The position numbers and the translations under genes were made by a program. The notes below the pieces were generated by a model. That model made no database searches, was not told the DNA's origin, and was given only the letters and a program-made list of their open reading frames with translations. This document shows positions 1 to 64,000 of a DNA stretch of 64,000 nucleotides, piece after piece (the stretch's first letter is position 1; every line of letters begins with the position of its first letter). The stretch comes from a virus, in IMG/VR virus record IMGVR_UViG_3300023181_000004, positions 1 to 64,000 of that record. One strand, given 5' to 3'.

Positions 1-65
1 CGCTTGACTTGGCCCTTGCCGAAGACGAAGCGGAACGTAATCGGCCGTTTAGGAGCTTGTGCCAT
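1..65 (-). CDS. Partial minus-strand gene, N-terminus only
   Basis: Only the first 21 codons lie in the window (MAQAPKRPITFRFVFGKGQV...); the rest is beyond the left edge. The start is supported by a purine-rich ribosome binding site (GGTGAGGAC) just before the ATG on the minus strand, and the strand matches the head genes. The ATG (65-63) overlaps the ATG of the plus-strand gene at 64, sharing the palindrome CATG. The product cannot be named; by position it should be another head, neck or tail protein. Confidence 0.5.
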   Translation of the reverse strand, partial: MAQAPKRPITFRFVFGKGQVK

Positions 66-504
66 GTCCTCACCCATTCCAGCAGTATATAAATCAATCG
101 TGCGTGCAACGAGCGATTTGATCAAAAATCTCAATGCCGAGGGCGTATACGGTCAGATCGCCTACCACAACTGGGAAGAGCGCGGCCCGGAGAAAAACCT
201 CCCGAAGTACACGCTGATCGGTGTCGAGGGTTTCTCGTTCATCGAGAACGACGGGCTGTGGAATATTCGATATGGACTCGGTCTGTCGAGCTATAACGAC
301 GTCAACCTTCTGAACGAAATCGACCTGATCGCTCGCATTCACGAGCGGTTCGGCGAGCGCGAAAAGATCGACCTGTTGCAGCTGTCGGACGGCGCGCTGG
401 CCAGCGAACTGGTGGTAGGAGCCTTCCGAATGTACCCCATGTCGCAATCTGAATTGCGCAACTATCGCACGTTCGCCATCGAATTGTTGCGCACTGGCAC
501 TTAG
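64..504 (+). CDS. Unrecognised 146-aa protein facing the head operon
   Basis: The reading frame has the GC-rich third positions seen in neighbouring genes, while the opposite frame does not, so it looks truly coding. The start MSSPIPAVYK is preceded by AGGAGC. A longer in-frame reading from the window edge is possible but lacks a ribosome site. The protein is soluble with no signal peptide or clear motif. It is the only plus-strand gene in the minus-strand head module, and its stop overlaps the stop of the convergent gene by two bases. Function unknown. Confidence 0.65.
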   Translation: MSSPIPAVYKSIVRATSDLIKNLNAEGVYGQIAYHNWEERGPEKNLPKYTLIGVEGFSFIENDGLWNIRYGLGLSSYNDVNLLNEIDLIARIHERFGEREKIDLLQLSDGALASELVVGAFRMYPMSQSELRNYRTFAIELLRTGT

Positions 505-1208
505 GCGTAAGCGTCGCCGGTGATTGGGTCGGTCGACGGGGTGGCGAGAAGGAAGAGCGTACCCGAGGGGGTGGGATCGTAGGCCGGGTTGACCGCGACA
601 ATCGCGTCATTGATGATGGCCGAGAGGCTCTCGGCGATTGATCCCCAATCGATGGCCTGACGCTTATATGCGTTGGTGCCGCTGTCCTCCGATACAGCCA
701 CGCGGACGGCCATCGTTGGGATCAGGTTGAGCGCAGCCTGAGCCTCGATCGCGTCCCGAACGGAAAGCAGCACGGCATCGCCGCTCGCCGCCGCAAGCAG
801 CTCGGCGGTGACAAGGCCGCGGAAGGAGACGTAGGCACGGATCAGCGAAATGTCGCCGTCCGGCAAATCCTTTGGTTCGACACCGAGCTTCGCTCGAACG
901 CCTGCATTCGAGGCACCGTAAGGCGCGCGGGCCTCGACCGAATACCGTTCCTCACCATTCACGAGCGCACCGAGAACGGTGTAGCTCCACTCGAAATCGC
1001 GACTCCCGAACAGCGATCCATCGGCGAGCGTGTTGTGTTCAGAGGCGATCGGCAGATTAATCGAGACAGCATCAGAAGGCACTGCAACGATCCCGCTCGC
1101 GATCACGTCCCCCGCAGTGCCGAGCAGGCGCCACGAAATATCTCCATCCGGTTGACCGGTCGAGAACAGGACAGGGATCGACAGAGCGAGACCGCTGCGG
1201 ACAATCAT
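501..1208 (-). CDS. Hypothetical structural-region protein, 235 aa
   Basis: This is the last complete gene of the minus-strand head operon. Its ATG overlaps the stop of the upstream gene by one base (TAATG), implying translational coupling. The protein is rich in Ala, Val and Ser with alternating hydrophobics, as in beta-rich virion proteins; the first third reads like a beta sandwich (LSIPVLFSTGQPDGDISWRL). Position after the capsid gene suggests a head-completion, neck or minor head protein, but no family is recognised. Confidence 0.6.
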   Translation of the reverse strand: MIVRSGLALSIPVLFSTGQPDGDISWRLLGTAGDVIASGIVAVPSDAVSINLPIASEHNTLADGSLFGSRDFEWSYTVLGALVNGEERYSVEARAPYGASNAGVRAKLGVEPKDLPDGDISLIRAYVSFRGLVTAELLAAASGDAVLLSVRDAIEAQAALNLIPTMAVRVAVSEDSGTNAYKRQAIDWGSIAESLSAIINDAIVAVNPAYDPTPSGTLFLLATPSTDPITGDAYA

Positions 1209-1588
1209 TATGCCTTCTCCAGCCGTCCGCCTTCGGCCAGCTCGTCGTTGATGAACGATGTCACCGGCACGGTCGCGCCCGTGATATCGATGTGCTTCGC
1301 CGAGAACGGGTCCATGAGCGTGATATGCTCCTTGGTCTTGACCGTGACCATCTGCGTCTCGTCGGTCGCGCCGTTGCCCGGCAGCGGCTTGGAGTCGTCC
1401 TGCTTGGTCAGGTTCGGCGACTGATCGTTCAGAACGACCGGGTCGGCGGTGGCCGGCGCATCGAGCACGGGATCGGCGACCGTGGTGGTCTGGCCGAGCG
1501 TCTCAGGGTCTTGGGTCGGCACCGGGGTGAGGGGATCGACGCTGGGGGCGACAGGAGTGGCGCCAGCGCCGGGGGTGTTCTTGGCCAT
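1208..1588 (-). CDS. Small Pro/Thr-rich head-region protein, 126 aa
   Basis: The first 65 residues are low-complexity and rich in Pro, Thr, Asp and Ala. The C-terminal half looks folded and ends with a motif on physical position (HITLMDPFSAKHIDITGATVP). The ATG follows AGGAGAATTTCA on the minus strand. It lies just beyond the terminator after the capsid gene and is coupled to the next gene. It could be a small head-fibre or head-tail joining protein; this is a positional guess. Confidence 0.6.
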   Translation of the reverse strand: MAKNTPGAGATPVAPSVDPLTPVPTQDPETLGQTTTVADPVLDAPATADPVVLNDQSPNLTKQDDSKPLPGNGATDETQMVTVKTKEHITLMDPFSAKHIDITGATVPVTSFINDELAEGGRLEKA

Positions 1589-1664
1589 TGAAATTCTCCT
1601 ATGAGGTGGCGGGGTAGTACGCCGTAACGGACGGCAAGGGAAGCAGGTTCAGCACGGTGCAAAG

Positions 1665-1688
1665 AAAAGGCCCCTTGCGGGGCCTTTT
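1665..1688 (-). terminator. Rho-independent terminator after the capsid gene
   Basis: AAAAGGCCCC, loop TTGC, then GGGGCCTTTT forms a perfect 10-bp stem. On the minus strand it is followed by TTTTCTTT. It starts about 20 bp past the capsid stop and separates the capsid gene from the two smaller genes, which would lower their expression relative to capsid. Confidence 0.85.
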
Positions 1689-1708
1689 CCGTATCAGAGG
1701 ACGGCGCC

Positions 1709-2923
1709 TTAGGCGTCGAGGTTGAGGACCGAGCGCGTGTCGCCGAAGATCATCCGGTAGCCGCGGTTCGTGGTCTTCACGTAGCGCACGCGCTGGTTGG
1801 TGATCGCGCGGGTCGACTCTTCGATGTCCGAGCCGTTCTCGACCAGCTCTTCGACCGTCTCGGCCTTGATGAAGCCGATCAGCTTGGCCGCGGGGGCGGT
1901 CGAACTGAGAGCGAAGGTCATATTGAGCGGCAGGCGAGGGTTCTCGCGAGCCACCTGCACACCGGCGCTGGCGAGGATTTCCATCTGGCTGGGGCCTGCA
2001 TTCGCCGTGGGGGTGGCGAACATCCGGATCCATTCCAGATACATGTCCCAATTGCCGACAACCGTATCGATCGGCGTGCCCTTCTGCGCCTGGCTGACCA
2101 GCCACTTGAGGACGATCTCCCAGTTCAGGCGACCAGCGGCCGGCACCGGGCGGCCCGAGACCGGATAACCGAGCGCGAGGTCGGTCGCATTGACCGTCGG
2201 CGCGGCGCCCGAGACGCCGTCGCCGTTGAGCAGCAGCGCGGTGGCGATCGCGGTCTGGCCGATCTCGACCTCACGCTGCATGCGCGCGGCATACGGCGTG
2301 ATGATGTCGAGGCTGGCGCGCCGCTCGAACTCGTAGGTGAACTCGATGCCGCCGCCGAACTTGTAGAACTTGACGCCCTTGTCGGTCATGCGGAGCGAGC
2401 GAACCGGAATTTCCGAACCTTCGGAAATCACGCCGGTCTGCTGATAGTCGGACGCCTTGTCATCGACGACGGTCGAGATCATCTCGTTGCCGTTGATGGT
2501 GCGGGACTGCGAGACGATCGCGCCGACGTTCTCGATCTGGTCCTGGCGGTACTTCCACTGCAGGATGTTGTCGATCACGGGCGGGAACAGGGCGCGCGAG
2601 CCGGGGAACGTGTTGAACGTCTCGGCGGCGGCCTGCAGAAGGACACCCGAGGAGAAGTCGTCACGGACCGGCAGATCGAGATACGCGAGGGCGCACTCGT
2701 AGCCGTCCATCTTCGCACCGGCGAACTGACCCTTGTTGGGGTCGACCGCGAGGCGGAGATAGTCGTCGATCGAAAGCCGTGCTTCCTTCGCCAGACGGAT
2801 CAGGTTCTCACCCGCGCGCAGCGAGGTCGAGCCGTTCTTGTCCTCGGGCTTGAGACCCGCGAGCAGAACTTCGGCCGGCTGGCGAGCGGCGCGAATAGCG
2901 AGGAGGTTGGGTGCGGTTTCCAT
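1709..2923 (-). CDS. Major capsid protein
   Basis: A 404-aa protein with features of HK97-fold capsid subunits: an alpha-helical N-terminal arm, then PPVIDNILQWKYRQ, and a long beta/helix-rich body. It directly follows a decoration-type protein and a protease/scaffold gene, the normal order in a head operon. The chosen start METAPNLLAI has AAGGAACGCCTC upstream; a longer reading to 2995 would overlap the preceding gene and has poor composition. A terminator follows. Assignment rests on length, composition and gene order. Confidence 0.8.
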   Translation of the reverse strand: METAPNLLAIRAARQPAEVLLAGLKPEDKNGSTSLRAGENLIRLAKEARLSIDDYLRLAVDPNKGQFAGAKMDGYECALAYLDLPVRDDFSSGVLLQAAAETFNTFPGSRALFPPVIDNILQWKYRQDQIENVGAIVSQSRTINGNEMISTVVDDKASDYQQTGVISEGSEIPVRSLRMTDKGVKFYKFGGGIEFTYEFERRASLDIITPYAARMQREVEIGQTAIATALLLNGDGVSGAAPTVNATDLALGYPVSGRPVPAAGRLNWEIVLKWLVSQAQKGTPIDTVVGNWDMYLEWIRMFATPTANAGPSQMEILASAGVQVARENPRLPLNMTFALSSTAPAAKLIGFIKAETVEELVENGSDIEESTRAITNQRVRYVKTTNRGYRMIFGDTRSVLNLDA

Positions 2924-2933
2924 GAGGCGTTCC

Positions 2934-3350
2934 TTACAGCTTCTCGGCGACGACGTAGTCGGTGCCGACTTCGACGACGATGGGGTTGGCGACACCGGCC
3001 GCGGTGTCCTTCTTCACGAGACCGGCGCCAGCGCCGATCACGCGATCCCCGACGACGATACCGTGACCGGTTGCGGCGGGGAGCTTCTCCTTGAACTTGC
3101 GCGCGATCGAGGCGACCTTGCCCCCGCCGATCGAGTTGCGGTTCTCGGCGACATAGACGCGACCGAAGATCACATCGCCGTCGGCGGCCAGCTTTACCGT
3201 GGCCGCGGCGGACGTGTCGAGCGAAACGGCCTTGCCGGCGGTGGCGGCGACCGCCGTGTCGTCAGCGAAGGTGCCCGACAGGTGATAGGTGAAAGTGAAG
3301 ATACCGAAGGGGAAACCGTCGGAGACGACACCAGTGATGTTGTAAGCCAT
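2934..3350 (-). CDS. Capsid decoration or stabilising protein
   Basis: A 138-aa, Ala/Val/Gly-rich beta protein lying between the prohead protease and the major capsid protein, the usual place for a decoration protein. The sequence has short beta-strand repeats (TVKLAADGDVIFGRVYVAE, GHGIVVGDRVIGAG), resembling the DUF2190/beta-tulip class of head-stabilising proteins. It likely binds the outside of expanded capsids. Family membership is inferred, not shown by a specific motif. Confidence 0.65.
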   Translation of the reverse strand: MAYNITGVVSDGFPFGIFTFTYHLSGTFADDTAVAATAGKAVSLDTSAAATVKLAADGDVIFGRVYVAENRNSIGGGKVASIARKFKEKLPAATGHGIVVGDRVIGAGAGLVKKDTAAGVANPIVVEVGTDYVVAEKL

Positions 3351-3362
3351 GATATTCGCTCC

Positions 3363-3836
3363 TTACTTGCGGACGCCGAAGGCATGCTTCGGGTCATAGG
3401 ACAGTTCGACCTTCTGGTCTTCGCCGCCGGCACCCGCCGCGCGCCCGCCGACTGGCAGGATCGAGGTCAGGTTGGCCGTCAGTTCGCCGATCTTGGTCTT
3501 GAGTTCGGCGACCGTCTTGAGACGGGCGTCGCCTTCGAGCTTCTTCTCGCCCTTGGCGACCATGAGATGATCGAGCTGCTCATGGAGGAACGTCACGGCC
3601 TCATCGCGCTCGGTGGCGACGGTCGCCTCGGGGCGCGCGGCCAGCGTATCACGTTCGGCAGTCAGGGTGGCAAGCGCGGTGTCGCGCTCGGCAATCGTCG
3701 CGCGCGCAGCGGTCAGCTCGACCGTTCGGGCGTCGCGATCGCGCTCGGCCGCCGACAGGTTCGCCGTCAACGTGCCCTTGTCCGCGGACAGGGTCGTGAG
3801 CTGGGCGGTCAGCGCGGTGATTGCAGTGTCGCTCAT
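3363..3836 (-). CDS. Nested in-frame scaffold protein, 157 aa
   Basis: Within the protease gene the minus strand reads AAAAAGGAAGATACG then ATG (3836-3834), in frame, giving MSDTAITALTAQL followed by a coiled coil rich in Ala, Glu, Arg and Thr. The ribosome site is better than that of many separate genes here. By analogy with lambda C/Nu3, this would make a free scaffold in excess over the protease. The internal start is seen; its use is inferred. Confidence 0.65.
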   Translation of the reverse strand: MSDTAITALTAQLTTLSADKGTLTANLSAAERDRDARTVELTAARATIAERDTALATLTAERDTLAARPEATVATERDEAVTFLHEQLDHLMVAKGEKKLEGDARLKTVAELKTKIGELTANLTSILPVGGRAAGAGGEDQKVELSYDPKHAFGVRK

Positions 3837-4538
3837 CGTATCTTCCTTTTTCCCGAGGGACGCCTGCACAACCAGTTCGTCCGTCTCAAAACCATTTGCA
3901 GCCAGGAGCTTGATCCCCTCGGGCGCCAACTTCGACTGGGACTTACCAACAATTTTAGGTTTGTCAGCTGCACCACGGGCAACCAGTGAAGTTTCTACGA
4001 ATTGCGACAGGCCAACCATCTCGCCATGCACGCCGCCGATACCGATCTGGTGGCCGTTGGCGCACATACGGGCATAGAGATGCTCGCGGTCGATGCCCGG
4101 TGCGAAATAATCCCAGCCACATTCCGAGCAGTTGAACTCGCGCGACATGAAGGCGACCGAGACCTCATCCAGCACGCCCGCATTCAGCTTGGCGATGAGG
4201 GTGACCTCGGTCTGGTCGAGGTAGAACAGGCCGCGCATCGTGAGCGAGGCATCCTCGAAATCGAGCGCGGCGTGGAACAAACGACCCTTCGGCGCACCCA
4301 TCATCTCGTGATCGGCGATCAGCGGCAGATGATTGCCCCCGTTGATGGCATCGACCATCTCTTTGAGAGTGATCGGCTGCACGACCGCGTTTTCGAACAG
4401 CGCGCCGCGCTTGCCGGGCAACGGCTTGGTGTTGAGCATGATCGTCTCGAACACCGCAAAGCCGGACGGATCGACGTCTTGGCCGACCGCTGCTTTGATC
4501 ATCGCCTCAAGGGCAGGGGTCATATCGAGCTGCTTCAT
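3363..4538 (-). CDS. Prohead protease with C-terminal scaffold domain
   Basis: Residues 1-170 form a phage prohead protease: His77 in the ADHEMMG segment and Ser127 in EVSVAF are the expected catalytic pair. Immediately after the serine comes a Cys cluster (CSEC at 137-140, Cys159, His163) that could bind zinc, which is unusual. Residues 235-391 are a long Ala/Thr/Glu/Arg coiled coil typical of a scaffold. A strong internal start at 3836 would produce the scaffold alone. The 391-aa length fits a protease-scaffold fusion. It lies between portal and decoration genes. Confidence 0.8.
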   Translation of the reverse strand: MKQLDMTPALEAMIKAAVGQDVDPSGFAVFETIMLNTKPLPGKRGALFENAVVQPITLKEMVDAINGGNHLPLIADHEMMGAPKGRLFHAALDFEDASLTMRGLFYLDQTEVTLIAKLNAGVLDEVSVAFMSREFNCSECGWDYFAPGIDREHLYARMCANGHQIGIGGVHGEMVGLSQFVETSLVARGAADKPKIVGKSQSKLAPEGIKLLAANGFETDELVVQASLGKKEDTMSDTAITALTAQLTTLSADKGTLTANLSAAERDRDARTVELTAARATIAERDTALATLTAERDTLAARPEATVATERDEAVTFLHEQLDHLMVAKGEKKLEGDARLKTVAELKTKIGELTANLTSILPVGGRAAGAGGEDQKVELSYDPKHAFGVRK

Positions 4539-4610
4539 GTATCTGCCCTATGTCGTCGGAGCCAAGCTGTTCAAGCGGTTCGTGGACAACCACTTATTTT
4601 TCTACAGTTG

Positions 4611-4634
4611 GATTTCTAGAAACTACTAGGTAAT
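4611..4634 (-). promoter_or_regulatory. Conserved intergenic motif, copy 1
   Basis: The minus strand reads ATTACCTAGTAGTTT, then CTA, then GAAATC, a close match to the consensus seen at ten other sites. It is oriented towards the protease-scaffold gene, 73 bp before its start, in the 116-bp gap after the portal gene. Nothing else recognisable is in this gap. Confidence 0.6.
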
Positions 4635-4654
4635 TTTAAGAGAAGTGGGTTCTG

Positions 4655-6181
4655 CTAGAGAGCGAATTCCAGCATGCCGCCGTCTTCCAATTGAAAGGAC
4701 AGCTTGGTCTTGGCTCCGCCGCTCTTCACAGCATTGTTCCGACCGACCCCGTTGCCGCCCTCGCCCGACAACGCGCGGCCAAGCGAGTCCGTGTTCGCGG
4801 AAGCGTCACCGGCGTCAATGGCCGGTGTCGGATCGGCGAACTTCGTGCCGGACAGCACCGGCGCGCCGGGCAGCGGCGGCCGGCCGTACATCGCCATGCT
4901 GTATTCGATGTCGGTGATCAGGCCGTCACTCAAATCTTGGCGCAGGCGACTGGCCTTCATGGTCCACTGCGGCTCCAGCTCCATGACCGGGCGCAGTTCG
5001 ACCGGTGGGAAATTGACCTCGATACGACCCGCGAAACCCGCGAGACGCGCGGCGAGCGTGAACGACTTGGTGAAGATCGCCGCGACGGCGCGGTTGAGCG
5101 CGTCCGCGCTGAGCGCGAACAGGCGCGCCTCGGTTGATGCGACCTGTCCGTTGGTGCCCTTGCCGACGACGGCGGGCATGACCTTGAGAGCGGCCATGTT
5201 CTGCGCTTGCAGGACATCGATCACGCCTTGGATTTGGATGCCGGCCGACGGGTTCTTATCATTGATAATTTTTGCCTCGATGGCGTTCGAGTGAACGAAG
5301 GCATCGCCCGAGCCGAGGTTGCTGATTGTGGTGCGAATCGCGTTCAGCTCGGCCTGCACATACGAACGGATCTTTTCCGGCTGGTTACGAAAAGCCGGCG
5401 GCGCCGACTTCGTCAGCACGTCTTCGAGCACCTGTACATCCACACGCGGGTAGCCGACGATCTTCATGATCCGGTACAGCTCGTTGATGACGAGCGTGCG
5501 CGACGCGATCGTGTTGATCGCCGAGACAAACGGCGAGAAGGTGTATTTGCCGAGCGGCGACTGGTGGAAATTCGACGTGAAGAAGGTCGGGATATTGAGA
5601 TCGATCTTCTCGTTCGAGCCAGTCGGCGTCTGGACCGGCTTGTAGACACCCGGCGCCGTCTGGTCCCACGTCAGCGTGGCTGGATCGACCAGCCGCAGCT
5701 CGCTCGGGACATAGGTCTTGTCGAGGACCAGTTCGGCCGCCGTGCCGCCGCGCAGCAACATCATGTAGCGGTGGTCGGAGCACAGGGCATCAACCGTTGG
5801 CTTGTCGCTGTAGCCGAGCGTGTAATCGTTGGTCGTGGTGAGAACCGCCAGCAGCTGCTGACCCATCGCGATCCCATCGGTGCTGATCTCGTCGTTCTCG
5901 TCGTAGGCGGTGACCAGCGGGTCGACCGAGCCGGCGACGGACAGGAACGCGTTGATGGCCGCCGAGACGTCGGGGTCCATATTCGCGAGCGTCGCCATCA
6001 GCTCGCGACTGTCGTTCGCCGCGCGGGTGGTGTAGACGTCGGTCAGATGGTCGCGGTACGTCGGAGCAGTCATCGTCGGCTGCGACTTCACGAAGCCCGG
6101 AGTGGCGCCCTTGCCCCCCTTCACGCCCTTGCCCTTGGGCAGGAGGATGGCACCGAGGCCATTCATGATGCTGTCAGCCAT
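4655..6181 (-). CDS. Portal protein
   Basis: A 508-aa protein directly downstream of the large terminase (the terminase stop abuts its ATG), the standard place for the portal. It has an N-terminal Gly/Lys-rich tail, an alpha/beta body and a long helical C-terminal half (residues about 290-420, LNAIRTTISNLGSGD... MELEPQWTMKASRLRQDLSDGL) as in portal proteins with a DUF935- or SPP1-like organisation. The last 60 residues are Gly/Ser-rich and probably flexible. It would form the dodecameric DNA channel at one capsid vertex. Confidence 0.75.
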   Translation of the reverse strand: MADSIMNGLGAILLPKGKGVKGGKGATPGFVKSQPTMTAPTYRDHLTDVYTTRAANDSRELMATLANMDPDVSAAINAFLSVAGSVDPLVTAYDENDEISTDGIAMGQQLLAVLTTTNDYTLGYSDKPTVDALCSDHRYMMLLRGGTAAELVLDKTYVPSELRLVDPATLTWDQTAPGVYKPVQTPTGSNEKIDLNIPTFFTSNFHQSPLGKYTFSPFVSAINTIASRTLVINELYRIMKIVGYPRVDVQVLEDVLTKSAPPAFRNQPEKIRSYVQAELNAIRTTISNLGSGDAFVHSNAIEAKIINDKNPSAGIQIQGVIDVLQAQNMAALKVMPAVVGKGTNGQVASTEARLFALSADALNRAVAAIFTKSFTLAARLAGFAGRIEVNFPPVELRPVMELEPQWTMKASRLRQDLSDGLITDIEYSMAMYGRPPLPGAPVLSGTKFADPTPAIDAGDASANTDSLGRALSGEGGNGVGRNNAVKSGGAKTKLSFQLEDGGMLEFAL

Positions 6182-7939
6182 TTATCCGAGCCTCGAAATG
6201 CGGGAGAGACCGGTGGTCTTGCCGGTTCCGTTGAAGTTGAGCATTCCTTGCGTACCGCCAAAAGAGGCTCCAAGGAAAGAGGAAGTAGTGGCCACCGTCG
6301 AAATCTGTGTAGCAAACATGTGCTCGCCGATGCGCCGCGCCAGCAGGTTGAACGCGATCGAGTGCATGAAGTGGTCGTTGCCGTCCGTCTTCTTCCATTC
6401 GCCCAGCACGTTGTCACTGTCGGACGGCTTGTCGTCGCGGACCATGCTCATCAGGTGCTTGGTGACGGTCGCCGCCTGACCCTGATAGCCCGAGATGGTC
6501 ATGATCCGATGGCTGATAAGAGACTGGACACGGTCAAGCGCCAGCGTATTGTTGGCCGAGTAATGGTTCAGGATTTTGGTGTCGCTCTCCATCACCGGCG
6601 CCAGCGCCTGCAAACCGCGGTACTGAACCGGGATGATCAGACCCGAGGTGCTATCCCGCATCGCATCGGCTTCGGTGGTATAGGGGAAGCGATCGATCGC
6701 GCCTTGGACGATGTTATAGATTTTGCAGAGTTCCTCGACGCGGCGCTGCAGCGACGACGCCGGCACCGTGTCGAAATAGACGAAATGCGGCTTGCCGTCG
6801 TCATCGTCATAGCTGATCGTGATATAGCAGGTCAGGCCGACGTCGATGCCCATGAAGCAGGGCGTGTCAGCGCTGATGTTCGGGATCGACGCCGTGCCTT
6901 TGGCCATGCAGGCCTTGATATCGGCTTCCTGCAGCCGCGCGTCGGCGGCGGTATACTCTTCGCCGAGCACGGTGTTATAGAAGCCACGCGTGAACGATTT
7001 GTCCTGATACTGGGCCAGCTGCCCGAAGATGTAGGACGGCTTGATGCGCGGCGTCGAGAATGGCCGGACCTGATAGCCGCGGAAGTTGAGCACCGAGGGA
7101 CGCAGCGCGACCCACTCGCGCAGGTCGTCGTTGCCCAGCTCCAGCCGGTGCTCGCAGTCAGGGCACTTGACGTAGCAATCCTCCAGATCGAGCATCGCGA
7201 TCTGCTGCGCCGTCAGGTCCGTGAAGTTCTCGATATCGAACGGGAGCTTCTTGAGGTGGATGAAGGCTGGCTTGAACAGCGGGATGTGCCAGCGGTTGCA
7301 GCCGGGGCACTTGGCGAAATACTCGCGCTGGTCGGTGAGCTGGTAGTTCTTGTCGATGCCGAAGCCGGCGAACGTCGGCGTCGAGAATGACTGCGTGATC
7401 TGCATGTCCGATCCCTGGAGGCGGGACTGGTACAGCGCGATGATCTCCTGTGGCGACAGGTCCAACTCGTCGTGGAACAGGAAGTCGGCGGACAGGGACG
7501 TCGCGTCGCCCTCGGTGCAGGCGGTGATGTAGCCGAAGCTGTCGCGGATCTGGACCTGATCCTTCGAGCGGGTCGGCTTCATGGCCGACGGCGGATTGAA
7601 GACCGCGTCTGCTTCGAGGATGGGCTTGATGCGCCCGTTATAGGTCTTGGTGAACATCTTCTCGTTGGGCATGGAGAAGATGCCGGCGATCGCCGTCGAG
7701 CGCGTCAGGATTGCGAGGAACTTTCGGATCTGAACCTCGGTAAGGCCGATCTGCGAGCACTTCTTCACCGACAGATTACGGTGCATGTCGTTGGCGATCT
7801 CGTACTGGAAGCCGTAGCCGTCGTAGGAGAAGGGCCGCTTCTTGATCGTGGTGTTCGCTGTGATCCAATCGCCCATCGACTGGGACGCGTTGACGTCGCC
7901 GAAGCGCATCTTCACGGCTTGATAGAGTTCGTCGAACAT
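6182..7939 (-). CDS. Terminase large subunit (GpA-like)
   Basis: A 585-aa packaging ATPase/nuclease. The ATPase part has a degenerate Walker A (KCSQIGLTE, 60-68), as in lambda GpA-type terminases, and a Walker B FLFHDELD (153-160). A zinc-ribbon follows (CPGC 211-214, CPDC 259-262), typical of the GpA group. The nuclease domain begins with MGIDVG (363-368). It is first in the minus-strand head operon and diverges from the replication genes at 8 kb. It would cut concatemers and pump DNA through the portal. Confidence 0.9.
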   Translation of the reverse strand: MFDELYQAVKMRFGDVNASQSMGDWITANTTIKKRPFSYDGYGFQYEIANDMHRNLSVKKCSQIGLTEVQIRKFLAILTRSTAIAGIFSMPNEKMFTKTYNGRIKPILEADAVFNPPSAMKPTRSKDQVQIRDSFGYITACTEGDATSLSADFLFHDELDLSPQEIIALYQSRLQGSDMQITQSFSTPTFAGFGIDKNYQLTDQREYFAKCPGCNRWHIPLFKPAFIHLKKLPFDIENFTDLTAQQIAMLDLEDCYVKCPDCEHRLELGNDDLREWVALRPSVLNFRGYQVRPFSTPRIKPSYIFGQLAQYQDKSFTRGFYNTVLGEEYTAADARLQEADIKACMAKGTASIPNISADTPCFMGIDVGLTCYITISYDDDDGKPHFVYFDTVPASSLQRRVEELCKIYNIVQGAIDRFPYTTEADAMRDSTSGLIIPVQYRGLQALAPVMESDTKILNHYSANNTLALDRVQSLISHRIMTISGYQGQAATVTKHLMSMVRDDKPSDSDNVLGEWKKTDGNDHFMHSIAFNLLARRIGEHMFATQISTVATTSSFLGASFGGTQGMLNFNGTGKTTGLSRISRLG

Positions 7940-7993
7940 GCCTCGCCTGTGGCTGATGTCCCGGTGAAGATCAAATGGTTGTACGGCAACCGC

Positions 7994-8017
7994 TCTACCC
8001 TGTAGTTTGGCGAAATC
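7994..8017 (+). promoter_or_regulatory. Conserved intergenic motif, copy 2
   Basis: TACCCTGTAGTTT, then GGC, then GAAATC lies in the 115-bp gap between the divergent terminase gene and the gene at 8055, oriented towards the latter and 38 bp before its start. It matches the consensus at most positions, including the trailing GAAATC. Confidence 0.6.
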
Positions 8018-8054
8018 GGCTTGCGCGTGCGACCGACAAGACTAGGACAGACCC

Positions 8055-8552
8055 ATGAGCAATTTCCCTCCCCTCCGCATGGCCGTCTTGACCGGCCTGA
8101 TCGGGCTGAAAAATCAGCTCGACACCCTCGCGCTCCCCGAGTGCCCCTACGATGAGGAGACCAAGAACGCCTTGCTGGAGCTTCTTGCGCCCAAGGTGGT
8201 CGAAAAGATCATCGAGAAAGAGGTGCTGACGGAGGCAAAAGCCGGCCGCGGCCGGCCGTCGAAAGACATTCGCCTCTCCGACGAGGACCAGCAGATGGTG
8301 CTCGACGAGATCAAGCAGACGATCAAGGATCTGAACGACGTCGGCAGCGGCACGGGCCTGCAGGTCAACGAGAAGATCCAGATCGCCAAGACCAAGGGTG
8401 ATCAGCTGGAGCGCCTGCTGAAAATGCTGGAGCGCCACACCACGGTACAGCGCGTCGGCGAATTTCAGGAAACCGTGATCCGCATCCTCGATGACCTAGT
8501 ATCGGAGAAGGACAAGGAAATCTTCATGAAGCGATTGGAGCCATTTCGATGA
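8055..8552 (+). CDS. Possible terminase small subunit, 165 aa
   Basis: A helical, highly charged protein. Residues 63-75 (AKAGRGRPSKDIR) look like an AT-hook or flexible DNA-binding linker, followed by long helices (LSDEDQQMVLDEIKQTIKDL and KIQIAKTKGDQLERLLKMLER), a pattern seen in small terminases. It is adjacent to but divergent from the large terminase, which is an unusual arrangement. It could instead be another DNA-binding phage protein. The stop overlaps the next start (ATGA). Confidence 0.45.
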   Translation: MSNFPPLRMAVLTGLIGLKNQLDTLALPECPYDEETKNALLELLAPKVVEKIIEKEVLTEAKAGRGRPSKDIRLSDEDQQMVLDEIKQTIKDLNDVGSGTGLQVNEKIQIAKTKGDQLERLLKMLERHTTVQRVGEFQETVIRILDDLVSEKDKEIFMKRLEPFR

Positions 8553-8725
8553 CCGCTATCTCGCCGCCGATGATTATCACAGGCATATTGTTGAATATCA
8601 ACGCTTTTGCGCTTGAGCATCATCCGATCTTGATGTTTTGTGACCTCGCAGTGGCCACCTACATCTTGTGGAATTCGATCTCACACATTGATCCGCCTTC
8701 TGGTCCCACTCCTGTTCGAGTATAA
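8549..8725 (+). CDS. Small hydrophobic protein, 58 aa
   Basis: MTAISPPMIITGILLNINAF... starts in an ATGA overlap with the upstream stop and ends 3 bp before the primase gene. Two hydrophobic stretches (residues 7-22 and 27-45) suggest a membrane-associated peptide. No family recognised. Confidence 0.5.
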   Translation: MTAISPPMIITGILLNINAFALEHHPILMFCDLAVATYILWNSISHIDPPSGPTPVRV

Positions 8726-8728
8726 TTT

Positions 8729-11197
8729 ATGAGCATTTTCAAAGACTTCGCCCCGCTGTACTGGGCAGCGGGCATTCCAGTCATGCCGCTCAAGCGCTGG
8801 AATTCGCCCGGCAAGGGCGCCGGCAAGGCACCGATCCTGAACGAGTGGACGCAATACGGCGAGTTCATGCCGTCCGAGGCCATCCGCTCGCTCTGGCTGA
8901 CCACCTATCCGGACTCGAATATCGGTCTGCCGTTCGGTGACGCCTCGGGCCTGTGCGCGATCGACATCGATACCGAGGACGCCGACCAGATCGCGGCGAT
9001 CCGCGCCGCCCTGCCGCCGTCGCCGTGGGTGCGCATCGGCCAGAAGGGCATGGGCTTGATCTACAAGTGGCAGGGCCAGCCCAACTTCAAGCTGCGCGAC
9101 GGCGACAATCAGTCGATCGTCGAGTTCTTGGGCAAGGGCAACCAGATGGTGCTGCCGCCGTCGATCCACCCCAAGACCGAGAAGCCCTACGTCTCGGATA
9201 CGAACCTGTGGGAGGTGCTCGACAAGATCCACCACCTGCCGGTCGATATCGAGCGCATCCTGCGGCAGGCGCTGGGCGATCTGCCCGGCCTGTCGATCGC
9301 GCAGTCGGGCCGCAGCGCGCCGCTGGACGTGATCCCGCAGGGCGAACGTGACATCCAGATGGTCCGGCACGCCGGCTACCTCGCGCGCGTGGTGCGCGGC
9401 ATCGACAAGGCGGCGAAGTTCTCGCTGTCCGAGGCGATGAAGCACATGTCGCACTGGGTCGAGAACTTCACGGCGCACACCTCGGGCGACGACATGGACC
9501 CCGACAAGGGCGTGTCGAAGCTGGTCGAGTTCCTCCTGCGCGACGTCGAAGCCGGGGCCACGCTGCCGAACGGGTGGGACGACGGCCTGACCGACGAACA
9601 GCGTGCGCATCCCGCAATCGCGGCGATGATCGTGAAGAATGACATCCAGCGCTGGTCGGTGACCAAGGCGACCGAGTGGCTCGACGCACAGATGATGGTC
9701 GATCCGACCAATGTCGATCGCACGATCGAGCTGGTGACCAGCCTGATTGACTCGCTGGCCAAGGACGAGAACTTCTCCGAGAGCGAGTTCAAGCTGATGG
9801 CCGGTGTGATCGCGCTGCGGACGAAGCACCTCGTCACCTACTCGAAAGCCGACCTCAAGGCCGATTTCCGGGAGTCGCGCAAGGGCGACACCGAGATGGC
9901 CGAGGATCATGAGGCGATCGCGCGGCAGGTGATCGAGGAAATCGGCCGCGGCGGCGAGCTGCGCTACGATCAGGGCAAGTTCTGGCAGTGGTCGGGCGCC
10001 CACTTCGCGTCACGCGAGATCGAGGATATCCAGCAGGAGATCGCCGAGCGCGTCAAGGGCAACCAGCTGGCTCGTCGGCACAATGATTATGTCGCCATCG
10101 GCAAGACGATCGCCATGCTGGTGCGCGCGCCACTGGCGCGTGAGCTGGAGGATGGCATCAATTTCGCCAACGGCTTCCTCGACACGTCGCTGAAGCTGCA
10201 CGACCACTCGCCGAAATATGGCAAGACCTTTACCATGCCGTTCAATTATATCCCCGAGCGCGCGGCGGAGTGCCACAAATGGCTCGAATATCTGGAGCGG
10301 TCATGGGGCGATGACCCCGATTATACCGAGAAGGTCATGGCCTTGCAGGAAGCGTTCGCCGCCACGATGTTCGGCATCGCCCCGAAGTTCCAGCGCGCGT
10401 TCCTGCTGCACGGCAAGGCCGGGTCGGGCAAGACGCAGGCGCTGGAGATCCTGCGAGCCATGATGCCGCCGGCCGCCAGCTGCTCGGTGCCCCCGACGCT
10501 GTGGAACGAGCGGTTCCAGCTGGCGCCGATGGTCGGCAAGACCCTTAACCTGTGCGGCGAGCTGCCCGAGGAAGCGACCATCGACGGGCGTGCGTTCAAG
10601 GAAATCGTCGAAGGCACGGTTCAGAACACCGAGTTCAAGGGCGGCGCGATCTTCCAGTTCTGGCCCACGGCGGCGCAGTGGTTCGGCTCGAACCATCTGC
10701 CGCGGTCGCGGGACACCAGCCGGGGCTTCATCCGGCGCTGGCTGATCCTCGACTTCCTGCGCGTGGTCCCTTCGGAAGAGCGGATCGTCGATTTCTACAA
10801 GGTGCTGATCGCGGAAGAGCGCGAGGCGATCGCCGCGTGGGCGGTGCAGGGCTTGAAGCGGCTCCTGACGCAGGGCGATTACACGCAGCCAGCCTCGCAC
10901 GTGTCGCGGCTTAATCAGGTGGCCCGTGCGAACAACTCGGTCGCGGCATTCCTGCAGAGCACCGACAAGGTCAAGGTCACCGAGGGTTGCGTGGCCGATC
11001 TGCGGGCTGTTTTCGACCAGTATATCGACTTCATGAAGAACATCTCGCGCGGTTACAGCGTCTCGTATGAACGTTTCATGCAGATGGTCGACGAGCTGGG
11101 CTATACGGTTGATCAATATATCGATGGCGTGGGACAACTGCGGCATGACGCCCAAGGCTTGGAATTGCGCCAAGCGCTGCTCCCTTCACCCCGATAA
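8729..11197 (+). CDS. Primase-polymerase / SF3-type helicase
   Basis: An 822-aa replication protein. The N-terminal 280 residues form a prim-pol domain: YWAAGIPVMPLKRW start, metal-binding DIDTED at 79-84, and IVEFLGKGNQMVLPPSIHP near 131-149. Residues about 380-480 link to a D5-type N-terminal region (WQWSGAHF). The C-terminal half is an AAA+/SF3 helicase with Walker A HGKAGSGKTQ (about 558-567), a Walker B-like NLCGELPEE, and arginine-rich sensor segment GFIRRWLILDF. It would prime and unwind DNA at the fork. A strong terminator follows. Confidence 0.9.
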   Translation: MSIFKDFAPLYWAAGIPVMPLKRWNSPGKGAGKAPILNEWTQYGEFMPSEAIRSLWLTTYPDSNIGLPFGDASGLCAIDIDTEDADQIAAIRAALPPSPWVRIGQKGMGLIYKWQGQPNFKLRDGDNQSIVEFLGKGNQMVLPPSIHPKTEKPYVSDTNLWEVLDKIHHLPVDIERILRQALGDLPGLSIAQSGRSAPLDVIPQGERDIQMVRHAGYLARVVRGIDKAAKFSLSEAMKHMSHWVENFTAHTSGDDMDPDKGVSKLVEFLLRDVEAGATLPNGWDDGLTDEQRAHPAIAAMIVKNDIQRWSVTKATEWLDAQMMVDPTNVDRTIELVTSLIDSLAKDENFSESEFKLMAGVIALRTKHLVTYSKADLKADFRESRKGDTEMAEDHEAIARQVIEEIGRGGELRYDQGKFWQWSGAHFASREIEDIQQEIAERVKGNQLARRHNDYVAIGKTIAMLVRAPLARELEDGINFANGFLDTSLKLHDHSPKYGKTFTMPFNYIPERAAECHKWLEYLERSWGDDPDYTEKVMALQEAFAATMFGIAPKFQRAFLLHGKAGSGKTQALEILRAMMPPAASCSVPPTLWNERFQLAPMVGKTLNLCGELPEEATIDGRAFKEIVEGTVQNTEFKGGAIFQFWPTAAQWFGSNHLPRSRDTSRGFIRRWLILDFLRVVPSEERIVDFYKVLIAEEREAIAAWAVQGLKRLLTQGDYTQPASHVSRLNQVARANNSVAAFLQSTDKVKVTEGCVADLRAVFDQYIDFMKNISRGYSVSYERFMQMVDELGYTVDQYIDGVGQLRHDAQGLELRQALLPSPR

Positions 11198-11203
11198 TGA
11201 TAC

Positions 11204-11239
11204 AAAACCTCGGACTTTGTGCGTAAAGTCCGAGGTTTT
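11204..11239. terminator. Bidirectional rho-independent terminator
   Basis: AAAACCTCGGACTTT, loop GTGCGT, then AAAGTCCGAGGTTTT is a perfect 15-bp stem with T tracts on both strands, beginning 7 bp after the primase-helicase stop. Confidence 0.9.
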
Positions 11240-11609
11240 CACATATAAATGTCGAAAAACTTGAAAAAATATCGCGAAATCGTGGGCGGACTATTGCTCT
11301 ATAGGTGTGAAATTTGAGGGGCAAAAGACGTGTTACCCTTTGATATCATTGGATATTCTTAGGCATACCACCTAGACCACATCTAATTCGAGCACCCCCA
11401 CCTTCGCATCACTATTATATCATCTAAACCAAACACATCGCTTCTAGCGGTGACGGGCACGGACCCAAGGCGCACCACATATACATAGTGTATGTGGGGC
11501 AGATCAGAGGCAGCGAGGGCTGCTTCTGGTGACAGGGAAGCTGTGTCTTGGTGGTTCACCTGAACCGCTTAAATGTTTAAGTCCAATCATCCCAACGGGA
11601 GTAACCACA
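11240..11609. other. 370-bp intergenic region
   Basis: AT-richer gap without a convincing gene. It contains a bulged stem near 11475-11500 (CCACATATACA...TGTATGTGG), a 10-bp stem at 11506-11529 (CAGAGGCAGC/GCTGCTTCTG with one G.U), a small stem GGTTCA/TGAACC at 11553-11566, and the first CTTAAATGTTTAAG palindrome. It is likely the 5' leader and regulatory region of the gene at 11610; no sigma-70 promoter can be picked with confidence. Confidence 0.4.
11568..11581. repeat. Palindrome CTTAAATGTTTAAG, copy 1
   Basis: A 14-bp dyad 29 bp before the start at 11610, followed by TCC as in copies 2 and 5. It is one of five copies, all between 11.5 and 14.5 kb. Confidence 0.7.
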
Positions 11610-12401
11610 ATGACTGTTCAAGTGATCGATACCAAGAACGACGGTGCAATGACCATCGACACCAACGCCCCCGATGCGCGCAGCATGATGCTGGCCAGTG
11701 CCAGCGCGATCGCGGCCTTCGTCATCGAAAGCGAAGGCAAGCTCGCTGATACGGCCAAGGCATGGGGGCATGCCCTCTTCCGCGCCGTCTACGTCGACGG
11801 TGCCAACATGGACGGCATGATCGGCGATAGCAAAGTCGCCGCTGGGTGGTCCGTCCTCACGACGAACGAGACGGGCAAGAAAGCCAAGGCGCGGCTCGAA
11901 GTCTACTTCTCCAATGCCCGCAAGGTGGCGGAAGCATGGGGTGGCATGGAACAGGCGGCGCGCGACGACGTGCTGGCGGGCCTGTCCTCTATCCACTACA
12001 TCGCAGGTCAACTGCGCAAGGCCGAAGCCGACGCCAAGCGTGCGGCGGACAAGGCGGCCAAGCTGGCCAAGGCCGAACAGGAAGCGGCCGATGCCAAGGA
12101 GGAAGCAAGCCCCGCTATCATCGACCCCCATGCGGAGCGCGACGCCAGCCAGCGCAAGGCATTGGACCATGCGGTCTATACCGTGGCCGACGGCTATTCG
12201 CCCCTCAATATGGTGCGTTTCGCTGCAACCGACGAAAGCGTGACGCTGGAAGAATTGCTTTCCCTCGTCGCTCGCAAGATGATCGGCGCGAGCGATGCCG
12301 ATATCGATGCCGCGTATCCAACGCTGGAAGCGATCATCGCCAGCGTGGACGCTCGCATCAATGCGGCGGCCGATGCCGAGCCGGTTTCGCTGGCGGCTTA
12401 A
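11610..12401 (+). CDS. Ala-rich helical protein between two palindromes, 263 aa
   Basis: MTVQVIDTKN starts after GGGAGTAACCACA. Residues 30-130 look like an ordered helical domain (FVIESEGKLADTAKAWGHALF...), 130-165 is an Ala/Lys/Glu coiled coil, and the C-terminus is helical and acidic. The stop codon lies inside the second palindrome copy, and copy 1 precedes the gene, so the two dyads bracket it. It may be a DNA-binding or nucleoid-like protein, but no family is recognised. Confidence 0.65.
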   Translation: MTVQVIDTKNDGAMTIDTNAPDARSMMLASASAIAAFVIESEGKLADTAKAWGHALFRAVYVDGANMDGMIGDSKVAAGWSVLTTNETGKKAKARLEVYFSNARKVAEAWGGMEQAARDDVLAGLSSIHYIAGQLRKAEADAKRAADKAAKLAKAEQEAADAKEEASPAIIDPHAERDASQRKALDHAVYTVADGYSPLNMVRFAATDESVTLEELLSLVARKMIGASDADIDAAYPTLEAIIASVDARINAAADAEPVSLAA

Positions 12402-12410
12402 ATGTTTAAG
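12397..12410. repeat. Palindrome CTTAAATGTTTAAG, copy 2
   Basis: Overlaps the TAA stop of the preceding gene and is followed by TCC, as in copies 1 and 5. A GC hairpin comes directly after. Confidence 0.7.
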
Positions 12411-12411
12411 T

Positions 12412-12430
12412 CCCCGGCCTTGTGCCGGGG
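12412..12430 (+). terminator. GC hairpin, possible weak terminator
   Basis: CCCCGGC, loop CTTGT, GCCGGGG right after the palindrome. There is no T tract, so it may be an RNA-stabilising stem rather than a terminator. Confidence 0.4.
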
Positions 12431-12484
12431 GCTACTCCAGCGCCCATGCGTGGACGTTGCGGTAGCCCTTGTGGAGTAGTGCGT

Positions 12485-12769
12485 ATGGCAATGACCCAAG
12501 CAGAGTCCTATGCAGATCTGTGGACGCAGCATCGCGATTATTGGAAGCCTTGCACCCCCGACGACATTCACGGGTTGCGCGAGGATCGCGAGTTCGAGCC
12601 GCCCAGCCGCGCGCATCGCAAACGGCTCGCTCGGGATCGCCCGGAAGTCACCGTCGCCCGCCCGGCCCCGCCGGTCGACCAGTCCGCGCGTTTGCGTATC
12701 AATCAGGCCTCCGCGCACGGTGCGCGGATCAAGGCCCTCCTCGGCTATGTCAAGCCGATTGTCAGGTAG
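12485..12769 (+). CDS. Hypothetical basic protein, 94 aa
   Basis: Start MAMTQAESYADLW has TGGAGTAGTGCGT upstream; an earlier start at 12422 would run through the hairpin. The protein is rich in Arg and Pro in the middle (RAHRKRLARDRPEVTVARPAPP) with short helices at each end. It ends just before copy 3 of the palindrome. No family recognised. Confidence 0.55.
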   Translation: MAMTQAESYADLWTQHRDYWKPCTPDDIHGLREDREFEPPSRAHRKRLARDRPEVTVARPAPPVDQSARLRINQASAHGARIKALLGYVKPIVR

Positions 12770-12773
12770 GAGG

Positions 12774-12787
12774 CTTAAATGTTTAAG
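12774..12787. repeat. Palindrome CTTAAATGTTTAAG, copy 3
   Basis: Sits on a translation start: the ATG of the dyad is the start codon of the next gene, with GGAGG just upstream. A protein bound here would cover the ribosome site in DNA and the dyad could pair in RNA. Confidence 0.7.
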
Positions 12788-12916
12788 TGGAAAGTCTGGA
12801 ACGTCGACAAGGCCAAGCCCGTGGGCGAGCCGATGCGGTCCCTCAGGAAGGCCATTGCGAACGCCACCACGCTTGAGTGCCGTGATGGTGAGCATCACAC
12901 CGTGGTGCCCGCGTGA
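12779..12916 (+). CDS. Small protein, 45 aa
   Basis: MFKWKVWNVDKAKPVGEP... begins within palindrome copy 3 behind a GGAGG site and ends GTGA-overlapping with the next gene. The length and the C-terminal ECRDGEHHTVVPA give a compact beta-like fold. No family recognised. Confidence 0.6.
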   Translation: MFKWKVWNVDKAKPVGEPMRSLRKAIANATTLECRDGEHHTVVPA

Positions 12917-13140
12917 GCGTGCTCTACGGCTATGCGGTGCTCAGCATCGTGGCCACGCTCGCCGTGTTGTGGGGCGGTCTTCGCAAGCGCGAGATCAAGA
13001 CCGACTGCAAGCGCAATCTCTCCAACGCTCGGGTCTGCGCGATTTATCGCGGCGCCGGCGCTCGCTGGTATCCGCATGAGATGGACGACGGCACCGTGCG
13101 CTGGTATCCCGTCGTTCATGACTATGCCTTGGACATTTGA
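12913..13140 (+). CDS. Single-pass membrane protein, 75 aa
   Basis: GTG start overlapping the previous stop (GTGA). Residues 2-21 form a transmembrane helix (VLYGYAVLSIVATLAVLWGG) followed by positive charges (RKREIKTDCKR), predicting the C-terminal 50 residues in the cytoplasm. The tail contains two Trp-Tyr-Pro repeats (RWYPHEMDDGTVRWYP). Function unknown. Confidence 0.6.
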   Translation: MSVLYGYAVLSIVATLAVLWGGLRKREIKTDCKRNLSNARVCAIYRGAGARWYPHEMDDGTVRWYPVVHDYALDI

Positions 13141-13630
13141 CGCGCTGCTCGACGCCGAGCACCGCTACAGCTCACTCAAGTTCCGGCGGGTCGCGCGTCA
13201 ATTTGACCCGACCCGCATGGACTATGGCGAGGCTGTGGAGCTGGTCGGCTTCATGAAAACGATCGATGGTGTGAAATATGCACGCTGGATCTTCGGCTGG
13301 AAGGCCGCCGGTGTGCGTGAAGCCACGCGGTTGTTCGAGCATCTGGATCAGGACGAAGCCGTAGCCAACGTGGTCGCGGCCAATCTCGCTGTGCTTGAGC
13401 GGGATGACGGACTTAAATGTTTAAGGGCCATGAAGGATGGTGGATGGCGTCAGGGAAGCGTTCCGGGGATTGTCCGCATGGCCGTTCTCGACATGCGGGA
13501 CGCTGGCATGACCTATCGTGAGGTCGGCGACGTGGCCGGGCTTACTCGGGATCAGGTGAACGTTATAATTCACGGTCTTCGCCGTGTGGCTGCGCCGGTG
13601 CCGCTCCTAGGCTTGGTGGCGGAGGGATAA
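13118..13630 (+). CDS. HTH DNA-binding protein, about 170 aa
   Basis: Start is ambiguous between ATG 13118 and ATG 13124; both overlap the previous gene. The C-terminus holds a helix-turn-helix: AVLDMRDAGMTYREVGDVAG then LTRDQVNVIIHGLRRV, like a sigma-70 region 4 or resolvase HTH. The N-terminal 100 residues are helical. Copy 4 of the palindrome is inside this gene, encoding LKCLRA. The protein is a plausible binder of the local palindromes and possibly autoregulatory; that link is inference. Confidence 0.6.
   Translation: MTMPWTFDALLDAEHRYSSLKFRRVARQFDPTRMDYGEAVELVGFMKTIDGVKYARWIFGWKAAGVREATRLFEHLDQDEAVANVVAANLAVLERDDGLKCLRAMKDGGWRQGSVPGIVRMAVLDMRDAGMTYREVGDVAGLTRDQVNVIIHGLRRVAAPVPLLGLVAEG
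13412..13425. repeat. Palindrome CTTAAATGTTTAAG, copy 4
   Basis: Located inside the HTH gene coding sequence rather than in a gap, so the motif is kept under coding constraint. Confidence 0.7.
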
Positions 13631-13650
13631 CTCGCCTTCTGGAGCGAGTC

Positions 13651-13674
13651 CCAATTCACCAAACTACCGGGTAG
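13651..13674 (-). promoter_or_regulatory. Conserved intergenic motif, copy 3 (reverse)
   Basis: Minus strand ACTACCCGGTAGTTT, then GGT, then GAATTG. The core ACTACCSGGTAGT is a perfect 13-bp dyad apart from its centre, so it could act in either direction. It is 64 bp from copy 4. Confidence 0.55.
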
Positions 13675-13737
13675 TCTCTTCCTTATACTATTTACTTTTA
13701 GATAATCTTATAGAGCTTATATATAATAACCATACAA

Positions 13738-13761
13738 ATTACAGGGTAGTTTGAGGAAATT
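13738..13761 (+). promoter_or_regulatory. Conserved intergenic motif, copy 4
   Basis: ATTACAGGGTAGTTT, then GAG, then GAAATT, following an AT-rich tract. It points to the membrane-protein gene at 13876, whose start is 115 bp downstream. Confidence 0.6.
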
Positions 13762-13875
13762 TGAAAGGGCTTAGAGATCGAGTTGTCTCACCTGGAATAG
13801 GTCAAGAACCTAGGCTTAGACCAGCGCCGCGTCCTGTCTCGCGACCCTGCTCTAAACCAAGGGAAGGACCACGCC

Positions 13876-14052
13876 ATGTTCATCGGCCTGCTCATCGGCT
13901 TCACCCTCTTCGGGTTGCTCATCTTCACGCAAAACAATCACCGGCCCGCCGACCCGGTCAAGCTCCAGCTGATCCGCTCGATCATGCGGGTCATCGGTCT
14001 GTTTTTCTTCATCATTGGCCTGTGCGGCGCCATCGGATGGATCATCGACTGA
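13876..14052 (+). CDS. Two-helix membrane protein, 58 aa
   Basis: MFIGLLIGFTLFGLLIFTQN... has two hydrophobic helices (residues 2-18 and 37-56) separated by a polar loop with Pro and Lys. GGGAAGGACCACGCC precedes the ATG. Size and hairpin topology resemble small phage holin-like or superinfection-exclusion proteins, but it lies away from the lysis cassette and no role can be assigned. Confidence 0.6.
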   Translation: MFIGLLIGFTLFGLLIFTQNNHRPADPVKLQLIRSIMRVIGLFFFIIGLCGAIGWIID

Positions 14053-14242
14053 CATGAACTATTGGCAAACACATCCCGGTTAGCGACCACCATCGCTCTG
14101 ACCTACACGACACATAGAACCGGGCATTGGCACACGCCATGTAAGTCCCACCCGCAAGATATAACCAGTCGCGAGAATAATCGCTTGCACCCTTGAGCGG
14201 GATTTGGGTGCCCCGCCGTTGGAGACGAAACAGGAGGATCAT

Positions 14243-14266
14243 ATGGGCCGCGTGCGCAAGCACTAA
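14243..14266 (+). CDS. Seven-codon minigene MGRVRKH
   Basis: A strong ribosome site (AGGAGGATCAT) is directly followed by ATG and six further codons (Gly-Arg-Val-Arg-Lys-His) then TAA. Such short basic reading frames can be leader peptides or chance; there is no downstream gene for 280 bp. Confidence 0.3.
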   Translation: MGRVRKH

Positions 14267-14421
14267 AGGGCCTGCATCGAGAGGCGGCGGCCTGACGCAT
14301 TGATGGATCCAGCGTGAGAATGACGATGCACTCCAAACACAAGACCTACGATTAGCTGATGCGGGTGATCCCCGCCTCGACTAACCACATAGGGTACGCC
14401 CACGCGCTTGCAATCGCACCT

Positions 14422-14436
14422 TTGAGCTAAGCTCAA
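14422..14436. other. Short hairpin
   Basis: TTGAGC, loop TAA, GCTCAA. No T tract; role unknown. Confidence 0.3.
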
Positions 14437-14466
14437 GCTCCAAGAACTGCTGACGAGGTCACTGTT

Positions 14467-14480
14467 CTTAAACATTTAAG
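14467..14480. repeat. Palindrome CTTAAACATTTAAG, copy 5
   Basis: Reverse-complement form of copies 1-4 and followed by TCC. It lies 67 bp before the first gene of the small-gene array. Confidence 0.7.
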
Positions 14481-14547
14481 TCCTGATCGGACCTGACGGA
14501 CCACCGAGCCAAAGCTATGGACCTCACCGTACATGGTGGGGAGACGA

Positions 14548-14973
14548 ATGAGGCAGCATGTGATCCGTCTAGCCCTATCAGCCCCGGAGTACGCTCCCAT
14601 GTTGGTCTATCGCATCGAAGCCATCGACAACCCACGCGTTGGAGCCTTCAACGGCTCCAACGGCCCCGCCCACTACGCCCGAGAGCAAGCCGTACGCGAA
14701 GGCGTGCTCGACCCATACAGCCATCCGACCCCGCAGATGGAAGGCTTGAAGATCTTCTACGACCAGCACGTCTGCGGTTTCCCGCACCTCGACGCTTACC
14801 GCACGTGGTTCGTCACGCCGACCGTTCGCAAGGCCTTGTGGGAAGGCGACACCCACCATATGCGTGTCTACGACATGCCAGACCACCTCGTCCAAGTCGG
14901 GATGTTGCAGGTGGTCTTCAACCCCGACGAGGCCATCAGCGTGCGCCTCGCCACTGCGGAGGAAATCGCATGA
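14548..14973 (+). CDS. Hypothetical protein, 141 aa
   Basis: First gene of the long small-gene array. Start MRQHVIRLALS has GGGGAGACGA upstream. The body (MLVYRIEAIDNPRVGAFNG... TPQMEGLKIFYDQHVCGFPHLDAYRTWF) matches the look of phage proteins of unknown function carrying an aromatic-rich HxxR segment; no specific family is recalled. Coupled to the next gene by ATGA. Confidence 0.55.
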   Translation: MRQHVIRLALSAPEYAPMLVYRIEAIDNPRVGAFNGSNGPAHYAREQAVREGVLDPYSHPTPQMEGLKIFYDQHVCGFPHLDAYRTWFVTPTVRKALWEGDTHHMRVYDMPDHLVQVGMLQVVFNPDEAISVRLATAEEIA

Positions 14974-15164
14974 TAACCATTCTCGTCACCGGCCTCGCAG
15001 TCGCATTCGGCATCATCAGCCTCGTGGCCTTGGGATGGATCATCACGATCCTGATCGAGATCGGCAAGCGCGGCCGGCCCATGCTCGCTTGGGCTATCGC
15101 TTGGGCACTCATCACCTTCATCATCTCTCTCCTTATCCTAGGAATTCCCAATGCTTCATCGTGA
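14970..15164 (+). CDS. Two-helix membrane protein, 64 aa
   Basis: MITILVTGLAVAFGIISLVALG... has two transmembrane helices (residues 2-30 and 41-60) with a short basic loop GKRGRP. ATGA overlap with the previous gene; overlaps the next gene by 14 bp. Function unknown. Confidence 0.6.
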   Translation: MITILVTGLAVAFGIISLVALGWIITILIEIGKRGRPMLAWAIAWALITFIISLLILGIPNASS

Positions 15165-15648
15165 AAACCTCGCCAAGCTCGCCGACTATCTCGCGACCCT
15201 GCCCGACGACTACGCGGCGTTCGAGATGCAAGTTTATCTCCAGAAGGCGCATTCATTATACGGCTGGGATTCTCTTGATCCAGACGTCGAGAAGAACTAC
15301 GCGCTCCACAACGGTGGCGTCGACAAATGCGGCGCGGTGGCGTGCGCCGTCGGGCACGGGCCATCGGCTGGCATCTACGTTCCCGAGGAGATGATCCACG
15401 GTGGACGCATCAGATGGCATTCCTACATCGACCGTTTCTTCCTCGATGGCTATGCCGACAGTGATGGTGAGGAACCCGTCGACGTCGCCCACCGCTGGAT
15501 GTTTGGCAGCAACTGGTCGACCTTCGATAACACTCCGAAGGGCGCCGCCTTGCGTATTCGCTACCTCCTCGACGGCAAGCCTGTGCCGCACGATTTCGGG
15601 GACTTTGGGCCGACTGCCGAGCACGTGGACTTGTACACCGATGCCTAA
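15151..15648 (+). CDS. Hypothetical protein, 165 aa
   Basis: Central CGAVACAVGHGP and the C-terminal WSTFDNTPKGAALRIRYLLDG resemble a recurrent phage family of about 150-170 aa with a conserved small-residue/Cys core. The gene at 15768 shares a looser form of the core (CFCAYGRML), so the two may be distant paralogues. Function unknown. Confidence 0.6.
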   Translation: MLHRENLAKLADYLATLPDDYAAFEMQVYLQKAHSLYGWDSLDPDVEKNYALHNGGVDKCGAVACAVGHGPSAGIYVPEEMIHGGRIRWHSYIDRFFLDGYADSDGEEPVDVAHRWMFGSNWSTFDNTPKGAALRIRYLLDGKPVPHDFGDFGPTAEHVDLYTDA

Positions 15649-15778
15649 GCTCTTCGTCACGGCCAATGAGCCATACCACGCCCGCGTCTCGGTCCAACCC
15701 GACAGCAACGGCATTCGTATGACAATCGACTGCCTTATCAAAGGCTTAGCTAAGAGAGGTCGTCAGCATGTCCGATAA
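15641..15778 (+). CDS. Small protein, 45 aa
   Basis: MPKLFVTANEPYHARVSVQP... overlaps both neighbours by about 8-11 bp, a typical packing pattern in this array. It fills an otherwise empty gap with suitable codon composition. No family recognised. Confidence 0.45.
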   Translation: MPKLFVTANEPYHARVSVQPDSNGIRMTIDCLIKGLAKRGRQHVR

Positions 15779-16160
15779 ACCCATCGTCACCGCCCTGCGT
15801 AATACCGCAGCTTGGCTTGCCGCCAACCCGGACAAGCACATTTCCGGGCGGCTGGCCGAGGACAAGAACTATAACTTCATCAAATCGCCGTTCGCACCGG
15901 AAGCAGCCTGCTTCTGCGCCTACGGTCGCATGTTGGTGGAGCTGGACGCCCTCGGCGAGCCGGTCAAGACGTTGTTCGAGAAAGAATATCTCGATCACGA
16001 TCGCCCCGATGCCGACTTTTACGGGCCGATGCACCAGCGCTACGGCATCCTCTACGAAGAGGTCTATATGGTGAACGACAGCACCAGAAGCCACCAGGGC
16101 AATCGCAGGGTCATCCCCTTCTTGCAGGACAAGGCCGATGCCCTCGCCCAATCCGCATAG
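15768..16160 (+). CDS. Hypothetical protein, 130 aa
   Basis: MSDKPIVTALRNTAAWLAANPDKHISGRLAED... with a central CFCAYGRMLVEL. The layout (helix, then small-residue Cys segment) is similar to the gene at 15151. Function unknown. Confidence 0.55.
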   Translation: MSDKPIVTALRNTAAWLAANPDKHISGRLAEDKNYNFIKSPFAPEAACFCAYGRMLVELDALGEPVKTLFEKEYLDHDRPDADFYGPMHQRYGILYEEVYMVNDSTRSHQGNRRVIPFLQDKADALAQSA

Positions 16161-16533
16161 CATCGCGCACCATTTCATCAAGGACGTGGAGCACATCCCG
16201 AACACCAACGACCTGTGGCTGGCGCAGGCCACCCGTGCTGTGAAGAACCCCGGCAAGGGCGAATATATGACGGTGTTATTGGGGCCGGCTACCCGTTCGA
16301 TCTTGCCGTGTCTCCAGAACAACTGGAGTATCGAACACCGCCTCCTCGACGGCTATCGCCTGCGTGGTTACGTCAAGGAATGGCCTGCAACCGGCTACAA
16401 GATCGAGGCACACAGCGTCGTGTCTGGTAGTCAGTGGGTGCGCCAGCACCGCGCCGAGGTCTTCGCACAGGACTTCGCCACCGCGCGTCGGCTGCTCATC
16501 GTCCTCGCAAAAGAATTGGTGATTGACCGATGA
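16138..16533 (+). CDS. Hypothetical protein, 131 aa
   Basis: Overlaps the previous gene by 23 bp and the next by 4. Mixed alpha/beta composition with a hydrophobic helix at the C-terminus (ATARRLLIVLAKELV). No recognisable motif. Confidence 0.5.
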   Translation: MPSPNPHSIAHHFIKDVEHIPNTNDLWLAQATRAVKNPGKGEYMTVLLGPATRSILPCLQNNWSIEHRLLDGYRLRGYVKEWPATGYKIEAHSVVSGSQWVRQHRAEVFAQDFATARRLLIVLAKELVIDR

Positions 16534-16976
16534 TCTCATTCCATGACGTGCGCCGCGCACTTGACAAGCTCGGCATCACTATGAGCAACCTCCAGCTGTC
16601 CAACCTCATGAACGAGGTCGTACCCAATCCGATGTCCGGCCTGTCATGTGCAGGTGCCAACGTGTGGGGCGACAAGAAGTCGATCGACATCGTGGAAGGC
16701 TGGCTGCACAGCGACAGCACCATTCGCCAGTGGCGTGAGCAGGTGGATGCCAACCAGCAGCGCGCCATGCGCGCCGAGGAGCTGGGCATCCAGATGCTCG
16801 CATTCATCGCCAGCCTTGCGAACAGCAACCCCGCCCATAACGCCAGTGCGGCCCTCGCCGGACAGTTCCTCGAAGATCGTGGCATCGAGCCACACGAGGG
16901 CTTCTTCCACACGCAGGACGCCGCGCTCGCCGATGCAAGGACCAAGTTCTATGACGCAGCCCATCCCCGCGCCTAG
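16530..16976 (+). CDS. Hypothetical protein, 148 aa
   Basis: N-terminal HDVRRALDKLGITMSNLQLSNLMNEV looks like a helix-turn-helix or EF-like helical pair; the middle is an Arg/Glu/Ala-rich helix (REQVDANQQRAMRAEELGIQML). ATGA-coupled to the upstream gene. Function unknown. Confidence 0.5.
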   Translation: MISFHDVRRALDKLGITMSNLQLSNLMNEVVPNPMSGLSCAGANVWGDKKSIDIVEGWLHSDSTIRQWREQVDANQQRAMRAEELGIQMLAFIASLANSNPAHNASAALAGQFLEDRGIEPHEGFFHTQDAALADARTKFYDAAHPRA

Positions 16977-17172
16977 CAAGGGCTTCATCCTCGTTCCCGA
17001 CGACCGCATGTTCGAGACGAACTGGCAGGCCGCCGCCGCGGTGCGCCCCGCTTGGGATACGCGCACGCTCGCTCTCGCTCTGACCGAGCTGGCGCCGGGT
17101 GACGAGCTGGAAGTTAGCGACAGCCAGTCCTTCATCGCCCTCTCGGGCAAGACCGTGGAGTTCAAGTCGTGA
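16951..17172 (+). CDS. Hypothetical protein, 73 aa
   Basis: MTQPIPAPSKGFILVPDDRMFE... overlaps the upstream gene by 26 bp. The C-terminal half LTELAPGDELEVSDSQSFIALSGKTVEF forms probable beta strands. No family recognised. Confidence 0.5.
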   Translation: MTQPIPAPSKGFILVPDDRMFETNWQAAAAVRPAWDTRTLALALTELAPGDELEVSDSQSFIALSGKTVEFKS

Positions 17173-17549
17173 ACATTCCCGCCGACGGCCCGCTCAACCC
17201 CAATTATGGCCCATACGTTCGCGGCGCCCAGCCGATCGGAAAGGGCTTCTTCCTCGTCGACCACCAGCGCGGTGTCAAAGGCAAGGGCAAGGTGTGGCGG
17301 CCCGCGATCATTCGCGAGAACCCACGTTACGTGCCCGACAGCCACGACTATCGCACCTGCAACGCATGGCAGCTGGTCGCCGAGGTCAACCCGCAGCTCG
17401 GCAAGTACGTGGTCGACGGCTACGTCAAGGCCACGGTGTGGTGGGACGGTCCTACCGACCAGAAGCGCCGCGGTATCGAGGGCTATTTCCCTGACGAGGC
17501 CGAGGGCGTGCAGTTCATCGTGCGCGTTGCACCTGATCATGTTCAGTGA
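17169..17549 (+). CDS. Hypothetical protein, 126 aa
   Basis: GTG start in a GTGA overlap. Basic N-terminal third (HQRGVKGKGKVWRPAIIRENP), Trp/Tyr-rich beta body. Last confident gene of this sub-array; a 275-bp gap with a weak small frame follows. Confidence 0.5.
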   Translation: MNIPADGPLNPNYGPYVRGAQPIGKGFFLVDHQRGVKGKGKVWRPAIIRENPRYVPDSHDYRTCNAWQLVAEVNPQLGKYVVDGYVKATVWWDGPTDQKRRGIEGYFPDEAEGVQFIVRVAPDHVQ

Positions 17550-17721
17550 CTGTTGCCCGGCTAAGGCCGAGGCGCGCCATTATGGTTTGTTCGAGGGGCC
17601 GGTCGGGGATTACTGGTTTCATGATCATGGATCACCCTGCGAGGGCTGGTCTAAGCCCTCCCTTCGTAGAAGGGGCAAGCAATGGCTGATCCGTTGTTTG
17701 TTGCATGCTTTGAGCGAATAA
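17539..17721 (+). CDS. Doubtful small protein, 60 aa
   Basis: MFSDCCPAKAEARHYGLF... has no ribosome site and mixed codon composition, but it overlaps the previous gene by 11 bp like others in this array. Rich in Cys, His and Trp. It ends at a hairpin. Confidence 0.3.
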   Translation: MFSDCCPAKAEARHYGLFEGPVGDYWFHDHGSPCEGWSKPSLRRRGKQWLIRCLLHALSE

Positions 17722-17736
17722 AGCAACGCGTGCTTT
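17720..17736 (+). terminator. Possible terminator hairpin
   Basis: AAAGCA, loop ACGCG, TGCTTT, then AATT. A weak six-pair stem separating the first sub-array from the motif at 17738. Confidence 0.35.
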
Positions 17737-17737
17737 A

Positions 17738-17761
17738 ATTACCCCGTAGTTTGGTAAGAAC
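17738..17761 (+). promoter_or_regulatory. Conserved intergenic motif, copy 5
   Basis: ATTACCCCGTAGTTT, then GGT, then AAGAAC, oriented to the gene at 17825, 63 bp downstream. It starts a new group of small genes after a gap. Confidence 0.6.
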
Positions 17762-17824
17762 TATCTAGAACTTACTGTCAACGAGGGCCACATTAGGCGT
17801 TCACCAACGGAGAAGAATACGATC

Positions 17825-17989
17825 ATGTCCAGTCTCACCCGCACCATCCAGCGCGCCGCAAAGCGCAGCAAGAACTACCTCGGCCGCGGCGGCAAGCTCG
17901 GGCACACCAACCCGAAGGCACCGACGAAACTTCACAGCCACGCGCGCGCCATGATGAACTTGCGCACCGCCTTGGGAGCACGAGCATGA
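17825..17989 (+). CDS. Small strongly basic protein, 54 aa
   Basis: MSSLTRTIQRAAKRSKNYLG... contains about 13 Arg/Lys and several His. The charge suggests nucleic-acid binding. The start has GAGAAGAATACGATC upstream. ATGA overlap with the next gene. Confidence 0.6.
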   Translation: MSSLTRTIQRAAKRSKNYLGRGGKLGHTNPKAPTKLHSHARAMMNLRTALGARA

Positions 17990-18123
17990 TCTGTTCACCC
18001 TATCGCACCAGCGTGACCGCCGCCATGCAGGACGAGGGCAAGCGCGTCGAGCCGTCGCTGCGCAACGGCCGGGCCAAGTCCGGTTGCGCCAAGCACCACC
18101 AGGGCAAGGCAGACGAGAAGTGA
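17986..18123 (+). CDS. Small protein, 45 aa
   Basis: MICSPYRTSVTAAMQDEGKRVEP... is basic and contains two Cys and two His. Both ends overlap neighbouring genes (ATGA, GTGA). No family recognised. Confidence 0.5.
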   Translation: MICSPYRTSVTAAMQDEGKRVEPSLRNGRAKSGCAKHHQGKADEK

Positions 18124-18707
18124 TCGGCGTCGGCTCGCGCGTCTTCTACGTCGGGAAGAACCGAAACGATTGGCTCGGTATTCCTGCCGAGGTGACGCAC
18201 CTCACCGATAAGCGTCGCTATGCCGAACTCAAATTCGATCGCGATTGGACGGCATATGGCGTCACAAACAACTGCGGTCGCTCTGTTCCTGTCGAAGATC
18301 TCAAGGAGATTACCGTGATCAACCCCAAGCGCCCGGTGCAGACCACCGAGAACCCGCCGCGCGAGTGCCGCACCATCGGCCTGCTCGAACGTGTCGAGGG
18401 CACTGTGACGATGTTGATCGCCGTGCCGTGGAACAGCTACGATGGCATGCCGATGCGCGCACCGCAGGAGGTCGAGATCGATCTGAGCGGCAAGGTCATC
18501 AACGGCACGCATGGCACCGGCCTCACGTTCATGAACGTGCCCAAGGTCGAGAGCGGGTTCTATCCGGTCGACAAAATGGGCCTGCCCACCGGTCGTGGTC
18601 TCACTGTCCTCGCCATCGCCATGTCCGACTATCCGGGCGTCAACCAGTTCATGGAGATCGTCCGCGTCGACGGTGCTCCCACGGAGGCCAAATACCATGC
18701 ACGCTGA
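18120..18707 (+). CDS. Hypothetical protein with SH3/KOW-like start, 195 aa
   Basis: GTG start in an AAGTGA overlap. The first 60 residues (IGVGSRVFYVGKNRNDWLGIPAEVTHL) look like a small SH3-like barrel; the rest is beta-rich (VTMLIAVPWNSYDGMPMRAPQEVEIDLSG). Several neighbours (19067, 19906, 40968, 53827) start with a similar pattern of G-D-K/R-V. Function unknown. Confidence 0.5.
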   Translation: MIGVGSRVFYVGKNRNDWLGIPAEVTHLTDKRRYAELKFDRDWTAYGVTNNCGRSVPVEDLKEITVINPKRPVQTTENPPRECRTIGLLERVEGTVTMLIAVPWNSYDGMPMRAPQEVEIDLSGKVINGTHGTGLTFMNVPKVESGFYPVDKMGLPTGRGLTVLAIAMSDYPGVNQFMEIVRVDGAPTEAKYHAR

Positions 18708-18933
18708 CCTCACCCTCGCGCCGAACGTGACCGATCGCACCATGCGTCGGGCGGTGATGGCCGCAGTCAAGACCGGCACGGCGACGTGCTCGGTCGGCCT
18801 CGTGGACGGCACCGTCCACGACTTCACCATCACCGAGGTGATGCACGACGCGTTGCTGGGCGCCCGTGTCGCCGCGCCGTCCAAGGCGTGCCTGATCCAG
18901 TTCTCGGGCATCACCACGATCGAGTTCGGCTGA
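18697..18933 (+). CDS. Hypothetical protein, 78 aa
   Basis: MHADLTLAPNVTDRTMRRAVMAAV... overlaps the gene before by 11 bp and the next by 1. Beta-rich C-terminus. No family recognised. Confidence 0.5.
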   Translation: MHADLTLAPNVTDRTMRRAVMAAVKTGTATCSVGLVDGTVHDFTITEVMHDALLGARVAAPSKACLIQFSGITTIEFG

Positions 18934-19091
18934 TGCGTGGACCTGCCGACATGCTCGGCCACCTCTCGGGGCCGCGACGCATCGTTCGTGAGACCCCGCT
19001 CGGGCGCATCATGGTGCCTGAGCCGCTGCGCGTTGCCCGTGTCGTCGATCCCAAGGAGATGTTCAAATGTCAGGCACCAAGCTCGACCTGA
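18933..19091 (+). CDS. Small basic protein, 52 aa
   Basis: MRGPADMLGHLSGPRRIVRE... starts in a TGATG overlap and ends 25 bp into the next gene. Arg-rich with no clear fold. Confidence 0.45.
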   Translation: MRGPADMLGHLSGPRRIVRETPLGRIMVPEPLRVARVVDPKEMFKCQAPSST

Positions 19092-19909
19092 CGTTCCGCG
19101 TCGGCGACAAGATCAAGTTCAACCGCATTGAGGTCAACACGGCAGAACGTTTCCTTGCCCAACACGGCATGCCGGGCGAGATTGGGGCACTCGAAGGTGA
19201 GCGCGCCACCGTGCGGTGGAAACATGGGCCTCGTTTGGCAGATTACACGCAGTCGGAAATCCCGCTGCGAGACCTGAGCTTTGCTTGTCACAATCACGGC
19301 GCGCCGTTCGAGAAGATCATCCTCGACGAGGATGAGGCATACAAGGACGGCTACCACTCGGGTCTTGCAATCGGATTGGGCATGGACGGCAAATCTTTTT
19401 ACCACGCTGGCGGACCTCACGTTGGTTCGGCACCAAGCCACGGTTGCCGCCATTTGCTGCAACACTACGAGTTCGCAGAACGCAACAACGCGGCATGGCG
19501 CAAGGGCTGGGCCGCAGGACAGGAGCGCGCCAAGATGGCGAAACCACTCGACTTCACCAAGCCGTTGCGCACCGTGAAAGACCACAAGCCGGTGCATTAC
19601 GTCGGCCCGATCAATCCGGATGGTGATGACCATATGGTCAACATCGCCTACGACAACGGCCCGCCGCCGCGCTACGGACAGGTGCCGATCGCCATCGACA
19701 AGTTCGGCTCGCAGGGCCACGGCCACTACGAGAACGTCGTCGAGAACGTGCCGGTGCCGCAGACACGGTACTATGCCTTCGACACCGAGACCCGCTCGGT
19801 TATAATCGACCCCCGTGGTGTTCTCAACGTGCCGCGTAGTGATCGTCACTATCTGCGTGTCGTTTTCCTCGACGGCGTGCCGATCGAGAGCGAGCTGGTG
19901 GCGCCATGA
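19067..19909 (+). CDS. Hypothetical protein, 280 aa
   Basis: N-terminal SH3-like segment (FRVGDKIKFNRIEV), a His-rich middle (CHNHGAPF, HGCRHLLQHYEF) and a beta-rich C-terminus (RYYAFDTETRSVIIDPRGVLN). The His-rich region could bind metal. ATGA-coupled to the next gene, with which it shares the C-terminal plan. Function unknown. Confidence 0.55.
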   Translation: MSGTKLDLTFRVGDKIKFNRIEVNTAERFLAQHGMPGEIGALEGERATVRWKHGPRLADYTQSEIPLRDLSFACHNHGAPFEKIILDEDEAYKDGYHSGLAIGLGMDGKSFYHAGGPHVGSAPSHGCRHLLQHYEFAERNNAAWRKGWAAGQERAKMAKPLDFTKPLRTVKDHKPVHYVGPINPDGDDHMVNIAYDNGPPPRYGQVPIAIDKFGSQGHGHYENVVENVPVPQTRYYAFDTETRSVIIDPRGVLNVPRSDRHYLRVVFLDGVPIESELVAP

Positions 19910-20634
19910 GCAGCGACATGTGCCGCCGCGAGCGTATTCGCTACCAAGGTCAGCTGGGGTGGACCCATTATATCCACCACGATTACATTAACCTTCGCCT
20001 TGACAGCGGTGTTAATCATAGCATCGTTCGTCCAGCAGACGTAGAGTTCGTCACGACGATCGACTGGACCCAGCCGATCGAGTTGGACGACGGCACCCCG
20101 CTGGTCATTCGTAATCCGAACCAAAACGAGCTGTTCGTTGATATTCGCTGCGGGGTCGCCCACGCGCATCCTGCCTTCCCGATCGGTAAGTTTGTCGGGT
20201 CGGCACGGCGCGAAGACGGTCTCGTTATTTCCAACCACAAATATCATGTGAGGAACCGCATCATCATGGCCATTCCCATCAACACTGACGAGCCGCTTGA
20301 ATACGTCTCGGGCACTGAGACGGCTGTTGCCTCGTTCATTACCATCACAAGTGAGGGTCACATCCTCGTCGGACGCGGTGTGGGCCTTGCTGAGAGCCTC
20401 GACTGGTGCATCTTCGACAAGGCCGGCAAGTTCGTTCGCAGCAGCAACGGCCAAGGCACTGGCCTGACTTTGCGCAACAAAATCAACAAGATCGTCCGCA
20501 AGTACAAGGTCGAGACCACGCCGCGCGGCAATTTGCAGTTCATCGAATGTCGGTCCTTCCCGGAAGGCGCCGATTTCGAAGTCGTAACGGAAGGCGACCG
20601 CGTTGTGTCGATCACGCCGAGGGCCGGTCTGTGA
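19906..20634 (+). CDS. Hypothetical protein, 242 aa
   Basis: Two beta-rich segments: residues 12-60 (YQGQLGWTHYIHHDYINLRL) and a C-terminal domain from about 115 (IIMAIPINTDEPLEYVSGTETAVASF). No motif recognised. GTGA overlap with the next gene. Confidence 0.5.
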   Translation: MSSDMCRRERIRYQGQLGWTHYIHHDYINLRLDSGVNHSIVRPADVEFVTTIDWTQPIELDDGTPLVIRNPNQNELFVDIRCGVAHAHPAFPIGKFVGSARREDGLVISNHKYHVRNRIIMAIPINTDEPLEYVSGTETAVASFITITSEGHILVGRGVGLAESLDWCIFDKAGKFVRSSNGQGTGLTLRNKINKIVRKYKVETTPRGNLQFIECRSFPEGADFEVVTEGDRVVSITPRAGL

Positions 20635-20984
20635 CGGTCCTCACAACGGAAGGTCTGGCCGATGCGCTGGGATGCTTCTGGAACGCAGCGATTGGAGCTG
20701 CGCACACGCAGCAGGAGGGCATGGCGACCGCAGCGATCATGGCCGAAGGAATTGCTGCGGTGCAGCACAGGCTCGAAGAACAGAGCGCTGATGATCGCAT
20801 TCAGAAGGCGATCGACATGGCTGTCCAGCACGGCGGCCACGACGGCGCGCACCACAAGGACTGGGTGATCGACCAGATGGTTCGCATCCTTGCAGGCGAT
20901 CGCTACGATCAGATCGTGGCGGAAGCCCGCAGTGGTGAGGACGGCCCCGAAACCTATGATTGGGAGATAGGCATTGCCCCATAA
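20631..20984 (+). CDS. Helical protein, 117 aa
   Basis: GTG start overlapping the previous stop. Mostly helical (LADALGCFWNAAIGAAHTQQ..., RIQKAIDMAVQHGGHDGAHHKDWVIDQMVRIL). The His-rich centre is reminiscent of phage proteins of unknown function with an HGxHDxxHHxxW segment. Confidence 0.5.
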   Translation: MTVLTTEGLADALGCFWNAAIGAAHTQQEGMATAAIMAEGIAAVQHRLEEQSADDRIQKAIDMAVQHGGHDGAHHKDWVIDQMVRILAGDRYDQIVAEARSGEDGPETYDWEIGIAP

Positions 20985-21444
20985 CATTTTCCTGCCGCCG
21001 CTCGATAGCCAGTGGCGCTTCGGCGCCGACTGGACGCCGACTGGCGAGTTCCTCTCATCCTCCTACAACGAGGAGACCTTGTGGGGTTGGAGTGGGCGTT
21101 ATTCCGGCTCGATCGAAGCATGGAAGAAGGCCACCGGCGACAACACCAACGACGATGCCCACGCGCCGGGCGGGTGGCTTGATCGGCTGCGGACGTGGGA
21201 GGCCAAGTTCAAGGAAGAATATGGCACGCCCGAGTTCGTCGCTGGGACCATCTTCCAGATGGAACGCTATCACATCAGCCGCTCGGGCGAGGATCAAATC
21301 ACCGTCAAGGTGCTGTTGTCGCCCGACAAGCGGCTCACGCCCAAGAAGCAGGGCGGCATCATGCGCGGCGCCGGTCGGTTATATTTCAGCCTCGCGCAGT
21401 TCAACACGCTGCCAGATTTGGAGCAAGTCCATGACCTGTCTTGA
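20974..21444 (+). CDS. Hypothetical protein, 156 aa
   Basis: TTG start chosen because it overlaps the upstream gene by 11 bp and continues the array. The C-terminal half (TIFQMERYHISRSGEDQITVKVLLSP, KKQGGIMRGAGRLYFSLAQF) is beta-rich. No family recognised. Confidence 0.45.
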   Translation: MPHNIFLPPLDSQWRFGADWTPTGEFLSSSYNEETLWGWSGRYSGSIEAWKKATGDNTNDDAHAPGGWLDRLRTWEAKFKEEYGTPEFVAGTIFQMERYHISRSGEDQITVKVLLSPDKRLTPKKQGGIMRGAGRLYFSLAQFNTLPDLEQVHDLS

Positions 21445-22093
21445 AGAAGTCACGGCGCTTTGCGTGACGCTCGGTCTTTCGACCGACTACGACGAGAAGC
21501 AGACAGCGCCGATCGGCAACGGAACGACGCAGTCTCAGACGATCGAGAGCCACGCTGGGCGGCTGACGCGCCGACTGGAAGAGCACCTCGGCCTGATCCC
21601 GCAGGGGCAGCTCGGCGTGCGCGTTCGCGCTATCAAGACGATCCTTTCGTCGCCGCTTGGCAAGGCGGTAAAAAGCAAAGCGCGGATCATCCTGTTCACC
21701 GGCCATTACAGCCCCGCGCTGTGTCGTCTCCATCCCGATCTGCTGTTCGTCTTCGGCGACAACACGATCCGCGAGGGCTGCGGCGGGCAGGCGGCGATCC
21801 GGCGCGAGCCGAACGCTGTCGGCGTGGCGACGAAATGTTTGCCATCGAGCAATCCCGACGCGTTTTTCAAGGACGGCTACCCCGCCGACATGGGCGTGGT
21901 CTGCGAAGATCTGATGCGTCTGGAGATGAAGATCAAGGACGGCAAGCGCGTCGTCCTGCCCATGACGCCTGAGGGTCGCATCAGCCTCGGATGCGGCCTC
22001 GCCAATCTGCCCTACCATGCACCGCTCATCTACATGATGATCGAACGCTGGTTTGGTCGGATGACCAAGATGTACCCCTCGACCGGAGCATAA
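21431..22093 (+). CDS. Conserved phage protein with FVFGDN..GGQA motif, 220 aa
   Basis: Residues about 90-210 match a widespread phage domain: HPDLLFVFGDNTIREGCGGQ, then a PNAVGVATKC segment and GLANLPYHAPLIY. From memory this corresponds to the DUF7831 group. The Gly-rich pattern suggests nucleotide or ADP-ribose binding, but no activity is established to my knowledge. The N-terminal 90 residues are helical and separate. Confidence 0.65.
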   Translation: MTCLEEVTALCVTLGLSTDYDEKQTAPIGNGTTQSQTIESHAGRLTRRLEEHLGLIPQGQLGVRVRAIKTILSSPLGKAVKSKARIILFTGHYSPALCRLHPDLLFVFGDNTIREGCGGQAAIRREPNAVGVATKCLPSSNPDAFFKDGYPADMGVVCEDLMRLEMKIKDGKRVVLPMTPEGRISLGCGLANLPYHAPLIYMMIERWFGRMTKMYPSTGA

Positions 22094-22097
22094 TCCC

Positions 22098-24068
22098 ATG
22101 ACCTTCAAGACCTTCGCCGCCGCAGTCCACGCTCAGTACGAGCGCATGTCGAAGCACGAGCTGTTCGTGGTCGACACCGGCGATCTTTTCGAGACGTATC
22201 TCGCCGCCTTCCCCGAAGGCACGGACCCGATCTACCGCGTTCGCACCGTCCACGATTGCAACGCCGACAAGAACTTCATCCGCCGCCTTGGCAATCTGAT
22301 CATGCTCGGTGACAACGGCGAGCGTATTTCGGTGTGGGACTGGGTCGGCGCTCTGCCTTATCCCTACGACCTCGTCGCAGTCCGCCTGTCGAACGTCGTT
22401 CAGCAGGCACCGATTAAGTCGGTCTTCCGCACCAAGGAGAAGCTGTTCGGCAGCGCGCCGAACCGCGACAACCACGACGAGTCGATCGTGTGGGACCACT
22501 TCATGGGCAAGGTCGCCAGCCGTCACCACAGCACGACGCCAGACAAGCTGCGCGGCGAGCGCGACGCCATCGCGCAGGTGCTGCACCGCGGTCTCGACGA
22601 GCTGAACGCCTCCGACATGGAGACCGTGCTCGACCTGATCGAGGCCAAGGCGTTGTACCGTGGTGAAGAGCACGTCGCGTCGATCAAGGGCTTCCGCCAG
22701 TTGCAGGCCGGCTACGTCACGGCAGCGGATCGCGATGCCTTCGTGTGGTCGCATCTGGATGACCGGAACGCGCGCTTCCGCAATACGGTGATCGGCACGC
22801 TGCTGACCGACCTCGCCGAGGGCGTCGAGCTGGAGAAGGCCGTCAAGAAGTTCGAGGCGAAGGTGGCGCCCGAGAACTACAAGCGTCCCACCGCGCTCAT
22901 CACGCCGAAGATGATCGAGCAGGCGGTCGAGACGCTCAACACGCTCGGCCTGACCGACGCCATCGAGCGCCGCTACGCGGTGATCGAGGATGTGGCCGTG
23001 GGCGACGTGCTGTTCGTCGACAACGAGGTGCGCGGCAAGATGAAGGGCGGCCTCGCCGATCTGCTGATGAGCAGCGCTAAGGTCAAGAGCTTGGCCTATG
23101 ATCTTGCCTACAGCGCTCCGATCTCGATCGAGGACTTCATGGCGCTCGGCTCGAAGAAGATCGAGCTAGTGGTCGGCAACGACCAGCTGCGCAACTTCGT
23201 CAGCCTCACCGCACCGGTCCACGCCGACAGCGGCCTGTTGTTCAAGTGGAACAATGAGTTCGCATGGATGTACGACGGCGAGCTGGCCGACACTGGCATG
23301 CGTGAACGTGTCAAGGCGGCGGGCGGTAAGGTCGACGGTGAAATGCGCGTCAGCCTCGGGTGGTTCAACGGTGACGATCTCGATCTTCATTGTGACCTGC
23401 CGAACCGTCAACATGTTTATTTCCACAATAAGATGGGCATTCTCGATATCGACATGAACGCCGGTGGTCCGCGCAATTCGGTTGATCCGGTCGAGAACAT
23501 GGCATGGGCGCGTGTGCCGGTGGATGGCGATTATAAATTCACCGTCAATCAGTACACACAGCGGACCCGTGACAAGGTCGGATTCAATCTGGAGATCGAG
23601 GTGCTCGGCCAGCTGACCCAGCTGTCCTACGGCAAGAACATGCCGACCGGCACGAATATCACCGTGACCGTGACGATCAAGGACGGCAAGCTGGCCGGTA
23701 TCAAGCATGGCTCGGATATAACCAGCACGAGCGCACCGACCGAGAAGTGGGGCGTCAAGACGCTCACGCCGATCCGCGTCGACACCATCATGCTGTCGCC
23801 CAACTATTGGGACGGCGCTGGCGGCATCGGCAATCGCCACTGGTTCTTCATGCTAGACGGCGTGAAGAACCCCGAGGCCACCCGTGGCTTCGTCAACGAG
23901 TACCTGCGTGGGTCGCTTGACCCGCACCGGAAGGTCTTCGAGGTTCTGTCCTCCAAGACCAAGTGCCCGCCGTCCGACAGGCAGCTGTCTGGCGTCGGTT
24001 TTTCGTCAACCCGCGGTGACAAGGTGATCGCTATCGCCGATGGCCGCACGTATGAGGTGAAGTTCTGA
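22098..24068 (+). CDS. Large protein with DUF2135-like beta domain, 656 aa
   Basis: Residues 1-300 are helical, with an EGVELEKAVKKFEAKVAPENYKRPTALITPKMIEQAVETL segment found in large phage proteins. Around residues 405-520 is a beta domain with LGWFNGDDLDLHCDLPNRQH, then VYFHNKMGILDIDMNAGG, closely resembling DUF2135/YfaP-type calcium-binding beta domains. The last 130 residues (LSPNYWDGAGGIGNRHWFFML) complete the body. It is the largest gene of the array and is TGATG-coupled to the next gene. Role unknown; a virion or host-interaction protein is possible. Confidence 0.6.
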   Translation: MTFKTFAAAVHAQYERMSKHELFVVDTGDLFETYLAAFPEGTDPIYRVRTVHDCNADKNFIRRLGNLIMLGDNGERISVWDWVGALPYPYDLVAVRLSNVVQQAPIKSVFRTKEKLFGSAPNRDNHDESIVWDHFMGKVASRHHSTTPDKLRGERDAIAQVLHRGLDELNASDMETVLDLIEAKALYRGEEHVASIKGFRQLQAGYVTAADRDAFVWSHLDDRNARFRNTVIGTLLTDLAEGVELEKAVKKFEAKVAPENYKRPTALITPKMIEQAVETLNTLGLTDAIERRYAVIEDVAVGDVLFVDNEVRGKMKGGLADLLMSSAKVKSLAYDLAYSAPISIEDFMALGSKKIELVVGNDQLRNFVSLTAPVHADSGLLFKWNNEFAWMYDGELADTGMRERVKAAGGKVDGEMRVSLGWFNGDDLDLHCDLPNRQHVYFHNKMGILDIDMNAGGPRNSVDPVENMAWARVPVDGDYKFTVNQYTQRTRDKVGFNLEIEVLGQLTQLSYGKNMPTGTNITVTVTIKDGKLAGIKHGSDITSTSAPTEKWGVKTLTPIRVDTIMLSPNYWDGAGGIGNRHWFFMLDGVKNPEATRGFVNEYLRGSLDPHRKVFEVLSSKTKCPPSDRQLSGVGFSSTRGDKVIAIADGRTYEVKF

Positions 24069-24478
24069 TGCCCAACATCTTCGAGACCGCCGCGCGCAAG
24101 CAGTTCCGCTTCCGCTCGGCCGCCGGCCTGCTCACGACCGAGCAGCTGTTCGGCCTGCCGCTGACCTCGACCACGGGGAAGGCCAACCTGAACGACATTG
24201 CCGTCGGCATCGCCGATGAACTCGACAAGACCGGCGCGCGCTCGTTCGTCACCACCGCCAAGACCGACCCGGCCAAGGTCGAGCTGAACGAGAAGCTGGA
24301 GGTGGTCAAGTTCGTGATCGCCGATCGCGAGGCGGCCAACGCGGACGCGGCCACGAAGGCCGAGAAGCGCCGCCAGCGCGACGTCCTGCTCGATGCGATC
24401 GCTGCGGCGGACGCCCGCGAACTGGGCGCCAAGTCCGGCGACGAGCTGCGCAAGCAGCTGGCCGCGCTGGACGACTAG
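24068..24478 (+). CDS. Helical protein paired with the 656-aa gene, 136 aa
   Basis: MPNIFETAARKQFRFRSAAGLLTTEQLFGLPL then a long Lys/Ala/Glu-rich helix. This pattern (RFxSxxGxLTxEQLWDLPL) is common in phage genes that accompany the large beta protein upstream. It overlaps the upstream stop by one base. Function unknown. Confidence 0.6.
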   Translation: MPNIFETAARKQFRFRSAAGLLTTEQLFGLPLTSTTGKANLNDIAVGIADELDKTGARSFVTTAKTDPAKVELNEKLEVVKFVIADREAANADAATKAEKRRQRDVLLDAIAAADARELGAKSGDELRKQLAALDD

Positions 24479-24482
24479 GGTC

Positions 24483-25091
24483 ATGGACCCGAACAATGGT
24501 CGCTACCTGATGGTGGGTAGCGACTGCGTCTACGAGGGAGGCCTTGCCTCCCTCGTCGGCAAGACCTGCACCATCACCAAGCTGACCTCGCCTCGGCGCG
24601 GTTCGGCGAACAAGCACCTCGTGCTTGCCCGTTTCGATTACGACGCTCGGGAGCGCGTCGTAGATATTCGCAACCTCGCTCCCAAGGGAAGTCCAATGTC
24701 CAAGCTCGCAAACTTCAAGACCCTCGTCAGCACCGCCATCACGGCGCTGCTCAAGCCCCTCGACGCCGACAGCGCCAAGGAACAGGCCGTGCGCAAGCTC
24801 GGCGTCGCGGCGGAGATCGTCCGCATGGGCGAAGCCGCCAAGAAGAAGGCCAAGACCGAACTGACCACGCTCGGCATCATCACCGGTGACGTGCAGAACG
24901 GCGTGGTCTTCGACAGCCCTCGCTACGTCGTCACCGCGACGACCAAGGCGGCCAGCAGCCGCATCGACGCGGCGCTGATCGAAGATGCACTGGTGCGCGA
25001 AGGCGTCTCCGCCGCCGGCCGTCGGCGTTTCATCAGCGCCGTCACGGTCGAGAGCAAGGCTGCGACGTCGTTCGCAGTCGAGTCCAAGTAA
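24483..25091 (+). CDS. Hypothetical protein with possible internal start, 202 aa
   Basis: Residues 1-70 form an SH3-like domain (YLMVGSDCVYEGGLASLVGKTCTITKL). Residue 72 is a methionine with AAGGGAAGTCCA before it, a better ribosome site than that of the first ATG, so a separate 131-aa helical protein (MSKLANFKTLVSTAITALLK...) could be made from 24696. A hairpin follows the stop. Confidence 0.5.
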   Translation: MDPNNGRYLMVGSDCVYEGGLASLVGKTCTITKLTSPRRGSANKHLVLARFDYDARERVVDIRNLAPKGSPMSKLANFKTLVSTAITALLKPLDADSAKEQAVRKLGVAAEIVRMGEAAKKKAKTELTTLGIITGDVQNGVVFDSPRYVVTATTKAASSRIDAALIEDALVREGVSAAGRRRFISAVTVESKAATSFAVESK

Positions 25092-25098
25092 CCACCTA

Positions 25099-25126
25099 GG
25101 GTGACGCAGTATTCGCTGCGTCACCC
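25099..25126 (+). terminator. Perfect hairpin, probable terminator
   Basis: GGGTGACGCAG, loop TATTCG, CTGCGTCACCC. An 11-bp stem just after the stop, followed by AAAGTACAGG rather than a T tract. Confidence 0.5.
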
Positions 25127-25130
25127 AAAG

Positions 25131-25141
25131 TACAGGGTAGT
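25131..25141 (+). promoter_or_regulatory. Partial copy of the intergenic motif
   Basis: TACAGGGTAGT matches the core but lacks the trailing TTT and GAAATC, and lies only 4 bp before the next ATG. It may be an operator-only form or a relic. Confidence 0.35.
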
Positions 25142-25144
25142 GTC

Positions 25145-25348
25145 ATGCAACACAGCTATACCGCCTTTCACCGCCCTGTTATCCGAGCCGGCGTCAACGG
25201 TCCGGACCCGCTGCCGCTGGCCGCTTGGACCCGCAGCTGGGCCGAGGCCCGTCAGATCCTCTTGAACGCGGGGCTTGCGTTCTATGTCTACGGCATCTTG
25301 GTAATCCTGCCACATGCCGATATTGAAATGGAGATTACCTATGGGTAG
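25145..25348 (+). CDS. Hypothetical protein, 67 aa
   Basis: MQHSYTAFHRPVIRAGVNGP... with a hydrophobic C-terminal half (LLNAGLAFYVYGILVILPHA) that could be membrane-embedded. Overlaps the next gene by 8 bp. Confidence 0.5.
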   Translation: MQHSYTAFHRPVIRAGVNGPDPLPLAAWTRSWAEARQILLNAGLAFYVYGILVILPHADIEMEITYG

Positions 25349-25658
25349 CAAACGCTTCCAGCACATCAAGACGCTGCAGGCCGCGGTCTTGGCCGGCGAC
25401 AAGCTGGCCGCCAAGGCTCTCGAAGCACTCCTGTTCGTCCCGCATCATCTCCGCCGGGCGCGCGGCGGTCTGCGTCTCCGCTCGGGGTATAGCGGACACG
25501 CTGATAATGCGTATCCGAAGCCTGCCTTCAAGCAAGGCTTGATGGTGACCGCCAAGACGTTGCAGGCGCGCAAGACCATCGACACCATCACGATCTCGCC
25601 GGACTACGGTCTCGATCGTCTGCAGATGCTCAAGACCCGACGGGAGGCGCGCGCATGA
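25341..25658 (+). CDS. Hypothetical basic protein, 105 aa
   Basis: MGSKRFQHIKTLQAAVLAGDK... strongly basic, with two predicted helices and an RRARGGLRLRSGYSG linker. ATGA overlap with the next gene. No family recognised. Confidence 0.5.
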   Translation: MGSKRFQHIKTLQAAVLAGDKLAAKALEALLFVPHHLRRARGGLRLRSGYSGHADNAYPKPAFKQGLMVTAKTLQARKTIDTITISPDYGLDRLQMLKTRREARA

Positions 25659-26017
25659 TCGCCACAAACGAGCTTCACGCCGGCCTTCTCCTCGAAAAGG
25701 ATCTGCCTCACCGGCAGATGGCGCTCGAACTTCTCGACGCTTTGCGCGCCGAGAAGACCGTCCACTTCATCTACGACCGCAAGATCCGCGTCGTCGAGGT
25801 TCACGCGCTCGGCACCAGCGTCAAGGACGCCTCGCTGGTGATGCGCGGCTATCAGGTGGCCGGTGTCGCCAGCCGCCCGCTGCCGCAGTGGACGTTGTTC
25901 TCGATCGCCAAGATCGACGCCATGACCGTCGGCCCCGAGGCCAGTCAGGCGCCGCGCGAGGGCTACAGCCAGGGTGATAAGCAGATGCAGATCATCCTCG
26001 CTGAACTGGCGCTGTGA
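25655..26017 (+). CDS. WYL-like domain protein, 120 aa
   Basis: Residues 36-90 follow the WYL pattern: VHFIYDRKIRVVEVHALG then a variable strand, GYQVAGVASRPLPQWTLFSIAKID. WYL domains bind ligands or nucleic acid and regulate transcription or defence in bacteria. Here the domain stands alone without an HTH. The assignment is by pattern only. Confidence 0.5.
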   Translation: MIATNELHAGLLLEKDLPHRQMALELLDALRAEKTVHFIYDRKIRVVEVHALGTSVKDASLVMRGYQVAGVASRPLPQWTLFSIAKIDAMTVGPEASQAPREGYSQGDKQMQIILAELAL

Positions 26018-26196
26018 AACGCGACCACGGAAGCCCGCAGTGGCTGGCCTCCGTGGCACGCCTTGGTGTTGAGGTCGTGTTTTCTGGCCACGTCGACCCG
26101 GATTTCGACGACGACAATGACAAGGCGCTCACCGGGGAGTGCCTTGACCATCTTCACAGAAGGATCCACCATGCAGCTCGAACAAGTTCGCCGTGA
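26014..26196 (+). CDS. Small protein, 60 aa
   Basis: GTG start in a GTGA overlap. MKRDHGSPQWLASVARLGVEVV... with an acidic centre (DPDFDDDNDK) and His-rich end. Overlaps the rIIA-like gene start by 26 bp. Confidence 0.4.
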   Translation: MKRDHGSPQWLASVARLGVEVVFSGHVDPDFDDDNDKALTGECLDHLHRRIHHAARTSSP

Positions 26197-28279
26197 CGTT
26201 AGCTCGGCCGGCACGATGCAGGTCGCCAAGGCGACCATCAAGGCCACCCCCAAGATCTTCGACATGTTCGCCAACGACACGTATGCGAACAAGCCGCTCG
26301 CGATCATGCGCGAGTTGGTTGCTAACGGCATCGACGCGATGCGAACGGTCAATCCCAATCGTCCTGTCGAGGTGAAGCTGCCGACGCCGCTCGATCCCAC
26401 CTGCGTGATCCGCGACTTTGGCATCGGCATGTCCCACGATTTCGTCATGGGGCCGTTCATGGCCTACACCGATGGGTCGACCAAGGACAAGTCCGACGAC
26501 GATATTGGCGGGTTCGGTATCGGTTCCAAGTCGCCGTTCTCCTACGTCGATCAATACACGCTGCGCGTCGTTCATGAGAGCGTGCTGTCGGTCTACACCA
26601 TGTTCAAGGACGAGGACGGTATCCCGGCCATCGGCCTGCAGGCGCAGACCACCACGGACGAGCCAAACGGCGTCGAGGTCAGCTTCCCCGTCGAGGACGC
26701 GGACATGCAGACGTTCGCCGACGCTGCGCAGGAAGCGCTTCAATACTTTCGGCCGCTGCCGCTCGTCACCAACGGTACTTTGAACCCGCCCGACTATACT
26801 TACGTCGGAAACAACTGGTCTATGCGTGCCAAGGCCGGTCCGCTCGGCATCATCATGGGCGGCGTGCGCTACCCGGCGGTGACGGCGAGCCTTGGCTATG
26901 AGCTGCGCAACGATCAGCGCCTCAAGCCGCTGCTGGAATATGGTCTCGACCTGATCCTGCCGCTCGGCTCGTGTGGCATCGCGATGAGCCGTGAGCAGCT
27001 GTCGTATATCCCGAAAACAACGGCCAACATCAGCAAGGCGCTGTCGGCGGTGATCGATGACGTGATCGCGACGTTCTCCAACTTCTTCGACAACGCGTCG
27101 TCGGAGTGGGAAGCGATGTCGCTTCTGGCGACCGAGACCGGCTACACGAACAGCGGCAGTCGTTCGGGTCGCGCACAGCTGTTGCTCTCGAACGCCAAAT
27201 ACAAGGGCGAGAAGCTGGAAACCAGCTTCCGCGTCGATGCGGGTGATTTCCGCCGGCTCGGCATCGCCGGTGACGAGATCAAGGCGTGGGCGATCGAACC
27301 GCAGCGTTCGCGTCGCACCAGCAACTGCCCGTCGCCGAAGTGGGGCACGCTCGTCGAGCTGTACGGCATCACTCCAGCCGAAATCGAGAAGGTCATTATC
27401 GATGACCTGCCGCAGTCGCCCAAATCGAAGACCACGGCGCGTATCCGTGATTACGTCACTGTGCAGCCGCAAGCCAAGCGCATCCTCGTCATCCGTGGCA
27501 AGGATGAGAAGCAGGTCGAGGTGATTAAGAAGCTGCTGCGCGATCCCAGCGACGTCATCCTCACGTCGACGCTGCCCGAGCCGGTCAAGGCTGCACCGAA
27601 GGTCAAGTCGGCGCGTCCCCGCGTTCGCATGTTCACCTTCAACGGATCGACCGATCGTTTCACGCATCAGCAGATCCGAAACCTCACGCCTGCTTCCAGT
27701 AAGCGTGACGCCGTGAAGGAGATCCCCTACGTCGATCAGCCGGCAGCGGGCATCATGGTCGTGATGAACAGCTTCGATCTGCCGAATGAGTTCCATAAGC
27801 AAATGGCCACGGGTCTCGTCAAATACGATGAGCTGCACTTCGTCAACATCGCCGACGAGCCGAAGCTCAAGGCGACGTTCGAGAACTTTGACGTCGTGTT
27901 CGCGGAGCGTCTGGCCAAGGCGCTGGCCGTTTATCCCGAGCTTCCCCAGCGCCTCGCGCTGTCGAAGGACGAACATCTGCAGCGATTTGCCAACGTGTTC
28001 GAGAAGATCACGAACGATCGCCGCTATACCGATTTGCCTTCCGCAGCGAAGAGCCGGCCGTTCGGCAAGCTCTACGAGGCGTGGCGGCAATATGTGCGAC
28101 CGCTGACGTCGGAGCAGCATCGTCTCGCTCCGTTCGTCAAGGCCGTGCTCCCCGCCGGTGTCGATCCCAAGGCCTTGGCCGAGGCGATCGACGTCAAGCA
28201 GCGCGAGGTTCGTATCCTCGTGAATGCGCTCAAATTGGAGGACGCGGAGCACCGCGCCATCTTGTTTAAGCACCTGTAA
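26171..28279 (+). CDS. rIIA: rIIA-like GHKL ATPase
   Basis: A 702-aa protein (T4 RIIA is of similar size). The GHKL ATP site is clear: N-box RELVANGIDA (47-56), G1 box RDFGIGMS (81-88) and G2 box GGFGIGSKSPFSY (113-125). The start has AGAAGGATCCACC upstream. The rIIB-like gene follows after 68 bp, repeating the T4 order. RIIA/RIIB are membrane-associated proteins needed in T4 to avoid Rex-type exclusion; their biochemical role is not settled. Confidence 0.85.
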   Translation: MQLEQVRRDVSSAGTMQVAKATIKATPKIFDMFANDTYANKPLAIMRELVANGIDAMRTVNPNRPVEVKLPTPLDPTCVIRDFGIGMSHDFVMGPFMAYTDGSTKDKSDDDIGGFGIGSKSPFSYVDQYTLRVVHESVLSVYTMFKDEDGIPAIGLQAQTTTDEPNGVEVSFPVEDADMQTFADAAQEALQYFRPLPLVTNGTLNPPDYTYVGNNWSMRAKAGPLGIIMGGVRYPAVTASLGYELRNDQRLKPLLEYGLDLILPLGSCGIAMSREQLSYIPKTTANISKALSAVIDDVIATFSNFFDNASSEWEAMSLLATETGYTNSGSRSGRAQLLLSNAKYKGEKLETSFRVDAGDFRRLGIAGDEIKAWAIEPQRSRRTSNCPSPKWGTLVELYGITPAEIEKVIIDDLPQSPKSKTTARIRDYVTVQPQAKRILVIRGKDEKQVEVIKKLLRDPSDVILTSTLPEPVKAAPKVKSARPRVRMFTFNGSTDRFTHQQIRNLTPASSKRDAVKEIPYVDQPAAGIMVVMNSFDLPNEFHKQMATGLVKYDELHFVNIADEPKLKATFENFDVVFAERLAKALAVYPELPQRLALSKDEHLQRFANVFEKITNDRRYTDLPSAAKSRPFGKLYEAWRQYVRPLTSEQHRLAPFVKAVLPAGVDPKALAEAIDVKQREVRILVNALKLEDAEHRAILFKHL

Positions 28280-28294
28280 GCGTATATGTACCGA

Positions 28295-28314
28295 GCCGCG
28301 GCGGCTTCCGCGGC
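28295..28314 (+). other. Hairpin between rIIA and rIIB
   Basis: GCCGCGG, loop CGGCTT, CCGCGGC in the 68-bp gap. It could stabilise or separate transcripts; there is no T tract. Confidence 0.35.
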
Positions 28315-28347
28315 ACTACCGATCTTGAACCAAAACTGGAGAATATC

Positions 28348-29367
28348 ATGGCTGTTCCATATACCCGCACGCCCACCTCGCTCACCGTGGTCGTGGATTT
28401 CCGCCCGACGGTCATTCCGTCGAGCCACCCGAACTTCGTCCAGCTGTCCGAGCTGGTCGCGAAGCCGAACACCACCGAAGCTGACGTCAAGCCGCTCCTC
28501 GATATCCCGACTGCAATCACCACCTACACCGGCGGCGAGATCAACGTCGTCAACGGGCGGCTGTTCTATCGCGGCGTCGAGGTCAAGGACAACCTCGCGC
28601 AGGTCATCCTCGGGTTTGTCAAGTCGGGTGACCCGACCGCTGCCGAGCCGTTCAAGAAGTTCCTCGCGAACTGCCGGAACAACCCCGACCTCAACCTCGT
28701 CTCGACGATCTACGATTGGTGCGTGAAGGGGAATATGCCGATCACCCCCGATGGCGAGCTGATCGCTTGGAAGATCGTCGGTCCCGACTTCAAGTCGATC
28801 CACTCGGGCAAGCGCGGCCGGCTCGATCACTCGATCGGCGCGACGGTGACCGAACCGCGTGAGGAGTGCGATCCCAACCGGACGCAGACCTGCTCGACCG
28901 GTATCCACTTCGCCAGTCTCGAATACATCGAGAAGGGCGGTTACGGGGGCGGTCTGTCGGGCAAGAACAAAATCGTCGCAGTCGTCGTCAACCCGGCCGA
29001 TATCACGGCAATCCCGACCGACTACAATTTGTCGAAGGGTCGGTGCTGCCGTCTTCGCGTCGTCGGTGAGGTTGAGGCCCCCAAGGTCAAGACCTTCTAC
29101 GAGAACACCGGCAAGGTCTATGGCGGCTGGTCGGCTGCGCCTGCGCCTGCGCCGACCCCGTGCACGCCCCGCAACGCGGCCGGCTTCGCCGTCGGTCAGC
29201 GCTGGGCGCGCCGCAACGGCTATGAAGTGACGATCACGTCGATCAACGGCTCGACCGACTATCCGGTCAAGGCCGGCTCGGACGTCTTCACGAAGAACGG
29301 CCGGTTCAACAGCGATACCTCGGTGTCGCAGTTCGATCTCGTCCGTCTCGTCAAGGACGTCGCGTAA
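28348..29367 (+). CDS. rIIB: rIIB-like protein
   Basis: A 339-aa protein with the RIIB core: NGRLFYRGVEVKD, then LLVSTIYDWCVKGN..PITPDGELIAWKIV, the IHSGKRG segment, CSTGIHFASLEYI, and VVVNPADITAIPTDYNLSKGR (about 210-232). After a Pro/Ala linker (about 265-275) there is an extra C-terminal 65-residue SH3-like domain (GQRWARRNGYEVTITSI), longer than a minimal RIIB. ACTGGAGAATATC precedes the ATG. Confidence 0.8.
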   Translation: MAVPYTRTPTSLTVVVDFRPTVIPSSHPNFVQLSELVAKPNTTEADVKPLLDIPTAITTYTGGEINVVNGRLFYRGVEVKDNLAQVILGFVKSGDPTAAEPFKKFLANCRNNPDLNLVSTIYDWCVKGNMPITPDGELIAWKIVGPDFKSIHSGKRGRLDHSIGATVTEPREECDPNRTQTCSTGIHFASLEYIEKGGYGGGLSGKNKIVAVVVNPADITAIPTDYNLSKGRCCRLRVVGEVEAPKVKTFYENTGKVYGGWSAAPAPAPTPCTPRNAAGFAVGQRWARRNGYEVTITSINGSTDYPVKAGSDVFTKNGRFNSDTSVSQFDLVRLVKDVA

Positions 29368-29380
29368 CCTTGTGACATTT

Positions 29381-29408
29381 CCTCGGTCTCTGGCAACAGA
29401 GACCGAGG
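29381..29408 (+). terminator. 12-bp hairpin after rIIB
   Basis: CCTCGGTCTCTG, GCAA tetraloop, CAGAGACCGAGG, then ATTTGT. Perfect stem with a GNRA loop and a poor T tract; likely terminator or RNA-stability element. Confidence 0.6.
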
Positions 29409-29430
29409 ATTTGTACCTCCGGAGATTAAG

Positions 29431-29766
29431 ATGAACGACGATCAGATGATCGACCTGCGTCTTTCGCGGCGTGATGCAGGCCGTCTGCTTGTCGGTGTGC
29501 GTGAACGCCGCCGCAAGCTCGAACGCGGCCTTGAGAAGTTCAAGGACAACTTCGACGAAGCGCTGGGTACCAATATGCGGGAGAGCTTCACCGCGTATTC
29601 GGCCCTCGAACAAGTCCTCAAGGAGGCTATGGATGCGAACGATCATACATGTTGCGCAGGACGCGATCCGCGCGAATACGAAGGACGGCGGGATGCGCCC
29701 GGCGATTATCGTCCGACGGGGACGCAAACCCGAGCGCCACAGCACCGTCAACATCACAGCGCCTGA
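29431..29766 (+). CDS. Helical protein with long out-of-frame overlap, 111 aa
   Basis: MNDDQMIDLRLSRRDAGRLL... has a good ribosome site (CCGGAGATTAAG). Residues 1-67 look like a real helical protein; the remaining 44 residues are read out of frame through the next gene and have a random look (GRDPREYEGRRDAPG). Either the gene really overlaps by 134 bp or its natural stop has been lost. Confidence 0.5.
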   Translation: MNDDQMIDLRLSRRDAGRLLVGVRERRRKLERGLEKFKDNFDEALGTNMRESFTAYSALEQVLKEAMDANDHTCCAGRDPREYEGRRDAPGDYRPTGTQTRAPQHRQHHSA

Positions 29767-29878
29767 CGGCACGATCGTCGGCACGTTCCACTATCAGCCC
29801 CACCAGCCGCTCTCCTGCGGTGCCCGCGTGTGGCTCGAACTGGCGGAGGGCTACGATGCGACACCCGATACTGTGTGA
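29633..29878 (+). CDS. Hypothetical protein, 81 aa
   Basis: MRTIIHVAQDAIRANTKDGG... preceded by AGGAGGCTATGG. The composition fits phage genes better in this frame than in the overlapping frame of the previous gene. The body is beta-rich (HSTVNITAPDGTIVGTFHYQ). ATG-overlaps the next gene. Confidence 0.55.
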   Translation: MRTIIHVAQDAIRANTKDGGMRPAIIVRRGRKPERHSTVNITAPDGTIVGTFHYQPHQPLSCGARVWLELAEGYDATPDTV

Positions 29879-30119
29879 CACCTGCGAAGGCCTCGGGCGC
29901 GTCAATCCCGATGCGTTCAGCGATCGCACCTTCCGCTGCCACAACGGATGCACGAATGGCTATTTCGAGGCGACCGCCGTCGATCTCGACGGCAAGCGCG
30001 CCCGCTATCGCTACGTCACCGGCTGGCTGTGGATCTGGAAGGGTGTCCTCTGTCTCGAAAACGACGAGGGCGATCTCATCGTGAACCTCCAGCCCGAGGA
30101 CGTCGAGGTATTGCCATGA
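29856..30119 (+). CDS. Small zinc-ribbon-like protein, 87 aa
   Basis: CDTCEGLGRV (8-17) and CHNGCTNGYF (30-39) form a pair of CxxC-type knuckles as in DnaJ zinc fingers, so it probably binds one zinc. The rest is a beta domain (YRYVTGWLWIWKGVLCLEND). GGAGGGCTACG precedes the ATG. Confidence 0.6.
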   Translation: MRHPILCDTCEGLGRVNPDAFSDRTFRCHNGCTNGYFEATAVDLDGKRARYRYVTGWLWIWKGVLCLENDEGDLIVNLQPEDVEVLP

Positions 30120-30328
30120 AGCTGCTCCCGATCATCGATGACACGCCCGTGCCGCACGATTATCCGCGGCGGCTCTGGCGCTATCGAGTGATGCACACCG
30201 GCCGCCGTGACGACGAGTTCGTGTGGGCACGATCGTCCGGCGCCGCCCGCTACGCCGCGGCCAAGCGCCATCACCCGCTGAACGCGATCTACTATGCGGG
30301 CGGCTATCGAGCATGGAGAGAACCATGA
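30116..30328 (+). CDS. Hypothetical protein, 70 aa
   Basis: MKLLPIIDDTPVPHDYPRRLWRY... ATGA overlaps at both ends. Basic and aromatic; the C-terminus ARSSGAARYAAAKRHHPLNAIYYAG is typical of short phage proteins that follow a DExK or ASCH-like strand. No family recognised. Confidence 0.5.
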   Translation: MKLLPIIDDTPVPHDYPRRLWRYRVMHTGRRDDEFVWARSSGAARYAAAKRHHPLNAIYYAGGYRAWREP

Positions 30329-30855
30329 AGACTTTCACGATCACCGTGGGCCTACCCGGCTCGGGCAAGTCGACCTACGCCGATAAGCATTTTCGTCACG
30401 CCTTGCGTCTTGAGCGCGATCGGATGCGTGAGTGCCTGTTTGGCGATCGCCAGCGCTATCACGGTGAGCTGGCCACCAAGCCTGATCTTGCACTTCTGGT
30501 TGGGCCGACGATGCACAAGGCGATGCTCACTGCGATGCAGCATCGCATCTACGACGACATCATCTTGTCGGATACCGGGTTGGCGTGGGCCGCCGTTGCG
30601 CAGTTCCATAAAGCCGCCCGCAGCTTCGACATGGCCGTGAATGTGGTCTATTTCGATCTGACGTGGGGCGAGATTGTCGATCGCAATGCGACGAGGCCGA
30701 AGGAGCATCAGGTGCCGATGACGGTGCTCGAACGCTTCTGGCGAATGCAGCACGCCATGCCGCTCGGCGACGAAGTCAACGAGCAGTGGTGGCTCAACCC
30801 GCGCAAGGTCAATCACCTGATCCGGATCAATGCGAAGGGAGAGATCTGTGGCTAA
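30325..30855 (+). CDS. P-loop kinase, polynucleotide kinase-like
   Basis: A 176-aa protein with Walker A GLPGSGKST at residues 9-17 and the LERDRMRECLFG segment typical of the T4 Pnk/AAA_33 kinase fold; DIILSDTGL near residue 75-83 fits the second strand. It has no HAD phosphatase domain, so it would phosphorylate 5' ends (or a nucleoside) but not remove 3' phosphates. Located upstream of the DNA ligase, consistent with nucleic-acid repair. Confidence 0.7.
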   Translation: MKTFTITVGLPGSGKSTYADKHFRHALRLERDRMRECLFGDRQRYHGELATKPDLALLVGPTMHKAMLTAMQHRIYDDIILSDTGLAWAAVAQFHKAARSFDMAVNVVYFDLTWGEIVDRNATRPKEHQVPMTVLERFWRMQHAMPLGDEVNEQWWLNPRKVNHLIRINAKGEICG

Positions 30856-31012
30856 AGGCAAGAATGCGGCCAAGAACGGCCACCATCGCGAATATTGGAG
30901 CTGGCGACCATTCTCCGGTTGGGGGTGGTCGAAGTGGGTCAAGGTCATGACGCATCGGCAGGAACGCCGCGTCATTGCCAAGCGCGAAATCAAGGAGCAG
31001 CTCGATGGCTAG
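30848..31012 (+). CDS. Small basic Trp-rich protein, 54 aa
   Basis: GTG start after GGGAGAGATCT. MAKGKNAAKNGHHREYWSWR... contains five Trp and many Lys/Arg, suggesting nucleic-acid binding. Overlaps its neighbours at both ends. Confidence 0.5.
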   Translation: MAKGKNAAKNGHHREYWSWRPFSGWGWSKWVKVMTHRQERRVIAKREIKEQLDG

Positions 31013-31700
31013 AATTTTGATCGCCTGCGAATATAGCGGGCGCACCCGCGAGGCGTTCCGCAAGCGCGGTCACGATGCGTGGAGCGTAGATATTCTCCCC
31101 GCCGAGGACAACTCGCCGTGGCACATTATTGCCGACGTGTTCGATATGATCGCCAACACCGAGCCGTGGGATCTGATGATTGCCCACCCGCCCTGCACCT
31201 ATCTCGCCAACAGCGGCGCACGGTGGCTCTATCGTGACGTTCCCTGCTATGCGAGCCACGAAAGCACGCACCATGACGATGTGCGTAGCGAACCCGATCC
31301 GGATCGCTTCCGAAAGATGGAGGCCGGTGCCAAGTTCTTCGCCGATCTGCTCCTCGCACCGATCCCCAAGATCGCCATCGAGAACCCAGTCATGCATGGT
31401 ACTGGCAAGCGCGCAATCGAGCGATATCTGGTCAACGCTGGTCGTGTCGGGATGCCAAAGACGCGTTTTGTTCAGCCGTGGTGGTTCGGCGACGAGGCAT
31501 TTAAGGCGACGGGTTTTACTTTGAAAAACTTGCCGCCGCTGGTCAAGCCCAAGACCGCGCTGATCCCGCCCAAGCCCGGCACGCCCGAGCACAAGGCATG
31601 GTCGGTCATTCACAACGCCTCCCCCGGTCCCGACCGGTGGAAGGACCGTAGCCGGACGTTTCCCGGCATCGCCGCCGCGATGGTGGAAACATGGGGTTAA
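31005..31700 (+). CDS. DNA (cytosine) methyltransferase-like protein, 231 aa
   Basis: Starts MARILIACEYSGRTREAFRK..GHDAWSVDILP, a SAM-binding-like beta-alpha unit with Glu and Asp at the ends of strands, followed by LMIAHPPCTYLANSGARWL with the PPC motif of C5-cytosine methylases. It is short (C5 enzymes are usually over 300 aa) and the later motifs IV-X are not clear, so it belongs to the compact phage group annotated as DNA methylase-like. It may modify phage DNA or be inactive. Confidence 0.65.
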   Translation: MARILIACEYSGRTREAFRKRGHDAWSVDILPAEDNSPWHIIADVFDMIANTEPWDLMIAHPPCTYLANSGARWLYRDVPCYASHESTHHDDVRSEPDPDRFRKMEAGAKFFADLLLAPIPKIAIENPVMHGTGKRAIERYLVNAGRVGMPKTRFVQPWWFGDEAFKATGFTLKNLPPLVKPKTALIPPKPGTPEHKAWSVIHNASPGPDRWKDRSRTFPGIAAAMVETWG

Positions 31701-31704
31701 GCTG

Positions 31705-32196
31705 ATGTTCCTCTACTGGCTTCCTTTCCAGCGTCGCTACGTGCATCGCCTCTCCGACATCCCCAAGGGCGTCGAGAGCGAACGCATCGACGTCCCCACG
31801 GACACCACCGGGCTGATGGCCTACCTCAACGACCTTACTCAACGGCAGGACGTTGCTCATGTCGATCCGCAACCCGATGGCACCGTTCGTGTCGTTGATG
31901 ACGTCGGTGCCGAGTTTGTAGGCGACCGCAAGGCGGTTATCGAATGGCTGAACGCTGGATTGGACGAGGAAGACGTTCCCGATCGGGAACATTCCGATCC
32001 TAAACCCCCGCCTCCGCCCCCGATTGTTCCCGATCGGGAACGTCCGATGGACGCAGGAGCGATCCTGTCCCGCATCGATAGCCCTGGCGTCAACGTCGAG
32101 GGCGTGGTCGAGGCGATCGGCAAGGCCAAGGGCTATGCACTGCGGCGCTATGCCGGCGCGGTCGCTGTCCGTTTTCAAGAACTCGAAAAGATCTAG
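31705..32196 (+). CDS. Hypothetical protein with Pro linker and repeated DNA palindromes, 163 aa
   Basis: N-terminal domain (1-80), a Pro-rich linker (PKPPPPPPIVP) and a C-terminal helical domain (GVVEAIGKAKGYALRRYAG). The linker is flanked by VPDREH and VPDRER, encoded by two copies of GTTCCCGATCGGGAAC. No family recognised. Confidence 0.5.
   Translation: MFLYWLPFQRRYVHRLSDIPKGVESERIDVPTDTTGLMAYLNDLTQRQDVAHVDPQPDGTVRVVDDVGAEFVGDRKAVIEWLNAGLDEEDVPDREHSDPKPPPPPPIVPDRERPMDAGAILSRIDSPGVNVEGVVEAIGKAKGYALRRYAGAVAVRFQELEKI
31975..31990. repeat. 16-bp palindrome GTTCCCGATCGGGAAC, copy 1
   Basis: Perfect 16-bp dyad inside a coding sequence, repeated 51 bp downstream. Confidence 0.65.
32026..32041. 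repeat. 16-bp palindrome GTTCCCGATCGGGAAC, copy 2
   Basis: Second perfect copy, five helical turns from the first, which suits cooperative binding of a dimeric protein. Confidence 0.65.
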
Positions 32197-32259
32197 AACT
32201 CCAAATTCCTCGAAAAAATTTTGCGGGGATTTTGGACTTTTTCAACAGGAGGGAAAGTT

Positions 32260-32514
32260 ATGCCGAACTTTAAGTTCAGTTTCGCGCGAGACTACACCAT
32301 CCGCGAAGGTTTCGAGCGTGTCATCGAAGCAGATACGCTTGAGAAAGCACAAGAGATCGCTAATCGCTTGGCCGAAGAGTTCAATCACGATTGTCCGGAC
32401 GATTGTTCGGAGTCGGACGGTGGTGAAGGCGGGGATTTTGAAACGTCCTGTCCGCCGTCGTATCAAAATATCAACGAGAAGCCGGACTATAACTCCGAAG
32501 GAGAAGAGCTGTGA
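32260..32514 (+). CDS. Small acidic protein, 84 aa
   Basis: AGGAGGGAAAGTT precedes the ATG. MPNFKFSFARDYTIREGFERV... then an acidic, Cys-containing tail (CPDDCSESDGGEGGDFETSCPP). The first half is a small alpha/beta unit common in phage proteins with a DTLEKAQEIANRLAEEF helix. GTGA overlap with the ligase. Confidence 0.55.
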   Translation: MPNFKFSFARDYTIREGFERVIEADTLEKAQEIANRLAEEFNHDCPDDCSESDGGEGGDFETSCPPSYQNINEKPDYNSEGEEL

Positions 32515-33659
32515 CCATCGCATTTGAACTCGTCCGCGACGACAGCGTGGATGTCTATGCCGGGCCAGTGCTTTACAAGCTCGACAGCCTTGGCAAGCTG
32601 CGGACGTGGCAAATGGAGCTGACAGGCCTCGGTCACTACCGCACCCTCGCCGGCCTCGCCGACGGCAAGCAGGCCACCAGCGGCTGGACGATCCCCATCG
32701 CCAAGAGCTGCCCGACCGTGAAGGACCAGGGCGAGTTCGAGGTGCGCAGCCAGTACAAGCACCAGCTCGACCGCGAATATCATCTGACCGCCGACACTGT
32801 CGGTACGCCCAAGATGATCGAGCCAATGCTCGCCAAGACCTACGACAAATTCCCCGGCCCCGGCACCCTCGATCCCAAGTTCGACGGCATCCGCTGCATC
32901 GCCGACGTGAACGGCCTGTGGACCCGTCAGGGGCAGCCAATCACCGCCGTGCCGCATCTACACGCCGTGCTGGCCGCCGCGTTCGAGAAATATCCGGACG
33001 CGATCTTCGACGGTGAGCTGTATAACCACGACCTGCGCGAGGACTTCGGCGCGATCAGCTCGATCGTCCGCAAGAAGAACCCGACGGTCGAGCAGCTGGA
33101 GCTGGCCGAGAAGGTCATGCAATACCACATCTACGATCTGGTGAGCGGCACGGGCGACCGTAGCGAACGCAAGCGGCAGGCGTGGGACATTCTGCATGAC
33201 ACCGACGTGCCGCTCGGCTGGATCCACATCGTCATGGGCAAGCGGATCGAGAGCGAGGTACAGCTCAAGCAAGAATATGGCGAGGCGATCGGTAACGGCT
33301 ACGAGGGCGGCATTTTCGCGCCGGATGGCTACAAATATGAGCTGGGCCGGCGATCGAAGGGCCTGCTCAAGATGAAGGACTTCATCACCAAGGAGTTCAA
33401 GCTCCTACGTCTCGAAGAGGGCAAGGGCAACTGGGCCGGTGCGATCAAGCGTGCGATCCTGCAGAACGACGAGGGCGAGTGCGGTGAGTTCGGCGCCGGC
33501 ATCCGCGGCAGCTATGCAGCGGGTGTGGCGCTGCTTGGTGAAACGGCTCGGATCAACGAGAAGTCCACGGCCACCGTGCGCTTCTTCATGCGGTCCCCGG
33601 ATGGCGTGCCGCGGTTCCCCGTGGTGGTCGACATTCAGCTGGACGGACGGGTCGACTAA
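32511..33659 (+). CDS. ATP-dependent DNA ligase
   Basis: A 382-aa ligase. Residues 1-90 form a WGR-like N-terminal domain (LYKLDSLGKLRTWQMEL). The nucleotidyltransferase core has motif I LDPKFDGIRCI with Lys123 as the AMP-accepting residue, motif III IFDGELYNH, motif IV NGYEGGIF and motif V LLKMKDF. The C-terminal OB fold (about 295-382) carries KSTATVRFFMRSPDGVPRFP. It would seal nicks in phage DNA. GTG start overlapping the previous stop. Confidence 0.9.
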   Translation: MTIAFELVRDDSVDVYAGPVLYKLDSLGKLRTWQMELTGLGHYRTLAGLADGKQATSGWTIPIAKSCPTVKDQGEFEVRSQYKHQLDREYHLTADTVGTPKMIEPMLAKTYDKFPGPGTLDPKFDGIRCIADVNGLWTRQGQPITAVPHLHAVLAAAFEKYPDAIFDGELYNHDLREDFGAISSIVRKKNPTVEQLELAEKVMQYHIYDLVSGTGDRSERKRQAWDILHDTDVPLGWIHIVMGKRIESEVQLKQEYGEAIGNGYEGGIFAPDGYKYELGRRSKGLLKMKDFITKEFKLLRLEEGKGNWAGAIKRAILQNDEGECGEFGAGIRGSYAAGVALLGETARINEKSTATVRFFMRSPDGVPRFPVVVDIQLDGRVD

Positions 33660-33703
33660 AGACTTCGAGCGTTGTATGGGGCAGGTATAACAGGAGAACT
33701 ATT

Positions 33704-33931
33704 ATGGCTGATGCACCTGCCCCCGCCGCGCCGAAGGCGCAGTCCGAGTTCAAGGTGACCGATGTCGCCGACGGCAAGGCGTTCCTCGTGCTCGATGACG
33801 GTCGTCATATCGTGGCGACGATCAAGGACGGCGTCGAGGGCGTGAAGCGCCACTCGAAGGTCGCGATTACGAGCGACGGCCTCGATAAGGAAGGCGCCCC
33901 CAAGGACGCCGTCGTGGTCAAGGTGCTGTGA
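33704..33931 (+). CDS. Small beta protein, 75 aa
   Basis: ACAGGAGAACTATT precedes the ATG. After an Ala/Pro-rich start comes a compact beta unit (FKVTDVADGKAFLVLDDGRH). Followed by a strong terminator, so it is last in the ligase unit. Confidence 0.55.
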   Translation: MADAPAPAAPKAQSEFKVTDVADGKAFLVLDDGRHIVATIKDGVEGVKRHSKVAITSDGLDKEGAPKDAVVVKVL

Positions 33932-33981
33932 AGCGCCTCCCCATCAAGGATGACTAGAAATCATCACCCAAGCTTCTAACA

Positions 33982-34007
33982 AAAGACCTCCCGATTGGGA
34001 GGTCTTT
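33982..34007 (+). terminator. Rho-independent terminator
   Basis: AAAGACCTCCC, loop GATT, GGGAGGTCTTT: an 11-bp perfect stem with A and T flanks, 50 bp after the preceding stop. Confidence 0.85.
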
Positions 34008-34027
34008 CATGTCCAATGGAGATCCAG

Positions 34028-35005
34028 ATGAAACCCGTCCTGCAACTCGTGCGGATCAAGCACGGCTCCCACCTCTACGGCACCGCGACGCTCTCGTCCG
34101 ATCAGGATTTCAAGGGCGTCCACCTGCCGTCCGGCGAGGCCATTCTCATGCAGCGCGCCGAGAACGTCATCAATACCGGCGTAGTTTCAAAGGAAGGGAC
34201 AAAGAACACTGCGGACGCGATCGACAGCGACAGTTATTCGGTCCAGAAGTTCTACGAAATGCTTTGCAAGGGTGACACCGTCGCTACCGAGATCCTCTTT
34301 GCGCCACCCGAGGCGATCGTCGAGGAGCATCCGCTATGGGGTCAGGTGCAGGCCACCGGCAAGCTCCTGCTGAACCGCCAGTGCAAGGGCTTCGTCGGCT
34401 ATTGCGTGCGGCAAGCCGCCAAGTACGGCATCAAGGGTTCGCGCATGTCCGCCGTCAAGGACGTGCTGACTGTCCTGAGCACGTTGCGGCTTGGGCGCGT
34501 CAACACCACCAAGCTGTCAGCAATCGAGCGCGAGCTGCACGACTGGTCCGCTGGCCGCGAGCACGTCGAATGGGAGAACATTCCCAACCCGAACGGCTCG
34601 GACAACTGGCATCTCAACGTCTGCGACCGCAAGATGCCCATGACGGTCACGATTGACGAGGCCTATAAGGTCTGGTCGAAGGTGTGGGAGAACTACGGCG
34701 AACGTGCTCGGCAGGCGATGACCAATGAAGGGATAGATTGGAAGGCCGTGAGCCATGCCATGCGCGTCGCCGGGCAGGCGCAGGAGCTGCTCGTGTCGGG
34801 AAAAATCACCTTCCCCCGCCCCGACGCCGGCTATCTGCTCGCGATCAAGCAAGGCAAGCTCCCCTACGCCGACATTAGCGGTGAACTGGAGTGGGCGGTG
34901 CAGCATGTGCAGCGCCTGTCGGAGACCAGTTCCCTGCCCGAGAAGTCGGACCACAAGTTGGCTGATCGCTCGGTCCTCGACCTCCACTGGCTTCAACTCA
35001 AATAG
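34028..35005 (+). CDS. Predicted nucleotidyltransferase, 325 aa
   Basis: IKHGSHLYGTATLSSDQDFKGVHLP (9-33) is the GSxxYG...SDxDxxG signature of phage nucleotidyltransferases of the DNA polymerase beta superfamily. The helical C-terminal part (IDWKAVSHAMRVAGQAQELL) is typical of this group. AATGGAGATCCAG precedes the ATG; a terminator separates it from the ligase unit. The substrate is not known. Confidence 0.7.
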   Translation: MKPVLQLVRIKHGSHLYGTATLSSDQDFKGVHLPSGEAILMQRAENVINTGVVSKEGTKNTADAIDSDSYSVQKFYEMLCKGDTVATEILFAPPEAIVEEHPLWGQVQATGKLLLNRQCKGFVGYCVRQAAKYGIKGSRMSAVKDVLTVLSTLRLGRVNTTKLSAIERELHDWSAGREHVEWENIPNPNGSDNWHLNVCDRKMPMTVTIDEAYKVWSKVWENYGERARQAMTNEGIDWKAVSHAMRVAGQAQELLVSGKITFPRPDAGYLLAIKQGKLPYADISGELEWAVQHVQRLSETSSLPEKSDHKLADRSVLDLHWLQLK

Positions 35006-35418
35006 TTAATTGCTGCTTGAAGTCTAGCAACATCGTCTTTGAATAAACCCAAGGCGGTGTTGCAGTTGCTGCACAATAGCCCGCGAACTCGACCAGTGGT
35101 GTGGCAGTGATCGATGTGTGGAGTTTTGATAAACGGATCTAAACAGATGGAGCAGCAGCCTTTCTGCTTATCAAACATCTGTAGGTATGCAGCTTGCGTC
35201 CACCCATATAGGCGTCGCAGATCACCTTCACGTTGAAGCCGAACAACCTCACCGCTATTCAGTGATACATAGTTTCGACGATGATATTTGCTGCAGTCGC
35301 AGCACATCCGAGTCGAAACCAACCGAAGCGAAAGGTGACCATGACAGCATGGTTGGCCAGTGAAATAATGGCGAAGGCCCTTGGCCTTCGCGTCTTTGCG
35401 AGATATGATTTCATTCAT
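34993..35418 (-). CDS. Endonuclease VII-type HNH nuclease
   Basis: A 141-aa protein on the minus strand in a plus-strand region. It has two zinc knuckles (CCHGH/CCDC and CSIC..CSNC) and the active core HIDHCHTTGRVRGLLCSNCN, the hallmark of recombination endonuclease VII/HNH proteins. Lower GC than its neighbours and opposite orientation suggest a free-standing homing endonuclease rather than a packaging resolvase. Start MNEIIS preferred over an upstream TTG. Its 3' end overlaps the nucleotidyltransferase by 13 bp. Confidence 0.8.
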   Translation of the reverse strand: MNEIISRKDAKAKGLRHYFTGQPCCHGHLSLRLVSTRMCCDCSKYHRRNYVSLNSGEVVRLQREGDLRRLYGWTQAAYLQMFDKQKGCCSICLDPFIKTPHIDHCHTTGRVRGLLCSNCNTALGLFKDDVARLQAAINYLS

Positions 35419-35440
35419 CGGTCTGCCCAATCAGATCGTA

Positions 35441-35470
35441 GGTCGACGGACGCGCCAACGTCCGTCGACC
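35441..35470. terminator. 12-bp perfect hairpin
   Basis: GGTCGACGGACG, loop CGCCAA, CGTCCGTCGACC, between the divergent HNH gene and the gene at 35499. No T tract; could separate the units or be a protein-binding dyad. Confidence 0.5.
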
Positions 35471-35498
35471 ACCTTATCCAAACATCAGGAGATCCACA

Positions 35499-36251
35499 AT
35501 GTCTATCAATCCGAATGGACTAATTCTATGGGAAGGCCCCTCCGCTATCGACGACGCACCAATCGTTGTCATCGCCACCGGCATCAAGCAGGGGTCGACC
35601 AATGGCAAAACCGGCCAGATGATCCAGACATACATTCTTCGCCGTGATATGCCTCCGCAGGAGGCGATCAGCACCGGCGCCGATGCGTCGATCTGCGGAG
35701 GCTGCGCCCACCGCGGCGACGGCACGGGCAAGGAGCGCTCGTGCTATGTGGTCATCTTCCAGGGGCCGCGCGGCGTCTATATGGCGTACAAGCGCGGCAG
35801 CTACGCCAAGGCCGAGTTCAATATGGATCTTGTCGAGCTGGGCAAGGACCGGATGGTTCGCCTCGGTGCGTATGGCGACCCCGCCGCGGCCCCGGCCAGC
35901 GTGTGGCAGCACCTGCTCAAGTTCGCGAAGGGCAGCACCGGTTACACTCATCAATATCGCAACCCCGCGATCGACGCGACGGTGTGGGCACCGCTCGTGA
36001 TGGCTTCGGCGGACAGCGAGCAGGACATGCACGACGCACATGGCATGGGCTACCGCACTTTCCGGGTTGCACCAATCGGCGCTGAGCCTATCAAGGGTCT
36101 TGAAATCCTCTGTCCGGCATCGGAGGAAGCAGGTCGCAAGACAACCTGCGAAGATTGCCGGGCGTGTGGCGGCACTCGTGCCAAAGCGCGTGTCTCGGTA
36201 ATGATCCCGGCCCACGGGGTCGGAAAGCGATACGTCAGTGTCGACCAGTGA
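35499..36251 (+). CDS. Conserved phage protein with SICGGC/CYV motifs, 250 aa
   Basis: Residues 62-105 (ADASICGGCAHRG then CYVVIFQGPRGVYMAYKRGSY) define a widespread phage family (from memory DUF7227). A second Cys cluster is near the C-terminus (CPASEEAGRKTTCEDCRACGG), so it may bind zinc at two sites. Function is unknown; a replication-associated role has been suggested by gene context in other phages. Confidence 0.65.
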   Translation: MSINPNGLILWEGPSAIDDAPIVVIATGIKQGSTNGKTGQMIQTYILRRDMPPQEAISTGADASICGGCAHRGDGTGKERSCYVVIFQGPRGVYMAYKRGSYAKAEFNMDLVELGKDRMVRLGAYGDPAAAPASVWQHLLKFAKGSTGYTHQYRNPAIDATVWAPLVMASADSEQDMHDAHGMGYRTFRVAPIGAEPIKGLEILCPASEEAGRKTTCEDCRACGGTRAKARVSVMIPAHGVGKRYVSVDQ

Positions 36252-36702
36252 GCGCGACGGCGCGATAGCACGCCGCACTGCCCGCATCAGCGAGCACATC
36301 CGAAGCGGCAAGACGGTCGGTGAGATCTGCGATATCGAAGGTCTCGATCCTGCCAATGAACCGAAGCGGATGCGCCGGGAGGTGGCCGACCCGCAGGGGT
36401 TGGTCATCGTCTCTGGTCGCAACGAGGCACAGCCGGTCGGTCTCATGGACATCGACCGGCTGATCCGCGGCAATCTCAAGCGCAAACTCGTGCTCCTTCG
36501 CGATCGCCACCACTATGCCGACGTCGCGCAGATGGTGGGGCTGACCAACATCGAACAGAAACGAGCGATCGACCCGCCCTACACCCACAACTGGACGCTC
36601 GCGCAGATCCAGCGGCTCGCGGTGGCGAGCAAGATGACCTTCGAGGAGATGTTGAGCTTCATGCAGACGCCCTACGCCGCAGATTTTAGGAAGAAGATAT
36701 GA
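36238..36702 (+). CDS. HTH protein, 154 aa
   Basis: GTG start overlapping the previous gene. Two HTH-like segments: ISEHIRSGKTVGEICDIEGL (17-36) and HYADVAQMVGLTNIEQKRAID near 97-117, followed by a short helical end. Probably a transcription or replication regulator; partner sequence unknown. Confidence 0.5.
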   Translation: MSTSERDGAIARRTARISEHIRSGKTVGEICDIEGLDPANEPKRMRREVADPQGLVIVSGRNEAQPVGLMDIDRLIRGNLKRKLVLLRDRHHYADVAQMVGLTNIEQKRAIDPPYTHNWTLAQIQRLAVASKMTFEEMLSFMQTPYAADFRKKI

Positions 36703-36932
36703 CCGCTGTAATTTTTGAAGTGGGAAAGCCGTATTGGGAGATCGCCAAGCGCTTCCACACCCATCGCGCCACGTCCAAGATGATCGGGCCAACGGCGGTG
36801 CGCGATATGGAACGTCTCCAAAACGAGACGCACTCCGATGCGGTGCGCAAACGGATCAGCGGATTTATCACGCGCAACCGCACGAAACCACCCGGTAGTC
36901 TTCCACCTAACGATGGACCACGATATGCCTGA
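36699..36932 (+). CDS. Small basic protein, 77 aa
   Basis: MTAVIFEVGKPYWEIAKRFH... ATGA-coupled to the upstream gene. The coding sequence near its end (36889-36901) contains CACCCGGTAGTC, an imperfect copy of the intergenic motif, before the RNR gene. Function unknown. Confidence 0.5.
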   Translation: MTAVIFEVGKPYWEIAKRFHTHRATSKMIGPTAVRDMERLQNETHSDAVRKRISGFITRNRTKPPGSLPPNDGPRYA

Positions 36933-36938
36933 CGGGTA

Positions 36939-36970
36939 GCAAGGTCGTCCACTTTCTCTGGAGACCTTGC
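36939..36970 (+). promoter_or_regulatory. Hairpin covering the RNR ribosome site
   Basis: GCAAGGTC pairs with GACCTTGC, which abuts the ATG at 36971. The likely ribosome site (CTGGAG) lies at the base of the 3' arm and in the 16-base loop, so folding could limit translation. Confidence 0.4.
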
Positions 36971-39349
36971 ATGATCACGACAGCCCGCGCGTTTCACCCC
37001 GGCATGGGCCAGGCAGTTGCGGAGCGAACCATCCTGCGCCCCGGTGAGGGCTGGGCAGAAGTTGCCGATCGCGTTTCGCTCGGCAACACGCTGCTCCACC
37101 CCACCGGTGCCGCGGATAAGTTCGACTTCCGCAATCACCTGCGCAACGCTACGATCCTGATGAGCGGCCGGCACCTCCAGCACGGCGACGCCGATCAGCC
37201 CTCTCGCAACCTTGAAGTCTTCTCGAACTGCTCGACGTCAGCGCTGTCGATGTTGCTGTTCTATCTCCTGCTCAACGGCTCGGGCGTCGGCCGCTCCTAC
37301 GACGACGATATGATGGTCGTCGACTGGGACGACTGCCCCAACGTCCGCTGCGTGCTCGACGAGAGCCACCCTGATTTCGTGTGGGGTCAGGACGAGAGCG
37401 TCAAGGACGCTCGCCACAAATACGCCAAGGGTTCGCGCGTCATCTGGTTCGAGGTGCCCGATAGCCGCGAGGGCTGGGCGCAGGCGATCGAGCAGATGGA
37501 GACGCTCGCTTTCCAGAAGGCGTTCCGCGATCACATCCTGATCCTCGACTTCTCCAAGGTCCGTTGCAAGGGATCGCCGATCGTCGGCATGCAGAACCGG
37601 CCGTCGTCCGGCCCGCGTCCGATGATGGATGCGCTGCACAAGATCGCCACGCTCAAGGGCGCCGGTCTGCCGAAGTGGCTGCAGGCGATGTACGTCGACC
37701 ACTATCTCGCCGAGCCGGTGCTCGTCGGCGGCGCGCGCCGCGCGGCCCGCATGGCCGTGAAGATCTGGACCGACAAGACGGTCCTCGACTTCATCCGCGT
37801 CAAGCGCCCGACCGAGTACGAAGGCCTGTCGATGGACGAGGTCATCGAGAAGCGCGCGGCCTATTTCGCCGCCGGCCAGACGCCGCCCTTCCCGTTCCTG
37901 TGGTCGTCGAACAACTCGATCGGCGTCACCAAGGACTTCTGGCGCCGCCTCGCGCTGCAGCCCGGCGATCAGGGCTACAACAGCGAGATGACCCGCCATG
38001 CTCGTGAGGTCCACCGCGTGGCCAGCGAGTGCGCCTACGCTGACGGCACCGGTGAGCCGGGGTATCTGAACCTCGACGAGCTGACGCAGAAGGACAAGGG
38101 CCAGTCGTCGCTGCTCGACGGCAGCTTCGTGGGGTCGTCGCGCTTTCAGGTGACGGACGAGACCCGCATCCTGCTGGCCGCGGTGGCCAAGCGCGCGGCG
38201 AAGAAGCCGTTCTGGACCATCGTCAATCCCTGCGGTGAGATCCCGCTGGCAGTCTACGGCGGCTACTGCGTCATCGCCGACAACGTGCCGTTCCATGCGG
38301 ACACGTTCGAGGAAATCCTGTCGGCCGGCGAGCACTCGGCGCGTGCGCTGATCCGCGTCAACCTGATGGACAACCTCTACGCCAAGGAGACGGCTCGCAC
38401 GAACCGGATCGGCGTGGGCCAGACGGGCGTTCACGAGTTCGCGTGGAAGTTCTTCAAGGTCGGCTTCAACGATCTGGTCAAGCCGGACTTCGCTGCCTAC
38501 CAGCAGGCCTCCGAACTCTATTACTCAGCGTTCTCGCACCCGCTGAATGCGATCGAAGGTCTGGCCAAGCACGCCGACGCCGGCATTCGCGCCGCAGCCT
38601 TTTGGGAGTTCCAGGGGCACTACGCACGCAACACCATGCGTGCTGCGTTCGCCTATGCCGACAGCATTGGCGTCAACCGCCCGCACACGGTCACCACGAT
38701 CAAGCCGGCTGGCACCACGTCGAAGCTGTTCGGTCTGTCGGAAGGCTGGCATCTGCCGGCGCTCGCGTTCTACCTGCGCTGGGTCCAGTTCCGTTCGGAC
38801 AGCCCGCAGGTCGCCGAGTACCGCGCCAAGGGCTACCAGACGCGCGAGCTGACCACCTATCAGGGCACGACCATCGTGGGCTTCCCGACGGAGCCGACGA
38901 TCGCCACGCTCGGCATGGGTGACGAGCTGGTGCTGGCCGGCGACGCCTCGCCGCAGGCGCAGTACGACTGGCTCAAGCTGGGTGAGTTCTTCTGGATCGA
39001 GGGCGGCAGCGTCGCGGACTATCTGCGCGGCGACGGCGCGCGGCCCGGCGAGGAACGCCACGGCGGGCAGATCAGCTACACGCTCAAGTACAAGTTCGAG
39101 GACACGTCCTACGATCAGTTCCTTGAGACGCTGACGGCCAATCAGGGTCAGGTCCGTGCCTGCTCCGTGATGCCGCAGACGGACGCGGCGAACTCGGCAT
39201 ACGAATATCTGCCCGAGGAACCGGTGACCAAGGTCCAGTACGAGGAGATCACCCGTGCGATCTCCGAGGCGATGGCCGAGGACATTGGCCGTGAGCACGT
39301 CGACTGCTCGTCCGGCGCCTGCCCGATCGACTTCAAGGCAGCTGCCTAA
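36971..39349 (+). CDS. nrdJ: Class II (B12-dependent) ribonucleotide reductase
   Basis: A 792-aa enzyme. First active cysteine in VFSNCSTSALS (about residue 87), radical/active site NPCGEIPLAVYGGYC with Cys421, and C-terminal redox CSSGACP. The segment FPFLWSSNNSIG and TIKPAGTTSK..GLSEGWH are typical of monomeric class II enzymes. It needs adenosylcobalamin and reduces ribonucleotides, supplying dNTPs together with dUTPase, thymidylate synthase and the dNTP hydrolases here. Ends at motif copy 6 and a terminator. Confidence 0.92.
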   Translation: MITTARAFHPGMGQAVAERTILRPGEGWAEVADRVSLGNTLLHPTGAADKFDFRNHLRNATILMSGRHLQHGDADQPSRNLEVFSNCSTSALSMLLFYLLLNGSGVGRSYDDDMMVVDWDDCPNVRCVLDESHPDFVWGQDESVKDARHKYAKGSRVIWFEVPDSREGWAQAIEQMETLAFQKAFRDHILILDFSKVRCKGSPIVGMQNRPSSGPRPMMDALHKIATLKGAGLPKWLQAMYVDHYLAEPVLVGGARRAARMAVKIWTDKTVLDFIRVKRPTEYEGLSMDEVIEKRAAYFAAGQTPPFPFLWSSNNSIGVTKDFWRRLALQPGDQGYNSEMTRHAREVHRVASECAYADGTGEPGYLNLDELTQKDKGQSSLLDGSFVGSSRFQVTDETRILLAAVAKRAAKKPFWTIVNPCGEIPLAVYGGYCVIADNVPFHADTFEEILSAGEHSARALIRVNLMDNLYAKETARTNRIGVGQTGVHEFAWKFFKVGFNDLVKPDFAAYQQASELYYSAFSHPLNAIEGLAKHADAGIRAAAFWEFQGHYARNTMRAAFAYADSIGVNRPHTVTTIKPAGTTSKLFGLSEGWHLPALAFYLRWVQFRSDSPQVAEYRAKGYQTRELTTYQGTTIVGFPTEPTIATLGMGDELVLAGDASPQAQYDWLKLGEFFWIEGGSVADYLRGDGARPGEERHGGQISYTLKYKFEDTSYDQFLETLTANQGQVRACSVMPQTDAANSAYEYLPEEPVTKVQYEEITRAISEAMAEDIGREHVDCSSGACPIDFKAAA

Positions 39350-39373
39350 ATTACCCGGTAGTTTTAGAACTAC
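39350..39373 (+). promoter_or_regulatory. Conserved intergenic motif, copy 6
   Basis: ATTACCCGGTAGTTT, then TAG, then AACTAC, immediately after the RNR stop and 69 bp before the TPM-domain gene. The core is the consensus form; a half site (AACTACCGCG) overlaps its end. Confidence 0.6.
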
Positions 39374-39389
39374 CGCGTGACTTCTACAA

Positions 39390-39419
39390 CCCGGCCCGCA
39401 ACATGCGGGTCGGGTTTTT
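39390..39419 (+). terminator. Rho-independent terminator
   Basis: CCCGGCCCGCA, loop ACA, TGCGGGTCGGG then TTTTT. An 11-bp stem with one G.U. It lies downstream of motif copy 6, so if copy 6 is a promoter it would read into this terminator; alternatively the motif acts on antitermination. Confidence 0.85.
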
Positions 39420-39442
39420 CTTTGCCCGAAAGGAAGCAGCCA

Positions 39443-40387
39443 ATGCGTAATCTTCTCCTCGCCGTCAGCGCCATAGCCCTCGTGGCCGCAACGCCCTACC
39501 CCGACCGCAATGGCAAGGGCGTGGTCGATGCGGCCAATGTCATCCCGGCAGCTGATGAGCTGGCGCTCAATGAGAAGATCGTTGCCTGGGACAAGGCAAC
39601 CGGCCATCAGCTGGTCGTCGCCACTGTGCCGTCGCTGGGCGGGCAGAACATCGTCGACTACAGCGTCGGCCTGTTCCGGTCATGGCAGCTCGGCCGCAAG
39701 GGCGTGAACGACGGCGTTGTCCTGCTGCTGGCGCCGAACGAGCGCAAGGTGCGGATCGAGGTCGGCTACGGTTTGGAGCCGACGCTGACGGATGCGACGA
39801 CCAGTGTCATCATTCACGACACGATCGTGCCCGCTCTCAAGCAGCGTGACATCGTCACCGCGCTGAACAACGGCGTCGATAACATCATGGCGAACGCCAA
39901 GACCGACGAGCCGGCGCTGACGCCAGTCGATCACGAAAGCCACGGCGGCTGGATGTGGGTTGTCGCGGGGCTGCTCGGTCTCGGCGGTGTGGGCGGCACG
40001 TTGCTGGTGCGCCGCTCGGCGCGCAAGCGCCGCGAGGAAGAAGCGCAACGCGCCGAGGTGCGTCGTCGCTACACCGCCGATCGCATGAAGGACGTGCCAC
40101 CCGGCGAGGCCCGCATGTTCGTGGTGCCCGATCGCCCGGCGCGCCCCCGCACCGAGACGTTCCGTAGTGGGGTCGACGATCCCTTCTTCGGTGCAGCTGG
40201 TGCGCGAGCAGCCGCCAAGCCATACATTCCTTCCGCACCTACTCCCGTGCGTCGCGACCCCGATCCGGTCTACGTGCCCACATCCAGCTCGTCCAGCTCG
40301 TCATCTTCATCGAGCAGCGACAGCTCGTCGTCGTTCGATAGCGGCGGCGGGTCATGCGGCGGTGGTGGGTCCGACAGCAGCTATTAA
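39443..40387 (+). CDS. Secreted/membrane TPM-domain protein, 314 aa
   Basis: N-terminal signal peptide (MRNLLLAVSAIALVAATPYP), then a TPM domain (about 22-160: GVVDAANVIPAADELALNEKI, DGVVLLLAPNERKVRIEVGYG, TPxLTDATTS), a transmembrane helix (about 172-193), a basic cytoplasmic stretch and a tail with a 14-Ser run ending GGGSCGGGGSDSSY. This matches bacterial YgcG-like proteins, where the Gly/Ser tail is also seen. AAAGGAAGCAGCCA precedes the ATG. Unusual for a phage; possibly acquired from the host and aimed at the envelope. Confidence 0.75.
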   Translation: MRNLLLAVSAIALVAATPYPDRNGKGVVDAANVIPAADELALNEKIVAWDKATGHQLVVATVPSLGGQNIVDYSVGLFRSWQLGRKGVNDGVVLLLAPNERKVRIEVGYGLEPTLTDATTSVIIHDTIVPALKQRDIVTALNNGVDNIMANAKTDEPALTPVDHESHGGWMWVVAGLLGLGGVGGTLLVRRSARKRREEEAQRAEVRRRYTADRMKDVPPGEARMFVVPDRPARPRTETFRSGVDDPFFGAAGARAAAKPYIPSAPTPVRRDPDPVYVPTSSSSSSSSSSSSDSSSSFDSGGGSCGGGGSDSSY

Positions 40388-40404
40388 TCCTTGGAGAATA
40401 AGAC

Positions 40405-40971
40405 ATGGCCATGATCCCCCTCACCGCAGGCATCACGCTGCTCTCGGGCAAGATGTTCGATTATCTCAACCCCGGTGCGACGCGGCTCGACGTTCACGAT
40501 CTCGTGACGCTTGCTAACATCTGTCGGTTTGCCGGGCACTTGCCGATCTTCTACTCGGTGGCACAACATCTGGTGAACACGAGCTATATTGTGCCACCCG
40601 AGTTTGCCTATGAAGCTCTTCTTCACGATAGGTCGGAGGCGTTCACCAACGACATTCCGACGCCGCTCAAGGTGGCGCTGCCGGCGTTCAAGGCGCTGGA
40701 GATCACGATCGAGGATGCGACCGCGCCTATGTTTGGCGTGCCGCTGGTCATGTCCAAGAGCGTGAAGCTCGCCGATCGCCAGATGCTCGGGCTGGAGATG
40801 CGCTTCGTCAAGGGCGACTTCGAGGATCACGAGGTGCTGCAGGGCATCGAGTTCGAGCACCTCAAGGACATGCCTGGCGTCGATCTCACGTCGTGGACAC
40901 CGCGCCTCGCCAAGGCGAATTTCCTGCGCCGCTTCGAGGAACTCGGCGGCTTCGATCGGTGCGTGGCATGA
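40405..40971 (+). CDS. HD-domain nucleotidase, YfbR/DatZ-like
   Basis: A 188-aa HD-family hydrolase: YSVAQHLVNTSY (His), EALLHDRSEAFTNDIPTPLK (HD) and KLADRQMLG (late Asp). Size and motif order match YfbR-type 5'-deoxynucleotidases and the DatZ dATP triphosphohydrolases of 2-aminoadenine phages. The substrate cannot be told from sequence. In a cluster with RNR and other nucleotide enzymes. Confidence 0.7.
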   Translation: MAMIPLTAGITLLSGKMFDYLNPGATRLDVHDLVTLANICRFAGHLPIFYSVAQHLVNTSYIVPPEFAYEALLHDRSEAFTNDIPTPLKVALPAFKALEITIEDATAPMFGVPLVMSKSVKLADRQMLGLEMRFVKGDFEDHEVLQGIEFEHLKDMPGVDLTSWTPRLAKANFLRRFEELGGFDRCVA

Positions 40972-41288
40972 CCAAGGTGCGCCCCGGTGACATCGTCACC
41001 TTCAAAGCCGTCGTGACTCGCGCAGCCGACTACGATGGCGGCCAGCAGATCATGGCCAAGATCCTCCCGAAGGGTGAGGAGATTGGCTGGTGCCTGCCGA
41101 AGGAGAACGCCTTCGAGGTCCACGAGACGAAGCTCACGGTCGGCGACAGGGTCAAGATGATCGACCGGCCCGGCCACATCGACTCGTGGGAGGTCAAGGC
41201 GATCTTCGACAACGATCAGGTCGCGGTCCAGAAGGTCGGCAACTGGCCGGTCGAGATGGCCAACGCCAAGAACTTGAGGAGGCTCTGA
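40968..41288 (+). CDS. Hypothetical SH3-like protein, 106 aa
   Basis: MTKVRPGDIVTFKAVVTRAA... begins with a barrel-like segment and has a second G-D-R-V-K turn at 58-64. ATGA overlaps at both ends. No family recognised. Confidence 0.5.
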   Translation: MTKVRPGDIVTFKAVVTRAADYDGGQQIMAKILPKGEEIGWCLPKENAFEVHETKLTVGDRVKMIDRPGHIDSWEVKAIFDNDQVAVQKVGNWPVEMANAKNLRRL

Positions 41289-41671
41289 TGACCCAGCTCT
41301 ATATCCCGCAGATCGGCGATCTCATTCGCCTGACCGCGCCGCTGACGATCTCGATCGCCGAGACCAACAACGCGTGGGGCAACAACGTGAACGACAATTC
41401 GTTCTGGCGTATCAACCACGCGGACCAGCCTTGGGACTACCAGCAGTCGCGGTTCATCACCGACGCCACGTTGGAGGTGGGGACGGTCCTCGCCTTCCGG
41501 CGCTACCATGTCAGCGTCCACGCCAAGACGAACGACGTCGAGGTGTCGATCTTCGCCGCTCCGCGCGCCGACCTGACGCCGAAAAAGAACGGCGGCAGGG
41601 GCTTGATGCTCAAGCTGGTTCTTCCCACCTCGGTCTTGAACCGCATCGAATATGAGAAAGTGGATCCCTGA
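41288..41671 (+). CDS. Hypothetical beta protein, 127 aa
   Basis: MTQLYIPQIGDLIRLTAPLTISI... beta-rich with Asn/Trp-rich loop (NNAWGNNVNDNSFWRINHADQPW). The segment RYHVSVHAKTNDVEVSIFA matches a generic beta hairpin. TGATG junctions on both sides. Function unknown. Confidence 0.5.
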   Translation: MTQLYIPQIGDLIRLTAPLTISIAETNNAWGNNVNDNSFWRINHADQPWDYQQSRFITDATLEVGTVLAFRRYHVSVHAKTNDVEVSIFAAPRADLTPKKNGGRGLMLKLVLPTSVLNRIEYEKVDP

Positions 41672-42258
41672 TGTTCAAGAAACTCGATAGCGCCATCGCC
41701 TTCGCAGCGATCGCCCACGCCGGGCAGGTTCGGAAATTCACCGGCCTGCCCTACATCCTCCACCCGCTCGCGGTCATGGAAATCCTCCACGCTCACGCTG
41801 CGATCGTCACCGAGGACGAGCTTATCGCCGCGGTGCTGCACGACGTGGTCGAGGACACGCAGGTCACCATCAAGGACGTCGAGCGCCGCTTCGGCAGCAC
41901 GGTCGCCGGCTTGGTCTTCGACCTGACGGATCAGTTCATGGATCCGAAGCTCGGCAATCGGCGCGAGCGCAAGGAGAAGGAGCGCGCGCGGCTCGCGACG
42001 ATCAGTCCGCAGGCGCAGTCGATCAAATACGCCGACCTGATCCACAACACCACCTCGATCGTCCCGAACGACCCCGACTTCGCTCGCGTCTATCTCAAAG
42101 AGAAGGCAGCGCTGCTGGAGGTTATGACGGAGGGCGACGAGATCCTCTACCGGCTGGTGCACGAGTCGCTCCAAGCCGGACAAGCCGCCCTCGTTCAACA
42201 CGCACTGGAGAAAGCCGATGAGCACACCCCCTCCCGCTCCCCCGCCGCGGCGGCCTGA
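41671..42258 (+). CDS. Mesh1-like (p)ppGpp hydrolase (RelA/SpoT HD domain)
   Basis: A 195-aa stand-alone HD protein: AIAHAGQVRKFTGLPYILHPLAV (first His), LIAAVLHDVVEDTQVTIKDV (HD and ED motifs), FGSTVAGLVFDLTD, and IKYADLIHNTTSI (late Asp). This is the pattern of small alarmone hydrolases (Mesh1/SpoT-hydrolase type), with no synthetase domain. It would degrade (p)ppGpp or related nucleotides and so counter the host stringent response or alarmone-based defence; that effect is inference. Confidence 0.75.
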   Translation: MFKKLDSAIAFAAIAHAGQVRKFTGLPYILHPLAVMEILHAHAAIVTEDELIAAVLHDVVEDTQVTIKDVERRFGSTVAGLVFDLTDQFMDPKLGNRRERKEKERARLATISPQAQSIKYADLIHNTTSIVPNDPDFARVYLKEKAALLEVMTEGDEILYRLVHESLQAGQAALVQHALEKADEHTPSRSPAAAA

Positions 42259-42358
42259 ACCGCTGCCGGCCAAGATCGTCAGCCACATGACGCCGACGCA
42301 GTACCGCGTGCTGCAGGCGTCGACGAAGTCGCTCGACAACCTGCTCAAGGGTCACTGA
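42218..42358 (+). CDS. Small Pro-rich protein, 46 aa
   Basis: MSTPPPAPPPRRPEPLPAKI... overlaps the end of the alarmone hydrolase by 41 bp in another frame. The C-terminal half is a helix (TQYRVLQASTKSLDNLL). Confidence 0.45.
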   Translation: MSTPPPAPPPRRPEPLPAKIVSHMTPTQYRVLQASTKSLDNLLKGH

Positions 42359-42359
42359 T

Positions 42360-43088
42360 ATGGATTATATTCTCGCCTCCGATCTGCACATGGACACCGG
42401 CCACGCCGGTGTCCCGTTGCGGACGATGGACTGGGGCAATGCGATCACGCCGATCCTGATCGCCGGCGACCTCGGCAATGGCCTCGGCAACTTCGGCTTC
42501 ATCGAGAAGCTGCGACGCAAAGGCCACACCGTGTTCCTGACCGACGGCAACCACGAGCACTACGCCAACAAGGCGCAGAAGCGCTCGCTGATGGAAACCG
42601 AGCTGGCCTTCCAGCGGCTCGCCGGTCACCCGTCGGTGGTTCAGCTGCGCAGCGGCCTCTACCTCATCATGTGCAACGGCTGGTACGTCGTCGAGGACGA
42701 AGAGCACTGGCAGAACTACATGAACGACAGCCGCCACGGCGCACTGTCGGCCGAGGTGGTGAACGCCGCCGCTCGGCGCCACGCCGACTTCGTCGCGGCC
42801 TCGCTGATGCGCTTGCCGCACGACAGCAAGGCGATCGTGATGACGCACACGGTGCCGTGTGAGCAGAGCCTCGACCCGCGCTTCGTCGGCTCGGCCGGCA
42901 ATCCGTATTATTGGAACCCGCACATGGAGCGGGTGCTGATCGCGGGGCGTGACTCGATCGCGGCGTGGCATCACGGCCACACCCATTTCCCGATGAACAT
43001 TGTCCACGAGGGCGTGAAGATCATCACGAACCCGCGCGGCTATCCTGGAGAGGTGCAATCATGGCGACCACTGGCCTTAACGATCTGA
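42360..43088 (+). CDS. Calcineurin-like metallophosphoesterase, 242 aa
   Basis: Motifs in order: ASDLHMDTG (D-x-H), LIAGDLGNG (GD), LTDGNHEHY (GNHE), VMTHTVPC (H) and AAWHHGHTHFP (GHxH). These give a complete two-metal site. Substrate unknown; small phage members include phosphatases and nucleases. ATG directly follows the previous stop. Confidence 0.8.
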   Translation: MDYILASDLHMDTGHAGVPLRTMDWGNAITPILIAGDLGNGLGNFGFIEKLRRKGHTVFLTDGNHEHYANKAQKRSLMETELAFQRLAGHPSVVQLRSGLYLIMCNGWYVVEDEEHWQNYMNDSRHGALSAEVVNAAARRHADFVAASLMRLPHDSKAIVMTHTVPCEQSLDPRFVGSAGNPYYWNPHMERVLIAGRDSIAAWHHGHTHFPMNIVHEGVKIITNPRGYPGEVQSWRPLALTI

Positions 43089-43984
43089 ACGACATCCCGC
43101 GCGCATGGCGCTCGGCACTTGCGTCAATCCAGACGCTGGCGCCCGAGGCGGTCATCGCCGGCGGGTGTTTGCGGGACCGCGAGCACGGGGTGAAAGTCAA
43201 GGATATCGACATTTTCGTGCCATGCGAGAGCGTGGACAGCCATGAGGGCAAGCTGTTCGAGCAGCGGATGAAGAACGACGGGTGGCAGGACGTGCAGACC
43301 TTGCACGACGAGAGCTATAACGGCTCGCGTATCTCCCGCTCGATCGAGACGATGTTCCCCGGCTGTCCGCCGATCAATATCATCGTCATGCCCTATGCAT
43401 TGATCGAATTCGACTTCGGCATCTGTCAGATCGAGTTCAACGGCAAGCGTATCCTGCGCACCCGCGACTACAACATCGACTTCCGGGCCAAGCAGTTCCG
43501 ACTGGTGCCCAAGGTCGGCGATGCCGAGTTCGTGCGGTCGCTGAACCGCTGGGCGCGGCTCAAGGAGAAGTACGAAGGATGGAAGCTCAACCTCGGAAGC
43601 CGGGCGGAGCAGCCGGGCACGATCACCGGTTACATCGATTACGCCTCGGGCGGTCCGCTCAACATGCCGGGGGTGCGCACCTTGGCACAAGCGATGACGA
43701 TGGCGAAAACAACGCAACTGGCGCCACCACGCACAGCCGACATGATCCACACTCTCAACGATCTGTCCGGTCACGGACCCGGCGAGTATATCGTGGACCG
43801 AGCGATTGCGGAACGACTAGCCAGAGAGACGACGGCACAGATCATCGGCCAACACCGCAACAGCCACGGCGTTGTGGTCAAAGTGGACGACAAAGCGGTG
43901 ATACCGATGCGGAAAATCGTCGAGGACATGCTGGTGGTGCGGGATCGGCTGTCGCGGAAGTACACGTCGCCCGGCCAACCCTAA
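43061..43984 (+). CDS. Predicted nucleotidyltransferase, 307 aa
   Basis: EAVIAGGCLRDREHGVKVKDIDIFVP (28-53) is the GG-xLRD...D-x-D signature of the DNA polymerase beta superfamily (polyA polymerase/CCA-adding head type). FNIIVMPYALIEFDFGICQIEF (near 108-130) provides a third strand with acidic residues. GGAGAGGTGCAATC precedes the ATG. No typical RNA-binding body, so it resembles phage-specific nucleotidyltransferases. Second such enzyme in the window (see 34028), with no clear sequence similarity between them. Confidence 0.6.
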   Translation: MATTGLNDLNDIPRAWRSALASIQTLAPEAVIAGGCLRDREHGVKVKDIDIFVPCESVDSHEGKLFEQRMKNDGWQDVQTLHDESYNGSRISRSIETMFPGCPPINIIVMPYALIEFDFGICQIEFNGKRILRTRDYNIDFRAKQFRLVPKVGDAEFVRSLNRWARLKEKYEGWKLNLGSRAEQPGTITGYIDYASGGPLNMPGVRTLAQAMTMAKTTQLAPPRTADMIHTLNDLSGHGPGEYIVDRAIAERLARETTAQIIGQHRNSHGVVVKVDDKAVIPMRKIVEDMLVVRDRLSRKYTSPGQP

Positions 43985-43994
43985 CGGAGTTAAT

Positions 43995-44019
43995 GAAGGG
44001 GCCGCTTGTCGGCCCCTTC
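43995..44019 (+). terminator. 10-bp GC-rich hairpin
   Basis: GAAGGGGCCG, loop CTTGT, CGGCCCCTTC, 10 bp after the nucleotidyltransferase stop. No T tract, but the position suits a terminator. Confidence 0.6.
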
Positions 44020-44084
44020 GACCGTCTCTATCTATTAGATCTGCTGCGCACCGCGCGTGCGCCGCGGCTGCGAAGGAAGATCCA

Positions 44085-44297
44085 ATGCCTGCTGAACCAG
44101 ACCTCATTGCCTGTGTAGACTATCGCACCATCGAGCTGCGCGTCATCGCCTTCATGATGGACGACAGCTTCGAACAGCAGCAGGCGATCAACCGGCGCGA
44201 GCGCACGGTCAAGCTGCTGTCGAGGTCACCGACCGGTTGTCGTTGCTCTGAACCGGAGATGCAGCGGTTGACATCGCGATCCGGGGTTCCTAAGTAA
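44085..44297 (+). CDS. Short protein with DNA polymerase motif A-like segment, 70 aa
   Basis: GAAGGAAGATCCA gives a good ribosome site. Residues 8-28 (LIACVDYRTIELRVIAFMMD) resemble the family A polymerase motif A (DYSQIELRxLAxxxxD), but no other polymerase motif follows. The last 25 residues have a random look and the homing endonuclease gene begins 5 bp later. It may be a fragment left by endonuclease insertion, or a real small protein. Confidence 0.4.
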   Translation: MPAEPDLIACVDYRTIELRVIAFMMDDSFEQQQAINRRERTVKLLSRSPTGCRCSEPEMQRLTSRSGVPK

Positions 44298-44302
44298 CCC
44301 AA

Positions 44303-44908
44303 ATGACAATTGATCTTCTTGAAATAGTGGGTCGGTTCCTCGATGGGGCTGATAATCGAGACGAACTTCTGGTGGCACACGACGTGCTAACCAAGGGGTA
44401 TCGTCTTGTTGATGATCATGCCGAGTTGCCACTGACGCGCGGACAATGGGCCAAGGTGTCTTTGGACGACCTTCCTCGCTTGTTGGAGCATAAGTGGTTC
44501 TGTATCGGCGACGGAAGTCGCGCTCATCCTTTTGTTGCCCGAGCAAAGATCAGTGGCGCAGGCGTGGCGATGGCTCGCTTCGTTCTTGAGATGACTGATC
44601 CAGATCTGATTGCCGACCATCGCGACTGGAACACGCTTAACAATCAACGTAATAATCTTCGAGCGGTGAATAAGCTGCAAAGCAGTCAATACCGTCGAGG
44701 TTGGAAACGAAAGAATACCACCAGCGGCTCTCCTTTCAAAGGGGTGTACGGAAAAGAAGGACGATGGCGTTCGGTAATAAAATACGAAGGTAAACCTATT
44801 CATTTAGGTTATTTCAAAACAGAAACAGAAGCTGCTCAAGCATACGATGCAGCTGTGGAGAAATATCATGGCGAATACGCCGCAAGAAACTATCCCGCAG
44901 CTTCGTGA
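44303..44908 (+). CDS. HNH-AP2 homing endonuclease
   Basis: A 201-aa protein. The HNH part: AELPLTRGQWAKVSLDDL (41-58), DHRDWNTLNNQRNNLRAVNK with the conserved H, N and N (about 113-132). The AP2 part: SPFKGVYGKEGRWRSVIKYE then IHLGYFKTETEAAQAYDAAVEKYHGEYA. GC is lower than the flanks. It overlaps the first 41 bp of the helicase gene, showing insertion with minimal disruption of the downstream start. Confidence 0.85.
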   Translation: MTIDLLEIVGRFLDGADNRDELLVAHDVLTKGYRLVDDHAELPLTRGQWAKVSLDDLPRLLEHKWFCIGDGSRAHPFVARAKISGAGVAMARFVLEMTDPDLIADHRDWNTLNNQRNNLRAVNKLQSSQYRRGWKRKNTTSGSPFKGVYGKEGRWRSVIKYEGKPIHLGYFKTETEAAQAYDAAVEKYHGEYAARNYPAAS

Positions 44909-46568
44909 AAAACAAGTTGGGCAGCTGGCGTTCTACATAGGCCATCCGAAGTGCTTGGATCTTAGCGATCCAGGAACTGGAAAGACCGCTCCGTGTTGCG
45001 TGTATTCATATATGATGTGGAACCGTGGCCAGAAGAAAACTCTGTGGTCTATGCCGAAGAGCTTATTGAAAAAAAATCTGCGCGAGATGGTCCGCTTCAC
45101 CGAGTTCAAGGTGGCCAATCCCAAGAAGTACACGCCAGGCGACGACGTGGTGATCCTCCACACCGACCGCGCCACGCTAACGCAGAACTGGACCGGTCCC
45201 ACGATCGCTTCCGAGCGCAAGCGCAGCGGCTTCAAGTGCCGCCTGCCCGGCTCGACCACCGAGACCAGCTCGATCGAGCTGGCCGATATGGCCAAGGCAC
45301 GTGGGCTAGGACCGATCAAGCTCGGCTACCTCGCCGAGGACGGCAAGTGGTATCTGCTGAATGGCAAGGGCGGGCACGATGAGAAGCCCGACGGCTGGGT
45401 GATCGTCGACCCTCTGCTCGGGCCGGACGGCAAGCCGCAGAAGGCGACGCGCGCCGACCCCGAGATGTTCAAGGATTTGATCGCCGCGGCGGCGCAGGAC
45501 GGCGCCAAGGTGGTGATCTGCACCTTCGCATTCATGTCGGCGCACTGGAAGCGCGTGCTCGACGCGTTCCCCGACATCGATCTGTTGCTCGTCGACGAGC
45601 TGCACATGGGCTACGGCGGGCTGGAGAGCAAGCAGACCGAGTCCTTCTACTTCGTCAACAAGCGCGTCAGCCGCTTCGTCGGCATGACCGGCACGCTCAT
45701 CAACGGGCGGCTGGACACGGCCTTCCCGGCGATCCACGTCATCGAGCCGCGCTACTACGGCTCGCACATGGGCTTCTACTTCGAGCACGTTCAGGCGATG
45801 GACGACTATGGCCGCCCGATCCGCTGGAAGAACGAGGCTAAGCTCTCGGCGATCATCAACAAGCACTCCATCCGTCGGACCTTCGAGGAGGTCTACGGCA
45901 AGGAGGACGTGGTGTTCTTCGTCGAAGAGATCGAGATGCACGAGAAGGTGCGCGAGGCCTACGACGTCTTCCACGAGACGGCCATCCTCGAACTGCAGGA
46001 CGGCCGGGTGCTGGACGGCAGCATGGTTGGTGTAGCGCAGATGCGCGCACGTCAGATCATGGCGCATCCCGAGACGATGATCGCCGAGATCCCGAAATGG
46101 ACCGAGAAGGACGAGCGCCTGATGATCCACCTTGCCAAGGGCAAGCAGACCTTGGTGTTCGCTGCCCTGCAACCCGAGCAGGAGCGTCTACTGCGTCTGT
46201 GTGAGGAGCTTGGCCTCCGTGCTGCCCTGATCAACGCCAACGTGTCTGGTGCGGCTCGCAGCCGCATTGACGAGGCCGCGCAGCGCGGCGAGCTGGATGT
46301 CATCGTGGCGTCGGGACCGACGACTGCCGTGGGGTACAACTGGGAGATGTTCGACCTCGTGATCTTCGTGTCCATCGATTTTATGGACGTGAATATATTA
46401 CAGGCATATCGCCGGGCCAGCCGCGGCACGCGAACGAAGGCGCTCCACGTCGTGTTCTTCAAGTACGAGGACTCGATCGACGATCGCATGTACGAGATCG
46501 TGAAAGAGAAATCGGCGCTGGCCAATCGGGTCGACAGCACGCGGCCGGTGCTCGACTTCACTTCCTAA
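44868..46568 (+). CDS. SF2/SNF2-type DNA helicase
   Basis: A 566-aa helicase. Motif I LSDPGTGKTAP (33-43), motif II LLLVDELHMG (DELH, about 240-249), motif III RFVGMTGTLING, motif V VIVASGPTTAVGYNWE and motif VI LQAYRRASRGTRTK. A loop between motifs I and II (about 100-200) is unusually long. Start MANTPQE is set by GTGGAGAAATATC and preferred to an ATG 21 bp upstream. It probably assists replication or recombination, like phage UvsW/SNF2 helicases. Confidence 0.85.
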   Translation: MANTPQETIPQLREKQVGQLAFYIGHPKCLDLSDPGTGKTAPCCVYSYMMWNRGQKKTLWSMPKSLLKKNLREMVRFTEFKVANPKKYTPGDDVVILHTDRATLTQNWTGPTIASERKRSGFKCRLPGSTTETSSIELADMAKARGLGPIKLGYLAEDGKWYLLNGKGGHDEKPDGWVIVDPLLGPDGKPQKATRADPEMFKDLIAAAAQDGAKVVICTFAFMSAHWKRVLDAFPDIDLLLVDELHMGYGGLESKQTESFYFVNKRVSRFVGMTGTLINGRLDTAFPAIHVIEPRYYGSHMGFYFEHVQAMDDYGRPIRWKNEAKLSAIINKHSIRRTFEEVYGKEDVVFFVEEIEMHEKVREAYDVFHETAILELQDGRVLDGSMVGVAQMRARQIMAHPETMIAEIPKWTEKDERLMIHLAKGKQTLVFAALQPEQERLLRLCEELGLRAALINANVSGAARSRIDEAAQRGELDVIVASGPTTAVGYNWEMFDLVIFVSIDFMDVNILQAYRRASRGTRTKALHVVFFKYEDSIDDRMYEIVKEKSALANRVDSTRPVLDFTS

Positions 46569-46588
46569 CGTACCCTCCTTTCCTTCAA

Positions 46589-46612
46589 ATTACCTAGTAG
46601 TTTAGAGAAAAC
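46589..46612 (+). promoter_or_regulatory. Conserved intergenic motif, copy 7
   Basis: ATTACCTAGTAGTTT, then AGA, then GAAAAC, 21 bp after the helicase stop and 31 bp before the next gene in the same orientation. Confidence 0.6.
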
Positions 46613-46643
46613 GAGAGAAGAGTAACCAAGGAGTTTGATCACT

Positions 46644-47027
46644 ATGATGGATGTTCTAGATAAACCGCCGGGCACCGCCGGGCCTCCGACGCTCCCGCCC
46701 TTCCTACGCAAGCGCGGCGGAGGCGGCCGACCAAAGTGGGTGATCTTGCCGGATCTCATGCTTGCTGAGCAGGCCACGACCCTCTTGGATCGGGAACATA
46801 ACTGGATCACTCTGGCCTATCGCTGGATGATCCGGCTCAATACGGAGACGTGGGAGGGCGAGCGTGCCTTCGTCCACACTCGCGTCTACCGGCAGTGGCT
46901 GGAGACCTACGAGGCCAAGGATGGCCTGCCGCCGCACATCTGCTTCGGCGGTGCCATCGAGGCTCGCGATGCCGATTTAACGTTCTATCCACGGTGGGTA
47001 GAATATGCGAAGGAGACGTTCTGCTAA
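46644..47027 (+). CDS. Hypothetical protein, 127 aa
   Basis: CCAAGGAGTTTGATCACT precedes two adjacent ATGs (46644, 46647). After a Pro/Gly/Arg-rich N-terminus (PPGTAGPPTLPPFLRKRGGGGRP) comes a Trp/Tyr-rich globular part (REHNWITLAYRWMIRLNTETWEGERAF). No family recognised. It is followed directly by the tmRNA region. Confidence 0.55.
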   Translation: MMDVLDKPPGTAGPPTLPPFLRKRGGGGRPKWVILPDLMLAEQATTLLDREHNWITLAYRWMIRLNTETWEGERAFVHTRVYRQWLETYEAKDGLPPHICFGGAIEARDADLTFYPRWVEYAKETFC

Positions 47028-47059
47028 TCGGCATTGACAGGTTCGTTCGGAGTTCCTAG

Positions 47060-47333
47060 ATCACGCATCCGGCCTCGGCCGGGCTGCTGGAGAACACGCG
47101 GGGGGCAGTACCTCGCCGCCTCCACCATAGCCAGTGCCTTGGCACCCCTGCTTTAACGTGACGTCCGAGGGGAGTTGAGGAGCGCACACTGGCTTTGATG
47201 GGGGCGAAATAGGATCGACTCTCCGTGCGGTAGAATGTAAATGCGAATGACAATGGTGAGGCCGTGAGCCTCCGACTGGCAGCGTAACTGCACAGGGGCC
47301 TGACCGAGAGCCTGGCAACATAATCTCGGTCAC
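47060..47333 (+). ncRNA. ssrA: Permuted two-piece tmRNA (ssrA-like)
   Basis: Acceptor part first: T-stem GCGGGG/CCTCGC (47098-47116, seven-base loop), acceptor 3' strand CGCCTCC (47117-47123), A, and an encoded CCA (47125-47127). An intervening loop (stem AGCCAGTG/CACTGGCT) joins it to the coding part: GGGGGCGAAATAGGATCGAC from 47200, whose GGGGGCG pairs with CGCCTCC and gives the G3.U70 wobble that marks tmRNA for alanine. GCG at 47243 opens the tag frame ANDNGEAVSLRLAA, stop TAA 47285-47287. TCTCC (47220) can pair with GGAGA (47089). A 9-bp stem (47301-47332) closes the 3' side. The 5' end is approximate. Confidence 0.88.
47243..47287 (+). other. tmRNA proteolysis tag reading frame
   Basis: Resume codon GCG then AAT GAC AAT GGT GAG GCC GTG AGC CTC CGA CTG GCA GCG TAA, encoding ANDNGEAVSLRLAA. 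With the tRNA-borne Ala the tag would be A plus this peptide. Alphaproteobacterial tags begin (A)ANDN and tags end in small residues such as LAA, the ClpXP signal; both features are present. Confidence 0.85.
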
Positions 47334-47338
47334 CTTAT

Positions 47339-47412
47339 GGGAGCGTAGCTCAGTTGGTAGAGCATGGCACGTCAAAAGGCTCTGGTCGAAGGTTCGAGTC
47401 CTTCCGCTCCCC
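47339..47412 (+). tRNA. tRNA-like element with mispaired anticodon arm
   Basis: Acceptor GGGAGCG/CGCTCCC, D-arm GCTC-AGTTGGTA-GAGC and T-arm GAAGG-TTCGAGT-CCTTC are perfect. The anticodon arm is not: 5' TGGCA faces AGGCT, leaving only two possible pairs, and no reading gives U33 with a sensible short-variable-loop tRNA (CAA would be the U33-consistent anticodon). No CCA is encoded. It starts 6 bp after the tmRNA 3' stem, so it may serve as an RNase P processing signal rather than a translating tRNA. Confidence 0.6.
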
Positions 47413-47420
47413 GCAACCAA

Positions 47421-47444
47421 GTTACCCGGTAGTTTTATAATGGA
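47421..47444 (+). promoter_or_regulatory. Conserved intergenic motif, copy 8, with TATAAT
   Basis: GTTACCCGGTAGTTT is followed by TATAAT (47436-47441), a perfect -10-like hexamer, then GGA. It leads into the gene at 47514. This copy lacks the GAAATC tail. Confidence 0.6.
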
Positions 47445-47451
47445 GGTTTGC

Positions 47452-47460
47452 ATGAAGTGA
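47452..47460 (+). CDS. Two-codon minigene Met-Lys-stop
   Basis: GGAGGTTTGC then ATG AAG TGA, an ideal ribosome site and spacing, in another frame from the gene at 47514. Such minigenes (compare lambda bar) can trap ribosomes and release peptidyl-tRNA. It may be an accident of sequence. Confidence 0.3.
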   Translation: MK

Positions 47461-47513
47461 TCAGGTCTGTAGAAGGACCACTCTACCAACCCAAAACGAA
47501 CTGGAACTATAAC

Positions 47514-48167
47514 ATGGCAACTTCCTCCGCCCTCGACGCCGTCATGGATCAGGCCACCGCAGCTGCTGATGCTGCCGCCCCCTCGACCGCGATGATCCCG
47601 CAGGACCAGAGCACCGCTCTTGCTGCAACCCCCGCCGCTTCGCTCAGCCTCGACGATCTCGCCGACAGCTCGGGCATGGTGGTCGACGCCTATCTCGGGG
47701 TGAAGGACGCGGGCCTTCGGATCGACACCAACGCCTACTTCCAGAAGGCCAAGGGCAAGATCAACATCGCCGAGGTGGCGGTCATCATGTCGGTGCGGGC
47801 GAACCGCGGCGGCTCGACGACCTTCATCAAGTCCTACGACGGTCGCATGACCTCGCAGGGCGAGAACTTCCAGCAGGCGACGCAGCGTCTGCAGGCGACC
47901 CACGACAAGGTCGACGGACCGTACCGCACGGTCGAGGTTCCCTTCCTGCTGGGCGAAGACGTCCCCGGCGCAAAGAAGGGCCAACGTCTCGGCATCACCC
48001 CGGCGATCACCGGCGTGAAGTTCTGGAACGCGTTCTACGACGAGGTCCGCAAGGCCAACCTCGCCGGCTCGGTCGTCGATGTCGAGATCGAGTGCGTTCC
48101 CCAGCGCAACAAGAACGGCAACGAGTGGGGCGTGGTCGGCTTCAAGCTGATCGGCGCCGCCAAGTAA
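47514..48167 (+). CDS. Candidate single-stranded DNA-binding or replication accessory protein, 217 aa
   Basis: Ala-rich flexible N-terminus (1-45), then a beta-rich body (INIAEVAVIMSVRANRGGSTTFIKSYDG; SVVDVEIECVPQRNKNGNEWGVV). It has its own promoter-like motif and terminator, suggesting high expression, and it precedes the exonuclease-polymerase genes, the place where an SSB is often found. No OB-fold signature is proven; the call is by context. Confidence 0.4.
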   Translation: MATSSALDAVMDQATAAADAAAPSTAMIPQDQSTALAATPAASLSLDDLADSSGMVVDAYLGVKDAGLRIDTNAYFQKAKGKINIAEVAVIMSVRANRGGSTTFIKSYDGRMTSQGENFQQATQRLQATHDKVDGPYRTVEVPFLLGEDVPGAKKGQRLGITPAITGVKFWNAFYDEVRKANLAGSVVDVEIECVPQRNKNGNEWGVVGFKLIGAAK

Positions 48168-48190
48168 GCGACGCTTATCGTTCGACGGGA

Positions 48191-48219
48191 GGGCCGGGGA
48201 GAAAATCCTCGGCCCTTTT
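48191..48219 (+). terminator. Rho-independent terminator
   Basis: GGGCCGGGGA, loop GAAAA, TCCTCGGCCC, then TTTT; a 10-bp stem with one G.U, 24 bp after the stop. Confidence 0.85.
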
Positions 48220-48237
48220 CGTTTCAGGAGATCCGAC

Positions 48238-48402
48238 ATGCGACGCTTCTTTCTCAGCGAATATGACAAGGGCATGGCTTGGGGCGGAGCCGTTGCGTTT
48301 CTCGCGACTCACACCACGTGGGGCGGCTTAGTTGTAGCTCTCGCCATATGGCTAACGACCCGAGTGAGCTTCGCCACCATCAATTGGTTGTTAAAGAAAT
48401 GA
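48238..48402 (+). CDS. Small membrane protein, 54 aa
   Basis: MRRFFLSEYDKGMAWGGAVAF... CAGGAGATCCGAC precedes the ATG. One long or two short hydrophobic helices (residues 14-40). ATGA overlap with the exonuclease. Confidence 0.55.
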   Translation: MRRFFLSEYDKGMAWGGAVAFLATHTTWGGLVVALAIWLTTRVSFATINWLLKK

Positions 48403-49169
48403 TCAATCTCTACGACGGCAACAACATCATGCGCCGCGCCTGCGAGCGGAAGTCCTACATGCCCGGCGAGACGCCGATGTCCATGAGGGTTCGCTTCGAG
48501 ACGATGTGCGCCGCCACACCCGGCACGGAGATTTGGGTGTGGGATGGCCGCGACCACAACGAGCGGCGCCGCGAGGTCTATCCCCAGTACAAAACCAACC
48601 GCGAGCCGATGGGCGAGGACATCTTCTCGCAGATCCGCCTGTGGCGTGACGTGCTTAAGCACAGTCCCGCCGTCCAGATCGAGGTGCACGGCTGGGAAGC
48701 CGATGACGTGATCGGCACGCTTGTGCGGCGCAAGCCGCACCTGTTCACCGTGCACACCAACGACATGGACTACGGCCAGATCGCGCACATCTGCACCCTC
48801 AAGGGCGTGAACATGAAGGGCGTGCCCGCGCACCGCGTACCGCTCTACAAGGCGATGGTCGGCGACACGAGCGACAACATCGACGGCATCCCAGGCTTTG
48901 GGCCGGGCCGCTGGCTGGAGATGGAGCCGCACTGGGACGCCATCCAGCGCGCGATCGTCGCGGGGAACGCAGCCGGTTTCGCTGACCTGCCCTTCAAGCC
49001 GAAGGTCAAGGCATGGCTGGCGGAGGACGCGAACATCAAGCTGCTCCAGCAGATGCTGCTCGTCACCCATTTCCAGAACGTCCCCGACGATGAGCTGAAC
49101 GGTGGCATCGTGCAGGGCAAGCTCGACTTCACCGCCGGACATAACCTCTTGTCGGAGTTCTTCTTATGA
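48399..49169 (+). CDS. 5'-3' exonuclease / flap endonuclease
   Basis: A 256-aa PIN/FEN-type nuclease. N-terminal metal site residues INLYDGNNIMRRA and IWVWDGRDHNERRREVYPQYKTNR; HGWEADDVIGTL with the acidic pair; TNDMDYGQI; and the helix-3-turn-helix DTSDNIDGIPGFGPGR (about 154-169). It removes RNA primers and flaps, working with the DNA polymerase encoded three genes downstream. Similar to T5 D15/T7 gp6-type enzymes. Confidence 0.85.
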   Translation: MINLYDGNNIMRRACERKSYMPGETPMSMRVRFETMCAATPGTEIWVWDGRDHNERRREVYPQYKTNREPMGEDIFSQIRLWRDVLKHSPAVQIEVHGWEADDVIGTLVRRKPHLFTVHTNDMDYGQIAHICTLKGVNMKGVPAHRVPLYKAMVGDTSDNIDGIPGFGPGRWLEMEPHWDAIQRAIVAGNAAGFADLPFKPKVKAWLAEDANIKLLQQMLLVTHFQNVPDDELNGGIVQGKLDFTAGHNLLSEFFL

Positions 49170-49336
49170 CCGTCATCATGGCCCGAGCGATCCCCGTCGA
49201 AGCCGAGCATGGTGTGGCAATTGACGCAGCCGGGCGGTTCGCCGCCATCCGCCTTGACGGTCATGTTTATGACCTGCAGGCGTGGCGGTTCGGACGAGAG
49301 CATGCCCTGGACCTGCCCTTCGAGGTGCAGACGTGA
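49166..49336 (+). CDS. Small protein, 56 aa
   Basis: MTVIMARAIPVEAEHGVAID... TATGA overlap with the exonuclease stop and GTGA with the next start. Small beta unit. No family recognised. Confidence 0.5.
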   Translation: MTVIMARAIPVEAEHGVAIDAAGRFAAIRLDGHVYDLQAWRFGREHALDLPFEVQT

Positions 49337-49554
49337 ACCGCTATGAGATGGCCGTCACCAGCTGCGTGCGGCAGGCCGTAGCGGAGAAGCTCTCCGCCGA
49401 GCAGATCAACACGCCGTTGGTTGAGCAGCTGGCGGTCATCCTTGCTGGTACGGCAGAAGCCACGGGCGCGCGTATCGACGATCTTGTAGAAATCGTCCGG
49501 CATCAGCTGGACCAAAGGGTAGCACATCATGTCAATCAAATCCGTTCTCGTTGA
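49333..49554 (+). CDS. Small helical protein, 73 aa
   Basis: GTG start. MNRYEMAVTSCVRQAVAEKL... three helices; ends 26 bp inside the polymerase gene. Possibly a polymerase accessory, by position only. Confidence 0.5.
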   Translation: MNRYEMAVTSCVRQAVAEKLSAEQINTPLVEQLAVILAGTAEATGARIDDLVEIVRHQLDQRVAHHVNQIRSR

Positions 49555-52147
49555 CAATCGCAACGTCAAGACCGTGCTGCCGGGCATCCTCGCGGAACTG
49601 GCGGAGGCACGGCTGTATGGTCTCGACTGCGAGACCACCGACGTGGAGACGCGGCACGAGGGGCTGAACGTCTACAACAATGCCACGCGGCTGGTCTTCG
49701 ACCACCGCCGCACGACGATGACGGGCTTCTCGACCTACGTCGAAGGCAGCGACACCGCCTATTATTTCAACCTCGCGCACGCGGACGTGGCCAACCGTCT
49801 TCATCCCGCGATCGTGAAGATCGTGCTGGACGCTGTCAGCGACAAGGCGATCGGCGTGGCCCACAACCTGCCGTTCGAGCTGGTCATGTTCAAGCAGTGC
49901 CACGACATCGACCTGCGCAACATGGTCTGCACCCTGCAGATGGCCGTGTCACACCACGGCCCTGACGAATATGACATCGGTGAGTTCTATCGTGCTGGCC
50001 TGCCGAAGGAGTTCCACAAGATCGCCGTGCAGGTCATCAAGGACGAGTGGGCCAACGGCAGCGGCGCTGATCGGGAGCTGCTTGGCAAGTTCATTGCCAA
50101 GGAAAGCAAGGCCGCTCACTCTTACAACGGCTTCACCAAGTCCATTTCGATGGGCTATTCGTTGAAGAACCTGACTAAGAGCCGCTTCAAGGTCGAGCAG
50201 ACCACCTTCAAGGAGGTGCTCGGCGACAAGACGCACATGGGTCAACTCACCGGCGACGAGGTGGTCGTGTACGGTGCCGACGACGCCTATTGGGCGGTGA
50301 AGCATTACCGCTGGATGTTCGACGATCTCATCAAGAACAAGCCGCACGTCCTCAAGGCATTCTTCACGCAAGAGAACCCGATGGTCTATCTCTACGCCGA
50401 CGCGTGGCGTGAGGGCATCCGGCTCGACCTCGATCAGGTGTTCAAGCGCCGTGACGTCGAGCGTAGCGACATGGCTAAGCTGCTGCGCGCGTTCAAGGCA
50501 CGCGTGCGCGCGGCGTTGCCTTTCCCTGCGGAACCGCACCCCGACCTGCTGCGCAAGGAGCTGTCGTGGTATCCCAAGGGCTGGGAGAAGAAGCGCAAGC
50601 AGATCATCGATTGGGCCATGTCGGCCGATAGCGACGATGATTTCACACAGTGCTTTCAGGTCTCGAACCCAATCGGCAACGCGTGGGCCGAAGAAAAGAA
50701 GACCAAGGTGCCGGCGTCCGGCAAGCTCAACATCGTCTATTACCACGCCATGCGCACGATCATGTACGATCTGTTGCGCGTGCCGATGCAGTATGACGAG
50801 GGCAGCGTCGCGTCCGACAAGGAAGCACGCGGTCGCATCCGTGAGAAACTCGACGGTGAGGTGCCGGACAGTGCCGAGCAGGCTGCAGAGCTGGAGAACA
50901 CCAAGCAGATCATGCGTGACCTGCAGTCGATGGCCGATATCGAGCAGCGTGTGAAGCTGTATCTCACGCCGTACACCCAGCTCATGGATCCGGAGACCAG
51001 TCGTGTATATCCCTCTCTTTCCTCACAACTTGCAACCCGCCGACTGGCTACTTCGTTTCCAAATCCTATGCAGCTTGCCAGATCGGGTGACAGCGCCTAC
51101 ATTCGATCCTTCTATCTTGGCGACGCCGACGACCATGTCGTTATCTCCGCAGACTGGTCGGCGATCGAGCTTGTCTTGATCGGTGATATGGCCGGCGGGC
51201 AGGGCGGCTTCAAGAAGATCTACGGCCAGCTCCCCTACGGCGATATGCACAGCGGCAGCGCGGTCGATGCGCTCTCGGTAAAGACGCTCGTCGGCCTCAC
51301 CGAGGCCGAGTTCAAGGAATTCAAGTTCGGCAACAACCCGAACGGGCGCCCGCTCAAGGACTTCTCGGGCCGCGACCTGACGCCGCAGGACTTCCACAAG
51401 TGGGCGCGCGGCACCGCGATCGGCAAAGGCATCAACTTCGGCTATTGGTATTCGGGTGCCTGCTCGACGGTCGCGAACAACCTCGGCCTGTCGGACACGG
51501 AGCACTGGGAGCTGGTCGATAAATACCGCGAGCGCTTCCCCGACGAGGAGCACTGGCGTGTCGCCTTACAGGACGAGGCCAGCATGAATGGCTTCATCAC
51601 CCTGCCGGACGGGCACCAGCGCAACCGCTTCGAGTGCACCTCGGCGTGGCGGCAGGCGATGCTCCGCAAGTTCTCGGACCTGTCGGCCAGTCCGTATCTC
51701 GGCGACTATGCCGAGACGGCATGCAAGCGGATCCAAGCCCGCGGTCGCAATCAGGTCGTCAACGCCATGATCCAGGGGACGTGCGCGACGCTCGCCAAGC
51801 GCTCGCTGCTGAACCTGATCAAGACGGCGACCGGACTGCAGTATCGCCTGATGATGCCGATCCACGACGAGCTGGTGTTCAGCGTCCACAAGAGCGACGT
51901 GATGGCCTTCATCCCGCTGCTGCGCGAGGCGATGCAGAGCCACCACGATATCGTGAAGCACTTCCCGCTGAACTGCACCGTGGCGATGGGCCGAACCTTC
52001 CGTCCCTTCGACGAGAACAATCCTGCCATGTCGCAGATCGAGCTGGATGAAGCGCAGATCATCCCCGGTATCGTTGACAAAGAACTCAAGGGTTCTAAAC
52101 TGTCGGATGATAAAGTCGCTGAACTCTTGGAGTATATGTTCGCATGA
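49529..52147 (+). CDS. Family A DNA polymerase with 3'-5' exonuclease
   Basis: An 872-aa PolA-type replicase. Exonuclease: LYGLDCETTDVETR (31-44), a second Asp in GVAHNLPFELVMFK, and YGADDAYWAVKHY (about 247-259). Polymerase: SLSSQLATRRLATSFPNPMQ, motif A VISADWSAIELVLIGDMAGG (about 535-554; Ala in place of the usual Gln), motif B RGTAIGKGINFGYWYSGA, and motif C PIHDELVFSV (about 776-785). No 5' nuclease domain; that role is the gene at 48399. It is the likely phage replicase. Confidence 0.93.
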   Translation: MSIKSVLVDNRNVKTVLPGILAELAEARLYGLDCETTDVETRHEGLNVYNNATRLVFDHRRTTMTGFSTYVEGSDTAYYFNLAHADVANRLHPAIVKIVLDAVSDKAIGVAHNLPFELVMFKQCHDIDLRNMVCTLQMAVSHHGPDEYDIGEFYRAGLPKEFHKIAVQVIKDEWANGSGADRELLGKFIAKESKAAHSYNGFTKSISMGYSLKNLTKSRFKVEQTTFKEVLGDKTHMGQLTGDEVVVYGADDAYWAVKHYRWMFDDLIKNKPHVLKAFFTQENPMVYLYADAWREGIRLDLDQVFKRRDVERSDMAKLLRAFKARVRAALPFPAEPHPDLLRKELSWYPKGWEKKRKQIIDWAMSADSDDDFTQCFQVSNPIGNAWAEEKKTKVPASGKLNIVYYHAMRTIMYDLLRVPMQYDEGSVASDKEARGRIREKLDGEVPDSAEQAAELENTKQIMRDLQSMADIEQRVKLYLTPYTQLMDPETSRVYPSLSSQLATRRLATSFPNPMQLARSGDSAYIRSFYLGDADDHVVISADWSAIELVLIGDMAGGQGGFKKIYGQLPYGDMHSGSAVDALSVKTLVGLTEAEFKEFKFGNNPNGRPLKDFSGRDLTPQDFHKWARGTAIGKGINFGYWYSGACSTVANNLGLSDTEHWELVDKYRERFPDEEHWRVALQDEASMNGFITLPDGHQRNRFECTSAWRQAMLRKFSDLSASPYLGDYAETACKRIQARGRNQVVNAMIQGTCATLAKRSLLNLIKTATGLQYRLMMPIHDELVFSVHKSDVMAFIPLLREAMQSHHDIVKHFPLNCTVAMGRTFRPFDENNPAMSQIELDEAQIIPGIVDKELKGSKLSDDKVAELLEYMFA

Positions 52148-52380
52148 AGATCGTCATCTCTCGTGACACGTTGGGCCGCGCGCTCGGTGTCCTCCTACTC
52201 ACCACCGCCGTGATGCTGCTGGCCTATTTGGCCACGGCGTTCGTCTGGTGGGAACTGAACCCCGGCCTGTGGTCGGCCGGCGCGCGCGGCACCGCGCTCG
52301 GGCTGTCGCTGTTCCTGCTCATCGCGCGCTGGCTGGCAGGCAGCATCACCATCGCCGCGCCGGTGGTCAATGAAGAATGA
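52144..52380 (+). CDS. Two-helix membrane protein, 78 aa
   Basis: MKIVISRDTLGRALGVLLLTTAVMLL... two hydrophobic helices (15-34 and 49-63). ATGA overlap with the polymerase stop. Function unknown. Confidence 0.6.
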   Translation: MKIVISRDTLGRALGVLLLTTAVMLLAYLATAFVWWELNPGLWSAGARGTALGLSLFLLIARWLAGSITIAAPVVNEE

Positions 52381-52783
52381 CGGCAAGGACGCGGAGAGCG
52401 CGTTCGAGGAGCACTGGACCAAGGTTGGTCACTGCGAGCGCGTGCGCGACGCGCGCGATCTGATGGGCTTGAACGGCGGCAAGCGTGTTGCCGACTTCAA
52501 GAAGCCGTCGGACTTCCTCGTCTCCAGCCGCGTGCATCCGTTGCACTTCGCCGAGGTGAAGTCGACGGTGGATGCGAAGCGGTTCAGCTTCGACAAGATC
52601 CAGTCGGGGCAGGCCAACGCCGCGCAGCGCGAGTATCTGCAAGGCTCGGGCAGCTATATTTTCTACATCTTCTCCTATCCGCTCGGTCGATGGTTCATCA
52701 TGCCTTGTGCGGTCTATGCCCATCAGTTAAAGATGGGCCGCAAATCAATCTCTTTCGAGGAACTTGACCCGTGGATCAAATGA
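52370..52783 (+). CDS. PD-(D/E)XK nuclease, RecU/resolvase-like
   Basis: A 137-aa nuclease fold: helix EHWTKVGHCERVRDARDLM, catalytic strand VADFKKPSDFLVSS (Asp), then LHFAEVKSTVDAKRF with the E-x-K, and a Gln-bearing helix KIQSGQANAAQREYL. The order matches small phage PD-(D/E)XK enzymes used for Holliday-junction or branch cleavage. Between polymerase and DnaQ-like genes. Confidence 0.75.
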   Translation: MKNDGKDAESAFEEHWTKVGHCERVRDARDLMGLNGGKRVADFKKPSDFLVSSRVHPLHFAEVKSTVDAKRFSFDKIQSGQANAAQREYLQGSGSYIFYIFSYPLGRWFIMPCAVYAHQLKMGRKSISFEELDPWIK

Positions 52784-53343
52784 CGCACATCATGGTGGAC
52801 TCCGAGACCACCGACACGACCCCCGACATTGCCGGCGTCATTCAGCTCGCAGGGATCAAGTTCAATCCGGACACCCTCAAGGTCGGTGCCTCGTTCAATG
52901 GTTATCCCATGCTGCTGCCGCGGCGGCGCTGGAGCGAGAGCACCCGGCAGTTCTGGCGCGTCCAGAACCGCGAGGGCTACGCGGAGATCGTGCGGCAGGC
53001 GCAGCCGGCGCGCGAAGTGTTCCAAGCCTTTGCCGATTTCTGCGCGAAGGACGCGCCGTTCGGCGGCTTCGTCTTCGTCGCCAAGCCGGTGAAGTTCGAC
53101 TGGCCGATCATCGAGAGCAACATGCTCGATCTCGATATTCCCTTCCCATTTGCCCATCACAAATATCTGGACATGCACAGCTGGATCAGCGGGCTGCGCG
53201 GGCAAGGGCAGCGCACGACGATCGAGGACGAGGTGCCGTTCCCGGTCGGCGGCATGAAGCACAACGCGCTGCACGACTGCGCGTGGCAGGTCGACTGCAT
53301 GTTCCATGCGAAGCGCAACCACGTTACCGCGTCGATCGCATGA
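52771..53343 (+). CDS. DnaQ-like 3'-5' exonuclease
   Basis: A 190-aa DEDD exonuclease: MVDSETTDTTP (Exo I), KPVKFDWPIIESNML (Exo II) and KHNALHDCAWQVDCM with HxxxHD..x (Exo III). The start is GTG 52771 or ATG 52780. It might proofread or trim recombination ends; the polymerase has its own exonuclease, so the role is probably separate. Confidence 0.8.
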   Translation: MDQMTHIMVDSETTDTTPDIAGVIQLAGIKFNPDTLKVGASFNGYPMLLPRRRWSESTRQFWRVQNREGYAEIVRQAQPAREVFQAFADFCAKDAPFGGFVFVAKPVKFDWPIIESNMLDLDIPFPFAHHKYLDMHSWISGLRGQGQRTTIEDEVPFPVGGMKHNALHDCAWQVDCMFHAKRNHVTASIA

Positions 53344-53768
53344 GCCGGCTCGCCACTGACGCCCTCGACCTGCTGTGCGGCAAGAAGCTCGGCGAGGGCG
53401 TCTACCGCACGGTGTTCGAGTGCGCGCTGCGCAGCGACTGGGTGGTGAAGCTGGAGATCCACGACGATGCGAAGCGCACCTTCGCCAACGTCCATGAGTG
53501 GTCGTTCTGGGACGAGTACCAAAGCGAGGGCGCCATCACGCGCTGGCTGGCACCGTGCGAGAAGCTGTCGCCAGACGGTCGTATCCTGCTCCAGCAGCGC
53601 TGCGAGCCGATCCCGCTGGACTATCACCTGCCGCAGAAGCTCCCGGCCTTCCTGACGGACGTGAAGCGGTCGAACTTCGGCCTGCTCGATGGCAAACTGG
53701 TGTGCGTCGACTACGCTTTTGTCGACGTGACGCCGAGCACGCGATTAAAAAACGCACATTGGGCTTGA
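53340..53768 (+). CDS. Protein-kinase-fold-like small protein, 142 aa
   Basis: LLCGKKLGEGVYRTVFECAL (11-30) looks like a glycine-rich loop and VVKLEIH (34-40) like the ATP-binding Lys strand; LTDVKRSNFGLLDGKLVCVDYAF (108-130) resembles the HRD/DFG catalytic and metal segment. At 142 aa it is half the size of a normal kinase, so it is either a minimal kinase-like fold or a pseudokinase. ATGA-coupled to the exonuclease. Confidence 0.5.
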   Translation: MSRLATDALDLLCGKKLGEGVYRTVFECALRSDWVVKLEIHDDAKRTFANVHEWSFWDEYQSEGAITRWLAPCEKLSPDGRILLQQRCEPIPLDYHLPQKLPAFLTDVKRSNFGLLDGKLVCVDYAFVDVTPSTRLKNAHWA

Positions 53769-53792
53769 CCTATATGTTTCTTAAACTATGAA
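53765..53792 (+). promoter_or_regulatory. Sigma-70-like promoter
   Basis: TTGACC, 16-bp spacer, TATGAA. It is overlapped by the end of the kinase-like gene and leads to the small gene at 53827. One of few places with recognisable host-type -35 and -10 elements. Confidence 0.5.
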
Positions 53793-53826
53793 GACCTCAG
53801 CGCACCTCTGCGCAGGAGAAATGAAA

Positions 53827-54000
53827 ATGGCAAAGTCCCCCACCGAGTTCCCCGTTGGCACCAAGGTGTCGTTCCTCGCCGGCCCGACGCGCATCGCCGT
53901 GAGCGGTGCCGAAGTCACCGGCCATGACGGCCAGTTCGTCGTGACCAAGGACGCGGCCGGCAAGGTACGCAAGATCCGCCCCGGCGCCATCACGGCGTAA
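53827..54000 (+). CDS. Small SH3/KOW-like protein, 57 aa
   Basis: MAKSPTEFPVGTKVSFLAGP... five probable strands with GHDGQFVVTKD turn, like a KOW or DUF-type barrel. The upstream ATG 53821 is too close to the ribosome site AGGAG; ATG 53827 has good spacing. Followed by a large hairpin. Confidence 0.55.
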   Translation: MAKSPTEFPVGTKVSFLAGPTRIAVSGAEVTGHDGQFVVTKDAAGKVRKIRPGAITA

Positions 54001-54007
54001 TGCTTCA

Positions 54008-54042
54008 TATACGAGTCACAAAGGGCCTTTGTGACTCGTATA
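54008..54042 (+). terminator. 16-bp perfect hairpin
   Basis: TATACGAGTCACAAAG, loop GGC, CTTTGTGACTCGTATA. The longest perfect stem in the window. It lies 8 bp after a stop and 14 bp before the next start. It has no T tract, so it may be an attenuator, an RNase III site or a protein-binding dyad. Confidence 0.65.
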
Positions 54043-54056
54043 CGCTACATTCGGAG

Positions 54057-55058
54057 ATGCGCGTGACGTTCAACGACTTCCAGCTCGCCAGTGGCGCGCG
54101 CGTCCACCTGATCGGCGATCCTCACCTCGGCAAGAAGTTCGAGGAGGGGGTGCCGCAGAACCGCCGCGGCGAGCGCGAGAGCCGACAAGCTGCGCACTTC
54201 GCGAACGAGCTGGAAGCCACCGCCGACGTCATCGTGATGGTCGGTGACCTCTTCGATAATCCCTACGTCAGTGATGCCGTCATCGTTGCCGCCGCGCGCG
54301 CCATTCTCGGCGCCGCAGAGCGCAACCCCGACGTGCTCTACGTCATGATGGCAGGGAACCACGACAAGCCGCGCAACTTGACACTAGTCGGCGCGTGGCA
54401 TGCCTTTCGCGAGATGACCCAGCATCGGCTGAGCAATCTCTTCATCCTCGACCGGCCGGCGCACCTCGGCGCTCTGGCCTTTTTTCCTTGGGAGTGGGAC
54501 CGCCGTGCGGACGATCAAGTCAATGACCTTGCGGGCGCTGTCGGCGTTGAGCACGCCGTCGGACATTGGGATCTCTCCGTGTTCGACGGAAAGGACGACC
54601 ATCTCGCTCCCGTTGAAGCGCTCCACACCGCGTTTCCACAGCTCTATGGCATGTGGTCGGGCCACTACCACAAGCCGGGCGCCTACCGAGTAGGCGACTG
54701 CTGGGTCCACTGCACCGGCTCGATGGAGCCATACGCGCACGGCGAGGGCGACCTGTACGTCACGCTGACGCGCGCCGAAGCGTTGCTGGCTACTGACCTG
54801 CACGACAAGGTCGTGCGCGTGCTGCTGGCCCCCGGCGAGGACATGCCCGAGATCGATTGCCTCGCTCTTACGCACAAGCGCGTTCGCGTGGACGAAGAAG
54901 ATGGCGTGCAAAGTACCGTGTCAGTTGACGATTTCGACTTCCATCGGATTGTCCGCGAGCGCATCCATGACCGAGACCCGCGCGTTCGTGGGTTCATCGA
55001 AGAAAGGATGCATCTCGGTGGTGAAGAACAGCTCGGAAGTGGCAATCAAGCTGTATGA
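54057..55058 (+). CDS. SbcD/Mre11-like nuclease (gp47-like)
   Basis: A 333-aa metallophosphoesterase of the recombination type: LIGDPHLGKKFE (D-x-H), VMVGDLFDNPYV (GD), VMMAGNHDKPRNLT (GNHD), AVGHWDLSVFDGKDDH and GHYHKPGAY (GHxH). It is expected to partner the SbcC-like ATPase at 57975. The start is ATG 54057 or GTG 54063; the latter has better spacing from CGGAG. Confidence 0.85.
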   Translation: MRVTFNDFQLASGARVHLIGDPHLGKKFEEGVPQNRRGERESRQAAHFANELEATADVIVMVGDLFDNPYVSDAVIVAAARAILGAAERNPDVLYVMMAGNHDKPRNLTLVGAWHAFREMTQHRLSNLFILDRPAHLGALAFFPWEWDRRADDQVNDLAGAVGVEHAVGHWDLSVFDGKDDHLAPVEALHTAFPQLYGMWSGHYHKPGAYRVGDCWVHCTGSMEPYAHGEGDLYVTLTRAEALLATDLHDKVVRVLLAPGEDMPEIDCLALTHKRVRVDEEDGVQSTVSVDDFDFHRIVRERIHDRDPRVRGFIEERMHLGGEEQLGSGNQAV

Positions 55059-55530
55059 CGTAGCGCGTGGGCTGGGAGTTCCAGCCACCATTCAGTGTAG
55101 CCTCGTGGCGCACTCGGACAGCCGCTACCTCAAGCTGCACCCAAATACTCCACAGGAGCAGGTGATCCGCATCAGCAGTCACCGCCCCTATGAACACCGG
55201 TACGGCCTGTGCCTAGACGTACACCGGCCCGACCGCCTTGCCTCGGCGGTCTCTATAGGCACGCAATGGTTGGAGACGAACTATGGAAGTGAAGTTCATG
55301 CGACTCCCGCACGGTGCGGGACTGGAGATGCCCCGCTACGAGACAGCGGATGCATCGGGGATGGACCTGCGATCGGCGGAGACATTCAAACTGTTCCACG
55401 GGCAGACAAAAATCTTCACCACCGGGTTCGCCGTGGAGGTGCCGCGCGGGTTCGAACTGCAGGTACGCAGTCGAAGTGGACTAGCAGCGAAGCACGGCGT
55501 GTTCGTGACCAATGGGATCGGGACGATTGA
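55021..55530 (+). CDS. Unrecognised frame overlapping dUTPase
   Basis: VVKNSSEVAIKLYDVARGLGVPATIQ... up to about residue 90 looks like a real protein (VIRISSHRPYEHRYGLCLDVHRP). After that the frame runs 248 bp into the dUTPase gene in another phase with no stop and a random look (APLRDSGCIGDGPAIGG). Either a natural long overlap, a lost stop, or a frameshift that could fuse it to dUTPase. Confidence 0.5.
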   Translation: MKNSSEVAIKLYDVARGLGVPATIQCSLVAHSDSRYLKLHPNTPQEQVIRISSHRPYEHRYGLCLDVHRPDRLASAVSIGTQWLETNYGSEVHATPARCGTGDAPLRDSGCIGDGPAIGGDIQTVPRADKNLHHRVRRGGAARVRTAGTQSKWTSSEARRVRDQWDRDD

Positions 55531-55720
55531 TGCCGATTACCGCGGTGAGCTGATGGTTATCCTGTCGCACCTCGGCCGCAACGCCTATGAGATCGAGGTG
55601 GGCGAACGTATCGCGCAGCTCGTTTTATGCCCTGTCGTGCAGGCGACGCCGATTGAGGTGTCACTCCTTAGCGGCACCGCTCGGGGCAGCGGCGGGCTGG
55701 GCAGTACCGGGCGCCGGTAG
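55283..55720 (+). CDS. dut: dUTPase
   Basis: A 145-aa trimeric dUTPase with all five motifs: ADASGMDLRS (I), QVRSRSGLAAKHGV (II), GTIDADYRGEL (III, catalytic Asp), ERIAQLVLCPV (IV) and the C-terminal ARGSGGLGSTGR (V). Converts dUTP to dUMP for thymidylate synthase (60359) and prevents uracil in DNA. Its 3' end overlaps the convergent lysis-cassette gene by 60 bp. Confidence 0.95.
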   Translation: MEVKFMRLPHGAGLEMPRYETADASGMDLRSAETFKLFHGQTKIFTTGFAVEVPRGFELQVRSRSGLAAKHGVFVTNGIGTIDADYRGELMVILSHLGRNAYEIEVGERIAQLVLCPVVQATPIEVSLLSGTARGSGGLGSTGRR

Positions 55721-56107
55721 CCGCGACAGGATATCAGCACGGCTGGCATTCCGCGCGCGCTCCTGTTCGCGCAGAATGTCCAGCTGCTGCTGCATATCCT
55801 TCTTCTGCGACTCGTTCGCATTGTACTGCTGGGCGAGCGACCACGTCAGCGTGCTGATGAAGAGCATGACGACAAGGCCGCCCGCCCATTTCAGGATCGA
55901 CTTGAGTTCCCCGATCACGCCGAGGACCGCCTTGTGCTTCTCCTCGACCTTCGTGGCCAGCTCGTCGTTCTTCTCGTCGATCTTTTTCACCAGCTCATCC
56001 GTCTTCTTCCCCAAGCCATCGAGCTTGTAGTCGGTGATTTGCATGTAATTCTTCAACTCGTGACGAGTCTCACGACTGTGGAGCATCGGATCAGTCTGGT
56101 CGGGCAT
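55661..56107 (-). CDS. Coiled-coil membrane protein at end of lysis cassette, 148 aa
   Basis: Residues 10-62 form a charged coiled coil (LDGLGKKTDELVKKIDEKNDEL), residues 70-92 a transmembrane helix (ILKWAGGLVVMLFISTLTWSL), then a second coiled coil and Pro/Ala tail. The layout resembles phage holin-associated or spanin-like proteins. Last in the minus-strand lysis unit and convergent with dUTPase. Confidence 0.6.
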   Translation of the reverse strand: MPDQTDPMLHSRETRHELKNYMQITDYKLDGLGKKTDELVKKIDEKNDELATKVEEKHKAVLGVIGELKSILKWAGGLVVMLFISTLTWSLAQQYNANESQKKDMQQQLDILREQERARNASRADILSRLPAPGTAQPAAAPSGAAKE

Positions 56108-56110
56108 GGC

Positions 56111-56401
56111 TTATCCCCGAGGACAGCCGGCAATCACCGGTTCAATTTCATTGAGGCGGGCCTCGCGCTGCGCGCGCCCGCCGTAGAGAAGCTGCATCCG
56201 CTCGGCGGCGTCCGCTGCCGCCTTGAGCTTCGCCTTCGTATCGACATACTCGGGCGGACCGGCCAGCGTTTTGGGGACGCACGGCGCCGCGACCGGCACC
56301 TTGACGATCTGAGGGACCACGATAGGTTCGGGACGCGCGGGTACAGCCGCGCCGCACGCGGTGAGGATGCTCAGAAGTGGGATAAGATAAACGGCCTTCA
56401 C
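56111..56401 (-). CDS. o-spanin-like lipoprotein (Rz1-like)
   Basis: MKAVYLIPLLSILTACGAAV is a lipoprotein signal with lipobox LTAC, cleaved before Cys16, followed by a Pro-rich stretch (VPARPEPIVVPQIVKVPVAAP). It starts in an overlap with the i-spanin gene, as Rz/Rz1 pairs often do. It would be anchored in the outer membrane and contact the inner-membrane spanin to fuse the membranes. Confidence 0.75.
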   Translation of the reverse strand: MKAVYLIPLLSILTACGAAVPARPEPIVVPQIVKVPVAAPCVPKTLAGPPEYVDTKAKLKAAADAAERMQLLYGGRAQREARLNEIEPVIAGCPRG

Positions 56402-56835
56402 TGCACCATCTCCTCCATGCCGCGATTGTCGATATCACGGACACGATCTTCAAGGGTAGCCCCCTGCGGCTTGGTTGCCAAGAAACCGTTCAGGCGAACG
56501 GTCATCAGCCGGGTTTGCTCCTGAGCCTTGGCCAGCTCGACCTGCTTGGCCGCCAGCAACGCTTTGCTCTCCGCCGACAGCTGGTCATAAGCCTTGTTCT
56601 GCACCTCGATCTCGTGCTTGAGCGTCGCCACGTTGGTGGTGGCCTGAGCCAGCCGCGCGACGTAGCCCGTCATTGGGTCGTTGATGCTGGTCTGCAGCTT
56701 GGTGGTCTGAACCATCAGCGACCGGTTCTCGAAGTAGCTTGCCAGAAGCAGCGCCGAGAGAACGATACCGATGAGAGCGGCCCCGCCGGTGGCGACCTTC
56801 CAGAGGTTGCTGGTGATGACGCTTGGCAAGATCAT
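56398..56835 (-). CDS. i-spanin-like protein (Rz-like)
   Basis: A 145-aa protein with an N-terminal transmembrane helix (KVATGGAALIGIVLSALLLASYF, 13-35) and a long periplasmic coiled coil (LATNVATLKHEIEVQNKAYDQLSAESKALLAAKQVELAKAQ). This is the Rz plan. It overlaps the holin stop upstream and the Rz1-like start downstream. Confidence 0.75.
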   Translation of the reverse strand: MILPSVITSNLWKVATGGAALIGIVLSALLLASYFENRSLMVQTTKLQTSINDPMTGYVARLAQATTNVATLKHEIEVQNKAYDQLSAESKALLAAKQVELAKAQEQTRLMTVRLNGFLATKPQGATLEDRVRDIDNRGMEEMVQ

Positions 56836-57140
56836 TCTTTGGACTCCGCAGGGGGAACCGCTGGGGCGGAAGTGCCCTCGCGTGTCTGGATCGCAGCAGC
56901 GACGCTACGGTCCTTGATGGCCGCCGAGCCTGCGACAGCGCCAATGGCGATGCCCAAACCAGTCGGGTACGCAGCACAGAACGCGACGGTGTCGAAGTGA
57001 GCACCGTTGCGGATCATATCCCACAGCACGAACATCGGGGCGCAAGCGATGTAGACACCCACGCCCACGCCGCCGAGCAGCCGGGTGATCTCGTATTCGC
57101 CGCCGATGCCTTTCAGTGCGTTGAGCAGGTTCTTCATCAT
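56832..57140 (-). CDS. Holin candidate 1, 102 aa
   Basis: Start MMKNLLNALKG after GAGGAAGTTT. Two transmembrane helices (residues 17-38 GGVGVGVYIACAPMFVLWDMI and 45-68 VAFCAAYPTGLGIAIGAVAGSA) with a basic, Ala/Pro C-terminal tail. This pattern occurs in alphaproteobacterial phage holins next to GH108 endolysins. It would open the inner membrane. Confidence 0.6.
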   Translation of the reverse strand: MMKNLLNALKGIGGEYEITRLLGGVGVGVYIACAPMFVLWDMIRNGAHFDTVAFCAAYPTGLGIAIGAVAGSAAIKDRSVAAAIQTREGTSAPAVPPAESKE

Positions 57141-57334
57141 AAACTTCCTCGTAGAATGAGAGCACCAACCCATGCGCTGATCAGGGACGAGATCAGCATG
57201 AAGGTCGCGAAGATGAATGTCATCTTCCGCAGGCGCTCGCAATTGGTATTAACAAATCCCAGCCAAAATAGAAATACGCAGAGTGCCGCAAGACGGCTGA
57301 TGGTCATCCAGAAGAGGAAGACCGAAGAACTCAT
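57137..57334 (-). CDS. Holin candidate 2, 65 aa
   Basis: Starts in a TAATG overlap with the endolysin stop. MSSSVFLFWMTISRLAALCVFL... has two hydrophobic helices (3-26 and 37-62) with a short polar loop. Either a second holin or an antiholin. Confidence 0.6.
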   Translation of the reverse strand: MSSSVFLFWMTISRLAALCVFLFWLGFVNTNCERLRKMTFIFATFMLISSLISAWVGALILRGSL

Positions 57335-57894
57335 TATACATTCGCCTTCCACCACGCTGTGCCAGGCAAGAAACTATTGGCTCGATTGGTCCAGCCGTTG
57401 ATATATTTCGGATTGTTGAGCGACTTGTAGAAGGCGATGCGCGCGGCGGTCCACGCCTTCATCGCCGTCTCATCGCTCTTGTCGCAGCGCCATTTCCGAT
57501 ACGCCTCGCGCGTGCCAGCGCCAGCGTCGCCGTCGTCGCCCGTGCCGCAGAGCCGCTGCAGCACCTTGACGGCGGCCTTCGGGCCGGCGTTGAACGAGAG
57601 ATCGACCACCCCGGCGAGCACCACATCCCACGGCAGCAGGTCAATGCCGTTCTTGTGGTAGTAGCCCTTGAGGCCGAGATCGATCGCTTCGGCTTCGCCG
57701 AGCGCGGCCATGTCAGCCTTGGTGACCGACTTCACGCCGCGATAGGCCGCCAGGGCGTCGCCCGTGACACCGTACTTCGAACCGACCAGCTGGCCGTTGT
57801 GCCAATTGCCGCGATCGTCAGGGTCGAGCGAGTGCTTCGGACTCTCGTGCACGAGGATCGTGTTTTTGAAAAAGGCTTGGGGGGTCGCCTTCAT
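57334..57894 (-). CDS. GH108 endolysin
   Basis: A 186-aa muramidase: residues 14-45 (LVHESPKHSLDPDDRGNW then GSKYGVTGD) with the catalytic-type Glu17 in HES, the ITxAD helix, and YHKNGIDLLPWDVVLAGVVDLSFNAG (about 79-103) and KRIAFYKSLN-like C-terminal binding part (ARIAFYKSLNNPKYINGWTNR). It lacks a signal peptide, so it depends on the holin. First gene of the minus-strand lysis unit, after AAGGAAAGAGAAGGCT. Confidence 0.85.
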   Translation of the reverse strand: MKATPQAFFKNTILVHESPKHSLDPDDRGNWHNGQLVGSKYGVTGDALAAYRGVKSVTKADMAALGEAEAIDLGLKGYYHKNGIDLLPWDVVLAGVVDLSFNAGPKAAVKVLQRLCGTGDDGDAGAGTREAYRKWRCDKSDETAMKAWTAARIAFYKSLNNPKYINGWTNRANSFLPGTAWWKANV

Positions 57895-57913
57895 AGCCTT
57901 CTCTTTCCTTAAA

Positions 57914-57937
57914 ATTACCTTGTACTTTCAGGAAATC
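57914..57937 (+). promoter_or_regulatory. Conserved intergenic motif, copy 9
   Basis: ATTACCTTGTACTTT, then CAG, then GAAATC, in the 80-bp gap between the divergent endolysin and SbcC-like genes, pointing to the latter 37 bp away. Confidence 0.6.
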
Positions 57938-57974
57938 CAAATGTATTAATAAGAGGAACCTGTAGGGACAAAGC

Positions 57975-59900
57975 ATGATCGAACGACTCACATCATCCGC
58001 ATTCTTCCCTGTCAGCGGTGCTACGCTCCGGGCGGATTATCAACCCAAATCCGGCATCACCGCCGTGGTTGGCGAGAACGGGGCAGGCAAGACCTTCCTC
58101 TCGATCGAGACCGTGCGGTGGTTGCTCTACGGCAAGGCGGCGTTGCGCGGCGCGGCGGGCGACTACAAGGACGCTAACGCCAGCGGGTGCTTCCTCATCC
58201 GCGGCGCGCGGTATGAAATCAGCCGCGGCAAGGCGGAGTGGGTCAAGGACGCGAGCGGCTCGATGGTCGCCAAAGGCGCGGAGAAGGTGACCGAGTTCGT
58301 CACAGAAGCAATGGGCTACGGCCTCGACGTCTTCGACCTGTGCAACGCGGCCACGCAGGGCAACGTCCAGAAGCTGGGCGACATGCGACCGGCCGAGCGC
58401 AAGGCGATCATCGACAAAGTGCTGCGCCTGACCGACGCCGAGAAGGCCGAGAAGGACTGCCGCACGGAGGCCACCGGCTACAAGCGCGAGGCCGAGGCAC
58501 TGGCCAAGGCGCTGCGCGCGCCGGGCGACGAGCCGGTGACCCCGGCGGGCTACATGCCCTCGGAGAGCCTGCGCGGTGCCCTGACAGCCATGCGCGCCAC
58601 GCGTGACGCACATGCGGCCCTCCGGGGCCAGCTGCGACTCGTAGACGCTCCTGTGCGGCCACTGGCGGCCGCATTCAGCGAGGACGCTATTGCGGATCTG
58701 GAGCAGCACGAGCGGGACCGCGCTGTGGCTCAAGCGGAGCACCGTCGGTTGGACAGCATCACGCAACGATGCCGTCCTTATTCGCCAGATAAATATAGCG
58801 AGGACCAGTTGCAGGTTGCCGAGCGCCGCAACCTTATTCGACATGCCCTCGACCAACGCGGCCCCGCACCACAGCTGACCGCGGCGGCCTCCGAGCGAAT
58901 ATGGGCGCAATGGGCTTTATTCGATGCTCATCAGCCGAGCGATGAAATCGAGTGTCCGAAGTGTGCACACAAATTTCGGACAACGGGCGAGCCACCGACA
59001 CCTCCGCTAATGTCGAAGGAGCAACTGCGGGAAGATGACGCCCGCCGCTCGCGGCACTGCGCGCCAGCGCCTGTTCTTCCCGACGGACCAGATCTTACTC
59101 CGCAGAAGATCAAACTGGTTCGCGACAGCGCGGCGGCGGATGCAGAGCATGACGCAGCCTATGCCGCATTGCGCCAGCTTGTTATTCCTGACGACCGCTC
59201 AGCCGAGCTGACGCGCATGCGCAATGACAAAGCCACAATGGATGCGTTCCTCGCCGAGCAGTTGCGTTACGAGCGCGTCCGCCAAAGCAACGCCGAGATC
59301 GAGGCGCAGATCGCCGCACTCGACCCCGACCTCGGACAGGACATCATCGACAACCAAGCCGAGGGCGTGCACCGCGCCGAGATGTACGAGGCGGCCTACG
59401 CGACATGGCAGCGCGACGACGCTGCGTTCAAGGCGGCACAGGCCAAGATCGCCGACGCCAGCTATCTTGCCGAGGAATATGCCCTTGGCGCCAAGGGCAT
59501 CAGCGACGCGCGCGCCGTGGTCAAGGCGCTGATCGCGCCGAAGATCAGTCGCATTGCCACCGTCCTGATCCGCGACATGTCGATGGGCAAGCTCGACAAC
59601 CTGATCGTGGATGACGAGATGGAGATCACCGTCGGCGGCCAGCGCATCGAGACGCTGTCGGGCGCCGGCAAGACGGTCGCTAACCTCGCGCTGCGCGTGG
59701 CGATGGGGCAGGCGCTGGTTGGCCACGTCTTTCCGGTCTTCCTCGCCGATGAGATCGACGGTGATCTCTCTGCCACGCGCCGCGCGGCGACGCTGCAGGC
59801 GCTGGTCTCGCTCAAAAAGCATCTGTCGCAGATCATCCTCGTCACGCACCGTGGCGCGGAAATCGCAGATCATGTGTGGGACGTAGAAAGTACCGGGTAG
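57975..59900 (+). CDS. SbcC/Rad50-like ATPase (gp46-like)
   Basis: A 641-aa SMC-type recombination ATPase. Walker A VGENGAGKT (33-41), then coiled coils around a zinc-hook CPKC (about 326-329), and the C-terminal ATPase half with signature LSGAGKTVANLALRVAMG (about 560-577) and Walker B VFLADEIDGDL (about 590-600). Works with the SbcD-like nuclease at 54057. Its stop codon lies inside motif copy 10. Confidence 0.88.
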   Translation: MIERLTSSAFFPVSGATLRADYQPKSGITAVVGENGAGKTFLSIETVRWLLYGKAALRGAAGDYKDANASGCFLIRGARYEISRGKAEWVKDASGSMVAKGAEKVTEFVTEAMGYGLDVFDLCNAATQGNVQKLGDMRPAERKAIIDKVLRLTDAEKAEKDCRTEATGYKREAEALAKALRAPGDEPVTPAGYMPSESLRGALTAMRATRDAHAALRGQLRLVDAPVRPLAAAFSEDAIADLEQHERDRAVAQAEHRRLDSITQRCRPYSPDKYSEDQLQVAERRNLIRHALDQRGPAPQLTAAASERIWAQWALFDAHQPSDEIECPKCAHKFRTTGEPPTPPLMSKEQLREDDARRSRHCAPAPVLPDGPDLTPQKIKLVRDSAAADAEHDAAYAALRQLVIPDDRSAELTRMRNDKATMDAFLAEQLRYERVRQSNAEIEAQIAALDPDLGQDIIDNQAEGVHRAEMYEAAYATWQRDDAAFKAAQAKIADASYLAEEYALGAKGISDARAVVKALIAPKISRIATVLIRDMSMGKLDNLIVDDEMEITVGGQRIETLSGAGKTVANLALRVAMGQALVGHVFPVFLADEIDGDLSATRRAATLQALVSLKKHLSQIILVTHRGAEIADHVWDVESTG

Positions 59901-59912
59901 TTTACCGGATAT
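59889..59912 (+). promoter_or_regulatory. Conserved intergenic motif, copy 10
   Basis: AGTACCGGGTAGTTT, then ACC, then GGATAT, overlapping the SbcC-like stop and 57 bp before the next gene. The GTACCGGGTA core is a dyad. Confidence 0.55.
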
Positions 59913-59969
59913 AGATTTCCGTATAGCCACAATGCACTAAAGCGAGAACTCTTAAACCGGAGAACACCA

Positions 59970-60359
59970 GTGGCAGTTACCCCCGAGATCGAGGCCGACA
60001 TCATGCGGGCCTACAACGCCAACCCGAAACGGTTTTCCCCGTTTCGGGTGGCCAAGTCGGTTGGCGCAACCATGAGCGAAGTGATCGCTGTGGTGAACCG
60101 CAACAAGGACACCTGTCCTGAGACGGCAACTGGCGTCGCCCGCCGCGAGCTGGAACCATTCATCCTCGCCAGTCGGCGAATCATGGATGCAGGTTGGGAC
60201 AACAAGAGCGAGGGCGTGCTGACTGCGCGCCGCCGCTTCGAAGCTGGCACGCATGATATGGCCACGCACCGCGACGGCGGGTGGATCCATCTGTGCAGCA
60301 TTCCCCTCGCTCGCCCCCGCCGCGCGCGGCCGGGCTTTTTCACTGGAGTTGTACTCTGA
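59970..60359 (+). CDS. HTH-like phage protein, 129 aa
   Basis: GTG start after [43 protein letters not shown] (14-45) is a helix-turn-helix-like unit often seen beside thymidylate synthase in phages; the rest ([29 protein letters not shown]) is basic. Possibly a regulator. Followed by TGATG coupling to thymidylate synthase. Confidence 0.55.
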
Positions 60360-61366
60360 TGCTACATGATCTCATCCTCGGCCACGGCACGACCATCGTC
60401 GATCCACGTGGCGGCCTTGTTACACCGACTGGCGGCAGCGCCGTCCTCAAGGTCGAACCGCAGATGTTGCGCAACGGCGACGGGCCGTATCATGGCGAGT
60501 TGCAATATCTTGGCCTGCTGCAAGAGCTGGTCAACAAGAGCGACGCGGCGCCGCGCGAGGACCGCACCGGGACCGGCACGTTCAGCGTGTTCGGCCGACA
60601 GATCCGCTTCGATCTATCGGTGGGCTTCCCGCTGCTGACGACGAAGAAGCTCTTCACCAAGGGCATCATCGCCGAGCTGCTATGGATGCTCGCGGGTGAT
60701 ACGAATGTGAAGACTCTGCAGGAGCAGGGCGTTCACATTTGGGACGAGTGGGCGAAGGAAGACGGCTCGCTCGGACCAGTCTACGGCGAGCAGTGGCGAG
60801 CATGGCCGATGACGCCGAACTATGAGGCCATGAAGCCTTATCTCAAGCGTCTGGCTGCTGATCCCGACGCCTATACCACGACGTTCGCCTCCGTCGATCA
60901 GATCGCCGTGCTGTTGGAAAATCTGCGCCAGAAACCTAACGACCGCGGCCACGTCGTCAGCGCATGGAATGCGGCACAGCTCGATCAGATGGCACTGCGC
61001 CCGTGCCACTGCCTGTTCCAGTTCTACGTCGAGGACGGCAAGCTGTCGTGCCAGCTGTACCAGCGCAGCGCGGATATCTTCCTCGGTGTGCCGTTCAATA
61101 TCGCAAGCTATGCGCTGTTGACGCACCTGATCGCTGCCGAGCTGGATCTCAATGTGGGTGACTTCGTTCACACGTTCGGCGACCTGCACCTCTATGCCAA
61201 CCATGTCGAGCAGGCCAAGGAACAGCTCACTCGCTGTCCGCGTCCGTTCCCGACGGTGTTCATCAACACGCTGGGGTGGCCGGGCCTGTTCAATATCACG
61301 CCCAGTCGTATCGCGATCAACGACTACAATCCCCACCCAGCAATCAAAGCGGAGGTTTCAATATGA
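60359..61366 (+). CDS. thyA: Thymidylate synthase
   Basis: A 335-aa ThyA. After about 60 extra N-terminal residues comes [62 protein letters not shown], the catalytic [11 protein letters not shown] (Cys216), and [19 protein letters not shown] (dUMP binding). It makes dTMP with the dUTPase and RNR supplying dUMP precursors. GGAGTTGTACTCTG precedes the ATG. It is ATG-overlapped with the next gene. Confidence 0.93.
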
Positions 61367-61980
61367 GCATTTCTTCCTTCTTCCATCGTGGTGCAGAAGC
61401 CGACAATGCCGAGCCGTTCGATCCGATCGCTGCGCTCGCGGCTGAAGGCCTTCCTGCGCCACAGCCGATTGAGCTGCCTCCGGCTAGTGAGATCGTTGCG
61501 GATGCTAATGGGAGCATCTTCGGCATTACTTATGACAACGGCGTCACCATTTCCAAGCTTCGTATGGACAGCATCAAGGTCGGCGATGTTGTCAACCCGA
61601 AGGAGGCCGCCGGCTCCAAGAAGCCGGGCGTCTGGTCAGTGTTTCCACGTTGGGTCAGCCTGCTGGTTGGACGCGTGATGGAAACCGGTGCTTCGAAGTA
61701 CGGGAAATTCAACTATCGCGACAGTGCTATTGCCGCATCGACCTATGAGGATGCGATGGAGCGTCATGCACAGCTGTGGTTCGACGGCGAGGATAATGAT
61801 CCTGAGAGTGGTGTGAGTCACCTTGCCCACGTCATTGCTTGTGCCACGCTTTTGCTCGACGCACAAGCCACCGGCAAGCTGGTAGACAACCGCCAGAAGA
61901 CTGGTGTGGTCCGGCGAACACTGAATGAGTTGGAAGAGCTGCGGCGAACGCTACCACTCCCCGGCAACATCAAGGTGTAA
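61363..61980 (+). CDS. dATP/dGTP diphosphohydrolase-like (DUF5664/MazZ-like)
   Basis: A 205-aa protein. The C-terminal 95 residues match the all-helical NTP pyrophosphatase fold of DUF5664: [65 protein letters not shown], with the EDAxxRH and E-D-N-D acidic sites. N-terminal 95 residues are variable. Members include dATP/dGTP diphosphohydrolases. GCGGAGGTTTCAAT precedes the ATG. Confidence 0.7.
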
Positions 61981-61983
61981 AAG

Positions 61984-62009
61984 AAAGGGGGCCAGTTGGC
62001 CCCCTTTTT
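61984..62009. terminator. Bidirectional terminator
   Basis: AAAGGGGGCC, loop AGTT, GGCCCCCTTTTT: a 10-bp stem flanked by A and T runs, shared by convergent genes 61363 and 62008. Confidence 0.9.
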
Positions 62010-62280
62010 ATTGTGCCGCAGCGATGCGCTGTCGGACCTGAGCTGGTAGGCTCTCGACTCCCTTCATCACGGTTGCCATGCCGTCAAGCTGTAGTTTTGC
62101 GAGAGGATCGTGACCGTAAAGTTCGCGCGCAGTTGCGATATCACTCTTTACCTTGAGCCACTCATCGCTGCCGACAAGGGCATTGAGTTGGTCAAGACCC
62201 TCTTCAGAAGCTTTTCGATCAGCCTCTGCGACGAGCTTGCGCATGTCTTCAACGGAGGGAGTGGTGGTCTTAGTAGCCAT
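62008..62280 (-). CDS. Small helical protein, 90 aa
   Basis: MATKTTTPSVEDMRKLVAEADRK... start chosen at the second ATG because AAGGAATGACC gives better spacing. Fully helical, charged. It follows the tail spike gene on the minus strand and could be a chaperone or tail-associated protein. Confidence 0.55.
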   Translation of the reverse strand: MATKTTTPSVEDMRKLVAEADRKASEEGLDQLNALVGSDEWLKVKSDIATARELYGHDPLAKLQLDGMATVMKGVESLPAQVRQRIAAAQ

Positions 62281-62289
62281 GGTCATTCC

Positions 62290-64000
62290 TTATGAAACAA
62301 GAGCTGTATTTTTAACTATTGTAGCGCCCCCGTCAAGACGTCGAGCGATACCAACAGTACCAGACCAGCCGCAGTCTCGCATTTCAGCGACATCGTAACC
62401 GTAAGCGCCTGTTTGATCATACACCTTACAATTGATGCAGACCGTGATGACGGTATTTGATGTCGAGCTGCGATCATCAGCAAAGCCGATGATGTCCCCA
62501 ATTGAGATGCAGTTGATGAATACAACTCGGGTATCCACACCACCGTCGCCGCCAGAGGCTCCAGCCGTAGGGGCACCTGTGGCATACATGCCCGCTTTTT
62601 TGTACGTGCCGCGTTGTTGATTTTTTCGGCTGATCACATTGATGATGATATCGTCGCAACCGTAGGCGGGGGCACACCCAGTTCCACCGTTGTATTCAAC
62701 GAGGCCACCGTGAAGGCGTGTTGAAGAACCTTCATGATCAGAATATCCGTCATCGCGACAATCGTGACCGTAGTAATCAGAGCCATCTGTAATTTTTGCA
62801 CCGATATGGCCGTTTAACCCATCGCCGACCAACCCTGCCTGAGAACCAGAGCAAGCACACTCAAGTGTTCCAAAAGAAAGGACAGAATAGTAAACACAAT
62901 TTGTCGCTGCACCAAATACAAACACTTCGTCCAAGTGCGCTCGACGGAAGAAACTACAATCAATTCCGCCATAACGGACTTCAAGGCCCATGATCAGCAG
63001 CTCTGGTGCGCTTTCACGAAGGCTTCCAGTCGTACTAAACAAGCCTTGCGTGTTATCTAAATAGATATTCGCTGCCGACCCATCACCACCGCCGACGATG
63101 CTGAAGTACATGATTCCAGTACTGTCATCAATAAACGCTTTCGGATCATTGTTATCAGATGCGTCGATCTCTGCCTGTGCAGCTGCAAGGGTTGACGCTG
63201 TGGTCTTCACCAATTTGGTTGCCCAGTGCAAGCGGTTCGGACGACCACGATGCTGTGGACTGCGTTCTGCTGTGGGGATCACAGTACGCGGGTCTGCCAC
63301 ACCATCTTGATAGGCCCAATTGAAATTGGCCAACGTCGGCGGCGTAGTCAAATGCACCTGATATACTTTGGTGAAACCGGATGTCTTCGTGATACCTGTC
63401 AGCTTATCAGCACAATATACTACTGGATAATTATCGTATTCGGTGCTGCTGCTCGATCGACGACCGAGTATGGTCAACTTACCAGTGAGCGTCGAAGGTG
63501 CAATTCGCATTTGCGATTGAGAATAAGTGCCGAACAGTGCAATAATTGTACCCGCGCCGTTCATTTTGTTTACCGCTGCTTGTGCGGAAAACATTGGTGC
63601 TGTTTGGGTGCCCGCAGCAGTATCAACACCAGTCGGCGAGATAAACAATACCCCACCGCCCCCGCCGCTAGACGATTGACTGGAAGATACTGGCCGACGA
63701 AATATTGCGTTCGATCCGGGAGCCAACAGCATATCACCAAATCGAAGCGCACGCGGTACGCTGCCACTCACATTATTGACAGCAATATAAAATACCACAA
63801 AAGCAGTATCCGCATGTAGGGCAATACCAGCCTGTCGCAGCCAACCTGGTCCAGTAACCGAAGCCGATAAAGTTACCCGCGTTCCAGTAATTTCTATCTG
63901 CGAACTATTACGTTGGATAACTAAAACACGACAGGTCTGTGCCGCAGCAGACCCTGTTCCGTTATAACTATCTAGCCCATAAATTTGGACCGCAGCAGAG
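62290..64000 (-). CDS. Tail spike or fibre, C-terminal part (partial)
   Basis: The frame is open from 62290 to the right edge (about 570 codons) and continues beyond it; the GTG at 63798 is not a real start because the frame reads through upstream (GPGWLRQAGIALHADTAFVV). After a Ser/Gly linker (SSSQSSSGGGGG) it has a parallel beta-helix pattern (LLIMGLEVRYGGIDCSFFRRAH, then INVISRKNQ, VVFINCISIGDI, VCINCKVYDQTG). Such proteins bind and often cleave host surface polysaccharide. GC is lower than in the rest of the window. Confidence 0.75.
   Translation of the reverse strand, partial: SAAVQIYGLDSYNGTGSAAAQTCRVLVIQRNSSQIEITGTRVTLSASVTGPGWLRQAGIALHADTAFVVFYIAVNNVSGSVPRALRFGDMLLAPGSNAIFRRPVSSSQSSSGGGGGVLFISPTGVDTAAGTQTAPMFSAQAAVNKMNGAGTIIALFGTYSQSQMRIAPSTLTGKLTILGRRSSSSTEYDNYPVVYCADKLTGITKTSGFTKVYQVHLTTPPTLANFNWAYQDGVADPRTVIPTAERSPQHRGRPNRLHWATKLVKTTASTLAAAQAEIDASDNNDPKAFIDDSTGIMYFSIVGGGDGSAANIYLDNTQGLFSTTGSLRESAPELLIMGLEVRYGGIDCSFFRRAHLDEVFVFGAATNCVYYSVLSFGTLECACSGSQAGLVGDGLNGHIGAKITDGSDYYGHDCRDDGYSDHEGSSTRLHGGLVEYNGGTGCAPAYGCDDIIINVISRKNQQRGTYKKAGMYATGAPTAGASGGDGGVDTRVVFINCISIGDIIGFADDRSSTSNTVITVCINCKVYDQTGAYGYDVAEMRDCGWSGTVGIARRLDGGATIVKNTALVS

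Follow-up and report, generated by a model that had tools for sequence, protein, structure and literature searches.

A permuted tmRNA gene with a minimal linker and without PK1 in a group of related phages

The bacterial tmRNA frees stuck ribosomes and marks unfinished proteins for destruction. The present study was concerned with whether a phage locus that resembles such a gene is indeed a tmRNA gene, how it departs from the bacterial form and whether it is likely to work. The DNA analysed (hereafter the window) comprises 64,000 nucleotides, corresponding to bases 1-64000 of a virus record of 83,296 bases. A first-pass annotation of the sequence had described a phage-borne, circularly permuted tmRNA of alphaproteobacterial type carrying its own degradation tag, and had proposed a search with the Rfam alpha tmRNA covariance model. 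When the whole window was scanned with cmscan (both strands, 4227 families), a single tmRNA was found, matching alpha_tmRNA (RF01849) end to end at 47030-47332 on the plus strand. The score of 53.0 bits exceeds the gathering score of 50 (E-value 6.5e-12), and the same family search of the full 83,296-base record returned this locus as the sole tmRNA. Three relatives scored 67-73 bits with RF01849, and the tmRNAs of bacterial genomes holding related phages scored 237-306 bits, as compared to 53 for the window. With the newer model RF04321, the window sequence reached 35 bits, under the cut-off of 47, and two relatives 51-59. ARAGORN left the tmRNA uncalled and reported only the adjacent tRNA. 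Together, the RF01849 match and its conservation in three relatives bear out the initial description: the locus is a permuted alphaproteobacterial-type tmRNA gene, live and conserved.

The same contig encodes a terminase large subunit, a portal protein, a primase, a B12-dependent ribonucleotide reductase, a helicase, a family A DNA polymerase, SbcC- and SbcD-like proteins and an endolysin. These phage genes, together with three syntenic related phages, ruled out that the contig represents host contamination. Over its entire length, the DNA polymerase shares 41% identity with its counterpart in Caulobacter phage Seuss. Judging from this homology and from a genome of about 80-85 kb, the 83-kb phage appears to be a Seussvirus-like siphophage. 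The three nearest polymerases span 74-87% identity, two IMG/VR contigs being at 81-87% and a third at 74%. A 56%-identical polymerase lies on a Sphingopyxis flava contig, making an alphaproteobacterial host likely, perhaps a member of the Sphingomonadales. A search of the nearest plasmid and phage DNA for the origin of the gene gave short TLD matches only and no donor.

All the elements named in the first-pass annotation (T-arm, encoded CCA, spacer, acceptor 5′ strand and tag) could be located in the sequence in the permuted order (Table 1). The G3.U70 pair is present where GGGGGCG faces CGCCTCC, and the 14-codon tag frame does end at a TAA. Several parts had escaped mention, namely the promoter-like site, the leader hairpin, the short P2 and the 3′ pseudoknot, as had the lack of PK1. 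The 17-bp spacing of the promoter-like site and its TAGAT[C/G] motif are common to all four related genomes. The leader hairpin, which is also found in the RF01849 model, forms 6/6 pairs in each of the four genomes, with one double change. P2 amounts to 10 covarying bp with a bulge, as against 18 pairs in the model. The T-stem of the window sequence has 6 bp through a paired insertion in both strands; in the three relatives it has 5 bp (for example, GCGGG/CCCGC). A tRNA-like gene begins 7 nt past the tmRNA match. Its acceptor, D and T arms are intact and the pairing of its anticodon stem is abnormal; no such Leu(CAA) gene was found in the two relatives scanned. This neighbour may be a decaying or unusual tRNA.

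Table 1. Features of the tmRNA locus and neighbouring elements in the window.
Feature	Position	Strand	Basis or remark
Promoter-like TTGACA (47034-47039), 17-bp spacer, TAGATC (47057-47062)	47034..47062	+	Sequence; activity presumed
5′ leader hairpin of acceptor piece, UCCGGC-CUCG-GCCGGG	47068..47083	+	Hairpin also in RF01849 model
P2, acceptor-side strand CTGC (47084-47087) and TGGAGA (47088-47093)	47084..47093	+	Pairs with 47220-47230
T-arm: stem GCGGGG/CCTCGC, loop GGCAGTA (47104-47110)	47098..47116	+	Sequence
Acceptor 3′ strand CGCCTCC, A73 and encoded CCA	47117..47127	+	Sequence, RF01849 alignment
Intervening segment, predicted to be excised	47128..47199	+	Terminal stem AGCCAGTG (47129-47136) / CACTGGCT (47187-47194)
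Acceptor 5′ strand GGGGGCG (47200-47206, G3 with U70) and D-loop-like AAATAGGATCGAC	47200..47219	+	RF01849 alignment
ATAGGATCGAC	47209-47219	+	Sequence
P2, coding-side strand TCTCCG, bulged T, GCGG	47220..47230	+	Covariation with 47084-47093
12-nt unpaired leader TAGAATGTAAAT before resume codon; A at −4	47231..47242	+	Spacer-length comparison
Tag frame ANDNGEAVSLRLAA, 14 codons (47243-47284) and TAA (47285-47287)	47243..47287	+	Sequence
3′ pseudoknot: hairpin GACCGAGA (47302-47309) / TCTCGGTC (47324-47331)	47296..47331	+	Covariation
3′ pseudoknot: loop GCCT (47310-47313) pairing with GGGC (47296-47299)	47296..47313	+	Loop pairing 16/16
tRNA-like neighbour, called Leu-CAA, outside tmRNA	47339..47412	+	ARAGORN; RF00005, 52 bits
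AAAYTACCnnGTARTTT sites	4620, 7996, 13661, 13736, 17740, 25127, 39348/39352, 46591, 47423, 57916, 59887/59891	both

The three closest relatives (L122/G001, L123/G002 and L217/G006) carry the gene at the same site, 2-3 kb upstream from the polymerase gene. Together with the window phage they form one polymerase clade (support 100), all four members of which have the tmRNA. The next relative, sister phage L214/G003, gave no RF01849 match. All four tags have 14 codons and all differ (ANDNGEAVSLRLAA in the window; ANDNSEVYHLRLAA, ANDNDSQVAYALAA and ANDNDTSEVYARAA in the relatives), and in every case the frame is open, with an ANDN start and a stop, and an A occupies position −4 relative to the resume codon. 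Across the four genomes, 183 of the 184 pairs of the named helices can form, and seven of eight helix sets show compensatory changes. The self-pairing of the spacer, also claimed from the window sequence, was corroborated by covariation: its terminal stem forms 32/32 pairs within genomes as opposed to 32/96 when strands are swapped between them, with double changes in 8/8 columns. Corresponding figures are 24/24 versus 47/72 for the inner part of P2 (double changes in 3/6 columns) and 24/24 versus 35/72 for the 6-bp core of the 3′ hairpin (double changes in 6/6 columns). The acceptor stem of G006 has the compensatory combination CGGCTCC with GGGGCCG and retains G3.U70. Since the sequences are only four and helix boundaries were set by eye, these counts speak for consistency and should not be read as a formal probability. 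The P2 strand of G002 was scored without its bulged U and one position offset from the others. Of 200 dinucleotide shuffles, 198 fold less well than the precursor. Energy-only cofolding of the two mature pieces recovered the acceptor stem and the leader hairpin and missed P2, the evidence for which is covariation.

In the wider family, RF01849 matched 8 of 80 related IMG/VR contigs at E ≤ 0.01, five of them above the cut-off. Outside the clade of the window phage, the linkers of the tmRNAs are full-size and the genes are located 11-19 kb upstream from the polymerase gene. In view of the small number of matched contigs and of these differences in linker and position, single family-wide inheritance was rejected as a simple account, and separate acquisition is more likely. 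One-piece tmRNAs were also considered; all RF00023 scores were sub-threshold in the half of the relatives searched. Distant relatives L297 (G008), L300 (G013), L301 (G014) and L303 (G071) have full-size permuted tmRNAs elsewhere in their genomes, with tags such as ANDNSQETALRIAA; in G013 only about 4 nt of spacer follow CCA before the acceptor 5′ strand begins.

The most distinctive trait of the phage gene is its linker. In the four phage RNAs, 23-25 nt separate AGGATCGAC from the first tag codon. About 11 of these belong to P2, and the 12-14 nt left before the resume codon are too short for a pseudoknot; hence PK1 is absent. In the tmRNAs of bacterial genomes holding related phages the linker is 63-69 nt long, with a conserved PK1 block; in the window, TAGAATGTAAAT lies where hosts carry the remainder of P2 and PK1. 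Of 385 Alphaproteobacteria genomes, none showed a compact pattern (15-44 nt) and 217 showed a full-size one (52-82 nt), a few of these perhaps by chance, the rest fitting neither exact pattern; this comparison takes no account of relatedness. Among 120 viral contigs unselected for linker length, the linker spanned up to 30 nt in 9, 31-50 nt in 20 and 51-82 nt in 72; host DNA may be present in some of these contigs, which would merely dilute the difference. The nine shortest, with further contigs, belong to a second compact group of pelagimyophage-like IMG/VR contigs, having linkers of 26-29 nt and tags mostly of the ANDNFAP... type. P2 pairing and the A at −4 are kept in this group and PK1 is absent. 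One of its contigs matches pelagiphages and cyanophages at purM. Because the P2 sequence, the tags and the phages all differ, reduction in the second group was probably independent; the compact form occurs in at least two phage groups. A tmRNA from a viral contig (L086) has a 31-codon tag, ANDNVAQPKFMKKRNTFARKVGFTKGMALAA.

PK1 is usual in bacteria and has no paired element in the RF01849 model; we took its loss as a variant within the RF01849 family and no ground for exclusion. A comparison published in 2005 marked PK1 as absent in mitochondria only (PMC1168896). No description of a PK1-free, tag-bearing tmRNA was found in the openly licensed literature, although an earlier description elsewhere is possible. 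What is new here is the architecture, a short linker without PK1.

Permuted phage tmRNAs as such are already known. The statement that tmRNA genes are rare in phages holds as a proportion, one survey having listed 402 of 18,146 phage genomes as positive and called 53 of 133 unique structures two-piece (PMC9004378). The permuted type is already reported for Methylophilales phage Melnitz and other aquatic phages (PMC9004378) and annotated, as ssrA, in DSS3_MAL1. Phage tmRNAs have also been listed for mycobacteriophages and phage G (PMC4131195) and reported in Bradyrhizobium elkanii phages (PMC12656738), and we found the acceptor motif in at least 120 IMG/VR contigs, some of which are perhaps host DNA. 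The phage gene shares with the alphaproteobacterial two-piece tmRNA (RF01849; Caulobacter ssrA) the gene order, a T-loop of the GGCRGUA type, GGGGGCG..AUAGGAUCGAC, G3.U70, the encoded CCA, the ANDN tag, the 3′ CCUGGCAACA pseudoknot loop and the promoter position. It differs in the CGAC-to-tag linker (23-25 nt versus about 63-69), in lacking PK1, in a P2 of about 10 bp and in score (53-73 versus 237-306 bits). Melnitz (PMC9004378) and pelagiphages HTVC008M and Mosig likewise combine a permuted alphaproteobacterial-type tmRNA with the lack of a phage SmpB, but their linkers are full-size, at about 60 nt, and their tags are different, Melnitz having in addition a glutamine riboswitch. Seven cultured alphaproteobacterial phages unrelated to the window phage (DSS3_MAL1, MD18, RcXuper, RcRudolph, RcSimone-Hastad, Cp1R7A-A1 and EliS-L02) match RF01849/RF04321 at 84-119 bits. 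Linkers are long in the six whose coding piece was inspected. Apart from that of DSS3_MAL1, these genes are unannotated; the annotation of RcRudolph places a hypothetical protein over the tmRNA gene. Just upstream from the phage tmRNA, partial GOLLD RNA matches were seen in L436 (1-329, 127 bits) and in L440, i.e. MD18 (1-176, 50 bits), both below the gathering score of 150 and clipped by the ends of the stretches. The tmRNAs of the mycobacteriophage Bxz1 group and Bacillus phage G are, in contrast, standard one-piece, unpermuted molecules. The TLD-only RNA of mycobacteriophage DS6A (PMC4131195) is also unpermuted and has no tag frame, whereas the frame of the window gene is open in four genomes.

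How might such an RNA work? Host RNA polymerase would transcribe a single precursor from the gene's own promoter, in which the leader hairpin comes first, followed by one P2 strand, the T-arm, the acceptor 3′ strand and its CCA, the spacer, the acceptor 5′ strand, the other P2 strand, the tag and finally the pseudoknot. Excision of the spacer by host tRNA-processing nucleases would yield two RNAs, an acceptor piece of about 60 nt and a coding piece of about 133 nt, joined by the 7-bp acceptor stem and the P2 helix of about 10 bp. Once charged by host AlaRS through G3.U70, the RNA would be delivered by host SmpB and EF-Tu to ribosomes stalled on truncated mRNAs, which presumably are common late in infection. 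The ribosome would then append the phage tag ANDNGEAVSLRLAA, whose LAA end fits ClpXP-type proteases. PK1 would have been dropped and the resume codon set 12-14 nt past P2. No SmpB gene was found in the phage, nor in 17 other tmRNA-carrying phage records, some of which are fragments; any activity must therefore use host SmpB, as well as host AlaRS, EF-Tu and proteases. That the RNA is transcribed, processed, charged and used for tagging, and that the phage gains from it, is what we infer from these features. The suggestion made in the first-pass annotation, that ribosome rescue comes under phage control during infection or that the phage RNA takes the place of host tmRNA, is plausible.

Tagging in E. 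coli survives the replacement of PK1 with a hairpin or a single strand (PMC3968760, PMC4236655). The E. coli resume codon follows PK1 at a distance of 12 nt, and A86, at position −4, determines the frame (PMC2481249). Given this tolerance and the A at −4 in the phage RNAs, the best reading is a working tagging RNA; the gene probably specifies a tmRNA that tags proteins and has a minimal linker. Tagging in E. coli was almost lost when helix 2 and PK1 were swapped at the same time (PMC4236655), suggesting that the reduction of both might impair the phage RNA. The score barely over threshold, the extra T-stem pair and the lack of the gene in L214/G003 also count against a working gene, and the tag of G006 ends in RAA, unlike LAA, which may weaken ClpX recognition. 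On balance, we hold with fair confidence that the phage has here a reduced two-piece tmRNA gene that works by the mechanism proposed above.

Other readings of the locus were weighed against this one. A chance match or model artefact, to which the silence of ARAGORN and the sub-cut-off RF04321 score could have pointed, has a negligible probability in view of the E-value of 6.5e-12 and of independent conservation in three other phages, and is refuted by covariation. The low score and the missing PK1 might instead reflect a captured host tmRNA in decay, such as a remnant of integration at ssrA. Covariation makes a decaying copy very improbable: compensatory changes affect seven of eight helix sets, the four genomes all keep the promoter spacing and leave the tag frame open, and no host tmRNA of the compact form was found in 385 genomes. 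An inhibitor or decoy, that is, a tmRNA-like RNA occupying host SmpB or stalled ribosomes and blocking host trans-translation, deserves somewhat more attention, if still improbable. The TLD and SmpB-binding parts are retained, the linker is reduced, the phage encodes no SmpB, and a precedent has been proposed in the TLD-only RNA of DS6A (PMC4131195, PMC11915505). Yet a decoy needs neither the open 14-codon tag frame of all four genomes nor the covarying 3′ pseudoknot nor the A kept at −4.

The remaining alternative overlaps the working tmRNA, from which it differs only in why PK1 went: the RNA works as proposed, but PK1 was lost neutrally and the short linker is without consequence. We consider this a serious contender, with a little less than an even chance. 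In its favour, pseudoknots are fewer in two-piece tmRNAs to begin with, and the replacement of PK1 is tolerated in E. coli (PMC3968760, PMC4236655). Against neutrality stands the occurrence of the compact pattern in at least two phage groups yet in 0/385 alphaproteobacterial genomes, which suggests phage-specific pressure or relaxed constraint. We would give even chances to the broader proposition that phages evolved more than once a minimal PK1-free, tag-bearing two-piece tmRNA, absent from bacteria, functional and possibly a competitor of host tmRNA for host SmpB in infected cells. If true, the natural minimum for the TLD-to-tag linker would consist of a helix of about 10 bp followed by 12 nt.

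A near-palindrome, AAAYTACCnnGTARTTT, occurs at about 11 sites in the window on both strands, and two of the sites flank the tmRNA region. TACCNNGTANTTT has 13 exact matches in the window versus 0 in shuffles. The motif looks like an operator bound by a phage regulator, or else a promoter element.

The need for PK1 has so far been argued mainly from E. coli mutants. The four related phages and the second group offer natural PK1-free, tag-bearing tmRNAs, in which the resume codon is about as far from P2 as the E. coli resume codon is from PK1. Because such phage genes escape standard annotation (ARAGORN), cases in which phages interfere with ribosome rescue are probably undercounted. The phage genes also provide small, testable RNAs with which to ask what the linker does.
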